A program made the translations under genes and the position numbers. A stretch of DNA of 60,016 nucleotides. Source: Croceibacterium sp. Lineage in GTDB: Bacteria > Pseudomonadota > Alphaproteobacteria > Sphingomonadales > Sphingomonadaceae. Shown piece after piece: positions 1 to 60,016 of this stretch; position 1 is the stretch's first letter, and every line of letters starts with the position of its first letter. A model generated the notes under the pieces. That model worked only from the letters and a program-made list of their open reading frames with translations. It searched no databases and was not told where the DNA came from. The stretch is from NCBI GenBank assembly GCA_025450635.1, contig JANWHA010000002.1, positions 1 to 60,016 of the forward strand. The letters are read 5' to 3'.

Positions 1-2
1 AT

Positions 3-812
3 CACCTGGCGAGCGAGCCGCGGTTCGAGTTCATGCGCCACGACGTCTGCTTTCCGCTGTTCGTCGAAGTCGATGCGATCTTCAACCTCGCCTGCCCGGC
101 GTCTCCGGTGCACTACCAGCACGATCCGGTGCAAACCACGAAGACCAGCGTCCATGGCGCGATCAACATGCTCGGCCTCGCCAAGCGGCTCAAGGTGCCT
201 ATCTTCCAGGCATCGACGAGCGAAGTCTACGGCGATCCGAGTGTCCACCCGCAGACCGAGGGTTACTGGGGCAATGTCAATCCGATCGGCGTCCGCAGCT
301 GCTACGACGAGGGCAAGCGCTGCGCGGAAACGCTGTTCTTCGACTATCACCGTCAGGACGGGCTGGAGATCAAGGTAGCGCGCATCTTCAACACCTATGG
401 CCCGCGGATGCATATTGCCGACGGGCGGGTGATCTCGAATTTCGTGGTACAGGCGCTGAAGGGCGAGGACATCACCATTCATGGCGACGGCAAGCAGACC
501 CGATCGTTCTGCTATGTCGACGACACGATCGCTGCTTTCCTGGCGCTGATGGAGACCGGCAAGGACGTTACCGGGCCGATCAACATCGGCAATCCGAACG
601 AGGTTTCGATTCTGCAGCTGGCCGAGAGGATACTCTCCAAGATCGGCGGCAAATCGAAGGTTGTCCATCTGGCCATCCCGCAAGACGATCCCAAACAGCG
701 GCAGCCGGACATCAGCAAGGCCCGAGGCATACTAAGCTGGTCGCCGAAAGTGCAATTCGACGAAGGGCTCGACCGGACGATCGCGTACTTCCGCGAACGG
801 CTTGCCGCCTAG
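3..812 (+). CDS. UDP-glucuronate decarboxylase (UXS)/NAD-dependent epimerase family, 5' truncated by window edge
   Basis: Frame open from window start; [35 protein letters not shown] and [19 protein letters not shown] are characteristic of UXS-type SDR epimerases. Confidence 0.9.
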
Positions 813-2113
813 CCTGCGCGTTTGAGCGTCACGACCTCGGCCTCGGCTTTCGGCTGGTCGGGCCAGATGCCGCGCGTGTCGTACACCACCTTGCCGGCCC
901 GCTCGGCGAGGGGGACCGACTTGAACACGTCGTGGTCGACCAGCACGATCAGCACGCCGCAATCTTCCAGCGCGGTGTCGATATCGATTTGCGTGGCGCC
1001 GGTACCTTCGAACTCGCGGGGCAATTCGGCGGCGTAGGGCTCGACGATGTGAATTCGCTTGCCGAAGCGCCGCGCGAGCGTCGCCGCCACCAGCCGCGCC
1101 GGGCTCTCGCGGAAATCGTCGATGTTGGCCTTGAAGGCGAGGCCCAAGCAGGCGACCTGAGCCTGCGGATGGGCCTCGACCAGCGCGCTGACGCGGGCGA
1201 TCACGTGGTGGATCTTGCCGTCGTTGACCCCGCGTGCGGTACGGATCAGCGGGGTCTGCTCCGGCGCGCCGTTGACGATGAACCATGGATCGACCGCGAT
1301 GCAGTGACCGCCGACGCCCGGCCCCGGCGAAAGGATGTTCACCCGCGGGTGCCGGTTGGCGAGGCGGATCACCTCCCACACATCGAGCCCCATCGCGTCG
1401 GCAACAATCGACAATTCGTTGGCGAAGGCGATGTTGACGTCGCGATAGGCGTTCTCGACCAGCTTGGTCATTTCAGCGCTGCGGGCATCGGTCGTGATGC
1501 AGGTGCCGCGCACGAAGCGCTTGTAGAATGCCAGCGCCTTCCGTGCGCAGCGCGGAGTCACGCCGCCAATCGAGCGGTCGTTGTTGATCAGTTCCTCCAG
1601 GATGCGGCCGGGCAGGACGCGTTCGGGACAGTAGGCGATGGCAATGTCGGGCGTGACGTCGGTAAGGCCGGGCAAGGCCAGATCGGGCCGTGCCGCGGCG
1701 ATCGCGTCGCGCATCTGCTCGGTCGTGCCGACTGGCGAGGTCGATTCGAGGACGATCGTGTCGCCCGCCTTGAGCACCTTCGCTACGCTCTCGGCGGCGG
1801 CCAGGACATAGGAAACGTCGGGCGTGTGCTGGCCGTCGGTATGGAACGGAGTGGGCACGGCGATGACGAACACGTCGGCCGGCTCGACCTCGGTTCCGGC
1901 CCGCAGCAGGCCGCGCTGGACAACGCCCTGCACCAGCCCGTCGAGATCGACTTCCTCGATGTGGATTGCGCCGCGGTTGATCGTGTCGACCACCGTCTGG
2001 CTGACGTCGACCCCGTAAACGTGCATTCCTGCCCGGGCGATGATCGCCGCGGTCGGCAGGCCGATATAGCCGAGGCCGATAACGCTGACCCGAGGAAGGA
2101 TTTCGCTCCGCAT
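809..2113 (-). CDS. wecC: UDP-N-acetyl-D-mannosamine dehydrogenase / nucleotide sugar dehydrogenase
   Basis: 434 aa; N-terminal Rossmann [18 protein letters not shown](S)[20 protein letters not shown] motif; stop overlaps convergent UXS stop (CTAG). Confidence 0.87.
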
Positions 2114-2227
2114 TGGATTGCCCGCAAATTTGCCCGTCGGACTTGCTTACTTGGGGGAGAGTAAAGATAGCGGTAATCGACGGCCGCAAGGGAGTGGTGA
2201 CCGAACCGTGGACGAACCAGGCAGCCC

Positions 2228-3238
2228 ATGAGCAACCCGATCCTGGTGACCGGCGCGGCGGGCTTCATCGGCGCGGCCGTGGCCGAGGCGCTCCTTGCCA
2301 GAGGCGATGCCGTCATTGGCGTCGACAACTGCAACGACTATTATTCGGTCGCTCTAAAGAGGAGCCGGATCGCCAGAATCGAAGCAGCCGAGGGCGGAGC
2401 AAGATTCGATTTCCGCGAGGTGGACTTCAGCCGCCGGGACGAGCTCGAGCATGCTCTTGCCGGCGTTGACCTCAAACAAATCATCCACCTGGGCGCGCAG
2501 CCGGGGGTGCGATATTCGCTACAGAACCCCGGTGCCTATGCCCAGGCGAACCTGACCGGGCATCTCAACATTCTCGAGCTGGCGCGCGGGCGCGGGACCG
2601 AGCATCTGGTCTATGCGAGTTCGAGCTCGGTCTACGGCGGCAATGAGAAAGTCCCGTTCTCGGTTGAGGACGCGGTCGACCACCCGGTTTCGCTCTACGC
2701 CGCGACGAAGAGGGCGGACGAGCTGATGAGCGAGAGCTACGCCCATCTCTATCGGCTTCCGCAAACCGGTTTGCGGTTTTTCACCGTCTACGGACCGTGG
2801 GGCCGGCCGGACATGATGCCTTGGATCTTCACCTCGAGGATATTTCGCGGAGAACCGATCCCCGTCTTCAACCACGGCGAAATGGAGCGCGATTTCACTT
2901 ACATCGACGACATCGCCCAGGGCGTGCTTGCCGCGCTCGATCGCCCGCCTGTCGCGAGGGCCTCTGCGAACCCGGGCGGCAGCAAGGCGCCGCACGCGAT
3001 CTACAACCTGGGAAACAGCCGCCCGGAGCCCTTGCTCAAGGTCATCGCCATCGTGGAACAAGCGTGCGGCCGCAAGGCGACGTTGGAAATGCTGCCGATG
3101 CAGATGGGCGACGTGCCGCGCACGTTTGCCGACATCGCCGAGACCGAGCGCGATCTGGGCTGGCGCCCGACCACGCCGGTCGAACAAGGCTTTCCGCAAT
3201 TCGTGCGCTGGTTCGAAGAATACCACCGCCTCGCCTGA
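2228..3238 (+). CDS. NAD-dependent epimerase, UDP-glucuronate 4-epimerase-like
   Basis: 336 aa; TGAAGFIGAAVAEALLARG, DNCNDYYSVALK, SSSSVYGGN, YxxxK-type SLYAATKRADE. Confidence 0.88.
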   Translation: MSNPILVTGAAGFIGAAVAEALLARGDAVIGVDNCNDYYSVALKRSRIARIEAAEGGARFDFREVDFSRRDELEHALAGVDLKQIIHLGAQPGVRYSLQNPGAYAQANLTGHLNILELARGRGTEHLVYASSSSVYGGNEKVPFSVEDAVDHPVSLYAATKRADELMSESYAHLYRLPQTGLRFFTVYGPWGRPDMMPWIFTSRIFRGEPIPVFNHGEMERDFTYIDDIAQGVLAALDRPPVARASANPGGSKAPHAIYNLGNSRPEPLLKVIAIVEQACGRKATLEMLPMQMGDVPRTFADIAETERDLGWRPTTPVEQGFPQFVRWFEEYHRLA

Positions 3239-3244
3239 GGCTCT

Positions 3245-4366
3245 TCACTGGCCGAGCAACTCCGCGATCCTCCCGGCGCTTCGGCCGTCGCCGAACGGAT
3301 TGTGCGCGCGGGCCATGGCGGCATAGGCGGCTTCGTCGTCGAGCAGCCGCTCGGTCTCGGCGACAATCAGGTCGGCGTCGGTTCCGACGAGCTTGGCCGT
3401 GCCGGCGGCGACACCCTCCGGGCGCTCGGTCGCTTCGCGCATCACCAGCACCGGCTTGCCGAGCGCCGGCGCTTCTTCCTGCACCCCTCCGCTGTCGGTC
3501 AGCATCAGCGCGCAGATCCCCAGCAGGCGGGCGAAGTGGGGGTAATCCAGCGGCTCGATCAGCGCGACGTTGTCGAGTCCGCCGAGCCGCTCAGTCATCA
3601 CCGAGCGCACGTTCGGATTGAGGTGGACCGGGAAGATCATCGCCACGTCACCGCGCGTGGCCAGGCGCCGAATCGCCTCCGCGATGGCTTCCATTCCCGG
3701 TCCGAAGTTTTCGCGCCGGTGGCTGGTGATACCGACGATGCGCTTGCCGGCAAAGCGTCCCTCAAGCTCGGCGAGCCCGGCGGCCAGTTCGGGACGTTCG
3801 GCGATCCGGGCGGTGATCCAGTGCAGGGCGTCGATCACCGTGTTGCCGGTGACGTGGATCGTGCCGGGGGCAACGTTTTCGCGCCGCAATGCCTCGGCGG
3901 CGGTCTCTGTCGGCGCGCAATGGAGCCTGGCGATGGTGCCGATGACCTTCCGGTTGACTTCCTCGGGCCAAGGATGGTGGATGTTGCCGCTTCGCAGCCC
4001 GGCCTCGACGTGAGCGACGGGGATCTTGCGGTAATAGGCGGCGATGGCGGCGGTCATCGCGGTGGCGGTGTCGCCCTGCACGACGACCCAGTCAGGCTTC
4101 TCCTCGTCCATCACTTGGCCGAGGCCGGTGAGAAGGCCGGCCGTGAGCGCATCGAGCGTCTGGTCGGGCTGCATCAGGTCGAGGTCGTGATCGGGCGTGA
4201 TGCCGGCGATCGCGAGGACCTGGTCGAGCATCGCCCGGTGCTGGGCACTGACGCACACTCGGCTGTCGAACCGCTCGTCCGCTTCAAGCGCGTGGACGAG
4301 CGGGAACAGCTTGATCGCTTCCGGGCGAGTGCCGAAGACGGTCAGGATGCGCTTGCGGCCGCTCAT
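3245..4366 (-). CDS. wecB: UDP-N-acetylglucosamine 2-epimerase (non-hydrolyzing)
   Basis: 373 aa; VFGTRPEAIKLFPLV, HVEAGLRSGN, THRRENFG-like SHRRENFG, LTDSGGVQEEAPALGKPVLVMR. Confidence 0.93.
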   Translation of the reverse strand: MSGRKRILTVFGTRPEAIKLFPLVHALEADERFDSRVCVSAQHRAMLDQVLAIAGITPDHDLDLMQPDQTLDALTAGLLTGLGQVMDEEKPDWVVVQGDTATAMTAAIAAYYRKIPVAHVEAGLRSGNIHHPWPEEVNRKVIGTIARLHCAPTETAAEALRRENVAPGTIHVTGNTVIDALHWITARIAERPELAAGLAELEGRFAGKRIVGITSHRRENFGPGMEAIAEAIRRLATRGDVAMIFPVHLNPNVRSVMTERLGGLDNVALIEPLDYPHFARLLGICALMLTDSGGVQEEAPALGKPVLVMREATERPEGVAAGTAKLVGTDADLIVAETERLLDDEAAYAAMARAHNPFGDGRSAGRIAELLGQ

Positions 4367-4409
4367 GCGCGCGGCCTAGCCGATTTTTCTTAATCGCGCG
4401 CTTACGCCG

Positions 4410-5006
4410 TTACGGCTGCTTCGCCTGCGGTTGGGGCTGCCCTTGGGCTTCCTGGTCGGCAATGGCCTGCTCTGCCCGGGCAGCCGCTTCGGCGGGCGCG
4501 ACGCCCTGGGCCTCGAGGCGCTTTTGCTCCTTCTCGATCGCTTCGACGCGCGTCTGGGTGGCGGCGGCGCTCTCGTCGATCTTCGCCAGCCGCTCCTGGC
4601 GCGCCTTGGCGATCAGCTCGGCAAAACGGATGCTGCTGGAATTGGCCTTTTCCGCATAGGCCGCCGCGATCATCTTCTCGGTACAGCCGAATTCCCCTCC
4701 CGCGCCCACCGGCGTGCACGACAGCGGGCCGAAATTGCCGACCGCCTCGAAGGACTTCACCTTGTTGGCCCACGAGGTGTTTTCAGGGCCGCTGACCTCG
4801 CGCAAGTCCTCCGGGATGCGATAGCGCTCGTTTTCGTCGAGACGGGCACAAACGGTTATTTGGTTGTCGGTCGAGGGCGGGCACTTGTCGTTGCCGTAGA
4901 TGATCAGCTGGTTGACCTTGGGCTCGTCGGCGCCTTGCGCGGCGGCGGGAGAGGGGGCCAGCGCGACGGCCAGCGCGACGAAAGGGAAGGCAGCGAGGCG
5001 TTTCAT
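4410..5006 (-). CDS. hypothetical secreted protein
   Basis: ORF with signal peptide MKRLAAFPFVALAVALAPSPAAAQG at 5006; Ala/Glu-rich coiled C-terminus. Confidence 0.7.
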   Translation of the reverse strand: MKRLAAFPFVALAVALAPSPAAAQGADEPKVNQLIIYGNDKCPPSTDNQITVCARLDENERYRIPEDLREVSGPENTSWANKVKSFEAVGNFGPLSCTPVGAGGEFGCTEKMIAAAYAEKANSSSIRFAELIAKARQERLAKIDESAAATQTRVEAIEKEQKRLEAQGVAPAEAAARAEQAIADQEAQGQPQPQAKQP

Positions 5007-5110
5007 CGTCTTTTCCTTCGGTGCGATAACCCGCGTGCGGGCCAGGGCAGATGAAGTCTTCGTCAAGTGAACCATTAGTGAAGCGCTTTGCGCTCCTGCC
5101 TTGTTCCGCG

Positions 5111-5629
5111 TCAAATCCTCTCTGCGAGGCGGATCGCCGCACGGCATCCGAGGCGGATCGCCGCCGAGAGCAGCGGGTACCCCGGCGCGCGCTCCGCCCC
5201 GGCGGCGATCGCGGCATCGCGGTGGGCGCGCTCGTCGCCACGGAACTCGGCAATCATGCCGGCGAGTTCGGGATCGTCGCCGGCGTGTTCGAGCTCGTCG
5301 AGCTGGCGGGTATAGTGACGGTCAATCTCCTCCTCCACCGCCGCAGTGCACGCCATCGCCGCTTCCGGCCCGAGCAAGGCAGTCGCCGCGCCGAGCGCGT
5401 AGCCCGCGGCGGACCAGAACGGCTGCAAGACCGTCGGCCGTGTCCCGCGCCGGGCGACCAGAGAGTTGAACTTCGCCAGATGGGCCGCTTCCTGCTCGGC
5501 CATGCCGCGGATTTCCGGCGATTGCGGCCCACGATCGCCCATCACCGCGAGCTGCCCGGCATAAATCCGCGTCGCACCGTACTCGCCGGCCTGATCGACC
5601 CGGATCATCCGCGAGCGGTCGGAGGCCAT
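5111..5629 (-). CDS. coq7: demethoxyubiquinone hydroxylase (Coq7 family)
   Basis: MIRVDQAGEYGATRIYAGQLAVMGD, EQEAAHLAKFN, LGAATALLGPEAAMACTAAVEEEIDRHYTRQL; diiron hydroxylase signature. Confidence 0.92.
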   Translation of the reverse strand: MASDRSRMIRVDQAGEYGATRIYAGQLAVMGDRGPQSPEIRGMAEQEAAHLAKFNSLVARRGTRPTVLQPFWSAAGYALGAATALLGPEAAMACTAAVEEEIDRHYTRQLDELEHAGDDPELAGMIAEFRGDERAHRDAAIAAGAERAPGYPLLSAAIRLGCRAAIRLAERI

Positions 5630-6090
5630 GTCGATTTCCTTGCAAGGAGGATGAAGATGACGATCGCCGCCGTCGTCGAAATCAGGAAGTTGAACCCGGC
5701 GAGCGAGATCCCGAACAACGTCCACTGCGGCTGGTCGCAACGGATCAGCGGGGCGTTCATGATGTCCGCCAGCGAGTGACCCGACGATGTGCTGCTGCAG
5801 GTGGTGAGACCTTCCCACCAGTGATATTCGACTCCGGCGTGGTAGGCGCCGAGCAGCCCGGCGACGAGGATGGCGATCCCCGCAAGAGCCACCCACAGAC
5901 GCTTCGGCGGCACCACCGTGGAAATCAGCGCCAGCGCCAGGGCGACGAAATGCGCATAGCGCTGCCACCAGCACATCTCACACGGAAACAGGCCGAAGGC
6001 GTATTGGCCAACGTATGCCCCGCCCAGCAGCAGAGCCGGGATCGCGATGGCAAGCAGCTGGGCCGACCTGGCCAGAGGGCTCATTGGCAC
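5605..6090 (-). CDS. dsbB: disulfide bond formation protein DsbB
   Basis: 161 aa, multi-TM; GLFPCEMCWWQRYAH (CxxC) and second cysteine region TTCSS; overlaps coq7 start. Confidence 0.85.
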   Translation of the reverse strand: MPMSPLARSAQLLAIAIPALLLGGAYVGQYAFGLFPCEMCWWQRYAHFVALALALISTVVPPKRLWVALAGIAILVAGLLGAYHAGVEYHWWEGLTTCSSTSSGHSLADIMNAPLIRCDQPQWTLFGISLAGFNFLISTTAAIVIFILLARKSTWPPTARG

Positions 6091-6094
6091 AGCC

Positions 6095-7429
6095 TCAGCG
6101 CTGCGCGGTCTGGATGCGCGCGGTGTGCTCGAGCGTCTCGATCGCGTAATGCAGCTGGAAATCGTCGATCCCCTGCTTCTTCAGCTGGTCGGCGGTCTCG
6201 GTGAAGCGCGGATCGTTCTTGGTGTCGCTTTCGAGATCGTCGTCCTTCAGCGCCGCCTCATTGACGAGGTGGCGCTTCAGATCGCTTTCGCGATAGGCGT
6301 ATTTGGCGCGCAAGGCCTCGTCGGGATCGCTCAGCTGGGGCACGCGGATGTCGGGCACGATCCCGCCTTCCTGAACCGATCGGCCCGACGGGGTGTAATA
6401 GCGCGCGGTCGTCAGCTTCAGGGCGCTGTCCTTGGTCAGCGGCAGCAGCGACTGCACACTGCCCTTGCCGAAGCTGCGCTCACCCATGATCAACGCACGG
6501 TGCTGGTCCTGCAGAGCCCCGGCGACGATCTCGCTGGCCGACGCGGTGCCTTGGTCGATCAGGACGATGATCGGCGTGCCCGCCGCCACGTCGCCCGGAT
6601 AGACGCTTTCGGCATCGTAATAGATGGTATCGTCGCGGTTGCGGCCGCGCTGGGAGACAATCTGGCCCTGGGTCAGGAACAGGTCCGACAGAGCCACCGC
6701 CTCGTCGAGCGAGCCGCCCGGATTGCTGCGCAAATCGAGCACGATGCCGGCGAGCCGGCCGCCGGCCTTGGCCCTGACCGACTTCACCGCCGCAAGCACG
6801 TCCTTGCCGACGTCCTTGCTGAATTCGTTGACGCTGATGTAGCCGATGTTGCCGCTCTTCAGCTCCGACGTCACCGGCTGAAGCTGGATGAGGCCGCGCT
6901 TGACCGTCACGTCGAACGGCTGGTCGCGCCCTTCGCGCACGATCGACAGGCGCACGCTGCTGCCGGCCGGGCCGCGCATCTGCTCGACCGCGTCGTCGAT
7001 GTCGGTGCCGTAGATCAGTTTGCCGTTGACGTGAGTGATGTAATCGCCGGCCTTGATGCCCGCCGCCTCCGCCGGGCTGCCCTTGAACGGTGACACGACC
7101 TTGACCGCGCCCTCGTCCATCTGCACCGAGATGCCGAGGCCCTGGTAATTGCCGTCGATCATCGTCGTCAGCCGCTGGTAGCTGGCGCCCTCGAGGTAAT
7201 CCGAGTGCGGATCGAGCGCGGCGAGCATACCGTCGATGGCGCCCTTGATAAGCGTGTGATCGTCGACCGGCTCGACATAGTCGGCCTTGATCCGCTCGTA
7301 GACGCCGAAGAACTTGGCGAATTCCGGCGACAGGCGGCTGTCGACCTGGGCATATCCTGCGGTCGTCGCGGGCAGCAGCGCGACCGAGGTCAGCAGGGCG
7401 AGCGCGCGCAGATGGGGGGCGTATTTCAT
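6095..7429 (-). CDS. ctpA: S41 family C-terminal processing peptidase
   Basis: 444 aa; signal peptide, PDZ domain, LRSNPGGSLDEAV and GTASASEIVAGALQDQHRA catalytic Ser region. Confidence 0.92.
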   Translation of the reverse strand: MKYAPHLRALALLTSVALLPATTAGYAQVDSRLSPEFAKFFGVYERIKADYVEPVDDHTLIKGAIDGMLAALDPHSDYLEGASYQRLTTMIDGNYQGLGISVQMDEGAVKVVSPFKGSPAEAAGIKAGDYITHVNGKLIYGTDIDDAVEQMRGPAGSSVRLSIVREGRDQPFDVTVKRGLIQLQPVTSELKSGNIGYISVNEFSKDVGKDVLAAVKSVRAKAGGRLAGIVLDLRSNPGGSLDEAVALSDLFLTQGQIVSQRGRNRDDTIYYDAESVYPGDVAAGTPIIVLIDQGTASASEIVAGALQDQHRALIMGERSFGKGSVQSLLPLTKDSALKLTTARYYTPSGRSVQEGGIVPDIRVPQLSDPDEALRAKYAYRESDLKRHLVNEAALKDDDLESDTKNDPRFTETADQLKKQGIDDFQLHYAIETLEHTARIQTAQR

Positions 7430-7494
7430 CGCGAGAATCCTTGGTTTCGGCGCCGTTTTATCGCGTGGGGGCAGTTAACGCCAGATGAGGCTGA

Positions 7495-8706
7495 TCAGCG
7501 CAGATATTGCAGTGGGTTGACTGGCTCGCCTGCCCGCCTCAGCTCGAGCGAGATGGTTGGCTGGCCCTGGCCGGCAACGCCGAGCGGGCTGCCGCCGACC
7601 AGGTTGTCGCCGACGCGGATGTCGAGCCGCGCGAGCCCGGTGATCAGGCTGGTCCACCCACCCTCGTGGTCAATGATGACAATCCGGCCATATCCACGAT
7701 AGGGGCCGGCGAAAACCACGCGCCCGGCGGCGGGGGAGACCACCTCGGCGCCCGGTTGCGGTGCCAGCGTGACGCCGTGGCTGTTGCCAGTCTCCTCGGC
7801 CGCGCCGAACCCGGCGACCGTGCGTCCAGCTACTGGCAGCAGGTAGGGCGCCGGCGACGGCCCCACGGCACTCGTTTGCCCCGGGGCGACCGGGGGGGCT
7901 GTGGCCAGTTCCGCATCTTCCGGCCGCGCCGGGCGCAGGACCGGACCCGACAGGGCCGCCAGGCGCCGCCCCACTTGGTCGGCGCGATCCAGCGCGCCGA
8001 CCAGCGAATCGAGATCGCGCGCCTGCTCGGCCAGCGCCAGCGCGTGTTCCGATTCGCGCGCCGCGTTGCCGCCGGCCTCACGCGAGGCGAGCTGCTGGCG
8101 GGCTTCGATCCCGGCGAGCTCCTGCTGGCGGCGCGTCAAGTTGTTCGTTTGGTCGCGCAGCGAAGCGGCGAGCTGCGTCGCTTCGGCTCGCAACTGGCGG
8201 CTCCGGGCGAGCAGGCTGCGCAGCCCGGCCGTGCGTGCGCGGACGATCGGGACCGCGCTCGCCAGCAGCGCGCGGGTGTAGACCATCTCCTTGACCGAGC
8301 CCGGCTGCAGCACCGACAGCGCCAGCGGCCGGCGGGAAAACTGCTGCAGCGCGGCGGTGAGGCGCACGAGCGGCTCCTGCTCCACGCCCAGTTGCGCGCG
8401 CAGAGTCGCCCGCTCGCCGTCGACGATCGAGATGCGCGCCAGGGCGGCGGCCCTGCCCGCTTCGGCCTGCTGGATTCCGGCCGCGACGGCCGCCGCCTCG
8501 CGCGCGGTCTTATCGGCCGCGTTGGCCGCCTGCGCGGCCTCGGCCTGCAATCGGCTGCTGCGCGCTTCCGCCGTCCGTTGCTCGGCAAGCGCTTCGCGCA
8601 GCGCTTCCCGCGTCTTGTCGGGGTCCTGGAAAGGTCCGGCTTGCCACGCGCCGGCCCCCGAACCGCCGAGGACCAGAACGGTAAAGAGAAGGAGCGCGCG
8701 CTTCAC
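7495..8706 (-). CDS. envC: murein hydrolase activator EnvC-like protein (coiled coil + degenerate LytM/M23)
   Basis: GTG start at 8706 (VKRALLLF...); long coiled coil then M23-like fold VSPAAGRVVFAGPYRGYGRIVIIDHEGGW. Confidence 0.82.
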   Translation of the reverse strand: MKRALLLFTVLVLGGSGAGAWQAGPFQDPDKTREALREALAEQRTAEARSSRLQAEAAQAANAADKTAREAAAVAAGIQQAEAGRAAALARISIVDGERATLRAQLGVEQEPLVRLTAALQQFSRRPLALSVLQPGSVKEMVYTRALLASAVPIVRARTAGLRSLLARSRQLRAEATQLAASLRDQTNNLTRRQQELAGIEARQQLASREAGGNAARESEHALALAEQARDLDSLVGALDRADQVGRRLAALSGPVLRPARPEDAELATAPPVAPGQTSAVGPSPAPYLLPVAGRTVAGFGAAEETGNSHGVTLAPQPGAEVVSPAAGRVVFAGPYRGYGRIVIIDHEGGWTSLITGLARLDIRVGDNLVGGSPLGVAGQGQPTISLELRRAGEPVNPLQYLR

Positions 8707-8710
8707 CCGC

Positions 8711-9133
8711 CTAACCTGCCCGATGATAGGGATGGCCGGCAAGGATGCTGGTTGCGCGGAACAGCTGTTCCATCAGCATGGCTCGCACCAGCAGATGCGG
8801 CCAGGTCGCGGCGCCGAAAGCGATCAGCACGTCGGCTTCGTCCCGCTCGGCCTGGCCGTGGCCATCGGCGGCCCCAATGATGAAGCGCACTTCGCGAATG
8901 CCGCCGTCGCGCCAGGCTTCCAGTTGACGGGCGAGTTCTTCCGAGCCCAGGTTCCTCCCGCGCTCATCGAGCAGCGCGGTGCGAAAGGGTGTTTGCGGCT
9001 CGGGGACACGCCCGCCGCTTTCGGCAAGCTCGGTCAGCTTGAGCGGCCATGGAATGCGCTTGGCGTAACGCTCGACCAACTCGGCCTCGGGCGAGCGGGC
9101 GATCTTTCCGCGGGCGATGACGTGGAGCAGCAT
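8711..9133 (-). CDS. rlmH: 23S rRNA (pseudouridine1915-N3)-methyltransferase RlmH
   Basis: 140 aa; LLHVIARGKIARSPEAELVERYAKRI, FIIGAADGHG, HLLVRAMLMEQLFRATSILAGHPYHR. Confidence 0.93.
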   Translation of the reverse strand: MLLHVIARGKIARSPEAELVERYAKRIPWPLKLTELAESGGRVPEPQTPFRTALLDERGRNLGSEELARQLEAWRDGGIREVRFIIGAADGHGQAERDEADVLIAFGAATWPHLLVRAMLMEQLFRATSILAGHPYHRAG

Positions 9134-9221
9134 CCTTCTTGTCTAGCCTCAAGCGCCGGCGCGGGCCATCCGGCCCGCTTGGCTCCCGGCCTAACGGCCG
9201 CCGGCGTGTGAGGCCAAGAAA

Positions 9222-9656
9222 TTACGCGTTGCCGACGACGGCCGGGGCGTCCTCGCCGAAGCCCCACATCCGTTCGAGGTTGTAGAAACTGCGGACCTCG
9301 GGGCGGAAAAGGTGGACGACGACGTCGCCGGCATCGATCAGGACCCAGTCGGCGGCCGGCAGGCCCTCGATCCGCGGGCTTCCGAATCCGCCGGCCTTGA
9401 GCCGTTCGGCGAGCTTGGTGGCGATCGCCGCGACCTGGCGGGTGGAGCGGCCCGAGGCGATCACCATGAAATCGGCGATGCTCGATTTGCCCTCCAGCGG
9501 GATCGACACGATGTCCTGCGCCTGATCGTCGTCGAGGCTGTCGAGGACAAGCGTGTGCAGTCGCGCGGTCTCTGAATGGTTGGAAGATGCGGTTTCACCC
9601 ATGCGGGCGGGTTTCGGGGTGCCGGCCGGGGCCGGCGCAGTCTGCGCTGGAGTCAT
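9222..9656 (-). CDS. rsfS: ribosome silencing factor
   Basis: 144 aa; DDDQAQDIVSIPLEGKSSIADFMVIASGRSTRQVAAIA, DWVLIDAGDVVVHLFRPEVRSFYNLERMW. Confidence 0.93.
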   Translation of the reverse strand: MTPAQTAPAPAGTPKPARMGETASSNHSETARLHTLVLDSLDDDQAQDIVSIPLEGKSSIADFMVIASGRSTRQVAAIATKLAERLKAGGFGSPRIEGLPAADWVLIDAGDVVVHLFRPEVRSFYNLERMWGFGEDAPAVVGNA

Positions 9657-9710
9657 CGCAGCAGTGTGTGCTCCTTAAGCGTGGAATGGCCGACGCAGGG
9701 GCGCCCGGAT

Positions 9711-10376
9711 TCATGCGTGGGCCGGACCTGCGGGATCGGGAATGAGCGAATGCGTCACCGCATCACGGGGCGGCGGGCCGGTAAATCGACGGGCCCAGTC
9801 CGGATCCGCCTGACGCATCGCTGTCGCCGATCGCGGCTCGGGGTCGAAACGCAATTCGATCAGCGCCGGGGCGCTCCATTCCGCCCGGTTTTTCAAGCAG
9901 GATGCGGGCAACCGGAAGCGCCGCAGCCAGGCCATCGCGGGGCTCGCGAGGGCCCGCCGGTTATACCCCGGCCGGGCGATGACCGCAATCGGCATCTCCC
10001 GGGCCATGTTCCGCCAGTCTTTCCACAAGTGCAGCTGGGCGAGATTGTCGGCGCCCATCAACCACACGAAGCGCCGGCGGGGGAAGCGCCGCTTGAGCGC
10101 GCGCAGGGTGTCGATCGTGTAGCGGGTGCCGAGCTGGCGCTCGATGGCGGTGACGCGGATCGGCGCGCCGCTCGCCTCGGCCTGGGCCGAACGGACGCGT
10201 ACGGCGAGCGGGGCCATGCCCGCTTCGCGCTTGAGCGGATTGCCGGGGGAGACCAGCCACCAGACTTCGTCGAGGCCGAGCGCTTCGAGAGCGAACAGGG
10301 AAATGCGCCGGTGGGCGCCGTGTGCCGGATTGAAGCTGCCGCCCAGCAGACCGGTGAGCGGGCCGCGGGTCTTCAC
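9711..10376 (-). CDS. nadD: nicotinate-nucleotide adenylyltransferase
   Basis: GTG start at 10376; TGLLGGSFNPAHGAHRRISLFALE, RYTIDTLRALKRRFP, FVWLMGADNLAQLHLWKDWRNM; GTGA overlap with upstream AKR stop. Confidence 0.92.
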   Translation of the reverse strand: MKTRGPLTGLLGGSFNPAHGAHRRISLFALEALGLDEVWWLVSPGNPLKREAGMAPLAVRVRSAQAEASGAPIRVTAIERQLGTRYTIDTLRALKRRFPRRRFVWLMGADNLAQLHLWKDWRNMAREMPIAVIARPGYNRRALASPAMAWLRRFRLPASCLKNRAEWSAPALIELRFDPEPRSATAMRQADPDWARRFTGPPPRDAVTHSLIPDPAGPAHA

Positions 10377-11419
10377 CGGCGCGGCGAGACCTTGTCGGCG
10401 TAGTACTGGCCTTGCATGTCGAACATCCAGCCGGGGTATTCGCGCGGCAGGGCGGAGAGCTCGGTGAGTCTGGCGAGGTCGTCGGCGCCGAGCTCGATGT
10501 CGCTGGCGGCAAGGTTCTCTTCGAGCTGATCGGCGCGCTTGGCGCCGACGATGACGGTCGAGACGACCTCCTGGTGAAGCAGCCAGGCCAGCGCAATCCC
10601 GGCAACCGAGACTCCCTTCGCCTCGGCCATCGGCCGCATCGCCTCGACCAGCGCCATCGCGCGCTGCTTGTCGATCACCGGAAAGTCGAACCCGGCGCGG
10701 CGCCCCTCGCCCTCGACCTCGCCTTCGGCGTTGAGCTTGTATTTCCCCGACAGCAGCCCGCCGGCGAGCGGGCTCCACACCATCAGCCCGACACCTTCGC
10801 TCTTCATCAGCGGGCCGAGCTCGCGCTCGAGGTCGCGGCCGGCGACGGTGTAATAGGCCTGCAGGCTGACGAACTTGTCCCACCCGCGCCGCTCCTGGAT
10901 GCCGAGCGCCTTCATGATCTGCCACGCCGCCCAGTTCGACACCCCGATATAGCGCGCCCTGCCCGAGCGGACGATGTCCTCGAGCGCCCGCAGCGCCTCT
11001 TCCATCGGCGTCTGCGGGTCCCACGCGTGGATCTGGTAGAGATCGACGTAGTCGAGCGAGAGCCGCGCGAGGCTGGCGTCGATCTGGTCGAGCAGGTGCT
11101 TCTTCGAGAAGCCCGATTCCATCTTGCCGGCGCCCATCCCGCCAGTGGCCTTGGTGGCGAGAATGACCTCGGTGCGGGCCAGCCCGAGCGCCTTGATGGC
11201 GCCACCGACGAATTCTTCCGATTGGCCGACGGTATAGACGTTGGCGGTGTCGATGAAATTCACCCCGGCATCGAACGCCTGCTTGACCAGCGCCGTCGAA
11301 GCGTCCTGGTCGAGGCCGCCGATGGTCCCGAAACGACCGGGCTTGGTCCCGAAGGTCATTGCCCCCAGGCACAGCTCGGAGACAATCAGGCCGGAATTGC
11401 CGAGGCGGTTGTAGCGCAT
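10373..11419 (-). CDS. aldo/keto reductase
   Basis: 348 aa; LCLGAMTFG, GVNFIDTANVY, IHAWDPQTPMEEALRALEDIVRSGRARYIGVSN. Confidence 0.93.
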   Translation of the reverse strand: MRYNRLGNSGLIVSELCLGAMTFGTKPGRFGTIGGLDQDASTALVKQAFDAGVNFIDTANVYTVGQSEEFVGGAIKALGLARTEVILATKATGGMGAGKMESGFSKKHLLDQIDASLARLSLDYVDLYQIHAWDPQTPMEEALRALEDIVRSGRARYIGVSNWAAWQIMKALGIQERRGWDKFVSLQAYYTVAGRDLERELGPLMKSEGVGLMVWSPLAGGLLSGKYKLNAEGEVEGEGRRAGFDFPVIDKQRAMALVEAMRPMAEAKGVSVAGIALAWLLHQEVVSTVIVGAKRADQLEENLAASDIELGADDLARLTELSALPREYPGWMFDMQGQYYADKVSPRR

Positions 11420-11480
11420 GGGAATCTCCTTGGTTCGCTCGCCCCTTACGAACGAACGGCGGAGTCGTTCAAGCGTTGGT

Positions 11481-12755
11481 TCAGGGGCGCGTCTGGCCGC
11501 TGCCGCGCACGACCCACTTATACGTCGTCAGCCCTTCGAGCGCGACAGGACCGCGGGCGTGCAGCCGCCCGGTGGCGATGCCGATCTCGGCGCCGAGACC
11601 GAACTCGCCGCCATCGGCGAACTGCGTGCTGGCGTTGACCATCACGATCGCGCTGTCGACTTCGGCCAGGAAGCGCTCGGCCGCGGCCACGTCGCCGGTG
11701 ACGATCGCATCGGTGTGCGCCGAGGAATGGCTCGCGATGTGCTCCAGCGCCGCGTCGAGCCCGTCGACCACCGCGACCGATAGCACCGCGTCGAGATACT
11801 CGGTGTCCCAGTCATTGGCGCTCGCCGGCATGATCCGTGGGTCGATTGCCTGCGCGCGGGCGTCGCCGCGCAGCTCGCAGCCGGCGTCGAGCAGAGCAGC
11901 CACGACGTCATGGCCAGCGGGAAAATTGACGTCGAGCAGCAAGGTCTCCATCGCCCCGCAGATGCCGGTGCGGCGCATCTTGGCGTTGAGGGCGATCTTC
12001 GCAGCCATCTCGCGGTCGGCCGCCGAATGGATATAGGTGTGGCAGATGCCGTCGAGGTGGGCGAGCACCGGGACGCGGGCGTCGTTCTGCACCCGCTCGA
12101 CCAGGCTCTTACCGCCGCGCGGCACGATCATGTCGATCAGCCCGGCCGCGCGCAGCATCGCCCCCACCGCCTCGCGGTCCTGCGTCGGCATCAGCTGCAC
12201 CGCTTCGGCGGGAACGCCCGCCTCTGCGAGACCCTCGGCAAGCGCGGCATGGATTGCGTGATTGGAATGGACCGCCTCGCTGCCGCCGCGCAACAGCACG
12301 GCATTGCCGGCGCGCACGCACAGCGCGGCGGCGTCCGCCGTCACATTCGGGCGACTTTCATAAATGATGCCGATAAGGCCGATCGGAATGCGCACCCGCG
12401 AAAGGTCGAGCCCGCTCGGCGCTGCGGTGTGCGAAATGATCTCCCCGACCGGATCGGGCAGGGCGGCGACTGCCTCCACCGCGGCGGCAATTCCCTCCAG
12501 CCGCTTGCCGTCGAGCCGGAGCCGGTCGAGCATCGCCTTCGACAGCCCGCGCGCCTCGCCCGCGGCGATGTCCTTGGCGTTGGCGACGAGGATTTGCCCG
12601 CCGTGCCGGCCCAGCGCCGCCGCCGCCGAGCGCAGCGCCGCCGCCTTGGCCGCGTCGTCCATCCGCGCCAGCACGCGTTGCGCCTTGCGCCCAGCGCGGG
12701 CGAGGCCGGCGACGAGCGCTTCGCTGTCGATTCTGGCTTCGGGTTGGCTCGACAT
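11481..12755 (-). CDS. proA: glutamate-5-semialdehyde dehydrogenase (gamma-glutamyl phosphate reductase)
   Basis: 424 aa; IGLIGIIYESRPNVTADAAALCVRAGNAVLLRGGSEA, MVNASTQFADGGEFGLGAEIGIATGRLHARGPVALEGLTTYKW. Confidence 0.96.
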   Translation of the reverse strand: MSSQPEARIDSEALVAGLARAGRKAQRVLARMDDAAKAAALRSAAAALGRHGGQILVANAKDIAAGEARGLSKAMLDRLRLDGKRLEGIAAAVEAVAALPDPVGEIISHTAAPSGLDLSRVRIPIGLIGIIYESRPNVTADAAALCVRAGNAVLLRGGSEAVHSNHAIHAALAEGLAEAGVPAEAVQLMPTQDREAVGAMLRAAGLIDMIVPRGGKSLVERVQNDARVPVLAHLDGICHTYIHSAADREMAAKIALNAKMRRTGICGAMETLLLDVNFPAGHDVVAALLDAGCELRGDARAQAIDPRIMPASANDWDTEYLDAVLSVAVVDGLDAALEHIASHSSAHTDAIVTGDVAAAERFLAEVDSAIVMVNASTQFADGGEFGLGAEIGIATGRLHARGPVALEGLTTYKWVVRGSGQTRP

Positions 12756-12984
12756 GGCCCGCCTCTAGCATCGCGTCGCGCGGCTGTCAGGCAGGAGTCG
12801 CACTAACGAAAGTGGAGCGATTCGAAACCGGTTCCAGGCTAAATCGGCGTTCCCCGCAGCTAGCCAACGACTCGTCTCGTTTAACCCCCGCTTCGCCCCC
12901 GAGTCGGACGGGACGGTTTTGTCATTAACAATTGTCGCGATAGGGCGAGGGTGATCCACAACGGGACGCGGGGGTCACCGAATA

Positions 12985-14127
12985 ATGATAACCGTCGCCG
13001 CGGTGCGGGACCGCTTGCACAGCTGGTTTCCGGATCGCGAGTTCTTCATGCGTTCGCGGGGTCAGGTCCGCTTCGTAACGCTGACGTCGAAGATGCAGAT
13101 GCTCGCCGCCGGCGGAGCGCTGGTGATTTTGCTCGCGTGGGGCGGCTCGATGGCCGTCATGGGCCTGATGCAGTTCCACCGCGCCGACTTGCTTTACCGC
13201 GAAGCAAAGGTCGAAAAGTCCGAAAGCCGCGTCAAAGCCTACCGCGACAATCTGGGCAAAGTGACCGACGATCTCAAACGGCGGCAGGATTTCATCGAAG
13301 ACCTGCTGCCGATGTTGCCCGATGACGTGAAGCCCGGGGAGACGGTCTCGAACAGCAAGGGCGAAGCGCAAAAGACCGTGAAGAAGGTCGGTGAGGAAAT
13401 TCCCGAGGCCGCCGGGCTCGCGCGGATAGAAGCGCGCCAACTCGCCTTTGTCGAGAACCTCACTCGCTATGCCGACCGCCGCTCGACGCGCGACGAAGCG
13501 GCCTTGCGCGAACTGGGCCTCGATCCCCATGCAGTGCTCGCCTCGATGCGCAGCGCGCAGGGCGGTCCGCTCGAAAAGCTCTCGACCAGCGGGGATGGCT
13601 CGACCGATCCGCGCTTCGAACGCCTTGGCCTCAGCCTCGCGCGCATGGATGCGCTCGAAAACGGCCTCGAAGGCGTTCCCCAGGTCATGCCGGCCGACAG
13701 CGGCGAGATCACTTCGGGCTTCGGCTACCGCGCCGACCCGTTCACGGGCGGCGGCGCGTTCCATCCCGGCCTCGACTTTCGCGGCGCCTATGGCGCGCCG
13801 ATCCACGCGGCGGCAGAAGGCGTGGTCAGCTTCGTCGGCCAGATCAGGGGTTATGGCAACGTGGTCGAGGTTAGTCACGGCAACGGACTGTTGACTCGTT
13901 ACGCCCATATGTCGAAGACGATGGCCACGGTCGGACAGAAAGTCGCCGCCGGCGACGTGATCGGCGCAATCGGCAGCACCGGGCGCTCGACCGGTCCGCA
14001 CCTCCACTTCGAGGTGCGCATCAACGGCAGCGTGGTCAATCCGCGCCCATTCCTGGAGAATGCGCCCCATGTTCTCGAAGAAGCCCGAGGAACTCTCGCC
14101 AGCCGGAATGTCGCGGCCCGTGGCTAG
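12985..14127 (+). CDS. M23 family metallopeptidase (LytM type)
   Basis: 380 aa; N-terminal TM, coiled coil, catalytic FHPGLDFRG and THLHFEV-like GPHLHFEVRINGSVVNP. Confidence 0.92.
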   Translation: MITVAAVRDRLHSWFPDREFFMRSRGQVRFVTLTSKMQMLAAGGALVILLAWGGSMAVMGLMQFHRADLLYREAKVEKSESRVKAYRDNLGKVTDDLKRRQDFIEDLLPMLPDDVKPGETVSNSKGEAQKTVKKVGEEIPEAAGLARIEARQLAFVENLTRYADRRSTRDEAALRELGLDPHAVLASMRSAQGGPLEKLSTSGDGSTDPRFERLGLSLARMDALENGLEGVPQVMPADSGEITSGFGYRADPFTGGGAFHPGLDFRGAYGAPIHAAAEGVVSFVGQIRGYGNVVEVSHGNGLLTRYAHMSKTMATVGQKVAAGDVIGAIGSTGRSTGPHLHFEVRINGSVVNPRPFLENAPHVLEEARGTLASRNVAARG

Positions 14128-14533
14128 CAGCGGCTCCACCTTTTCAGTGATCGGCTCCGACGTCATCATCAAGGGCGACTTGTCGGCTTCGGCCGACCTG
14201 CACGTCGATGGCACGGTCGAAGGCGACATCGCCTGCGCCTCGCTTGTGCAGGGCGAATCGAGCCGGATCGAGGGCGCGATCGAGGCGCAGACGGCGCGGC
14301 TTGCCGGGCGCGTGAAGGGCACGATCAACGTGCGTGAGCTGGTGATCCTGCGCAGCGCGCAAATCGAAGGCGACGTGCACTATGACGCGCTGACCATCGA
14401 ACAGGGCGCGCAGGTCGAAGGCCGGTTTGCCCACGACGCGGCAAAGCCCGCGTCCAAGCCGGCGGCCACGCCGGCGACATCCCCAACCGAGAAGAAGGAC
14501 GACGGCGAGCCGCGGCTCACGCTCGCCGGCTGA
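14069..14533 (+). CDS. bactofilin (polymer-forming cytoskeletal protein)
   Basis: TFSVIGSDVIIKGDLSASADLHVDGTVEGDI repeats of beta-helix; starts inside upstream M23 CDS. Confidence 0.92.
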   Translation: MFSKKPEELSPAGMSRPVASSGSTFSVIGSDVIIKGDLSASADLHVDGTVEGDIACASLVQGESSRIEGAIEAQTARLAGRVKGTINVRELVILRSAQIEGDVHYDALTIEQGAQVEGRFAHDAAKPASKPAATPATSPTEKKDDGEPRLTLAG

Positions 14534-14536
14534 ACC

Positions 14537-15244
14537 TCAGGCTTTTTCGCCAACTTCCGCAGCGCGCTTGGCCACTAGCCAGGCTTCGGCTTCGGCTTCC
14601 TGCGCGGCCTCGACCGCGGCCTTGGCCGCCGCGTCGCGCTCGGCGCGCAGTTCCTCGATCAGCCTCTCGCGATCATCGCGCTGGTCGACAGGCGCCGTCT
14701 CTTCCTCGGTCTCTGAGGGCGCGACGCGCTTGGCCGCGCGGGCGACGGCCGCATCGAGCTCCCGTTGGGAGCACAGACCAAGCGTGACAGGGTCCTTCGG
14801 CTGGATGTTCTGGATGTTCCAATGGGTCCGCTCGCGGATCGCGTTGATCGTGTTGCGGGTGGTGCCGATCAGCTTGCCGATCTGCGCGTCGGAGATTTCG
14901 GGATGGTTGCGGATGATCCAGTTGATCCCGTCGGGCTTGTCCTGCCGCTTCGAAACCGGCGTGTAGCGCGGCCCCTTGGTGCGGCTGACGTCGACCGGGG
15001 CGCGCTGCATCTTCAGGCGGTATTCCGGATCGGCCTGGCCGCGCTCGATCTCCTGGTGCGTCAGCTCGCCGGAGTGAACCGGATCGCGCCCGGTGTACTT
15101 CGAGCTGGCGAGATCGTCGGCCATCGCCTGCACCTCGAGGATGTGCAGCCCGCAGAACTCGGCGATCTGCTCGAAGCTGAGCGAGGTGTTGTCAACCAGC
15201 CAGGAAGCGGTCGCGTGCGGCATGAGGGGAGTGGGCTGAGCCAC
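14537..15244 (-). CDS. trcR: cell cycle transcriptional regulator TrcR (DUF1013)
   Basis: 235 aa; ATASWLVDNTSLSFEQIAEFCGLHILEVQAMADD, ISDAQIGKLIGTTRNTINAIRERTHWN. Confidence 0.88.
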   Translation of the reverse strand: MAQPTPLMPHATASWLVDNTSLSFEQIAEFCGLHILEVQAMADDLASSKYTGRDPVHSGELTHQEIERGQADPEYRLKMQRAPVDVSRTKGPRYTPVSKRQDKPDGINWIIRNHPEISDAQIGKLIGTTRNTINAIRERTHWNIQNIQPKDPVTLGLCSQRELDAAVARAAKRVAPSETEEETAPVDQRDDRERLIEELRAERDAAAKAAVEAAQEAEAEAWLVAKRAAEVGEKA

Positions 15245-15259
15245 GGTTTTTCTCCGGTC

Positions 15260-15292
15260 AAAAATAGATGGGCCGCCCCTCTCGGGACGGCC
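15260..15292 (-). terminator. putative intrinsic terminator downstream of GST gene
   Basis: Minus strand GGCCGTCCC-GAGA-GGGGCGGCC stem (one G-U) followed by CATCTATTTTTG. Confidence 0.5.
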
Positions 15293-15336
15293 GCGTTGGC
15301 ATCATGTAGGCGCATGGCGGCGCGCCGGCAAGCGCC

Positions 15337-15951
15337 TCAATCCATCGGCACGTAGCCCGGCAGGGCCGCTACCCGATCGAGCCAGGCGCACACGTAGCGG
15401 TGGTCGCGCAGGCGAAGACCGCCTGCCTCCGCCACATGGGTGTATGCATAGAGCGAGATGTCGGCGAGCGTGCAGGCCTCCCCGACGAACCACGCGCGCC
15501 CACTCAGATGCCTGTCCATCAGCGCCAGCGCATCCTGCCCCGCGATGCGCTTGGCGGGTATCTGGGCCCGCTGCTGGTCGGTGAGATGGGCCTCGCCGAT
15601 ATAAGCGAGCCAGAAGCGCAGCGTGGCGATGTTGGGCTCGTGATTGTACTGTTCGAAGAACATCCACCGCAGCATGTCGGCGCGCTCGAAGCAGTCGCCG
15701 GGGATGAGCTCGGTGCCTTCGCCGAGGTAAAAGCAGGCGGCGTTGCTTTCGGGCAGCAGGCGGTCGCCGATCTGGAGCACCGGGATGCGGCCGTTCGAGT
15801 TCACGTTCGCGAGGAATCCCGGCGTGCGCGTCTCGCCCGTGAGGATGTCGTACTCCTTGCGCTCGAGCGGCAGGCCGAGCAGGGCCGCGGTGAGGCGGAT
15901 CTTGTAGCAATTTCCGCTGCGCGGGTCTTCGTGGAGGATCAGGTCGTCCAT
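15337..15951 (-). CDS. glutathione S-transferase family protein
   Basis: 204 aa; DPRSGNCYKIRLTAALLGLPLERKEYDILTGETRTPGFLANVNSNGRIPVLQIGDR.LLPESNAACFYLGEG. Confidence 0.9.
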   Translation of the reverse strand: MDDLILHEDPRSGNCYKIRLTAALLGLPLERKEYDILTGETRTPGFLANVNSNGRIPVLQIGDRLLPESNAACFYLGEGTELIPGDCFERADMLRWMFFEQYNHEPNIATLRFWLAYIGEAHLTDQQRAQIPAKRIAGQDALALMDRHLSGRAWFVGEACTLADISLYAYTHVAEAGGLRLRDHRYVCAWLDRVAALPGYVPMD

Positions 15952-15953
15952 CG

Positions 15954-16949
15954 TCACTCCCGGAAGGCGGGCATCACCTCGCTGGCGAACAACCGCGCGG
16001 TCTGGCCGGCCTCCTGCTCGCTGATGTCGCCGAAGGCGATCTCGAGCGCAAGGTAGTTCGCCCCGGCCTCGTCGCGCGCGCGGGCGACGAAATCGCGCAC
16101 CGAAGCAGGAGAGCCGGCGAAAGCCAGGCCCATGTCGACCGCGCCCGAGAAGGTCTGCGCGATGGGAAAGATCGGCCGCCCGAGATACTCGACCAGCCAG
16201 TTGAACGATTTGACGAACGGCCGCCACGCGCGCTCGGCGATCCGCTCCGCCTCGGCATCGGTCGCGGCGACAATGAGTTGCCGGGCGAGGCCGATGAACG
16301 GTTCCGCCTTCCCGCGCGCCGCGAGCTTCGCGCGATAATCGTCGAACACCTCGCGCGAGCGCGCGTTGGGAATCAAGCACAGCAGGTTGACGTCGTGCTC
16401 GGCGGCCCACGCGTTGCGGTGGCTCGAAGCGGTGCCGTACCAGATCGGCGGGTGCGGCTGCTGCACCGGGTGGATACGCAGCGGCACGTCGGGGAGGTCG
16501 TAGTAGGCGCCCTTGTGCGCCGAAAGGTCACCCGAAAGTCCCTCCAAAAGAATCTCGAGCGCCTCCTCGAACATCGGCCCCAGGTCCTCCTCCGCGAGGC
16601 CGAAGCGCGAATGCTCGGCCGGCTGTCCGCCGCGGCCCACACCCAGCTGGAAGCGTCCGCCGGTCAGTTGGTCGAGCATGCCGATTTCCTCCAGCAGTCG
16701 GACCGGATGGTGCAGCGGCAGCAGGTAGACCAGCGTCCCGAGCTTGATCGTGCTCGTATGCTGCGAGGCCGCGGCGAGGAACACCGAAGGCGACGAAGCC
16801 ATGCCGAGGTCCGTCGCATGATGCTCGGTCAGGTGGTAGCAATAAAACCCCAGCTTTTCATAGAGTTCGACCAGCCTCAGGCGCTGCGCGTACTGTTCGC
16901 CGATGGTCATTCCGTTAGCGTCGATATGGTCGAAAATGCCGAATTTCAT
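15954..16949 (-). CDS. LLM class flavin-dependent oxidoreductase
   Basis: 331 aa; MKFGIFDHIDANGMTIGEQYAQRLRLVELYEKLGFYCYHLTEHH, LGVGRGGQPAEHSRFG. Confidence 0.9.
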   Translation of the reverse strand: MKFGIFDHIDANGMTIGEQYAQRLRLVELYEKLGFYCYHLTEHHATDLGMASSPSVFLAAASQHTSTIKLGTLVYLLPLHHPVRLLEEIGMLDQLTGGRFQLGVGRGGQPAEHSRFGLAEEDLGPMFEEALEILLEGLSGDLSAHKGAYYDLPDVPLRIHPVQQPHPPIWYGTASSHRNAWAAEHDVNLLCLIPNARSREVFDDYRAKLAARGKAEPFIGLARQLIVAATDAEAERIAERAWRPFVKSFNWLVEYLGRPIFPIAQTFSGAVDMGLAFAGSPASVRDFVARARDEAGANYLALEIAFGDISEQEAGQTARLFASEVMPAFRE

Positions 16950-17924
16950 CTATTGCTCCTCCTCGAGCGGCCAGGGCGACGGCATGTGATACGGCACGTC
17001 GACGAAGACGGCTTCAACGCCCGCGATCCTTCCATCGACGATCTTGAATGCTTCCAGGAGCGCATAGCTATGCGGCGAATGGTATAAGCTCTTGGCCGGC
17101 GTGCCGTCGGTCCAGGTGAAATCGACCAGCTTACCCTTGTGATCGATGAAGCCGCCGGCGAGGACCAGGCCTTTCTCTTCGTCGACCAGCGGAAAGCGGC
17201 GGTGCCGCAAGCGGTCGTCATACTTGTACTGGCCCTTTTCGAACTGTTCGCGGCAGCCGAAGGCGGCGATCGGATAGTTGGGAAAGGCTTTGACGTTGTG
17301 CGTCGTTTGCAAGCCGTTCTCGACGCGGTCGCAATTGTCGGTGAACTGGGTGAAAAGCTTGCCGTCGTTGAGCTGCAAGGTGTCGAAGTATCCGTCGGCG
17401 AGTGAGATCATCCGCGCGCGGGGCGTGCGCTGCGCCGGCGGCACGTCGGCGAGCATCAGCGGGCGCGGCGTGACGTAGGTGTCGATGCTCGGGAAGGGGC
17501 TGTTCTCGACCTTGCGGGTGATGATCGATTCCACCTCGGCGATCCGCCGATTTACGATCTTCAGGCGCAGCGCCATGATCGCCGGCACTCCGTGCTCTTC
17601 GATCACGCCGAACCAGGCGACTTGCCCGCCGGAAGGATCGGCCATCTTGAGATCGTAGTCGCGCTTCCCGTCCACCGTGTTCCAGGCGCCGTCGCCAACC
17701 GCCAATTGCACGCTGTTTTCGGTGAACACCACATGGTCGGCCCATGGCAGGCGTGAAGGATCCTTCTTGACCAGCGCGGCGAGGTACTGATCGGCGAAGC
17801 CGTAAAGGCAGGCGCGATCGCACCGCGGCAGCTGATTGGAATTCATGCCAGGCTCGCGCGCCGTCCCGGCCGCGTGCGATGCCACCACGGCCAGCGCCAA
17901 GGCGGCTGCTATCGTCCTCATCAT
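16950..17924 (-). CDS. hypothetical protein with signal peptide (DUF8021-like)
   Basis: 324 aa; CDRACLYGFADQYLAALVKKDPSRLPWADHVVFTENSVQLAVGDGAWNTV; NTF2/SnoaL-like character; abuts LLM gene. Confidence 0.75.
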   Translation of the reverse strand: MMRTIAAALALAVVASHAAGTAREPGMNSNQLPRCDRACLYGFADQYLAALVKKDPSRLPWADHVVFTENSVQLAVGDGAWNTVDGKRDYDLKMADPSGGQVAWFGVIEEHGVPAIMALRLKIVNRRIAEVESIITRKVENSPFPSIDTYVTPRPLMLADVPPAQRTPRARMISLADGYFDTLQLNDGKLFTQFTDNCDRVENGLQTTHNVKAFPNYPIAAFGCREQFEKGQYKYDDRLRHRRFPLVDEEKGLVLAGGFIDHKGKLVDFTWTDGTPAKSLYHSPHSYALLEAFKIVDGRIAGVEAVFVDVPYHMPSPWPLEEEQ

Positions 17925-18934
17925 GTTCCTCCCGCGCCCGCGTCGAGCACGATCTTGCCGATGTGTTCACCGGCCTCCATCCGCCGATGGGCGGCGGGGG
18001 CATCGGCCAGCGCAAACTCGCTGTCCATTTCCGGGCGTAACTGGCCCTGTTCGACCAGCGGCCAGACGGTCCGCGCGATCTCGTCGGCGAGCGCAGCCTT
18101 GAACGCATCGGAGCGGGCGCGCATCGTCGAGCCGGTGATCGTCTGACGCTTGACCATCAGCCCGGCCATGTTGATCGTCGCCTGGGCCCCGCCGAGGACG
18201 GCGATCGTCACCAGCCGGCCATTGACCCCGAGGCAATCGAGGTTGCGCTGGGTATAATCGCCCGCGACCATATCGAGCGCGAGCTCGGCGCCCCTGCCGC
18301 CGGTCAATGCCAGCACCTCCGCCACGAAATCGTGCGTCTTGTAGTTGATCGCGTGGTCGGCGCCGATCTCTCGCGCCGCCTCGCACTTGCCGTCGCTGCC
18401 GCAAGTGACGATAGTCGTCAGCCCGAACAGCTTTGCCAGTTTGATCGCCATCGTGCCGATGCCGCTGGTGCCGCCGTGGATCAGCAGTGTCTCGCCCTCG
18501 CGGGCAAAGCCGCGCTCGAACACGTTGTGCCACACGGTGAACAGCGTTTCCGGCATTGCCGCCGCCTCGGCCAGCGAGAGCCCGTCGGGCACCGGCAGGC
18601 AATGCTCTGCAGCGGCCAGGCAGTATTCGGCGTAGCCACCGCCGGTCACCAGCGCGCAGACCCTGCGCCCGAGCAACTCGCTCGGAACGGCCTCGCCGAT
18701 CGCCACCACCTCGCCCGCGATCTCGAGCCCTGGAATCGGTGACGCCCCTTCCGGCGGCGGATAGCGCCCCATCCGCTGCAGCACGTCCGGCCGGTTGACC
18801 CCCGCAAACGCGACGCGGACCAGCACTTGTCCTCGGCGCGGCGATGGAACCTCGCAGGTGACGGGCTGCAAGGCCTCAGGGCCGCCGGGCTGGGCGATGG
18901 CTATGGCGGTCATGGTGTGCGGCGGGCCATCCAT
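17921..18934 (-). CDS. NAD(P)H-quinone oxidoreductase, zinc-independent MDR family
   Basis: 337 aa; FAGVNRPDVLQRMGRYPPPEGASPIPGLEIAGEV, LIHGGTSGIGTMAIKLAKLFG. Confidence 0.92.
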   Translation of the reverse strand: MDGPPHTMTAIAIAQPGGPEALQPVTCEVPSPRRGQVLVRVAFAGVNRPDVLQRMGRYPPPEGASPIPGLEIAGEVVAIGEAVPSELLGRRVCALVTGGGYAEYCLAAAEHCLPVPDGLSLAEAAAMPETLFTVWHNVFERGFAREGETLLIHGGTSGIGTMAIKLAKLFGLTTIVTCGSDGKCEAAREIGADHAINYKTHDFVAEVLALTGGRGAELALDMVAGDYTQRNLDCLGVNGRLVTIAVLGGAQATINMAGLMVKRQTITGSTMRARSDAFKAALADEIARTVWPLVEQGQLRPEMDSEFALADAPAAHRRMEAGEHIGKIVLDAGAGGT

Positions 18935-18935
18935 C

Positions 18936-20978
18936 TCAATCGCTCATCTTGGACGGCGGGAGAGCTTTGTCCAGCGCCCGATCGAACGAGGGTTCGAATG
19001 CGGGCATCACGAACACCGAGAGGTGGTTGTCGTCGAAATAGGCGGGCTTGCCGCCGAGGCGAAACGAGCATCGCGCGCGATCGCACATCAGGGCCGAGGG
19101 CCGGACGATCGTGACCTTTGGTTCAAGCGTGCCGAGCCACTGTTCGAGCGGGGCGAAGCGCGCGTCGTAAGCGCCTCGCGATTGTGCAAGCGGGGTTTCG
19201 ATATGGCCACGGAACGCAAGCTCCCGCGCCGCCACGCTGGTGCTGTTATAGCCCGGCCAGGGAGTGGGACCGACCAGGATCACATGCTTGCCGGCGCGAG
19301 CGAACCGGTCGAGCGTCTGTTGAACCGCCGCGAGGTACTGCGGCCAGCTGGGGGCCGGGACCCGACGCCCGGACGCGTCGACGAGCCGGATGTCGCGCGG
19401 CCAGGTCGAGCCGATGATGACCACCCTCGCATCGGGTAGCCGCGCCACCGCTTCGATCGCGTTTCGCATCAGGGCGATGCATTCGTGCGAGGTGTTGAAG
19501 GCGGTGATCGGCAGGCAGCCCCCGGTCGACACCATCTGGCCCTTCAAGCCACGCCGCGCGAGGATCGGCTCGACGGCCGGCGCATACATCTCGGCATGGG
19601 AATTGCCGAACAGAACGACGTCCGCCCGGGAAGCATTCTTGCCGGGCGCGCCGATCAGGCAGCCGTTGATCCCGCCGAATGGAACACGGTCGGCCGACGG
19701 ACACTGGAAGCGCACGCTCATGGCCGCGTCATAATCCAGGACCTGTTGCGGGAATCGGCCCGGCGCGCCGCGTGTCGCAAGAAGGAACGCAGCCGCTGCG
19801 GCAACGGCGCCGCCTAACGTAACGACAATCGTCAAAACGCGTGGGGTAGGCATGCGGTGGCTGCGGAATGGCCGCTCGACGTAGCGCCACGACAACGCCG
19901 CCAGCGCGCCGGTCAGCGCGAGCATGGCGATCAACTCTCCCGCGGTGGGTTCGCGAATGAGGAAATAGCGGCCGAGGACGTAGACCGGCCAGTGCCAGAG
20001 ATAGAGCGAGTACGAGGCCAGGCCCGTGGCGACCAGCCGCTTGGCGCCCAGCAGACCGGCAACGGCATTGTCACGTTGGCCGAGCCGGATGAGGAGGGTG
20101 GTCGCGGCGCAGGCGAACGTCGGCGGCGGCAAGGGCGTGTAGCTCAGCGGCTTAAGCAATATCAGCGACGCAAGAAGCAGGGCGAACGCCGCCGCACTCA
20201 ACACCGCTCGCACGCGCGAGCCGTCAGTGCCCGGCGTTTCCCGCAGCAACGCCACGCCGGCGCCGAGGCCGAGCTCCCACGCCCGCGCAGGCAGCAGGTA
20301 GAAAGCGGCAACTCCCACGTCCCAGGCGTTCATCCTTAGTGGATTGGACAGGACAACGCTCGTGTTGAGGGCCGCCGCGGCCGTCGCCAGCGCGAAAGAG
20401 ATGGCGGTGATGGTCAAAATGCCGGCGAAGGTGAACCTGCGGCCCCCGAGCTTCATCAGGAGCCAGACCAGGATCGGGAACAGGATGTAGAATTGCTCCT
20501 CTATCCCGAGCGACCAGGTGTGGAGCAGCGGCTTCGTGATGCCATCGCTGGAGAAGTAAGCGATTCCGTCGCGCCAGAAATAGACGTTCGACAGAAACGC
20601 CAGCGTAGCGACGACGCTCTTGGCGTAGGCGGTTGCGTCGACCGGCAGGTAGATCAGCCACACGAAAACGGTGGTGGCGGCCATCATGACCAGCAGCGCC
20701 GGCATGATGCGCCGCACGCGGCGGTCGTAGAACCGGAGGATGGAATAGTCGCCGGCCTCGTTCTCGCGCACCAGGATGCGCGTGATGAGAAAGCCGGAAA
20801 TGACGAAAAACACGTCGACGCCGAGAAAGCCGCCCGGCAGCGCTTGTCCCCAGAAATGGTACAGGATGACGGCGACGACGGCGATCGCCCGCAAGCCGTC
20901 GATGTCGCTCCGATAACGCGGGCGATAGCCCTCCACGGGATCGACCGGCCGGGCTGGCGGAAACTCCCCCATTTGCAA
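18936..20978 (-). CDS. acyltransferase family protein with C-terminal SGNH domain (OafA/YrhL-like)
   Basis: 680 aa; RYRSDIDGLRAIAVVAVILYHF, DVFFVISGFLITRI, multi-TM, C-terminal VVLFGNSHAEMY and DDNHLS. Confidence 0.92.
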   Translation of the reverse strand: MQMGEFPPARPVDPVEGYRPRYRSDIDGLRAIAVVAVILYHFWGQALPGGFLGVDVFFVISGFLITRILVRENEAGDYSILRFYDRRVRRIMPALLVMMAATTVFVWLIYLPVDATAYAKSVVATLAFLSNVYFWRDGIAYFSSDGITKPLLHTWSLGIEEQFYILFPILVWLLMKLGGRRFTFAGILTITAISFALATAAAALNTSVVLSNPLRMNAWDVGVAAFYLLPARAWELGLGAGVALLRETPGTDGSRVRAVLSAAAFALLLASLILLKPLSYTPLPPPTFACAATTLLIRLGQRDNAVAGLLGAKRLVATGLASYSLYLWHWPVYVLGRYFLIREPTAGELIAMLALTGALAALSWRYVERPFRSHRMPTPRVLTIVVTLGGAVAAAAAFLLATRGAPGRFPQQVLDYDAAMSVRFQCPSADRVPFGGINGCLIGAPGKNASRADVVLFGNSHAEMYAPAVEPILARRGLKGQMVSTGGCLPITAFNTSHECIALMRNAIEAVARLPDARVVIIGSTWPRDIRLVDASGRRVPAPSWPQYLAAVQQTLDRFARAGKHVILVGPTPWPGYNSTSVAARELAFRGHIETPLAQSRGAYDARFAPLEQWLGTLEPKVTIVRPSALMCDRARCSFRLGGKPAYFDDNHLSVFVMPAFEPSFDRALDKALPPSKMSD

Positions 20979-21065
20979 GCCCGTCCCGTTACCCCAAAGC
21001 CACGATCGACAACCTTAGTGGCCGCCCCCATTGACAGCAAGCGCGGCCAGAATCATCCTGCCCTG

Positions 21066-21272
21066 ATGGACGAGGAGGAGCTTCCGCGCCCGCGCGGCGA
21101 CGCCGCCAGCCTGCTGGCGAAGGAAAGCCTCGACACGTACTCCCAGGACGAGCTGATGGAGCGCGTCGCCCAGCTCGAAGCCGAGATCGCCCGGGTCAAG
21201 GCGCACCATGCCAAGGCGGCGAACCATCGCCAGGCGGCCGACGCGCTGTTTCGCCCGCGCGGGAGCGACTGA
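21066..21272 (+). CDS. DUF1192 family protein
   Basis: 68 aa; LDTYSQDELMERVAQLEAEIARVKAHHAKAANHRQAADALFR. Confidence 0.8.
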   Translation: MDEEELPRPRGDAASLLAKESLDTYSQDELMERVAQLEAEIARVKAHHAKAANHRQAADALFRPRGSD

Positions 21273-21311
21273 TGGGACGCGCCCCTCGCATTCGAACCGG
21301 GGCGCGCCCAT
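21272..21311. repeat. long inverted repeat / strong hairpin after DUF1192 gene
   Basis: ATGGGACGCGCCCC - TCGCATTCGAACC - GGGGCGCGCCCAT, 13 bp arms with one bulged A. Confidence 0.6.
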
Positions 21312-21410
21312 ATTGCTGTTGCCGGACTACGGCATTCCACGGTGGTTCATCGCCGCTTTGCCAAAGTCTCAACCATTGGATCGTATCACTACCCGCTTGG
21401 ACACCTGATC

Positions 21411-23774
<2,364 letters not shown>

Positions 23775-23795
23775 CCGCTGCCTGGCGGTCCAGCC

Positions 23796-25544
23796 TTGGC
23801 GAGACTGACCGCCTGCTCGGCGCTGGCCGCTGTGGCGCTGGCGGGGGCCAGCCCGGGGGGCGCGGCCGACCTGGCCAGGCAAGCACCGCTCGCGCCTCGC
23901 ACCGCGCAGTCGGATCTTCCCCTTACGCCCGCCCAACAGGCCACCGACCTGCCGTACCTGGCGTTGTCGATTACGGTTGATCCGTCAGCCAGGAGCATCG
24001 CGGGCGAGGCGCGTTACCGCGTCCAGGCGCGCGCGCCGCTCGCGCAAGTGCAATTCGACCTCGATCCGCGCTTCGCCATTTCTCGTGTGTCGGTCGATGG
24101 GCAGCCGACGACGAGAGACCGTTGGAACAACGATGGCGGACTGCTGACGATCGACCTGCCTGCGACGCTCTCCGCCGGGCGCTCGGCCGAGATCACGATT
24201 GCCTATTCGGGCACACCGTTCGTCGCTCCGAAGGCGCCATGGGATGGCGGCTTCGTGTGGAGCAAGACCGCCGAGGGCCAGCCGTGGACCGCCACGGCGG
24301 TGCAAGGTGAGGGCTGCGACCTGTTCTGGCCGTGCATCGACAATCCGACCAAGCGCGTCGCCGTGCTCGATCTGGCGGTAAAAGTTCCCGAGCCGTTGGT
24401 CGAAGCCGGCAACGGCAAGCTGATCGGCGTCGAGCATGAGGGCGGTTGGGCGACCTGGCGCTGGCGCGCGAAATATCCGCAGGGCTATGGGGTGACGCTG
24501 CAGATCGCCCCCTATCAGCTCGCGGAAACGACTTACGCGAGCCGCTATGGCAACACGATCCCGCTGAAGTTCTGGTACCTGCCGGGACACGAGCAAGGCG
24601 CTCGCCGCTTGCTCGGCGAGCTGGCGAGCTTCCTCGATTTTTTCGAGAGCACCGTCGGCCCTTACCCGTGGGGCGACGAGAAGGCCGGAATCGCCGAGAC
24701 CCCGCACGAAGGCATGGAGCACCAGACGATCAACGCCTACGGCAACGGGTTCAAGCTGGCGCCCGAAGGCTACGACTGGCTGATGAACCACGAGTTCAGC
24801 CACGAGTGGTTCGCCAACCAGGAGACGGACCGCAGCGACAGTGAGATGTGGCTGCACGAGGGCTTCGCCATGTACATGCAGCCGCTGTACCTACGGTGGA
24901 AGGGCGGCGAAATGCTCTACGACGAGACGCTGTGGGACTACCGCAAGAAGATCCACGCGAGGGTGCCGCTCGTCCCGCCCGCCGGAGGGCCGAGCCCGAG
25001 CTATCTCGACGAACGCACCGGGTGGGGCGATGACATCTATTACAAGGGCGCATGGATCCTGCACACGCTGCGCGAGCAGATCGGCGACAAGGCTTTCGAC
25101 GAGACGCTGCGGCGCTTCGTCTACGGCCGCGACGACCCGCGCCCCGGAAACTTCAACCCGTTGCTTCGCACCAGTCGGGACTACGAACGGATCGTCGACC
25201 AGGTGACCGGGCGCGACTGGCGCTGGTTCTTCGACGCCTACCTAGACCGCGGCCCGCTGCCCGCGCTCGAGGCGAAGCGCGACGGATCGACCCTGCGCCT
25301 GTCCTGGCGAACCGAAGCGAAGGAACCGTTCGTGATGCCGGTTGAGGTCGAGGTCGCCGGCAAAGTGGTGACGGTGGCGATGCGCGGCGGCAAGGGCGTC
25401 GTCCGCCTCCCCTCGCCCCGCGCGCACGTCGTGCTCGATCCTGACGCGCGCGTGCTGCGTTATGACCCGGCGATCGCCGAGTGGCAGAGGCAGGAGGAAG
25501 ACAAGCGCAAAGACGCGGCCGCCGCGGCCAAGAGCAAGAGCTGA
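23796..25544 (+). CDS. M1 family metallopeptidase
   Basis: 582 aa; signal peptide; GMEHQTINAYG, HEFSHEWFANQETDRSDSEMWLHEGFA zinc site. Confidence 0.93.
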   Translation: MARLTACSALAAVALAGASPGGAADLARQAPLAPRTAQSDLPLTPAQQATDLPYLALSITVDPSARSIAGEARYRVQARAPLAQVQFDLDPRFAISRVSVDGQPTTRDRWNNDGGLLTIDLPATLSAGRSAEITIAYSGTPFVAPKAPWDGGFVWSKTAEGQPWTATAVQGEGCDLFWPCIDNPTKRVAVLDLAVKVPEPLVEAGNGKLIGVEHEGGWATWRWRAKYPQGYGVTLQIAPYQLAETTYASRYGNTIPLKFWYLPGHEQGARRLLGELASFLDFFESTVGPYPWGDEKAGIAETPHEGMEHQTINAYGNGFKLAPEGYDWLMNHEFSHEWFANQETDRSDSEMWLHEGFAMYMQPLYLRWKGGEMLYDETLWDYRKKIHARVPLVPPAGGPSPSYLDERTGWGDDIYYKGAWILHTLREQIGDKAFDETLRRFVYGRDDPRPGNFNPLLRTSRDYERIVDQVTGRDWRWFFDAYLDRGPLPALEAKRDGSTLRLSWRTEAKEPFVMPVEVEVAGKVVTVAMRGGKGVVRLPSPRAHVVLDPDARVLRYDPAIAEWQRQEEDKRKDAAAAAKSKS

Positions 25545-25554
25545 GGCGGCCGCT

Positions 25555-26184
25555 TCAATCGCGCGCTTGCGGCGTACCGAAGGCGAAGCGGCACGATCGT
25601 TCGCCCCGCGCCATGCAGCGGCGGTGCTCGACCGCGCGGCCCGACAGCTTTTCCAATAAGGCGAGGTCGACCGCGCAGACGGCCGGATCGCCCATCGCGA
25701 GATCGTGGAAGACGCAGTTGTGCGCCTCGATCTCGTGCTCTTCGCCGGCGATGTGCGCCTCATAGCCCAGCTCGCGCATCAGCGCGGCGATGTCGGCGAC
25801 CGCGACCTCGCCCCGCGGGGCCAGTTCTCGGGCGATCTGCTGGCCGATGCGGGCGAGCGCCTCGGGCAGCGCCTGGGGTCCGAGAAAGTGCGCCAGCTCG
25901 GCGATCAGCTTGCGCGCCAGGAGCGCGTATTGACGCGGAAACAGCGCCTCGCCCGAGGCGCTGAGCTGGAAGCCCTGCGATGGCCGGCCGCGGGTCGAAA
26001 TCTGCGCGGCGCGTTCGACCAGCCCGTCGCGCTCCAGCGAATTAACATGCAGATGAGTCGCGTTGCGCGAAATGCCAAGCTGCCCGGCGAGCGCCGGGAT
26101 CGACATCGGGGCCGGCGCGTGCAGCAGCAGCGACAGGATCCGCTCGCGCGTGCCGCCGGGCAAGGTTCCAGGAGCGCTGTCCAT
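25555..26184 (-). CDS. winged-helix transcriptional regulator with SufR-like C-terminal cysteine motif
   Basis: TRERILSLLLHAPAPMSIPALAGQLGISRNATHLHVNSLERDGLVE wHTH; C-terminus NC-x12-C-x19-C-x7-C; ATG at 26184. Confidence 0.8.
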   Translation of the reverse strand: MDSAPGTLPGGTRERILSLLLHAPAPMSIPALAGQLGISRNATHLHVNSLERDGLVERAAQISTRGRPSQGFQLSASGEALFPRQYALLARKLIAELAHFLGPQALPEALARIGQQIARELAPRGEVAVADIAALMRELGYEAHIAGEEHEIEAHNCVFHDLAMGDPAVCAVDLALLEKLSGRAVEHRRCMARGERSCRFAFGTPQARD

Positions 26185-26215
26185 AGTGGCCGAACCTAGG
26201 CTTCTCGGCGGCTTT

Positions 26216-26251
26216 TTCAACTTTGTAATCTTCTATATTGACAAACTTGAA
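26216..26251. promoter_or_regulatory. candidate operator: imperfect inverted repeat TTCAACTTTGT-N14-ACAAACTTGAA in divergent promoter region
   Basis: 10/11 arm match between divergent regulator and membrane-protein operon; overlaps a TTGACA hexamer (26238-26243). Confidence 0.6.
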
Positions 26252-26301
26252 CCCTCCGCGCATGACCACGGCACCAACCGTTTTTCACAGGGAGGAAAAC
26301 G

Positions 26302-26655
26302 ATGTTGCAAGGAGCCGTGATAGTTTTCGCCATCGGTGCGCTGGGCGGGCTGGGGCTGGCGAGTTTCGTGCTGCGCGGGCAGTTGGCGATGTGGCCGCTG
26401 TCGATCCTCCACGCCCTGCTCGGCGCGACCGGGCTGGTGCTGACCGCGCTGGTGCTGTTCGGCGGGTCCGGGCGGGTCCCGGCTCACACCGGGTTGGCCC
26501 TGCTGCTGCTGGTGATCGCGGCGCTCGGCGGGTTCTTCCTCGCGTCCTACCACGTGCGCAAGGTGCCCGGGCCCAAGCCGGTGGTGCTGGTCCACGCGGC
26601 GGTCGCGGTGATCGGCGTGGTCCTGCTCGCGGGCGGCGCCTTCCGCCTGTTCTAG
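26302..26655 (+). CDS. small integral membrane protein, four predicted TM segments with conserved-looking histidines
   Basis: 117 aa hydrophobic; LSILHALLGATGL, RVPAHTGLALLL, ASYHVRKVPG, VLVHAAVAVIG; RBS ggaggaaaac upstream. Confidence 0.8.
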   Translation: MLQGAVIVFAIGALGGLGLASFVLRGQLAMWPLSILHALLGATGLVLTALVLFGGSGRVPAHTGLALLLLVIAALGGFFLASYHVRKVPGPKPVVLVHAAVAVIGVVLLAGGAFRLF

Positions 26656-26665
26656 ACGCTCGCTT

Positions 26666-27103
26666 GTGTTCGCCCATCCGCTTCATCCGGCCGTTGTCCA
26701 TTTCCCCTTCGGGCTGCTGCTGACATCGACGATCGTCGATCTGGGATATCTCGCCGGCCTGTGGCCGGAGACGCATTACGCCGCCTGGCTGATGGCGTCG
26801 GGCCTCGTGGCGGCCGTGGTCGCGGTCGCGGCGGGCGTGTTCGATTTTCGGCGGCTGACCGAGACGCAAGTCCCTTACGCCGTGCGCCACATGGGGACGA
26901 TGGCGGTCGCGGTCCTCGGCTACGGGGTAGCCCTTTACCTGCGGCGTGAGAGCTTGACCGCGGCCGCCGAGCCGTCGGCGGCGAGCCTTGGAATCGCCAT
27001 CGCCAGCGCGCTGGTCCTCGCGGTCGGCGGCTGGCTCGGCGGCGAGCTGGTCTATCGCTACGGCGCCGGTCGCGTCGAACCGAAGGCACCGCCGCACGGA
27101 TAA
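26666..27103 (+). CDS. DUF2231 domain membrane protein
   Basis: 145 aa; VFAHPLHPAVVHFPFGLLLTSTIVDLGYL, multi-TM; GTG start. Confidence 0.82.
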   Translation: MFAHPLHPAVVHFPFGLLLTSTIVDLGYLAGLWPETHYAAWLMASGLVAAVVAVAAGVFDFRRLTETQVPYAVRHMGTMAVAVLGYGVALYLRRESLTAAAEPSAASLGIAIASALVLAVGGWLGGELVYRYGAGRVEPKAPPHG

Positions 27104-27139
27104 GTGGAACTGGCGGCGATTGCCGGCCATTCTAGCGCC

Positions 27140-28144
27140 ATGCCCGCGCCCTTCGCATGGATTCGCGCCGAGCCGCACGGCATCCATGTCGCGCCGGCCG
27201 ACTGCTGGATCGACCCCTCGCAACCGGTCGAACGGGCGCGGGTCACCCACGGCCACGGCGATCACGCGCGGGGCGGACATGGACAGACGGTGGCCACACC
27301 CGCGACGCTGGCGATCATGGAGTTGCGCTACGCGACTCGCGACGGCGCCACGCCAGTCGAATACGGCGAGACGATCCGCCTCCCGGGAGGCGTCGAGGCG
27401 ACTTACATCCCCGCCGGCCACGTGCTCGGCTCGGCGCAGATCCTGCTCGAGCATGCCGGCGAGCGGGTGATCGTCACCGGCGACTACAAGCGCCGGGCCG
27501 ATCCGACGTGCCCGCCGTTCGAGGTCACTCCGTGCGACGTGTTCATCACCGAAGCGACTTTCGGGTTGCCGGTGTTCTGCCATCCGCCGGTCGGCCAGGA
27601 GATCGCCAAGCTGCTGAAGGCGCTGCGCGATCATGCGGATCGCTGCGTGCTCGTCGGGGCATACGCGCTCGGCAAGGCCCAGCGGTTGATCGCCGAGCTG
27701 CGCGGCGCCGGTCATCACGAACCGATCTATCTGCATGGGGCGATGGAGCGGATGTGCCGGCTGTACGAAGAGTTCGGCGTCGATCTCGGCGATTTGCGGC
27801 TCGTGTCCGACCATTCGAAGGACGATCTGCGCGGCGCCATCGTGATCTGTCCGCCCGGCGCGTTGAATGACCGCTGGAGCCGGCGCCTGCCGGATCCGAT
27901 CACCGCGATGGCCAGCGGCTGGATGCGGGTGCGCCAGCGCGCCCGCCAGCGCAACGTCGAGCTGCCGCTGGTCATTTCCGATCACGCCGATTGGGGGGAG
28001 CTGACTCGCACGATCGAGGACGTGAACCCGGCGGAGACCTGGATCACTCACGGCCGCGAGGAAGCGCTGCTGCGTTGGTGTCAGCTTCACCAGCGCCGCG
28101 CCCGCGCGCTGGCGCTCGCGGGCTATGAGGACGAGGACGATTAG
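27140..28144 (+). CDS. ligase-associated DNA exonuclease (metallo-beta-lactamase fold)
   Basis: THGHGDHARGG (HxHxDH), GHVLGSAQILLEHAGERVIVTGDYKRR; directly precedes DNA ligase; in-frame GTG at 27104 is alternative start. Confidence 0.9.
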   Translation: MPAPFAWIRAEPHGIHVAPADCWIDPSQPVERARVTHGHGDHARGGHGQTVATPATLAIMELRYATRDGATPVEYGETIRLPGGVEATYIPAGHVLGSAQILLEHAGERVIVTGDYKRRADPTCPPFEVTPCDVFITEATFGLPVFCHPPVGQEIAKLLKALRDHADRCVLVGAYALGKAQRLIAELRGAGHHEPIYLHGAMERMCRLYEEFGVDLGDLRLVSDHSKDDLRGAIVICPPGALNDRWSRRLPDPITAMASGWMRVRQRARQRNVELPLVISDHADWGELTRTIEDVNPAETWITHGREEALLRWCQLHQRRARALALAGYEDEDD

Positions 28145-29740
28145 GTGGAGGAATTCGCCGCCCTCGTTGATGCGCTGGTCTACACGCGCAGCCGCAACGA
28201 GAAACTGCGGCTGCTGGCCGATTATCTGACGCGCACCCCTGACCCGGACCGCGGGTGGGCGCTGGCGGCGCTGACCGATTGCCTGAGCTTCCCGGCGGTC
28301 AAATCGAGCACGATCCGCAATCTGATGATGGAGCGGGTCGATCCGGTGCTATGGGTGCTGAGCCGCGATTTCGTCGGCGACACGGCCGAAACCGCCAGCC
28401 TGTTGTGGCCGGACGCCAAGGGCGCGGTCGCCCCGCCGCCGAGCGTGACCGAAGCCGTCGAGGCGCTGGGCCGGATGACCCGCATGTCCGTGATGTCCGA
28501 GCTGCCCAAGCTCCTCGACCGGCTCGACGCGAATGGCCGCTACGCCCTGATCAAGCTCGCCACCGGCGGCATGCGCCTCGGCGTGTCCGCGCGGCTGGCC
28601 AAGACGGCGTTCGCGCAAGCGTTCGCTGTCGCCGTGGAGGATGTCGAGGAATACTGGCACGGCCTCCAGCCGCCGTTCGCGCCGCTGTTCGCGTGGGCCG
28701 CCGAGGGAGCGCCTCCGCCGCGCACCGAAGACTTGCCGGTGTTTCGGCCGTTCATGCTCGCGCACCCGCTCGACGATGTCACCGTCGACCTCGAAGACTA
28801 TGTCGCCGAGTGGAAATGGGACGGCATTCGGGTCCAGCTGGTCCACGCCGGCGGCGAGACCCGGCTCTATTCGCGCACCGGCGACGACGTCAGCGGCTCG
28901 TTCCCCGAAATGGCGGGGGCGCTGAGCTTCCCGGCCGTGCTTGACGGTGAGCTGCTGGTGCGCGGCTCGCATCAAGGGGGCGAAGCCGGCGGCGCAGCTA
29001 GTTTCAACGCGCTGCAGCAGCGGCTCGGGCGCAAGGCCGTCAGCGCGAAGATGCTGGCGGAGTACCCGGCGTTCGTGCGGCTTTACGACGTGCTGATCCT
29101 CGAAGGCGAGGATTTACGAGACCTGCCATGGACCGAGCGCCGGGCCCGTCTCGAAGCGCTGATGCCGCGCCTGCCGCGGGAGCGGTTCGATCTGTCGCCC
29201 GTCGTCGAGGCCGATCACTTCGAGCATCTCGCCGAAATCCGCAGCCGAACGCGCGACGAGGCGATCGAAGGGCTGATGCTCAAGCGCAAGGACAGTCCCT
29301 ATGTGGCGGGGCGCAAGACCGGGCTGTGGTACAAGTGGAAGCGCGACCCGCTGCTGGTCGATTGCGTGCTGATGTACGCCCAGCGCGGCAACGGCAAACG
29401 TTCGAGCTTCTATTCCGACTACACCTTCGGCTGCTGGGATGGCGATCCCGATGCAGGGGCCGAGCTGCTGCCGGTCGGCAAGGCCTATTTCGGCTTCACC
29501 GACGAGGAATTGAAGCAACTCGACCGCCATGTGCGCAACCACACGACCAACCGCTTCGGCCCGGTGCGCGAAACGGACCGCAGCCTGGTGTTCGAGGTGG
29601 CGTTCGATTCGGTCCACGCCAGCAAGCGCCACAAGTCAGGCCTCGCGATGCGCTTCCCGCGCATCAGCCGCATTCGCTGGGACAAACCGGCCGAGGAAGC
29701 TGATCGGATCGAGGCGTTGCGGGCGCTGGTTAAGGACTGA
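28145..29740 (+). CDS. ATP-dependent DNA ligase (bacterial LigB/LigC-like, Lhr-associated type)
   Basis: 531 aa; EWKWDGIRVQL (KxDG), EGLMLKRKDSPYVAGRKTGLWYKWKRDP; GTG start immediately after exonuclease stop. Confidence 0.93.
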   Translation: MEEFAALVDALVYTRSRNEKLRLLADYLTRTPDPDRGWALAALTDCLSFPAVKSSTIRNLMMERVDPVLWVLSRDFVGDTAETASLLWPDAKGAVAPPPSVTEAVEALGRMTRMSVMSELPKLLDRLDANGRYALIKLATGGMRLGVSARLAKTAFAQAFAVAVEDVEEYWHGLQPPFAPLFAWAAEGAPPPRTEDLPVFRPFMLAHPLDDVTVDLEDYVAEWKWDGIRVQLVHAGGETRLYSRTGDDVSGSFPEMAGALSFPAVLDGELLVRGSHQGGEAGGAASFNALQQRLGRKAVSAKMLAEYPAFVRLYDVLILEGEDLRDLPWTERRARLEALMPRLPRERFDLSPVVEADHFEHLAEIRSRTRDEAIEGLMLKRKDSPYVAGRKTGLWYKWKRDPLLVDCVLMYAQRGNGKRSSFYSDYTFGCWDGDPDAGAELLPVGKAYFGFTDEELKQLDRHVRNHTTNRFGPVRETDRSLVFEVAFDSVHASKRHKSGLAMRFPRISRIRWDKPAEEADRIEALRALVKD

Positions 29741-29802
29741 GCCCGCGATTGACGGTTGCCGCGGCAGGAATATTGTCCGGCACGTCCGTAAGGGAGGGCG
29801 CG

Positions 29803-30573
29803 ATGCGGAACTCGAGAGCGGCACTTGTGGTGGTGTGCGGCGGTGCCTCCTTGACCCTGGTTTCGCCGGCGCACGCGGCCGACGAGGAAATCCAGGTATA
29901 CATGGACGAACTGAACGCGCCCGGGCAGATCGGCCTGGATGTTCACATCAACGACGTGCTCGAAGGCGACCGCACGCCCGACTTCCCGGGCGCCGAATCG
30001 TCGCTCCATCGCTGGCGGATCACGCCGGAGTGGTCGCTCGGCGTCGGCGGTGGCTTCGAACTCGGCGCCTACCTGCCGCTAACCACCGTCGCCAACGACG
30101 GCGTGTTCCGGGTCGAAGGGGCCAAGGCCCGAATCAAATGGCTCGCGCCGCACGGCGATACCGGCTTCTACTGGGGCGCCAACCTGGAAGTCGGCCGCGT
30201 CGCTCGCCGGCTCGACCGCAATCCGTGGAATGGCGAACTCAAGTTCATCGCCGGTTGGCGCAACGAGCGCTGGACGCTGGCGGCGAATGCCAACCTCGAT
30301 TTCGTGGTGTCTGGTCCCGCCCACTCACCGGCCACCGTGCAACTGGCGACCAAGATTGGCTACGCCGTCGCGCCGCACGTGATCGTCGGCGTGGAAAGCT
30401 ATAACGGCATGGGCGAATTCTCTGCGCTCGGCTTCCGCCATCAGGAACACGCGACGTTCCTCACCGCCGATTTCCCGCTCGGGAAGTGGGACTTCAACGC
30501 CGGCATCGGCAAAGGCTACGGCACGAGCGCCGACAGCTCGATCCTGAAGTTCGTCGTCAGCGTTCCGATTTGA
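29803..30573 (+). CDS. hypothetical outer-membrane-type protein with signal peptide
   Basis: ATG 29803; MRNSRAALVVVCGGASLTLVSPAHAADEEIQ; alternating aromatic beta-strand pattern to C-terminal FVVSVPI. Confidence 0.75.
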   Translation: MRNSRAALVVVCGGASLTLVSPAHAADEEIQVYMDELNAPGQIGLDVHINDVLEGDRTPDFPGAESSLHRWRITPEWSLGVGGGFELGAYLPLTTVANDGVFRVEGAKARIKWLAPHGDTGFYWGANLEVGRVARRLDRNPWNGELKFIAGWRNERWTLAANANLDFVVSGPAHSPATVQLATKIGYAVAPHVIVGVESYNGMGEFSALGFRHQEHATFLTADFPLGKWDFNAGIGKGYGTSADSSILKFVVSVPI

Positions 30574-30576
30574 GCG

Positions 30577-30861
30577 TCACGCGGGCGGCAACTGGAGCAG
30601 CTTGTCGCGGCCAGTTGCGCCGCGCAACAAGCGAAGGCGTGACGTCGCCGTCCCGAGCGCCCGCGCGACCAGCGCCAGCACCGCCTCGTTCGCTTCCCCG
30701 TCCTTGGCTCTGGCACGGACTTTCACCAGCAGCAGGCCGGCGCTGATTGCCAGCGCGTCGCTGCGTGCTCCGGGCGTGACTCGCAGCGCCAGGCGTCGCT
30801 CATCGTCGGCCAGGGCGCGGACCGCGTCCGCCGCCGGGAAGTCAGCCTTCGGCCGTGACAC
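30577..30861 (-). CDS. DUF167 (YggU) family protein
   Basis: GTG start 30861 overlapping upstream gene end; LALRVTPGARSDAL, LLVKVRARAKDGEANEAVLALVARALG. Confidence 0.82.
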   Translation of the reverse strand: MSRPKADFPAADAVRALADDERRLALRVTPGARSDALAISAGLLLVKVRARAKDGEANEAVLALVARALGTATSRLRLLRGATGRDKLLQLPPA

Positions 30862-31417
30862 GCAACATCGCCAGGTGGCGTTCCGCCAGGCGGCAATAGC
30901 GTTCGGTCTGGAAGCGGATTTTTTCCACTTGCGCCTCATCCTGCGTGCGCAGGAACTTCGCCGGGCGGCCGACCCAGATCTCGCGCGGTGGGATGTGTTT
31001 GCCCGGGCCGAGCAGGGCGCCCGCCGCGAGCATCGCCCCTTCGCCGATGCGGCTGTCGTCCATCGCCACCGCGCCCATGCCGACGACGGCGCGAGCCTCC
31101 AGCGTCGCGCCGTGAACGACCGCCATGTGGCCGATCACGCATTCCTCGCCGACGATTGTCGGGCAGCCGTCGGTGTCCGCGCGCGGCCCCTCGACATGGA
31201 AGACGCTGCCATCCTGCACGTTCGAGCGCGCGCCGACCACGATCCGGTGAATGTCGCCGCGCAGCACGCAGTTGTACCAGACGCTGGCCTGCGGCCCGAT
31301 CGTCACGTCGCCGATGATCCGCGCTCCGGGTGCGATGAAGGCGGACTCATGGATCCGCGGCTCCTTGCCCTCGAACGGTAGGATGGTCGCCCAGGGGAAT
31401 CGCTCGGCCGAGGTCAC
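30842..31417 (-). CDS. gamma carbonic anhydrase family protein
   Basis: 191 aa; left-handed beta-helix; VWYNCVLRGDIHRIVVGARSNVQDGSVFHV, CVIGHMAVVHGATLE; GTG start at 31417. Confidence 0.92.
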   Translation of the reverse strand: MTSAERFPWATILPFEGKEPRIHESAFIAPGARIIGDVTIGPQASVWYNCVLRGDIHRIVVGARSNVQDGSVFHVEGPRADTDGCPTIVGEECVIGHMAVVHGATLEARAVVGMGAVAMDDSRIGEGAMLAAGALLGPGKHIPPREIWVGRPAKFLRTQDEAQVEKIRFQTERYCRLAERHLAMLRVTAEG

Positions 31418-31942
31418 GCGGCTTCCAGCCAATAGGTAACGTGCGGCCTGAGATGCTCGATTTCGACCTTCGGATGCTCGAAGTCCATCTCCGGGCGATA
31501 GCGCATCCCGAGCCGCTCCATCAGGCCCCGGCTGCGGATGTTGGTGACCGCGGTGATCGCCCACACCGGCTGGTTGGGATGATTCGCTGAAATCCACGCC
31601 AACGTCGCCTCGGCAGCTTCGCGGGCATAGGATTGCCCCCAGCAATCGGATGCGAGCCGCCAGCCGACTTCGAGTTCTTTCTCGAGTTGCGGGACGGTGC
31701 CCCGGCCAACGCCGCAATAGCCGAGCACGCGGCCGTCCACCTTGCGTTCCATCGCCCAGAAAGTGCAGCCGTCGCGCGCCTGGCGCATCTGCAGCCGGCC
31801 AAACATGTCGCGCGTTCGCTGCTGATCGTGCAGCGGCCCAATCGTCGCCATCACCTGCGGATCGGTGCACAGTGCATGCAGCGCGGCGAAGTCGCCCTCA
31901 TGCCACTCGCGCAGGACCAGGCGCTCGGTTTCGAGGCGGAAT

Positions 31943-31950
<8 letters not shown>
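31414..31950 (-). CDS. GNAT family N-acetyltransferase
   Basis: 178 aa; TERLVLREWHEGDFAALHALCTDPQVM, EVGWRLASDCWGQSYAREAAEATLAW. Confidence 0.9.
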
Positions 31951-33536
<1,586 letters not shown>

Positions 33537-33564
33537 TCAGCGCCGCCATCGGCGGCCGCGCGCG

Positions 33565-35217
33565 TCAGGTCGAGGGCTTGCGGTCCGCCCGGTCGATCTC
33601 GCGCACCGGCGCGTCCGCCAGCGAAGCATCGGGCGCGAGCGGCGCGAGAGCGGCGCCCGGCTCGACTTGCTTGAGGTTGGCGAGCATGCCGCGGAACGCG
33701 GCCAACTCGCTGCCGGAAAGCTCGGCGCGGCGGACGTAGGCGATGCTGTCCGGATTGACGGTCTCGCCGTTCTTGTAGACTTCGAAATGGAGGTGCGGCC
33801 CAGTCGCGAGGCCGCTCGAGCCGACGTAGCCGATCACCTGGCCCCGGTGCACATGCTGCCCCGGGCTGACCGCAAAGCCGCTCATGTGGGCGTAGCCCGT
33901 GCCGAGCCCGCCGCCGTTGTCGAGCTTGACGAAGTTGCCGTGCCCGCCGTGGCGGCCGACGAACGTCACCACGCCATCGGCGGCGGCGTAGATCGGCGAG
34001 CCGTAAGGCGCGTGGAAGTCGATCCCGCGATGCATGCGGGTGTAGCCCAGGATCGGGTGACGCCGCATGCCGTAGCCCGAGGTCTCCCAGCCGGGTACCG
34101 GGCGCATGAAGCCCTGACGCATTTCGCCCACGCCCGAAGTTTCATAGAAGTTGCCATCCTGGCCCCAGCGCAGCAACTGCTTGATCGGCTGCCCGTCGTG
34201 GCTGAGGCCGGCGTAGAGCAGCTGACCCGCTTCCGCCTCGCCGGTGGCGGCGCGCTTGTAGCTGACGATCATGTCGAACTGGTCGTCGGCCGAAATGTCG
34301 TCGAGGTCCATCTGCTGGTCGAGCGCGCGCAAGTATTCCTGCACCGCGCCGGCCGGCGCCCCGGCAGCGCGGGCCGAGAGATAGAGGCTGGTGCCCACCG
34401 TGCCGCGGATGCGCAGCGGGGTCGTATCGACCCGGATCGGGCGCGGAGCGAGCTGGAGGCGGCCGCCGACGCGATCCACCGCCAGTTGCAGGTCGAAGCG
34501 CGCGCGGAAGCTCAAGCCATCGAGGGGGCGCGGCAAGTCGGGGGAGGCGCGGCGCCCCAGGGTAATGTCGACCTGCGTGCCGGGTTCTATATCGGCGAGC
34601 GGCATGGTCCCGGCGATCATGCCGGAAACCTGCACGGCCTCGGTTTCGGAAACACCGGACCGTTCGAGCATTCGGGCGAAGCTGTCGCCGCTTGAAAGGC
34701 TGGCGACAAGGTCGAGCCGCGGCCTCTCGGGCGCGTCGGCCATGCGCACGGCTGCAGTCGTCGGCGCCATGTGCCGGCCGCTGTCGGCGCCGAGCGCCAG
34801 CGGCATGATCATCTGGCTGCGAAATTCGTCACGCGCCCCGGCGTCGATGCGCATCGCCGGAGCGGCCTGCAGCGGCGCGAAGGCCGGCCAGCCGGCAACG
34901 GCCAAGCCCGCGAGGCCGAACAGCGTCGCCACGCCGCGGAACCAGCGCCCGGAGCCGATATCGCGCGCGAGGTCGGGGGCGAAATCGATCCGCGACAGCG
35001 CGACCGACGCATGCTGCCGCCACTGCTCGTAGCGTTCGGCAAGGGACTTGAAGCGCACCAGCCGCACGGGCCGCGCCTCCGCCAGCATTTGCGCATGCGA
35101 CAGCGCAACCGCGCCGCCATGCGGCGCGTGCTGCGGTGCGTAGCTGTCGCGATCCTTGAACAAGTGTGCCCCCCCGCCCAGCCGCCCGACTGTCGCGGGT
35201 GGAAAGATGCGGAACAA
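33565..35217 (-). CDS. M23 family metallopeptidase
   Basis: 550 aa; MRRHPILGYTRMHRGIDFHAPYGSPIYAAADGVV, GPHLHFEVYKNGETVNP. Confidence 0.92.
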   Translation of the reverse strand: MFRIFPPATVGRLGGGAHLFKDRDSYAPQHAPHGGAVALSHAQMLAEARPVRLVRFKSLAERYEQWRQHASVALSRIDFAPDLARDIGSGRWFRGVATLFGLAGLAVAGWPAFAPLQAAPAMRIDAGARDEFRSQMIMPLALGADSGRHMAPTTAAVRMADAPERPRLDLVASLSSGDSFARMLERSGVSETEAVQVSGMIAGTMPLADIEPGTQVDITLGRRASPDLPRPLDGLSFRARFDLQLAVDRVGGRLQLAPRPIRVDTTPLRIRGTVGTSLYLSARAAGAPAGAVQEYLRALDQQMDLDDISADDQFDMIVSYKRAATGEAEAGQLLYAGLSHDGQPIKQLLRWGQDGNFYETSGVGEMRQGFMRPVPGWETSGYGMRRHPILGYTRMHRGIDFHAPYGSPIYAAADGVVTFVGRHGGHGNFVKLDNGGGLGTGYAHMSGFAVSPGQHVHRGQVIGYVGSSGLATGPHLHFEVYKNGETVNPDSIAYVRRAELSGSELAAFRGMLANLKQVEPGAALAPLAPDASLADAPVREIDRADRKPST

Positions 35218-35354
35218 TCCCGGTGCCTTCGTGCGTCAACGGGATGGGCGGATAAAGTAAATTTCCGCTTAATCTGTCGAGCCGAGTCCCCGTCGCGCCG
35301 AACCGTTGCGCAGGGTTGCGCAGTGGCCGGCCAGCGGCCACATTCGCCAGCATA

Positions 35355-37907
35355 GTGAACGCGTTCGACACCGACAGCCGGGTGCGCGCCGTGCTCGGCC
35401 CGACCAACACCGGCAAGACCCACCTCGCGATCGAGCGCTTGTGCGGCCATTCGAGCGGCGCGATCGGCTTCCCGCTGCGTTTGCTGGCACGCGAGGTTTA
35501 CGACAAGGTCCGCGCGATCAAGGGTGACCGTGAAGTCGCGCTGATCACCGGCGAGGAACGCATCGAACCGGAAGGAGCACGCTACCTGCTGTGCACCGCC
35601 GAAGCGATGCCTGTTTGGCGAGGTCGCCCGGACAAGCCGGGCGGGGGCGACGGCGGCGCGCCGGCGTTCGTCGCGCTCGACGAAGCGCAGCTCGCCGCCG
35701 ATCCCGAGCGCGGACACATCTTCACCGACCGGCTGCTCAACGCGCGCGGGCGCGAGGAAACGATGCTGCTCGGCTCGGCTACGCTCGAGCCGATCGTCCG
35801 CGCTCTGGTGCCGCGCGCGCAGATCGAGGACCGGCCGCGCTTTTCGACCCTCAAGCACGCCGGCTCGGCCAAGCTCGGCCGCCTGCCGCCGCGCTCGGCG
35901 CTGGTCGCCTTCTCGGCCGAGCAGGTTTACGCGATGGCCGAAATGCTGCGCCGCTTCCGCGGCGGCGCGGCGGTGGTGATGGGCGCGCTGAGCCCGGAGA
36001 CGCGCAACCGCCAGGTCGAATTGTTCCAATCGGGCGAAGTGGACTACATCGTCGCCACCGACGCGATCGGCATGGGCCTCAACCTTGACGTCACCCATGT
36101 CGCCTTTGCGTCATTGAGCAAGTTCGACGGGCGGGGGCAGCGGCGTCTCGTCCCCGCCGAGATGGCCCAGATCGCGGGGCGCGCCGGGCGTCATCATCAA
36201 GATGGGACCTTCGGCACGCTCAGCGGCGGCAAGGAGAAGGGGGGGCTCGGGGGCGGCGCCGAATTCACCGAGGACGAAATCTACGCGATCGAGGAACACC
36301 GCTTCGCGCCGCTGACACACGTGTTCTGGCGCGAGGCGGAGCCGCGCTTCGATTCGCTCGTCACGCTGATCGCCGACCTGGAAGCGGCGCCAGGCGTCGA
36401 GCGGCTCGTCCCGGCACCTGAAGCGATCGACCTTGCGGTGCTCAAGCGGCTCGCCGAAGATCCGGCCCTCGCCGGCGGCGTCACGACGCCCGCGGCCATC
36501 CGCCGCTTGTGGGAAGTGTGCCAGCTGCCCGACTTCCGCCAGCACGGCGCCGATACGCACGCCCGTTTCGTCGCCCGGCTGTGGCAGGACCTGCGGCAAG
36601 GGTACCTCGGCGCGGACTTCGTCGCCGCGCGGATCGCCGATCTCGACCGCACGCAGGGCGACATCGACACGCTACAGGGCCGTATCGCCGCGATCCGCAG
36701 CTGGGCCTACATCTGCCAGCGGCCGGACTGGGTGCTGGCGCGCGACGAGATGGCCGCCCGCGCCCGGGCCGCCGAGGCGCGCTTGTCCGACGCGCTGCAC
36801 CAGCGGCTGACCGAACGTTTCGTCAACCGCCGCACCGCGATACTAGTGAAGACGATGGGCCAGGATTCGGCATTGCTGCGGGTGGCGCTCGACGAGCACG
36901 GCCATGTCACGGTGGAGGGCGAGCCGATCGGCCACCTGGAAGGCTTCCGCTTCGTCGTCGACGCCCTCGCCAGCAGCGAGGACCGCAAGCTGATGCTCGC
37001 CGCGGCGGAAAAGCACTTGCCGCGGTTGCTGGCCGAAAAGGCCCAGCGGCTGGTGGCGAGCGAGCTGGGTGACCTGACGATAGCCGACGGCAAGGTGCTG
37101 CGCGGCGAGCAGGTGGTCGCAACGATCGGACGGGGCAAGTCACGGGCGAGGCCGCGGCTGGCGCTGGCGAGGGAGCTCAACGTGCTCGAGCCGGTGCATC
37201 GCGCTCGGCTCGCCGAAGCGCTCGAGCTGTGGTTTGCGGCGGCGCTGGCGCCCTTGGCGCCCCTGCGTGCGATCGAGGACGCCGCGCTCGATCCCGCGAC
37301 CGGGTCCGAGGTCCGCGCGCTGCTGCTGACGCTGGCGGACCGCAGCGGCACGATCGAGCGCGAAAGCACGGGTCTGGCGGCGATCCCGAAGGACAAGCGC
37401 CCACTGTTGCGCCGTCTCGGCGTCACCATCGGCGCGCTCGACGTGTTCGTCCCGGCACTGCTCAAGCCAGGCGCGCGCGCGCTGCTCAAGGAGACCGGCG
37501 CCGATCCCCGCCCGGTCCACGCCGCGATGGCAGCGGTGATCGCCGGTGCAAAGCACCTCCCGGCCGGATACCGCCGCGCCGGCAGCCAGGCGATCCGGGT
37601 CGACATGGCCGAAAAGCTGTTTCGCGCCGCGCACGAAGCGCGTGCCCGGGCCAACGGGCGCGCCTTCCAGCTCGATCCGGCGCTCGCCACCTCGATGGGC
37701 CTGGCGGCCGAGAACCTGGTCCGTTTGATGCGCGACGCGGGCTTCCGCCCAGGAGAGGTGCGGCTATTGCGCGAGGGCGCTTTCGGTCCGCCGGCGCCTG
37801 TCCGGTGGAGCTGGCGGCCACCGCGCAAGAACCGCGCGCCTGAGCACGGCGCCCGGCCCGCGCGCGAGGGCAGCGCCTTTTCCGGCCTTGCCGAGCTGCT
37901 CGGCTGA
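35355..37907 (+). CDS. Suv3-like helicase-related protein
   Basis: LGPTNTGKTHLAIERLCGHSSGAIGFPLRLLAREVYDKV, FVALDEAQLAADPERGHIFTDRLL, GMGLNLDVTHVAFASLSKFDG..QIAGRAGR; GTG start 35355 proposed (ATG-less), ORF opens at 35316. Confidence 0.9.
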   Translation: MNAFDTDSRVRAVLGPTNTGKTHLAIERLCGHSSGAIGFPLRLLAREVYDKVRAIKGDREVALITGEERIEPEGARYLLCTAEAMPVWRGRPDKPGGGDGGAPAFVALDEAQLAADPERGHIFTDRLLNARGREETMLLGSATLEPIVRALVPRAQIEDRPRFSTLKHAGSAKLGRLPPRSALVAFSAEQVYAMAEMLRRFRGGAAVVMGALSPETRNRQVELFQSGEVDYIVATDAIGMGLNLDVTHVAFASLSKFDGRGQRRLVPAEMAQIAGRAGRHHQDGTFGTLSGGKEKGGLGGGAEFTEDEIYAIEEHRFAPLTHVFWREAEPRFDSLVTLIADLEAAPGVERLVPAPEAIDLAVLKRLAEDPALAGGVTTPAAIRRLWEVCQLPDFRQHGADTHARFVARLWQDLRQGYLGADFVAARIADLDRTQGDIDTLQGRIAAIRSWAYICQRPDWVLARDEMAARARAAEARLSDALHQRLTERFVNRRTAILVKTMGQDSALLRVALDEHGHVTVEGEPIGHLEGFRFVVDALASSEDRKLMLAAAEKHLPRLLAEKAQRLVASELGDLTIADGKVLRGEQVVATIGRGKSRARPRLALARELNVLEPVHRARLAEALELWFAAALAPLAPLRAIEDAALDPATGSEVRALLLTLADRSGTIERESTGLAAIPKDKRPLLRRLGVTIGALDVFVPALLKPGARALLKETGADPRPVHAAMAAVIAGAKHLPAGYRRAGSQAIRVDMAEKLFRAAHEARARANGRAFQLDPALATSMGLAAENLVRLMRDAGFRPGEVRLLREGAFGPPAPVRWSWRPPRKNRAPEHGARPAREGSAFSGLAELLG

Positions 37908-38219
37908 ATGCGGCTCGATCGCCTGTTGTGGTTTCTCCGCTTCGCCAGGACGCGCAGCGCGGCGCAGCGGTGGATCACCGAGGGGCACATTCGCCGCAAC
38001 GGAGAGCGGGTTACCCGGCAGGACCAGGCAGTCGCGATCGGCGACGTGCTGACCCTGCCCCTACGTTCGCGAGTCCTGCCGATAGAAATTCTTGCCCTGC
38101 CCAGCCGGCGAGGCCCCGCCGCGGAAGCGCGCACCTGCTACCGTCCGCTTGACGAGGGCGGCGCTATCGCCATAGCAGGCGGCAAGACCGCGCCAGAAAA
38201 AGGACACGCGCAGCCATGA
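37908..38219 (+). CDS. RNA-binding S4 domain protein (Hsp15-like)
   Basis: 103 aa; [40 protein letters not shown]. Confidence 0.87.
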
Positions 38220-38554
38220 CCTACGTCGTCACCGACGCCTGCATCAAATGCAAGTACACCGACTGCGTCGAGGTCTGCCCGGTCGACTGCTTCTACGAAG
38301 GCGAGACGATGCTGGTGATCAATCCCAGCGAGTGCATCGACTGCGGGGTGTGCGAGCCGGAGTGCCCGGCCGAAGCGATCCTGCCCGACACCGAGGGTGG
38401 CCTCGAGCAATGGCTGGAGCTCAACACCAAGTATTCCGCCGAATGGCCCAACATAACCGAGAAGAAGGAGCAGCCCGCCGACGCCGACGAGCACAAGGGC
38501 GAGGAAGGCAAGTTCGAAAAGTACTTCTCGCCCGAGCCGGGCGACGGTGACTGA
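38216..38554 (+). CDS. fdxA: ferredoxin FdxA (7Fe-8S type)
   Basis: 112 aa; [21 protein letters not shown] and [16 protein letters not shown]. Confidence 0.95.
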
Positions 38555-38600
38555 GCCGAGGGTTAAACTCACGGAAATTGATGGAAGTTAAACGCCGCAA

Positions 38601-38635
38601 CACCCCGCCGCGGAAGGGGGGTGGTAATTTTGTTG
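38601..38635 (+). terminator. weak putative terminator after fdxA
   Basis: CACCCC-loop-GGGGTG hairpin followed by GTAATTTTGTT. Confidence 0.4.
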
Positions 38636-38812
38636 CGAATCTGCTACCTAATTATCCAACTGCCGCGGTCAGCCTGCCGCCGGTAGCGGATTGAATGAGC
38701 AGGAGCCCCCACTCACCGCCATCGTATTCACGGAGAGGTCGCCCGAACGGGTCGCGCGGCCGCGGATAAGCTGGCGCTTGGGCAAGTCCCCTGCCGAAGA
38801 AAGGAATTTTGA

Positions 38813-39346
38813 ATGGCCGCGAATGCGCCCGCCTTCGATGTCGGCGATTACGTCGTTTACCCCAAGCACGGCGTCGGCCGTGTGGTCGAGCTGCAGAAGG
38901 AAGAAATCGCCGGAATGCAGCTCGAACTCTACGTCCTGCGCTTCGAAAAGGAGCGCATGACGCTGCGCGTGCCGGTGAACAAGGTCGAATCGATCGGCAT
39001 GCGCAAGCTGTCGAGCGACAAGACACTGAAGGAAGCGATGGAGACGCTCAAGGGCAAGCCAAAGGTCAAGCGCACGATGTGGTCGCGCCGCGCCCAGGAA
39101 TACGAGGCCAAGATCAATTCGGGCGACCTGGTGTCGATCGCCGAGGTGACCCGCGACTTGTTCCGGCCGGAAGACCAGCCCGAGCAGAGCTATTCGGAGC
39201 GGCAGATCTTCGAGGCGGCCTCGAGCCGTCTCGCCCGCGAGCTGGCGGCGATGGAGAAGACCGACGAGCCGACCGCGCTCGAAAAGATCCTCGGCGTGCT
39301 GCGCAAGTACGCGCCGCAGTATTACGACAACACCGAGGACGCCTGA
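38813..39346 (+). CDS. carD: CarD family transcriptional regulator
   Basis: 177 aa; FDVGDYVVYPKHGVGRVVELQKEEIAGMQLELYVLRFEKERMTLRVPVNK. Confidence 0.94.
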   Translation: MAANAPAFDVGDYVVYPKHGVGRVVELQKEEIAGMQLELYVLRFEKERMTLRVPVNKVESIGMRKLSSDKTLKEAMETLKGKPKVKRTMWSRRAQEYEAKINSGDLVSIAEVTRDLFRPEDQPEQSYSERQIFEAASSRLARELAAMEKTDEPTALEKILGVLRKYAPQYYDNTEDA

Positions 39347-39377
39347 GATCTCTCTCGCACACCTCTAGGACGATCGA

Positions 39378-39411
39378 AGGGCCGCCCGGATCGGGTGGCC
39401 CTTTCCTTTTC
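39378..39411 (+). terminator. intrinsic terminator of carD
   Basis: AGGGCCGCCC-GGATC-GGGTGGCCCT stem (one G-U) followed by TTTCCTTTT. Confidence 0.8.
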
Positions 39412-39469
39412 CGGCTTGGTCGAAGCCGGTTGGCCGTTCGTCGATAGGCGGTCTCCATTTGTGGCCTGG

Positions 39470-39485
39470 CGCTACATCTGTAGCG
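39470..39485. promoter_or_regulatory. 16-bp palindrome CGCTACA-TC-TGTAGCG, BlaI/MecI/CopY-type operator candidate
   Basis: Perfect 7-bp arms with TACA-N2-TGTA core, 25 bp upstream of DUF2807 ATG. Confidence 0.6.
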
Positions 39486-39510
39486 AATACGCCCCTCACG
39501 GAGATCACCG

Positions 39511-40242
39511 ATGGCAACTCTGAAATCATCCTTCGCCCCCTTGAACTGGGCCGTCTGCGCAGCCGCGATCGCCACCGCGCTGCCGGGGCTGGCACAACCG
39601 GCCGCGACCGCGCGCAGCTATCGCGTGGGAGCCTTCGACAGCGTCGCCGCGGCGGGACCGCCGCTGGTCATTGTCCACGTCGGCGGGGCGCCGGCGGTCC
39701 GAGCAGAGGGGCCGGCCGATGCGCTCGACAAGATGGAGGTCGTCGTGGAACACGGAGCGCTGCAAATTCGCCCGCGTCGCGAATTCCGCGATCACATCGA
39801 CTGGAACAGCCTGAGGCGGGCTACCTTCACGGTGACCGCGCCGCGCCTGAGCGCGGCTTCCGTCGCAGGATCGGGCGACATGCGCGTCGATCGAGTCGAG
39901 GGCGACCGGTTCGTCGCCTCGGTTGCCGGTTCGGGCGATCTCGACATCGCCACACTGCGCGTCGGGCGGGCCAACTTCAGCGTGGCCGGGTCGGGCAACC
40001 TCACCGCGCGCGGCAGCGCTGGCCGCGCCGACGTCTCCGTCGCGGGCTCGGGCAATGTGCGCACGCGCGGCGTCGCCACGCGCAGCGCCTCGATCAGCAT
40101 TGCCGGCTCGGGCGACGCCGAACTGACGGCCGAGGACACGGCCAGCGTTTCGATCATCGGCAGCGGCACCGCGGAAATTGCCGGCCGAGCGCATTGCACC
40201 GTCAGCCGCATCGGCTCCGGCCAGGCCCATTGCAACGCCTGA
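39511..40242 (+). CDS. head GIN domain-containing protein (DUF2807), secreted
   Basis: 243 aa; signal peptide; repeated VAGSGD/VAGSGN beta-helix motif. Confidence 0.85.
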   Translation: MATLKSSFAPLNWAVCAAAIATALPGLAQPAATARSYRVGAFDSVAAAGPPLVIVHVGGAPAVRAEGPADALDKMEVVVEHGALQIRPRREFRDHIDWNSLRRATFTVTAPRLSAASVAGSGDMRVDRVEGDRFVASVAGSGDLDIATLRVGRANFSVAGSGNLTARGSAGRADVSVAGSGNVRTRGVATRSASISIAGSGDAELTAEDTASVSIIGSGTAEIAGRAHCTVSRIGSGQAHCNA

Positions 40243-40301
40243 GAGGCAGTCTGCCAAACGGCGACCGGCCTCGACGAAGGCGATTGAGCCGCGGCCTCCC
40301 G

Positions 40302-40327
40302 TCGTGTATTAGCGGCCTAATACACGA
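40302..40327. promoter_or_regulatory. perfect inverted repeat TCGTGTATTAG-CGGC-CTAATACACGA immediately 5' of DUF2807 gene
   Basis: 11-bp perfect arms, 4-nt centre, abutting AGAGGAGG RBS; operator or 5'UTR hairpin. Confidence 0.65.
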
Positions 40328-40345
40328 ATGAGAGGAGGACCCACC

Positions 40346-41110
40346 ATGGGCTTCAAGCATATCCTCAAGGCCGTCGGTCCGGTCGTCGCACTGGCCATCG
40401 CCGGAAGCCTCGCGGGCTGCGGCGAAGGCGACGTCAGGCTCAACGGCAAGGAAGGTGTGCCGCTTTCCGAACTCGATCTGTCGGGCGAGGCGCCGAGCGA
40501 AGTCATCCTGCTCGGGCCGGACAAGGTCGACATCCGCGACGGCGAGAAGCTGGCGATCGAGGTCGAGGGGAGCGACGACGCCAAGGAGCGGATGCGCTTC
40601 GTGCTCGCCGACGGCTCGCTCGGCATCCTGCGCGATAAGTCACACTGGAACGATGGCGGCACGGCGACCGTGGTCGTCACCATGCCTGCGGCGGCCAAGC
40701 TGACGGTGGCCGGATCGGGCCTGATGAGTGCCGCATCGGTCTCTGACCGGCCGGAGATCAACGTGCTCGGCTCGGGCACACTCGACTTGCCGAGCGTCGC
40801 CGCGGCCAGGATGGAAGTGAACGTCGCCGGATCCGGCACTCTTAACGCGGCCGGATCGGCCGACAGCCTCGAGCTAAACGTCATGGGCAGCGGAACCGCC
40901 AGCATGGCCGCGCTCAAGGCCGCGAAGGCGAGCATCAACGTCGCCGGCTCGGGCAACGCGACGTTCGCCTCGGACGGCGATGTCGACGCCAACATCATGG
41001 GCTCGGGCAACGTGACCGTGAAAGGCCGCGCTCGCTGCAGGGTCAAGACGATGGGCTCGGGCAGCCTGGTCTGCGAGGACGAGGGCGGGAATGTCGGCAA
41101 GGCCGCCTGA
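40346..41110 (+). CDS. DUF2807 domain protein (lipoprotein-like signal)
   Basis: MGFKHILKAVGPVVALAIAGSLAGCGEGD with LAGC lipobox; VAGSGLM, VLGSGTL, VAGSGTL, VMGSGTA repeats. Confidence 0.83.
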   Translation: MGFKHILKAVGPVVALAIAGSLAGCGEGDVRLNGKEGVPLSELDLSGEAPSEVILLGPDKVDIRDGEKLAIEVEGSDDAKERMRFVLADGSLGILRDKSHWNDGGTATVVVTMPAAAKLTVAGSGLMSAASVSDRPEINVLGSGTLDLPSVAAARMEVNVAGSGTLNAAGSADSLELNVMGSGTASMAALKAAKASINVAGSGNATFASDGDVDANIMGSGNVTVKGRARCRVKTMGSGSLVCEDEGGNVGKAA

Positions 41111-41178
41111 GCGCGGTCCGAGGCGTTCTCGCACCGCCGCGCAGCACCGCAATCTCGCGAAGCTGTGCGCGGTTAGGC

Positions 41179-41889
41179 TTGGCCATTGGCGTGGTCGGCA
41201 CGGTGGTGACGGCGACGCAGGATTCCGGCCTGGCCGCTGTCAGCGGCGGGAGCGGCCAGCGCGCCTATAACGTCAGCGGCTTCGAGGGCGTCTCCGCGAC
41301 GGGCTCGGCCGATGTCGAAGTGTCGGTGGGGCCGGCATTCTCGGCGCGTGGCACCGGCAGCGCCGGCGCGCTCGACCGCTACGAATTGGTGGTCGAGAAC
41401 GGCATGCTGAAGATTCAGCCGAAAAGGTCCGCCTGGTGGGGCCAATTCTGGTCCGGCTCGCGCGGCGCGACCTTTTATGTGACGCTGCCCCAGCTCTCTT
41501 CCGCCACCCTGGCCGGATCGGGCGACATGAAGATCGACAAGGTAAGTGGGCCGAAGTTTGCCGCCGACCTTCAGGGCTCGGGCCATTTGGAGGTCGCGGC
41601 GCTGGCGGTCGACCAGGTCCAGCTCTCGCTTGCCGGATCGGGCGACATGTCGGTCAGCGGCAGGGCCGGCAACGCGCGGGTTTCGGTCGCCGGGTCGGGC
41701 GACATGGAGGCGTCGGGCCTGTCCAGCACCACCGCGGATGTCGCGATCTTCGGCTCGGGCGACGTGGCCATCACGGTCGCGAATGCCGCCAATGTCTCCG
41801 TCGCCGGCAGCGGCGACGTCTCGATCGGCGGCTCGGCGCACTGCAATGTGTCGCGCAGCGGCAGCGGAGATGTGACCTGCCCGTCGTGA
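41179..41889 (+). CDS. DUF2807 domain protein, third tandem copy (start uncertain, TTG)
   Basis: 236 aa; YNVSGFEGVSATGSADVEVSVG, LAGSGDMKIDKVSG, VAGSGDMEASG; no good ATG/RBS at 5' end. Confidence 0.75.
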   Translation: MAIGVVGTVVTATQDSGLAAVSGGSGQRAYNVSGFEGVSATGSADVEVSVGPAFSARGTGSAGALDRYELVVENGMLKIQPKRSAWWGQFWSGSRGATFYVTLPQLSSATLAGSGDMKIDKVSGPKFAADLQGSGHLEVAALAVDQVQLSLAGSGDMSVSGRAGNARVSVAGSGDMEASGLSSTTADVAIFGSGDVAITVANAANVSVAGSGDVSIGGSAHCNVSRSGSGDVTCPS

Positions 41890-41962
41890 GTCGGGCCGTA
41901 CCAAACGGATTCACGCGCTCGCAATCTCCCGCTATCTATCGCGCAGGCGAGGAGTGCGGCGG

Positions 41963-42295
41963 ATGCGAGTTCATTGGCAGCAGATGGTCACGGTCGGATT
42001 GGCACTCGCGCTGCAAGGTTGTTTAGCCAAGACCGCGCTCGACGTGGCTACCACGCCGGTCAAGGTCGCCAGCAAAGCCGCCGACCTGGCGACCACCAGT
42101 CAGGCTGAGGCGGACCAGAACCGCGGCCGCGAGCTGCGCAGGCGGGAGGAAAGACTCGGCAAGCTCGAGCGACAATACGACACCCAAAACAAGGATTGCG
42201 TGAAAGGCTACGATAATGCCTGCGAGGCGGCGCGCGCGACTTACAACCAGATCCAGGAGCTGTTGCCCACGGTCCCTGTCGAGCCGAAGCGTTAG
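41963..42295 (+). CDS. small putative lipoprotein
   Basis: MRVHWQQMVTVGLALALQGCLAK lipobox LQGC; helical charged C-terminus with two Cys. Confidence 0.7.
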   Translation: MRVHWQQMVTVGLALALQGCLAKTALDVATTPVKVASKAADLATTSQAEADQNRGRELRRREERLGKLERQYDTQNKDCVKGYDNACEAARATYNQIQELLPTVPVEPKR

Positions 42296-43212
42296 GCGGC
42301 GGCGCGGCGCAGCCGGTCGTTGATCGCAACCCCGATGCCGAGCTCAGGGATTGTCGTCACCGCGATGCGCGGCCGATTCGAGGCCGCCGCTTCGTGGAGG
42401 CAGGCGTAAAGCCGCGCGGCAGCTTCGGCCAGATCGCCAGCTGGTGATAGCGAGCAATCGCCGGCAATGTTGTCGAACCCGATCAGGAATTCGTCAGCTT
42501 CCGCCAGCTGGGCCCCGAGCCGCACCGGTTTGCCTGGCGAATAATGCCGCGCGAGTTGTCCGGGCGCTTCGATGCGCTCCGCCGTGGCTGGCATGGCGTC
42601 ACCCAACAATGCGGCCACGGCGGGTTCGGCAATCGGTCCCGGACGGAGCAGCTGCCAGCCGGTTTCGCGCAGAGCCACGATGGTGGATTCGATCCCGTCC
42701 GCACACACTCCGCCGTCGAGCACCGCCGGCGCCTCTTGGCCGAACGAAACCCGCACATGCTCCGGCGAGGTCGGGCTCACTCCGCCGCTGCGGTTGGCCG
42801 ATGGTGCGGCCAGCGGCAATCCGACCTTACCCAGCACCGCCTGCATCAACGGATGCGCCGGCATTCTCAAGGCTATGGTCGGCAAGCCGGCCGTGACGGC
42901 CGGGACAACCGGAGCACCATCCCGCAAAGGCACAACGAGCGTCAACGGACCCGGCCAGAAGTGCATTGCCAGCAGCTCGGCGCGCTCATCCAGCAATGCC
43001 AATTGTCCGGCTTGCCGAAGGCTCGCCACATGGACGATCAGCGGGTTGAATTCCGGCCGGCCCTTGGCCCGGTAGATCGCCGCGATGCCGGCCTCGGTGT
43101 CCGCCCTTGCGGCGAGGCCGTAGACCGTCTCGGTCGGCAGCGCGACGTTTCCCCCTGCCAGGAGGATTTCGGCGGCTCGGGCAATTCCCGCATCGTCGGG
43201 GGGGAGGATCAT
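42292..43212 (-). CDS. L-threonylcarbamoyladenylate synthase (Sua5/YwlC type)
   Basis: 306 aa; GGNVALPTETVYGLAARADTEAGIAAIYRAKGRPEFNPLIVHV, PSANRSGGVSPTSPEHV, C-terminal Sua5 domain PGQLARHYSPGKPV. Confidence 0.94.
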   Translation of the reverse strand: MILPPDDAGIARAAEILLAGGNVALPTETVYGLAARADTEAGIAAIYRAKGRPEFNPLIVHVASLRQAGQLALLDERAELLAMHFWPGPLTLVVPLRDGAPVVPAVTAGLPTIALRMPAHPLMQAVLGKVGLPLAAPSANRSGGVSPTSPEHVRVSFGQEAPAVLDGGVCADGIESTIVALRETGWQLLRPGPIAEPAVAALLGDAMPATAERIEAPGQLARHYSPGKPVRLGAQLAEADEFLIGFDNIAGDCSLSPAGDLAEAAARLYACLHEAAASNRPRIAVTTIPELGIGVAINDRLRRAAA

Positions 43213-43342
43213 GCGCGCCGCGCTACACGCCTCGGCCTGCAGGCGCTATCCTGCGTATGCGTGGGGACCTTGAAGCGCGGCGGGTTAAACGATGCGCAGG
43301 CAATGCTTGACGCGGACGAGGTGGCCGGGTGAGGCACGGCCG

Positions 43343-44170
43343 ATGACCGAGCCGGACAATCCCCTGAACCGAATCGCCGAAACGCTGCGACTCCTGGCGC
43401 CGGCGCCCCGAATCGCGACTGATTGGTTGGCCGCGCCCGCCTATCTGTGGATTGGCACCGAGGGGCGCCCGATCGACTGGATCGAGGCGCCGCCGCTCGC
43501 GTTGCTCAAGGGCATCGATCGGCAAAAGGACGCGGTGTGCGAGAATATCGCGCGCCTCGCCGCCGGCCATGCGGCACACGACATGCTGTTATGGGGCGCG
43601 CGTGGCATGGGCAAGTCGGCGCTGGTGCGCGCCGCGGTGCTGGCGGCGCAGGAGCAGGCGCCCGATCGCCTCGCGCTGATCCAGGCCGGCACGGATGCGC
43701 TCGACACGCTGCCTCAATTGTTCGCTCAGCTCCGCCAGACCGAGCGCAATTTCTTGGTCTACATCGACGACCTGGGGTTCGCCGAGGACGACACCCACGG
43801 CCCGCGTCATTTGCGCAGCTGGCTCGACGGCGGAATCGAGGCGCGGCCGGGGAACGTGCGGCTGGCCGTCACCTCCAACCGGCGGGCGATCGTGCCCCGG
43901 CAGATGTCAGAGCAGGACGATCCGATCAATCCGCGCGATGCAGTCGACGACCGGCTGGCGCTGGCCGATCGCTTTGGTCTGACGCTCGGCTTCCATGCTT
44001 GCTCGCAGGACGAATACCTCGAGATCGTCCGAGGTTACGCGGCCGAGCACGAGCTCGCCTGGGACGAGGCGGAAGCGCTCGAGTGGGCCAAACGGCGGGG
44101 CGCCCGCTCGGGACGGGTCGCCTGGCACTACGTCGTCGAGCTTGCCGGCCGCGCGGGCAAGCGAATCTGA
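43343..44170 (+). CDS. DUF815 ATP-binding (AAA) protein
   Basis: 275 aa; MLLWGARGMGKSALVRA Walker A, FLVYIDDLGF, RHLRSWLDGGIEARPGNVRLAVTSNRR. Confidence 0.88.
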   Translation: MTEPDNPLNRIAETLRLLAPAPRIATDWLAAPAYLWIGTEGRPIDWIEAPPLALLKGIDRQKDAVCENIARLAAGHAAHDMLLWGARGMGKSALVRAAVLAAQEQAPDRLALIQAGTDALDTLPQLFAQLRQTERNFLVYIDDLGFAEDDTHGPRHLRSWLDGGIEARPGNVRLAVTSNRRAIVPRQMSEQDDPINPRDAVDDRLALADRFGLTLGFHACSQDEYLEIVRGYAAEHELAWDEAEALEWAKRRGARSGRVAWHYVVELAGRAGKRI

Positions 44171-44174
44171 GCGG

Positions 44175-45686
44175 CTATTTCCCCGCAGGTGTATTCCGTG
44201 TCGAGAGGCCGCCTGATTGCGGCATCGCACCCGGTTGCAGGTCGGCGGGCGGGTGCTCGAAAGCATCGGCCGGATTGGAATTGAGCTCGCGCAGCGGCGG
44301 CAGGCTCTTCCCAGTGCTCGCCTGCGGGGCGGCCGATGGCCTGGCCCCGGGCGCGGTGACCCGCCAGATGATGCCCGCCGTGTCATCGCTCACCAGCAAC
44401 GCGCCGGTCTTGTCCCATGCCACCCAGGTGGGCCGGCCGTGGGTTTTCCCATCACCGGCGAGGAAGCTCTTGAGCACGATGACCGGCTTGCCGGTCGGAT
44501 TGCCGAGTTTGTCGAACGACACGTAAATGACGTCATAGCCCGACGGCGGCTTGCGGTTCCACGAACCGTGCCGAGCGATGAACGCTCCTTGGGCGAATCT
44601 ATCGCCCATCGTCGTGCCTGCCCGGGTGAAGACCAGCCCGAGCGCCGCGACATGAGGCCCGAGAGCGTATTCGGGACGACGGGTGTACGAGGTGAGGAAG
44701 TCGGGCATCGGCGCGGTCACCCGATCGTCGACCTTGTCCTTCCAGTAGACCCACGGCCAGCCGTACTGCACGCCGATCGGAACGTTCGTCAGATAATCGG
44801 GCGGGACGTCGGAGCCGAGCTGGTCGCGCTCGTTGACCGTGGTCCACAACTCGTCGCTCCACGGGTTCCAGGCGAGACCGTTGGGATTGCGCAATCCGGC
44901 GGCAAACTGGCGGTGGCTGCCGGTCTTGAGATCGATTTCGTAAATCGCCGCGCGGCCTTGCTCAGCCTGGATGCCGCCTTCGCCGATGTTGGAGGCCGAA
45001 CCGACGGTGACGTAAAGCTTGGAATTGTCCGGGCTGAGCAGGAGATTGCGCATCCAGTGGTTGCCGCCGGACGGCAGGTCCATGATCTTGGTCGGCGGCC
45101 CGGCGATCGCCATGTCGCCGGGCTTGTAATCGTAGCGCAGCACCGCGTCGGTGTCCGCCACGTAGAGCTTGCCGTCGGCCCAGGCGATGCCCCCCGGCGA
45201 ATTGAGGTCGCTGCGCAGCACGGCCCGGGTCTCGGCCACGCCGTCGCCGTTGGCGTCGCGCAACAGGACCAGCTTGTTTGGCGAGGGCACGTCGGCGCCC
45301 GCCTCGCGGAACAGGAACTTGGCGACGAGATTGGTCAGCCCGCCTCCCGCGATGACCCGGCTCGGGGGCGAATTGGTCTCGGAAACGAGAATATCGCCGT
45401 TCGGCAGCGAATACATGACCCGGGGATGCTCGAGCCCGACGGCGAAGCGAGTCACCACGAGGCCAGGAGCAGCACCCGGCGCTTCGTTCGCGGCCCAGCC
45501 GACGGGCGTTGCGATGCGGACCGTCGGGATCGTCTGGGCATCCGGTTCATGGAGCTTGGGATCGGTTCCGGTGACGTCGGCCACGCTGAAATCGGCCTGG
45601 TCGCCGCGCAACACCCACCAGGCGGCGACGGCGAGGACGAGAATGAGCACCACGAGCGCGATGCCGATTTTCTTGAGGATTCCCAT
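44175..45686 (-). CDS. PQQ-dependent sugar (sorbosone) dehydrogenase family, N-terminal membrane anchor
   Basis: MGILKKIGIALVVLILVLAVAAWWVLRG; FAVGLEHPRVMYSLPNGDILVSETNSPPSR, GLRNPNGLAWNPWSDELWTTVNERDQLG. Confidence 0.9.
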   Translation of the reverse strand: MGILKKIGIALVVLILVLAVAAWWVLRGDQADFSVADVTGTDPKLHEPDAQTIPTVRIATPVGWAANEAPGAAPGLVVTRFAVGLEHPRVMYSLPNGDILVSETNSPPSRVIAGGGLTNLVAKFLFREAGADVPSPNKLVLLRDANGDGVAETRAVLRSDLNSPGGIAWADGKLYVADTDAVLRYDYKPGDMAIAGPPTKIMDLPSGGNHWMRNLLLSPDNSKLYVTVGSASNIGEGGIQAEQGRAAIYEIDLKTGSHRQFAAGLRNPNGLAWNPWSDELWTTVNERDQLGSDVPPDYLTNVPIGVQYGWPWVYWKDKVDDRVTAPMPDFLTSYTRRPEYALGPHVAALGLVFTRAGTTMGDRFAQGAFIARHGSWNRKPPSGYDVIYVSFDKLGNPTGKPVIVLKSFLAGDGKTHGRPTWVAWDKTGALLVSDDTAGIIWRVTAPGARPSAAPQASTGKSLPPLRELNSNPADAFEHPPADLQPGAMPQSGGLSTRNTPAGK

Positions 45687-45749
45687 GCCCGCTTCGATAA
45701 GCCAGCCGCGGGCTTGCGGCAATGCCGCAACCGACCTAGCGCAGGTGCG

Positions 45750-46232
45750 ATGTACGGCCTTTCCGTCGATCCCGCGCAGCCCAAGCCGCAATTTTACCGC
45801 GAACTCGTCACCGCGGCCGACGCGCTGACCGCGGGCGAGAGTGACGGCATCGCCAACATGGCCAACGTCGCCGCGCTGCTGTGGCAGCTCGTGCCCGAGC
45901 TCAACTGGGCCGGGTTCTATCGCGCGATCGGCGAAGAGCTAGTGCTTGGGCCCTTCTGCGGAAAGCCGGCATGCATCCGCATCGCCTGGGGCCAGGGCGT
46001 GTGCGGGACGGCCGCTGCCACGGGTGAGAGCCAGCTGGTGGGAAACGTCAATGATTTCTCCGGCCACATCGCGTGCGACGCCGACAGCCGATCGGAACTG
46101 GTCGTGCCGGTGATGCGCGACGGGGCGGTGATTGCCGTGATCGACCTCGATGCGCCCCGGACGGCCCGGTTCGATGAGGACGACCGGGCGGGCATCGAAG
46201 GGCTCGCGCACATCATCGCCAGCCGAATCTGA
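45750..46232 (+). CDS. GAF domain protein, free methionine-(R)-sulfoxide reductase-like
   Basis: 160 aa; NWAGFYRAIGEELVLGPFCGKPACIRIAWGQGVCGTAAATGESQLVGNVNDFSGHIACDADSRSELVVPV. Confidence 0.92.
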   Translation: MYGLSVDPAQPKPQFYRELVTAADALTAGESDGIANMANVAALLWQLVPELNWAGFYRAIGEELVLGPFCGKPACIRIAWGQGVCGTAAATGESQLVGNVNDFSGHIACDADSRSELVVPVMRDGAVIAVIDLDAPRTARFDEDDRAGIEGLAHIIASRI

Positions 46233-46332
46233 CCGACCCGAAACGGGACATGGTGCGCACGGGCTTTGGCGGGGCTCGGATGGCAATGGTAGCTTTCCGG
46301 TTAACGCGCAGATTCTCACAGGGGATCCGACG

Positions 46333-46938
46333 ATGACACGCCATTGCCTCGCTTACGTTGCCGCAGCCGCCCTGACCGCGGCCGCCGCGCCCGCCTTCGC
46401 CCAGGCCGGGCCGCCTCCGCCCGGCGCGATGCCGCCGGGTCCGCCACCCGGTTGGGTTGATCCCCAGGCGCCGCAATATCCGGGTCCGGACGGGATGCCT
46501 CGAGAGGGTTACCGCCACGGCCCGGACGGAGATGGCCCCGACCATGCCGGCGTGCCGTTTCGCCACCCGCTCCCGCCTGGAGCTTATCCGGACGGGCCGG
46601 GACGCTATCCGCCCGGTCCCATGATGCACGGGCCGATGCCCTGGGGCGGACCCGGCCCTTCCTATGGCGGCTATGGCTATGCCTATCAGTACGGCGCAGG
46701 CCCGGCGACGTGCGGCTGCGCGGCCCTGCCTCCGGTCATGTGGGTGCCGGTGCCGGTCGAAACGCGCTATCGCTATTCCGCGCCGATCCGGCACGAAAGG
46801 GAGATCGTCCAGGAACGCGTGGTCCGCGAAAGGGTGGTCGAGACCAGGACCGTTCCGGTCAGGCGCGAAGCCAAATACGTGAAATCCGCGCCGCACCCGA
46901 AGTACACCAAGGATAAGGTCGTCCGGACCACCAAGTAA
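46333..46938 (+). CDS. hypothetical secreted Pro/Gly-rich protein
   Basis: 201 aa; signal peptide, PPPPGAMPPGPPPGW low complexity, C-terminal HEREIVQERVVRERVVETRTVPVRRE. Confidence 0.72.
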   Translation: MTRHCLAYVAAAALTAAAAPAFAQAGPPPPGAMPPGPPPGWVDPQAPQYPGPDGMPREGYRHGPDGDGPDHAGVPFRHPLPPGAYPDGPGRYPPGPMMHGPMPWGGPGPSYGGYGYAYQYGAGPATCGCAALPPVMWVPVPVETRYRYSAPIRHEREIVQERVVRERVVETRTVPVRREAKYVKSAPHPKYTKDKVVRTTK

Positions 46939-46954
46939 TCCGACGCTCGCCGGA

Positions 46955-49669
46955 TCAGGGCGAACCGCCGGCCGGCGGGCCGATCCGGAGCGCGGCCACC
47001 TGACTCGCGCGCAAGCGAATCACGCCGAGTTCGGCATCGGTCTTTTCCTCTGACAGAGAGGCGGTCTTGCCGGTATCGCCAGCGGCGCCGAGCGCCCGGG
47101 CGCTGGCTGCCGAGAGGCGCACGCTGTAGTGGCCGTAGGGCACCCGCTCGAACAGGAAGTACCCGTCGTACTCTGTGAGGGTGGTCGAAACGACCTTGCC
47201 GTTCTGGTCGAGCAGTTCAAGGTCAACGCCGGCACTCGGCGTATCTTCGATGCTGTGCAACTCGCCCTCGATCTCGCCCGTGGGCGCGACGCCGATCTCG
47301 AGCTTGGCCGGGGCGCCCGGGCGCGGCGTCACCACGACACCGTTGTTGATTGGCACCAGGAATGGGTCAGGCAGCGTGGATTCGTCGATCCCGATGACCA
47401 CTTTCTCGTAGGGATTGAGGTCTTCGACCACGGCGTGGCCCTTCTTGTCCGTCGGACTGGACGAGCCATACTGCCCGGCGGTTATGCCGACACCCGCGAG
47501 CGCCTCTTCGCCAGGCGAGCGGACGCCGTCGCCATTCTTGTCAAGATAGACGGAGACCGCGGCCTCCCCACGCTCGGCGAGCTTGTTGTTCGAGAACCGC
47601 ACCCCGTGCCCGAACGGATCGGGGCTGAAGCTGAAGGTCAGCCCCAGGTTGGCGCCTATTCCGCCATGGGTGTCGGCGGTGGCCCCGACCGTGAGCGCCA
47701 GCCTGCGGAACTCGCGGACGTAAGCGGCCTGGAAGGTGGTCAGTTTACGCAGCGCCTCGTATTGGGCATCGACACGCAAGTCCGACCGGTCGGTGAGGGT
47801 CTTCTCGACGGTCAACTGCGCGTTGTCCAAACCTGTGCGCCGGCCGCTGAGGCGATAGCTTGCGCTCCCTCTAAGCGACAGGCCAAGAAAGTGGGTGTTG
47901 GCGAGCATCGCGATGCTCGTGCCTTCATCGTCGAGCGAACCGCCGGATACGCTCTTGTTGGTGATTGCGGCCGTCAGCGAAAGGCGCGGGAAGATGATCG
48001 ACGCCCGCGCTAACCATTCGTTAACCATTTGCCCGTCGGTGCGAACGGTTCGCTTGAATCCGAGAGCCACCGGCACCACGCGGCGACCCGAGCCGAGGAC
48101 ATCCTCGATCTCGAGGTTCTGTTCGGAGCGCTCCCCGTCCGGCACCTCACCGCTGGCGAAGCTGCCGTCGAGGAAGAAGCCCTCCGCGGTGATGTTGAGC
48201 TTGCCGATTCGGCCCAGCGCGGTGGCTCGGTAGGCGCGACCCGCGCCGAATTCCTGCGACGCGGTGAGGTCGAACAGCACCGGCCCGAGCGCCCTCTGGA
48301 CGTCGAGCTCGCCATAATTGCGTTGCCGGCCTTCGTAGACCAGCGATTCCGCGGTCGCCCCCAGGACTGTCCGGTCGTCGAGGCCATATTGGGTTCCAAA
48401 CCCGTATTGCCAGCCGCCGTCGAGCGCACTGGGTGGGCCATGAAAGTCGATCAAATCGTGGTTCCGCTGGATGATGCCGGCCCAATACTCGAGCTTGCCG
48501 GGCGCCACGGCGCCATAGCCGACCGGAATCGTCTGCTTTTCACGCCGGACCTGCCCTTGCGGTCCATAGAGAACGACTTCGAGATTGTTGTCGCCGTACA
48601 CCAGGTCGACATCGAACTGGTAGCGCCCGTCAGGCGTGTCGCTCTGGAAGGCCAGCAGCTGCCCGTTGCGGTAGAGCTCGGCGTCCCAACCGAGCGGCAG
48701 CGCGCCGCGCAGGACGGTCTTGCCGAAACTGCTCGAACGGTTGAGCGGGCGGTTGCTGATGAAGGCCCCTCGGCCGATCCCGTCGGCGGCGGCGAGGTTG
48801 CCGGGATAGAGCTCGACATCGCCGACCGCCGCCTGAGTGGCCTTGAGCGGCCCCAGCATGTGTCCCTCTGGATCGTTGCGGAAGGCCCGCACGCGAAGCG
48901 TATCCGGAGCGCCCTGCGAATCGGACGCCAACCGCGCATCGACGCTCGCTCCGGCGACCTCGCCGCTGGCGTAGACCTGGTAGCGGGCGTTGAGCCCGCT
49001 GCCACTGGCGCCGTTGCCGCGCGCGAACCCGAAGTCGACGATCGCATCCACCGACGGTGTCCGCCACGCGCGGTAAGGAACGTTCATGTGGGGAAGATCC
49101 GCCAGATTGAACGTTTTCTGGCCCTGAAGTCGCGCCGCACGACTTTTGCGCTCGATCGCCTCCATGAATGGCAGCGGCTTCTCGCTGTCGAGCTGGAGCA
49201 CGGATTCGTAGAGATTGGGTGTCAGGCTCGCCCCGAGCCAGCTGGCGAGGCTTTTCGTGTCGATGCACCAGCCTTCCGGCGTATCATAAATCTCGCCGGC
49301 CTTGATCGGGCGCTCATTGTTCACGATTTGTACCGTATTTTTCTCGCGGTCGAGGGTGAAGGTCTGGTCCTCCGCGAAAAGCCAACCAGTTGCGCGGCGC
49401 GACTTCTTGTCCAGTCGCACCGGCAGATCGAGGGCCAGGATAATGTCGCCGAAATCGACGCACACACCGCCGTTCGCGAGCTGGTAGCCGCGCAACTCGT
49501 TGTGCATGCGGTATTTCTTCACCTGCAGCTGGAGGATAACCTGGTCGTCTTCGGTTGGCGCCTTGACGCCGCCCGACTGCGCGATGGCCGTTCCGCCAGC
49601 TCCCAGCGCGAGAAAGGCCGCCGCGGCAAGCGCGACGGCCTTGCGGCCGAAATTCTGGAACGGCGACAT
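46955..49669 (-). CDS. fimbrial outer membrane usher family protein with atypical C-terminal Ig-like domains
   Basis: 904 aa; LYRNGQLLAFQSDTPDGRYQFDVDLVYGDNNLEVVLYGPQGQVRREKQTIPVG usher signature; signal peptide. Confidence 0.85.
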   Translation of the reverse strand: MSPFQNFGRKAVALAAAAFLALGAGGTAIAQSGGVKAPTEDDQVILQLQVKKYRMHNELRGYQLANGGVCVDFGDIILALDLPVRLDKKSRRATGWLFAEDQTFTLDREKNTVQIVNNERPIKAGEIYDTPEGWCIDTKSLASWLGASLTPNLYESVLQLDSEKPLPFMEAIERKSRAARLQGQKTFNLADLPHMNVPYRAWRTPSVDAIVDFGFARGNGASGSGLNARYQVYASGEVAGASVDARLASDSQGAPDTLRVRAFRNDPEGHMLGPLKATQAAVGDVELYPGNLAAADGIGRGAFISNRPLNRSSSFGKTVLRGALPLGWDAELYRNGQLLAFQSDTPDGRYQFDVDLVYGDNNLEVVLYGPQGQVRREKQTIPVGYGAVAPGKLEYWAGIIQRNHDLIDFHGPPSALDGGWQYGFGTQYGLDDRTVLGATAESLVYEGRQRNYGELDVQRALGPVLFDLTASQEFGAGRAYRATALGRIGKLNITAEGFFLDGSFASGEVPDGERSEQNLEIEDVLGSGRRVVPVALGFKRTVRTDGQMVNEWLARASIIFPRLSLTAAITNKSVSGGSLDDEGTSIAMLANTHFLGLSLRGSASYRLSGRRTGLDNAQLTVEKTLTDRSDLRVDAQYEALRKLTTFQAAYVREFRRLALTVGATADTHGGIGANLGLTFSFSPDPFGHGVRFSNNKLAERGEAAVSVYLDKNGDGVRSPGEEALAGVGITAGQYGSSSPTDKKGHAVVEDLNPYEKVVIGIDESTLPDPFLVPINNGVVVTPRPGAPAKLEIGVAPTGEIEGELHSIEDTPSAGVDLELLDQNGKVVSTTLTEYDGYFLFERVPYGHYSVRLSAASARALGAAGDTGKTASLSEEKTDAELGVIRLRASQVAALRIGPPAGGSP

Positions 49670-49700
49670 GATTGCCGGCTCAGGCTGCTATCCGCGAGAC

Positions 49701-50543
49701 CTAGCCGAGCACCGTGTCGATGGAGGCGATCAGCGCGGCGCCGTTTTCGTTTGGCTCACGATATTCGACGCGGACGGGGCCTTTCATGGCCGCTTCCTGC
49801 TGTGGCGTAATCCCAAACGAGGCATGGCGAAGGTTGATTTCCGGGTAGACGCCGATGCCTCGGGCGATGAACACCGGGTCCTTGGCTCCCCTGGGATAGA
49901 CCAGCAGATCGCCATAGACAGATTCGGTGCCGGAGCGGCTCATGTCGACCTCGAACTCGTCTCCCTTTGGGCTGTGCACGATGTGCGGATTGGCCAACGC
50001 GGCCTTCACGGTCAGCTCGCCCTTGCGCACGATGATCGGCATCACGATGCCGTAGATCGGGATCAGGTTGATCGAGATGCCATTCGAGCCTGCCGGCGCC
50101 TCGGCGACCGGATGGACCTTGGGCAGGGCGGCAAAAGCCATGTGCACTCGGTACTCACCATCGGGCAGGTCAGCGCCCGGGCGAACACTGATCCGAATCG
50201 ACTGCGGCTGTGAGGGCGGCAGCGTGACGCGCCGGGGAGCGTAGCGGATAATGTCGAGGGCGGCCTTTTCGGTCGCATTCGCGTCTGCTTCCGCGACCGG
50301 GTCCAGGTCGCCATCTGCATTCATTCGCCGCAACTCGAGCGTGATCCGATAGGTTTCGGCCTCGTTGCCCGTGTTCGAGAGGATGACCTCGCCTCCGCGA
50401 CGCCCGTCGAGCACCAGGCGCGTCGGGGCGATCAGCAGGTTGCCCTGAGCGGCTCCGGCGCCAGGCGTCAGCAGCGCAGCGGCCGCCAATCCGGCAACCG
50501 CTATCTTGGAAATGGTCTGAAAAGACATGCCCTTGCGGCGCAT
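49701..50543 (-). CDS. fimbrial/pilus periplasmic chaperone
   Basis: 280 aa; signal peptide; LLIAPTRLVLDGRRGGEVILSNTGNEAETYRITLE, PSQPQSIRISVRPGADLPDGEYRVHM. Confidence 0.85.
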   Translation of the reverse strand: MRRKGMSFQTISKIAVAGLAAAALLTPGAGAAQGNLLIAPTRLVLDGRRGGEVILSNTGNEAETYRITLELRRMNADGDLDPVAEADANATEKAALDIIRYAPRRVTLPPSQPQSIRISVRPGADLPDGEYRVHMAFAALPKVHPVAEAPAGSNGISINLIPIYGIVMPIIVRKGELTVKAALANPHIVHSPKGDEFEVDMSRSGTESVYGDLLVYPRGAKDPVFIARGIGVYPEINLRHASFGITPQQEAAMKGPVRVEYREPNENGAALIASIDTVLG

Positions 50544-50652
50544 GATGCGGTTCCCCTTCCCTGGCCTTCCCCCTTATGGAAAAGCGCGTAGTCGTTATCA
50601 GTGGGTTAGGAGATCTCGGTTAATTCGGCGTAAACCGTGCAAGGCAGGGCCC

Positions 50653-50687
50653 AAAAGAAACGCCCCCGCGCCGGTGGCGCAGGGGCG
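50653..50687 (-). terminator. intrinsic terminator between pilin-like gene and chaperone gene
   Basis: Minus strand CGCCCCTGCGCC-ACC-GGCGCGGGGGCG stem (one mismatch) followed by TTTCTTTT. Confidence 0.85.
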
Positions 50688-50729
50688 GAGGCCGATGGCC
50701 GCGGCGCATGGAGCGCCGGGCCTGGTCGA

Positions 50730-51248
50730 TCAATTGTAGGCGACGTTGACAGTCAGCGTGCCGGTGTAGTTGCCGGCCGGCTGGCTGGCGCCCACGGCAA
50801 GCGATCCGCCCACGGTGAACGAAGCCGTGCCGGTGCCGCTAAGCGTGGCGGTGTCGGCGGTCAGGCTGGTCTTGAACGCGCTCGCGGTCATCGTGTCGCT
50901 GGCGGCGTCCGTCAGCGTCTCCGAAGCGTTGTTGAAGCGCACGTACACGGTCGCGTTGTTGGCGCCGACGATGTTGAAGGTCGGGGCGTTGGTCGTACCG
51001 CTGCAAACCAGCGAAGCCGGGCACGTGCGCGAACCGTCGGGCGCAACAACCACGCTCGCGGCGCTGGCGCCGGGGGCGATGGTGGCAAAGTCGAGAGTGT
51101 TGTCCGCTGGATCCACAGCAACCGACAGCGCGCTGAGAATGGTGGCCGAAACGTTGGCCGAATCCTGCGTCGCGGCTTGCGCACCCGACGCGATGCCGAA
51201 CGAAGCCACGACGGCTCCCACGGCAGCGTAACGAAGAAGTTTGCTCAT
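50730..51248 (-). CDS. DUF4402 domain protein, putative major fimbrial subunit
   Basis: 172 aa; signal peptide ..GIASGAQA; beta-rich, GNYTGTLTVNVAYN C-terminus typical of DUF4402. Confidence 0.85.
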   Translation of the reverse strand: MSKLLRYAAVGAVVASFGIASGAQAATQDSANVSATILSALSVAVDPADNTLDFATIAPGASAASVVVAPDGSRTCPASLVCSGTTNAPTFNIVGANNATVYVRFNNASETLTDAASDTMTASAFKTSLTADTATLSGTGTASFTVGGSLAVGASQPAGNYTGTLTVNVAYN

Positions 51249-51422
51249 TATCTGGTCCCTTCCAAGCATATCTTGTCCCGCGAGATAACCCCGCCGAACG
51301 GGCCCATTTTTGGCCTCGTTCGCGGTCCCGTTTACGCTGGGGTTTGTTCAGGCTTGGTGGGTGAGCTTGGTTAACGACTACGGGGTTTCCCTTAAGGGTT
51401 TCGACCGCAAAAAGGCTATCAT

Positions 51423-52364
51423 TCAAATGGATGCGCCGGTGAGACGCTGGCAAATCAAATCGAGCTGGTCGAGCGTTCGATAACGAATCGTCACCGCGCC
51501 GGAGCGCGGATCGGCATCGGTAGCGATTCGCACGCTGAGCCCGAGGAACTCTTCGAGATGGTTCTGGACCGCGGCGATGTCGGCATCCGGGGGCGAATCC
51601 TGCGGCGCCCGCGCCTGGCGCCGACCGGTCCCGGCCTTGTCGCGCCGAACCAGCTTCTCGACTTCGCGGACCGAAAGTCCCTCGGCCGCAACTCGATCGG
51701 CCAGCGCGCACGCCTCGGGATGCCCGATCAGCGCGCGCGCGTGGCCCATGTCGAGCCGCCCCGCCGAGAGGTGGTCGAGCACCCCCTCGGGCAAGTCCAG
51801 CAGGCGCTGCATGTTGACGACGTGGCTGCGCGACTTGCCGACCAGTTGCGCGACGGTGATCGGCGGGTATTCCTCGCCCAGGCGCTGGAAGGCGCGCGCC
51901 TCCTCCACCGGGTTGAGGTCTTCGCGCTGGATGTTCTCGATCAAGGCGATCGCCGTCACATCGCGTTCTTCAAGCTCGCGGATTATCGCCGGGATTTCAT
52001 GGAGTTGGGCCCTCTGGGCAGCGCGCCAGCGGCGTTCGCCGGCGACTAGCTGGTAGCGCCCTTCCGTCAGCGGGCGCACAATGACCGGCTGGATCACGCC
52101 GCGCCGGGCGATCGACGCGGCCAACTCGTCGAGCGCGGCTTCGTCGAAGTGCCGGCGCGGCTGGTCCGGATGCGGCTCGATCGAGGCTAGCGGCAGGCTC
52201 GCCAGGCCGGCAGCGCGCGGCCCGATGTCGGCAACGGCCCCGGCCACCTGCGCGGGCGTCACCAGCGGTTCCTCCCGGCGCGCCTCGCCGAGCAGCGCGC
52301 CGAGGCCCCTGCCGAGCTTGCGGCGCGGGGCGCCCTTGGCGGCGGTGTCTTCCTGGGCGCTCAT
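51423..52364 (-). CDS. parB: chromosome partitioning protein ParB
   Basis: KLGRGLGALLGE, IEPHPDQPRRHFDEAALDELAASI, LVAGERRWRAAQRA, LLDLPEGVLDHLSAGRLDMGHARALIG. Confidence 0.96.
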   Translation of the reverse strand: MSAQEDTAAKGAPRRKLGRGLGALLGEARREEPLVTPAQVAGAVADIGPRAAGLASLPLASIEPHPDQPRRHFDEAALDELAASIARRGVIQPVIVRPLTEGRYQLVAGERRWRAAQRAQLHEIPAIIRELEERDVTAIALIENIQREDLNPVEEARAFQRLGEEYPPITVAQLVGKSRSHVVNMQRLLDLPEGVLDHLSAGRLDMGHARALIGHPEACALADRVAAEGLSVREVEKLVRRDKAGTGRRQARAPQDSPPDADIAAVQNHLEEFLGLSVRIATDADPRSGAVTIRYRTLDQLDLICQRLTGASI

Positions 52365-53137
52365 GCGGCCTTCCTTTCCTGTGGCAGGCGGCGGATCAGT
52401 TCGCGCGCCAGGGCCATATAGGCGCGACTGCCGGCGCACGAGGTATCGTAGACCAACGCCGGCAGCCCGTGACTCGGCGCTTCGGACAAACGGACATTGC
52501 GCGGGATGACCGACTCGAACACCAGGTTGCCGAGGCATTCGCGCACGTCGTCGGCGACCTGATCGGTCAGCCGGTTGCGGCGATCGAACATCGTCAGGGC
52601 GATGCCGATGATCCCGAGATCGGCGTTGAAGCGCTCCTGTACGCGCTCAACCGTTTGTAATAGCTGGCTTAATCCTTCAAGCGCGAAGAACTCGCACTGC
52701 AGCGGTACGAGCAGGGTGTCGGCTGCGGTGAGGGCGTTGAGCGTCAGCAGGCCGAGCGACGGCGGGCAGTCGATGAAGCAGATATCGTGACCATGATGCC
52801 CCGACAGCGCGGTGCGCAGCCGTTGAGCCCGGTCTTCTTCGGCGACCAGCTCGAGCTCGGCGCCGCTGAGGTCCACCGTAGCCGGTAGTAGCTCGAGATT
52901 GGGGATAGACGTGGGAAAGGTGCATTCGTCGATCGAGAGCCCTTCGAGCAGCAAATCGTAGCTCGTCTGGGTGCGATGGGCGCTTTTCAGGCCAAGGCCG
53001 GTGGACGCGTTGCCTTGCGGATCGAGATCGAGCAGCAGCGTCTTCCAGCCCGTCGCCGCCATCGCGGTGGCGATGTTGATCGCCGTGGTGGTTTTGCCCA
53101 CCCCACCCTTCTGGTTGGCGATCGCGATCGAGATCAT
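52361..53137 (-). CDS. parA: chromosome partitioning ATPase ParA
   Basis: [43 protein letters not shown]; overlaps parB start. Confidence 0.96.
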   Translation of the reverse strand: MISIAIANQKGGVGKTTTAINIATAMAATGWKTLLLDLDPQGNASTGLGLKSAHRTQTSYDLLLEGLSIDECTFPTSIPNLELLPATVDLSGAELELVAEEDRAQRLRTALSGHHGHDICFIDCPPSLGLLTLNALTAADTLLVPLQCEFFALEGLSQLLQTVERVQERFNADLGIIGIALTMFDRRNRLTDQVADDVRECLGNLVFESVIPRNVRLSEAPSHGLPALVYDTSCAGSRAYMALARELIRRLPQERKAA

Positions 53138-53763
53138 GCGCTTGCCGGCCGTCCTGTTCCAGTAACTATTCCCGCCTCGGAATCGGTGACCGAGTGTTCC
53201 ACGTGAAACATCCGGGCCGTATGCGGCGGAAGACTCGCCAATTCTTGCACGGCGGACCGCCCTTTCGGCAACAGCCACAAGGTTTCGTGTGTGGAAAAAC
53301 GGGCGGATAGAGCCAGGAGTTTCGCGAGTGGAGCGAATGCGCGCGCGGAGATCACGCCCGCCGCGAAGCTTTCCGCATGTTCCAGTCTTTTACCGACAAC
53401 CCGGCACTTCGGCAGACCGAGCTCGCCCGCTGCGCGAATCAGCCAGTCGACACGCTTCTTGCGCGACTCGACCAGGACGACCTCAAGATCGATCCGCGCA
53501 GCGGCGACGACCAAGCCGGGAAACCCCGCTCCGGTGCCAAGATCGAGCCAGGGCCCCGTTTCACGTGGAACATGTCTTAATAGCTGGGCGCTGTCCGCCA
53601 GATGACGCAGCCAGATCGAACTCTCGCTGGCCTTGGCGATCAGGTTCTGGCGCGCGTTTTCCTCTGCAACCATCGTCGCCAACCGCTCCAGGCGCGCCAT
53701 CCCGGCCGAATCGGTGAGCGTGACGCAGAAGGCGCGTGCGTCGTCCTCGTTCACCAGAGTCAT
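53134..53763 (-). CDS. rsmG: 16S rRNA (guanine527-N7)-methyltransferase
   Basis: 209 aa; [39 protein letters not shown]. Confidence 0.95.
53195..53210. promoter_or_regulatory. parS-like site TGTTCCACGTGAAACA (inside rsmG)
   Basis: One mismatch to TGTTTCACGTGAAACA; encodes MFHVEH in RsmG C-terminus. Confidence 0.9.
53557..53572. promoter_or_regulatory. parS-like site CGTTTCACGTGGAACA (inside rsmG)
   Basis: Reverse complement contains GTTCCACGTGAAAC, identical 14-mer to the other two sites. Confidence 0.87.
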
Positions 53764-55607
53764 GCTGCTTCGACGCTCCGCCGCGCGTGCACGAGGATCG
53801 CCGCCAGCGCCGCCGGCGTGACCCCGCGGGCGCGCCCAGCGTCGGCAAGTGTGGCCGGCTGTGCCGCCTCGAGCCGCTCGACCATCTCGCGCGAGAGACC
53901 GGGGACAGCGGCATAGACCAGATGGCCGAGCGGGACGGCGGCGCTCGCCCGCATGTCGCGCAGCTCGGCCTCCTGGCGCTCAAGATAAGGCGCGTAGATC
54001 GCGTCTTCGGTCATCTCCCCCGCCAGGTCGCTCGCGATGTCCAGGTCTTTGCCAAGCCAGCGGGAAAGCTCCGCGAGCGGCACGTCGAAGCGGAGCCACT
54101 CGGCCAGCGTCTTGCGCCCCGCGTCGCGGCGAATATCAAGGCCGGCGTCAGCCAGATCGGTCGCCGACAGCTCGCGCGCGAGGGCCCCTTGCCAAGCGTG
54201 GCGCCCGCACTCACGCCGCTCGAACCATTGCCGCCGTTCCTCGCCGACGCAGCCGGCGTCGATCGCCAGGGGCGTCAACCGGGTCGACGCGTTGTTTGCG
54301 CGCAGGCGCAGACGATACTCCGCACGGGCTGTCAGCATGCGATAGGGTTCGCTCACGCCGTGGAGGGTAAGGTCGTCGACCATCACGGCCATGTACGAGT
54401 TCGCCCGGTCGAGCGGCGCCGGCTCGCGTCCGAGCGTGCGCGCGGCAGCGTGCATCCCGGCGATCAGTCCTTGGGCCGCCGCTTCCTCGTATCCGGTGGT
54501 GCCGTTGATCTGCCCGGCGCAGCAAAGCCCCGGAACCGCGCGCAGCTCCAGGCCGCGCGTCAGCGCGCGCGGGTCGATGTGGTCGTACTCGACCGCGTAT
54601 CCGGGCACGGCCATCTCCACTCGCTCGAGCCCTGCCATCGTGCGCAGCATTGCCACTTGCACCTCGGCCGGCAGCGAGGTGCTGATGCCGTTGGGATAAA
54701 CGAAGTGGGTCGCCAGCCCCTCGGGTTCGAGGAAGACTTGATGCCCGTCGCGATCGGCGAAGCGGTGGATCTTGTCCTCGATCGACGGACAATAGCGTGG
54801 CCCCGCCGCCTCGACCGCGCCGGTGAACAGCGGCGATCGGTGAAGATTCGCGCGAATGATGGCGTGGCTGCGCTCGTTGGTGCGAGTGATCGCGCAAGAC
54901 AGCTGCGGATTGGCGCGCTGCGGGGTCCGCGGCGACATGGTCCACGGATCCTCGTCGGACGGCTGCTCCGGCAATCGCGCCCAGTCGATCGTGCGCCCGT
55001 CGAGCCGTGGCGGCGTGCCCGTCTTGAGCCGCGCCATCGGCAAGTCCGCCTCCCGCAGCTGGACCGCCAGTCGCCGAGCGGAATTCTCGCCGATACGGCC
55101 GCCGTCGAAGCGCTCCTCGCCGCGGAACAGGCGCCCGCCGAGGAAGGTGCCCGTGCACAGAATCACCGCCGCGGACCGCAGTTCGGTCCCGTCGCCCAGG
55201 CGCAGGCCCGCGACGCGGCCGCCTTCGAGAATGAGCTCCGCGGCCTCGCCCTCGATCTGCGCAAGCCCTCGTTGCGCGGCCAGCATGCGCTGGATCGCCG
55301 CCTTGAACAGCGCCCGGTCCGCCTGCACGCGCGGGCCCCACACCGCTGCGCCCTTCGAGCGGTTGAGCATGCGGTAGTGGATAGCCGCCGCGTCCGCGGC
55401 GCGGCCGATCAAGCCGTCGAACGCGTCGACTTCGCGCACGAGGTGGCCCTTGCCGAGGCCGCCGATTGCCGGATTGCAACTCATCGCGCCGATTGTTGCC
55501 AGGTCGAATGTGACGAGCGCGGTGCGCGCGCCCATGCGCGCGGCCACGGCGGCGGCCTCACAGCCAGCGTGTCCGCCCCCGACGATGATGATGTCGAACT
55601 CGCGCAT
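53760..55607 (-). CDS. mnmG: tRNA uridine-5-carboxymethylaminomethyl synthesis enzyme MnmG (GidA)
   Basis: [66 protein letters not shown]. Confidence 0.97.
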
Positions 55608-55654
55608 GACGTCGCCGATAGGACTCGCCGCTTCAGCGGTCAAAGCTTGCGTGG

Positions 55655-55670
55655 CGTTCCACGTGAAACA
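55655..55670. promoter_or_regulatory. parS-like site CGTTCCACGTGAAACA (mnmE/mnmG intergenic)
   Basis: Contains GTTCCACGTGAAAC; lies 1 bp beyond mnmE stop. Confidence 0.88.
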
Positions 55671-55671
55671 C

Positions 55672-56946
55672 TCATTTGCCGATGCAGAAGCGCCCGAACA
55701 ACGCGTCGAGCATGTCTTCGGTCGCGGCCCGGCCGGTAAGGCGGTCGAAGGCCGTCCGCGCAGTCCGAAGATGCTCGGCGAACACCAGCGGATCGCGAAG
55801 CGAAGCGACTTCGCTCAGCGCATTCGCCGCGGCCTGGATCAATTCGCGCTGGCGCCGCACCAGCGCCAGTTCGCCTGGTTTAGGCATTTCCGCCGTTGCT
55901 TTCTCGATAAGCGCGTCCTTCAAAGCGTCGATCCCGAAGCCGGTTACGGCCGAAACACACTGCACGGGGGCGCGCTTGAGGACATGGTCTGCGAGATCGT
56001 AGCGGGCCTCGATCTCCCATGCCCCCGCCGGTCCCTCGCCTTCGGGTCCGAGCCACAGCACGCAGTCGGCCGCGCCGATTTCGGCGCGGGCCCGCGCGAT
56101 GCCCAGCTCCTCGATCGGATCGGCCGTCGCCCCACGAAGCCCGGCCATATCAACGAATGTGAACGGCACGCCGGCGAGCGCGACGGAGCGCTCCAGGACA
56201 TCGCGGGTGGTGCCGGCAATAGGGGTGACGATGGCGGCTGTACGTTCAACTAACACGTTGAAAAGAGTAGACTTCCCCGCGTTTGGTGGACCTGCGAGCG
56301 CAACCCTGTACCCTTCGCGCAAGACTTCCGCGCTCGGCGCGGCCAAAGCTTCCCGAAGCTCTCCCGCGAGAGCCGACACCCCGGCGGCGAAATCGACACC
56401 CAAGTCGGCGACATCCCCCTCGTCTTCGAAGTCGAGCGCCGCCTCCACCTGGGCCGAAAGGGTCAGCAGCCGCTCTTGCCAGGCGTCAACCTGTCGCGAA
56501 AGCCGGCCGCCGGCCATCCCCAGCGCTGCGCGGCGCTGCAATTCGGTCTCGGCGGAGACAAGGTCGGCCAAGCCCTCGACCTGGAGCAGGTCGATCTGCC
56601 CGTTAGCGAACGCGCGGCGGGTGAATTCGCCCGGCTCGGCAAGCCTTAACCCGTTGACTTTGCTTAACTCTGAATAGATCGCATCGACGATCGCGCGGCC
56701 GCCATGGAGTTGCAGTTCGGCGCAATCCTCGCCCGTTTCCGACTTTGGGCCCGGGAACCACAACACCAGTGCCTGGTCGAGCAGGCTGCCATCGGCGGCC
56801 CGCAGACTGGCGAGCTTGGCTTCGCGCGGCCGCGGCAGCTTGCCGCACAGGCGCGTCAGAGCATCACCGGCTTGCGGCCCGCTGATTCGCACCACGGCGA
56901 TCGCGGCGGGCGGTGCGCCGCTCGAAAGCGCGAAGATCGTGTCCAT
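55672..56946 (-). CDS. mnmE: tRNA uridine-5-carboxymethylaminomethyl synthesis GTPase MnmE
   Basis: [40 protein letters not shown]-terminal FCIGK. Confidence 0.97.
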
Positions 56947-56964
56947 GGCGACCGCTCGTGGGCC

Positions 56965-57231
56965 CTACTCGTCGGCCTTCGGCGCCTCGGGTTCGCGCGC
57001 CACATTGGCCTTGTTGGCGCCTTCGACGAAGTTCTGGAAGATCTTCAGGCCCATCTGCCCCATCGGCGCGAGTTGCTTGGCGTACTGATCGAGCTGGTCG
57101 ATGTTCGACACGCCTTTCATCGCCTTAGCCAGGGTCTCGACATAAGCGGCGTTCGCCTTCTCAACGTCGGGCAGGCCCATGAACCGGCGCGCTTCATCCG
57201 GCGAGCAATCGATCTCGACATGAATCTTCAT
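56965..57231 (-). CDS. small conserved protein (DUF6489-like)
   Basis: 88 aa; MKIHVEIDCSPDEARRFMGLPDVEKANAAYVETLAKAMKG. Confidence 0.75.
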   Translation of the reverse strand: MKIHVEIDCSPDEARRFMGLPDVEKANAAYVETLAKAMKGVSNIDQLDQYAKQLAPMGQMGLKIFQNFVEGANKANVAREPEAPKADE

Positions 57232-57323
57232 CTCATGGCCTTTCGCCAATTTGCCACGCGCTCCCTTCCCGGAACGCGCGCCATTGCGTAGCGTACGGCA
57301 AACATACGCGGGGAGAATCCTAT

Positions 57324-58022
57324 ATGAGCGAGACCGTCAGCATTTCCACCCTCGACGGCACGGGAGCCTTCGATTGCTATGTCGCGCGGCCCGAGACGTC
57401 ACCGCGCGCGGCAATTGTCGTCATCCAGGAAATCTTCGGGGTAAATGCCGGCATCCGCCGCAAATGCGACAAGTTCGCCGATGAAGGCTATCTCGCGCTC
57501 GCGCCGGACTTGTTCTGCCGCCTCAAGCCGAACGTCGAGCTCGACCCCGACGTCGACGGCGAATTCAAAACCGCGCTCGAGCTGATGGGCCGGTTCGACC
57601 AGGACGAGGGCGTGCGCGACATCGAGGCGACCATACGTTACGCTCGGAATTCAGAGGGTTGCGCCAGGGTCGGCGTCGTCGGCTACTGCCTTGGCGGTCG
57701 CCTCGCCTACATGACCGCGGCCCGCACCGACGCCGACGCCAGCGTCGGCTATTACGCCGTCGGCATCGACAACCTGCTGCGCGAAAAGCACGCCATCGCC
57801 AAGCCGCTGATGCTGCATATCGCCGGGGCGGACCACTTCGTCCCGCCGCCGGTGCAGCAGGCGATGCACGACGGGCTCGACGACCACCCCAAGGTCACCC
57901 TGTGGGATTACCCTGGTCTCGATCACGGCTTCGCTACCGAGATCGGCAGCCGCCGGAACGAGGAAGGGGCGGCGCTGGCGGACGAGCGCACCGATGCCTT
58001 CTTCGCCGAGCATCTCGCCTGA
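57324..58022 (+). CDS. dienelactone hydrolase family protein
   Basis: 232 aa; IVVIQEIFGVNAGIRRKCDKFADEGYLALAPDLF, VGVVGYCLGGRLAY. Confidence 0.93.
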   Translation: MSETVSISTLDGTGAFDCYVARPETSPRAAIVVIQEIFGVNAGIRRKCDKFADEGYLALAPDLFCRLKPNVELDPDVDGEFKTALELMGRFDQDEGVRDIEATIRYARNSEGCARVGVVGYCLGGRLAYMTAARTDADASVGYYAVGIDNLLREKHAIAKPLMLHIAGADHFVPPPVQQAMHDGLDDHPKVTLWDYPGLDHGFATEIGSRRNEEGAALADERTDAFFAEHLA

Positions 58023-59638
58023 TGCGCAATCTGGCCCCCGTAAGGGCCTCGTCCAACCTGTTCGGGCGCTTCGTTGTGCCGGCGGTGGTGCTCCTGCTGA
58101 CGATCGGCGCGGCGTGGTGGCCCCCCGCGCGCTGGTCGCTGGTGTTGTGGCTGCCGCTGCTGGCGCTCGCGGCTTACGACTTCTTCCAGGACCGGCACAC
58201 GTTGTGGCGCAATTACCCGCTCGTCGCGCGAATCCGCTGGGGCATGGAAGACCTGCGGCCCTATCTGCGCAGCTACATCGTCGAGAGCGACCTTGAGGGC
58301 CGCCCATTCAACATCGACGAACGCGCGCTCATCTACGCCCGCGCCAAGGGCCAGCTCGACGCGCATCCGTTCGGGACCGAGCTCGACGTTTATTCGGCCG
58401 AATACGAGTGGCTTGGCCATTCGATGGCCCCGAACGAAAAGGCGCCCGAAAACTGGCGCGTCGCCGTCGGCAATTCGCAGTGCCGCGCGCCTTACTCCGC
58501 CGCCCTGCTCAACATCTCGGCGATGAGCTTCGGTTCGCTGTCGGCCAACGCGATCATGGCGCTCAACAAGGGGGCGGCGATGGGCGGGTTCTATCACGAC
58601 ACCGGCGAAGGCGGCCTGTCGCGCTACCACCGTTCGCACGGCGGCGATCTCGTGTGGGAGATCGGCAGCGGCTATTTCGGCTGCCGCGACGGCTGGGGCC
58701 AGTTCGACCCCGCCAGGTTCGCCGATACCGCCCAGATCGACCAGGTCAAGATGGTCGAGATCAAGCTCAGCCAGGGCGCCAAGCCGGGCCACGGCGGCGT
58801 GCTGCCGGGGGCCAAGGTCAGCGCCGAGATCGCCGAGGCCCGCGGAGTGGCGCAGGGCAAGGACTGCGTGTCGCCCGCGGCGCATTCGACGTTCTCGACG
58901 CCGATCGAGCTGCTCGAATGGGCAGCGAAATTGCGCGAGCTGTCGGGTGGCAAGCCGGTCGGTGCCAAATTCTGCGTCGGCCAGCCGCACGAGGTTTTCG
59001 CGCTGATGAAGGCGATGCTCGAGACCGGCATCCGGCTCGATTTCATCACCGTGGACGGCGCCGAAGGCGGCACCGGCGCCGCGCCGATCGAGCTGTCCAA
59101 CCGCATGGGCATGCCGCTGCGCGAAGGGTTGATCATGGTCAGGAACGCGCTGGTTGGATGCGGGCTCAAGGACGAAACGAAATTGGCTGCGGCCGGCAAA
59201 GTTCACTCGGGCGCCGGGATGGCGATGAACTTCGCCCTCGGCGCCGACTGGTGCAACGCCGCGCGCGCCTTCATGTTCTCATTGGGTTGCGTGCAATCGA
59301 TGCGCTGCCACACCGACACTTGTCCTACGGGCGTGACCACGCAGGACGCCACCCGCCAGCGCGGACTGGTAGTCGAAGACAAGGCCGAGCGCGTCGCCCG
59401 CTTCCAGCGTCAGACGCTGATGGGCCTGCGCGAGATGATTATATCGATGGGTCTCAATTCACCTTCGGAGCTGAGGCCGCGGCACGTTCGCGAGCGGCGT
59501 GACAGCGTGCGCTCGGACAGCATCGACCACATTTACGCTTTCCTCGAGCCGGGCCAGTTGCTCGAAGCGCCCGGCGAGACGCCGTACGCGCGCCACTGGG
59601 ACGCGGCGCGCGCGGACAGCTTCAAACCGGCCTTCTGA
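58022..59638 (+). CDS. FMN-binding glutamate synthase family protein
   Basis: 538 aa; ISAMSFGSLSANAIMALNKGAAMGGFYHDTGEGGLSRYH, AEGGTGAAPIELSNRMGMPLREGL, CHTDTCPTGVTTQD; ATGA overlap with upstream gene. Confidence 0.94.
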   Translation: MRNLAPVRASSNLFGRFVVPAVVLLLTIGAAWWPPARWSLVLWLPLLALAAYDFFQDRHTLWRNYPLVARIRWGMEDLRPYLRSYIVESDLEGRPFNIDERALIYARAKGQLDAHPFGTELDVYSAEYEWLGHSMAPNEKAPENWRVAVGNSQCRAPYSAALLNISAMSFGSLSANAIMALNKGAAMGGFYHDTGEGGLSRYHRSHGGDLVWEIGSGYFGCRDGWGQFDPARFADTAQIDQVKMVEIKLSQGAKPGHGGVLPGAKVSAEIAEARGVAQGKDCVSPAAHSTFSTPIELLEWAAKLRELSGGKPVGAKFCVGQPHEVFALMKAMLETGIRLDFITVDGAEGGTGAAPIELSNRMGMPLREGLIMVRNALVGCGLKDETKLAAAGKVHSGAGMAMNFALGADWCNAARAFMFSLGCVQSMRCHTDTCPTGVTTQDATRQRGLVVEDKAERVARFQRQTLMGLREMIISMGLNSPSELRPRHVRERRDSVRSDSIDHIYAFLEPGQLLEAPGETPYARHWDAARADSFKPAF

Positions 59639-59649
59639 GCGCCCTCCGG

Positions 59650-60016
59650 TTACTGGTTCATCGTCGCGAAGAAGTCCTCGTTGCTCTTGGAATCCTTCAT
59701 CTTGTCGAGGAGGAATTCCATCGCGTCGACGGTGCCCATCTGCATCAGGATGCGGCGCAGGACCCACATCTTGCTGAGCTGGTCCTTGGGCACCAGCAGC
59801 TCTTCCTTGCGGGTACCGCTCTTGCCGACGTCGAGCGAGGGGAAGATGCGCTTGTCGGAGACCTTGCGGTCGAGGACGATTTCGCTGTTGCCGGTGCCTT
59901 TGAACTCTTCGAAGATCACCTCGTCCATGCGGCTGCCGGTGTCGATCCGCGCCGTGCCCATGACGGTCCACGAGCCGCCCTCCGCAAAGACGCGCGCGGT
60001 CCCGACCAGACGCTTG
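59650..60016 (-). CDS. rho: transcription termination factor Rho, C-terminal part (runs off window)
   Basis: [63 protein letters not shown]. Confidence 0.95.

Follow-up and report, generated by a model that had tools for sequence, protein, structure and literature searches.

The four tightly packed genes that we analysed in Croceibacterium sp. are a juxtaposition of two units: two small membrane proteins (TM4 and a DUF2231 protein) with a divergent SufR-like regulator, and a repair pair of exonuclease and ATP-dependent DNA ligase. They lie head to tail in the window (the whole stretch of 60,016 nucleotides that was analysed), and we hold with good confidence that they are regulated separately. 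This view comes from sequence comparison, in which the two units are conserved separately and each is preceded by its own conserved element, a putative operator for the membrane pair and a GGAAC element for the repair pair. The result removes a connection between membrane redox sensing and the repair of DNA ends that is tempting but false. The locus is of interest for two other things: TM4 and DUF2231 form a conserved pair with a one-site regulator, and the repair genes share a stress-type promoter across the family.

The packing and gene contents that were originally predicted are borne out, with all four open reading frames in place (Table 1) and their families assigned by Pfam and NCBIfam. 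The DUF2231 protein (PF09990, 78.7 bits against a gathering cut-off of 26.4), the exonuclease (TIGR04122, 437.3 bits against a curated cut-off of 325), and the ligase (TIGR04120, 785.4 bits against 400) are clear members; TM4 has no Pfam match. The gap between TM4 and DUF2231 is 10 bp, and the ligase begins directly 3' of the exonuclease stop codon. Ahead of the exonuclease, the gap had been put at either 0 or 36 bp depending on the start codon. We favour ATG 27140, and hence 36 bp, over GTG 27104 because relatives begin at this ATG, the TIGR04122 match starts at residue 7 of the ATG version, and the conserved promoter fills the space before it. The divergent cysteine-motif regulator also proved correct: its product, encoded on the minus strand opposite TM4, has four cysteines, and it likely starts at ATG 26184 and not at TTG 26220.

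Table 1. Features of the TM4-DUF2231 and exonuclease-ligase locus (window positions)
Feature	Position	Strand	Basis
SufR-like winged-helix regulator, 209 aa from ATG 26184	25555..26184	-	HTH Pfam matches, SufR_cyano 62.4 bits, cysteine positions
Proposed regulator operator, imperfect inverted repeat	26217..26247		Sole conserved gap block in four genomes
TM4, 117-aa four-helix membrane protein, no named family	26302..26655	+	Alignment, AlphaFold
DUF2231 membrane protein	26666..27103	+	PF09990, alignment, AlphaFold
Proposed EcfG-type promoter of exonuclease-ligase pair, GGAAC-N17-CATT	27106..27131	+	Upstream GGAAC conservation
Ligase-associated DNA damage response exonuclease, MBL/beta-CASP fold	27140..28144	+	TIGR04122
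Cisplatin damage response ATP-dependent DNA ligase, LigB type	28145..29740	+	TIGR04120

The original prediction had joined a redox- or Fe-S-responsive membrane module to DNA end repair. The membrane pair with its invariant histidines, the SufR-type spacing of the regulator cysteines, and a conserved operator belonging to the module all stand (see below); a function shared with repair does not, as co-occurrence fails in both directions. Among 61 relatives, 32 carry the ligase, most of these lacking TM4, which just four carry; of the 13 other genomes with TM4, 7 lack the ligase. In G209, which has both, the ligase is far from TM4 on the contig (1.63 Mb versus 0.02 Mb). Twelve genomes that lack the module keep the order ClpA-(M1 peptidase)-exonuclease-ligase, all on the same strand (one with 3.4 kb between ClpA and exonuclease, another with 1.4 kb between exonuclease and ligase), the pair is present without the module in three genomes of the same genus (G001, G002, and G004), and the ligase adjoins the exonuclease in 17 of the 18 other class members examined. 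In our sample, the full packed arrangement is restricted to two genomes of one genus, that of Croceibacterium sp. (G000) and G003, with a looser version in G399, so the co-occurrence sought in a neighbourhood survey largely failed to appear. In G000 and G003 the module is flanked by the M1 peptidase and exonuclease genes, in G399 by ClpA and M1, and in G209 it stands beside ClpA. Given these positions and the separate occurrence, it appears to be by accident of position, in the one lineage of G000 and G003, that the module adjoins repair genes; there the regulator, TM4, and DUF2231 genes would have come to lie between M1 peptidase and exonuclease.

The exonuclease has an upstream element of its own. 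GGAAC occurs within 70 nt of its start in 18 of 21 genomes (Croceibacterium sp. included), which are related and not independent of one another, compared to 2 of 42 control starts (ligase, 1/21; ClpA, 1/15; M1, 0/6) and a background of about 0.06 per 60 nt. In the upstream alignment, GGAAC usually stands 34 nt before the ATG and is followed after about 17 nt by a CATT-, CTTT-, or CGTT-like element. The GGAAC-N17-CATT of Croceibacterium sp. has the GGAAC, the 17- to 20-nt spacer, and the GTT or ATT -10 near the start codon that mark EcfG-type sequences. The EcfG motif of Sphingomonas melonis is GGAAC-N17-20-GTT, with promoters ending in ATT also listed, that of Ku among them (PMC6599016), and in Sphingopyxis ku-ligD belongs to the EcfG regulon (PMC7083833); the main texts of these two papers name neither the exonuclease nor the ligase. 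Our predicted element resembles the sphingomonad promoters in its GGAAC -35, its typical distance, and its ATT-type -10, ku-ligD is a known target, and the genome has a NepR gene; it departs from them at the -10, where CATT stands in place of the consensus CGTT and relatives vary. The element has been retained after insertion of the module, in both G000 and G003, where it fills the gap between DUF2231 and exonuclease. In 17 members of the class that belong to other families, the exonuclease has no GGAAC element at this position. We suggest that EcfG dependence of the repair pair is likely, such that the two genes would be transcribed from their own promoter as a nearly leaderless mRNA within the general stress response, and the family-wide promoter suggests a place for the pair there beside Ku-LigD. 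The single co-expressed operon of the original prediction thus largely gives way, computationally, to separate promoters with unrelated regulation, a conserved operator for one unit and the GGAAC element for the other. Other matches in the window to GGAAC-N16-18-[CG]NTT lie at 39803 and 45308 on the plus strand and at 46856, 12835, 10012, and 5107 on the minus strand.

The regulator carries cysteines at C157-x12-C170-x27-C198, with C190 in addition. Its winged helix and its C-x12-C-x27-C spacing are those of SufR and Rv1460, the Fe-S repressors of suf operons (in Rv1460 the required cysteines are C203, C216, and C244; PMC6034842). It differs from them in scoring 62.4 bits against SufR_cyano (TIGR02702), under the curated cut-off of 178.8, and in adjoining the membrane pair instead of suf genes, none of which was identified among the genes beside it. 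The regulator accompanies TM4 in four genomes (G000, G003, G209, and G399), and in all four the regulator/TM4 gap contains a single conserved block, CAACTTTGTAATC-N7-TTGACAAA, between flanks that are poorly alignable and not conserved. The motif CTTTGTAATC-N7-TTGACAAA has an exact match once per genome, in this gap, in 4/4 regulator-bearing genomes. In the window, its core CTTTGTAATCTTCTATATTGACAAA occupies 26221-26245, forms an imperfect inverted repeat (CTTTGT...ACAAA), and contains a -35-like TTGACA at 26238-26243 with no good -10 partner. We looked for a wider regulon in six genomes, that of Croceibacterium sp. being only 74% complete, and none had another site when up to two mismatches were allowed. 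From these sequence features, we infer that the SufR-like protein binds this operator and represses TM4-DUF2231 as well as its own gene; that it holds an Fe-S cluster is on balance probable, and loss of the cluster (through oxidants, NO, or a lack of iron) would free it from the DNA.

TM4 and DUF2231 are themselves a conserved pair. TM4 occurs in 4 of the 61 relatives and, across the order, in 11 of 401 genomes, with three weak or truncated matches among them. It was also found in Hephaestia, in three genomes from more distant parts of the phylum, and in three MAGs, of which two are betaproteobacterial by title (Alcaligenaceae and Pusillimonas) and the third is titled only Proteobacteria. A DUF2231 frame lies directly behind TM4 in all 16 full-length TM4 loci, which span several proteobacterial lineages. 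We note that at one locus (L015, 8441-8749) the beginning of DUF2231 is in a different frame from the remainder, by frameshift or assembly error, and that at another (L025, in G083) the TM4 frame breaks off at about 57 residues, probably in a decaying copy, for which we found no intact DUF2231. The Croceibacterium sp. genome has two more DUF2231 paralogues (G000:C100:42845-43249 and G000:C67:7854-8240), with no TM4 beside them in the stretches read. A search for plasmid carriage of TM4 gave no match. In seven loci without the SufR-like regulator, an ECF sigma gene adjoins the pair, and in three of these (L018, L023, and L086) a GTP cyclohydrolase I gene stands there as well. Redox and heme genes, namely those for ferrochelatase, a DyP peroxidase, a cytochrome c, and a cupredoxin, neighbour the pair in relatives and favour a redox role, each having been seen at one locus only. 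Our literature search on DUF2231 returned a database paper only, and the conserved partnership with TM4, together with the one-site regulator, offers a route to the function of this family.

In the TM4 alignment, H37 and H98 are invariant and H84 is near-invariant; the three histidines lie at a single face of the membrane. The AlphaFold model of TM4 (pLDDT 95) has four helices and puts H37 in helix 2 and H98 in helix 4 at equal depth, each six residues in from the same face. In the DUF2231 protein, H4, H7, H12, H75, and D25 are invariant, and the model (pLDDT 87) has H12 close to the beginning of helix 1 and H75 close to that of helix 3. By the positive-inside rule, with charges read by eye, both histidine sites would face the cytoplasm. 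The modelled geometry suggests that the histidine pairs suit a bis-histidine heme b, each protein contributing an invariant pair at the same depth on two helices of a four-helix bundle, and the two proteins would probably form a membrane redox complex. In our best reading, the first unit is a membrane redox pair, probably heme b-binding, that would be repressed by an Fe-S sensor. Taken by itself, the presence of heme is a tentative assignment with somewhat less than an even chance. Both proteins resemble b561-like four-helix b-type cytochromes in being small four-helix membrane proteins with paired histidines; TM4 is unlike them in having no Pfam b561 match (a single match was at chance level) and no significant structural match, so neither profile nor fold places it there. 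Foldseek with both models returned no significant match to a heme protein (best E for TM4, 0.4), and we discounted as evidence a match to the designed diheme bundle 4D2 (E 0.85). A PDB search gave no sequence relatives of either protein, and hhalign detected no homology between the two. Two cytochrome b561-like proteins (L162 and L163) weakly match the DUF2231 profile, at E about 1e-4 and below the cut-off, a hint of distant relation.

In its fullest form, our proposal is that TM4-DUF2231 is a previously undescribed two-subunit b-heme membrane redox complex, which answers to a SufR-like Fe-S repressor in one lineage of sphingomonads and in other proteobacteria apparently to ECF sigma factors (at some loci with GTP cyclohydrolase I); as a whole this is possible but doubtful. 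We give a comparable, minority share of belief to the pair being a membrane sensor, an anti-sigma partner, a metal transport protein, or a quinone-binding protein, with histidines that bind metal. The seven loci with an adjacent ECF sigma gene would fit this reading, and H4, H7, H12, and H75 of DUF2231 could bind a metal ion. Against it, neither small protein has a cytoplasmic domain that could bind a sigma factor, and the regulator-bearing lineage has no adjacent sigma gene.

Whatever the membrane pair does, transcription of the two units could still be connected. We found no terminator between DUF2231 and exonuclease, and a scan for sigma-70 promoters and terminators gave nothing useful inside the locus; with a gap of only 36 nt, read-through from the first unit into the repair pair is therefore possible and, to some degree, likely, which counts against fully separate regulation. 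An inserted module might in this way have added a SufR-like-controlled promoter, making the pair answer to an Fe-S sensor as well as to general stress in this genus, an arrangement that is compatible with two units. The shared strand, the same gene order in G003, and the position of module, M1, exonuclease, and ligase on one strand in G399 agree with such a capture. We nevertheless think it unlikely, since the EcfG-type element is kept in G000 and G003, the three module-free genomes of the genus manage without it, and read-through by itself need not be selected. A single operon working as one system, its membrane module sensing redox state solely in the service of DNA end repair, would explain the packing in G000 and G003, but we regard it as very improbable: module and ligase do not co-occur, the exonuclease-ligase pair has its own promoter, and the module is kept elsewhere with ECF sigma factors and GTP cyclohydrolase.

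The second of our two units has a known counterpart in a repair cluster of LigB, Lhr helicase, phosphoesterase, and MBL nuclease, described in PMC10140301, which cites Ejaz and Shuman 2018 for it. The exonuclease and ligase agree with it, as adjacent and clear members by the NCBIfam cut-offs. The difference is that in Croceibacterium sp. the Lhr-type helicase (a TIGR04121 match) is encoded elsewhere, on contig C136, whereas the window is on C2, and that the pair has its family-specific EcfG-type promoter; no shared promoter of this type was seen upstream of the helicase. Among the ligase orthologs, one (G312:C2:98007-99586) is split over two frames.
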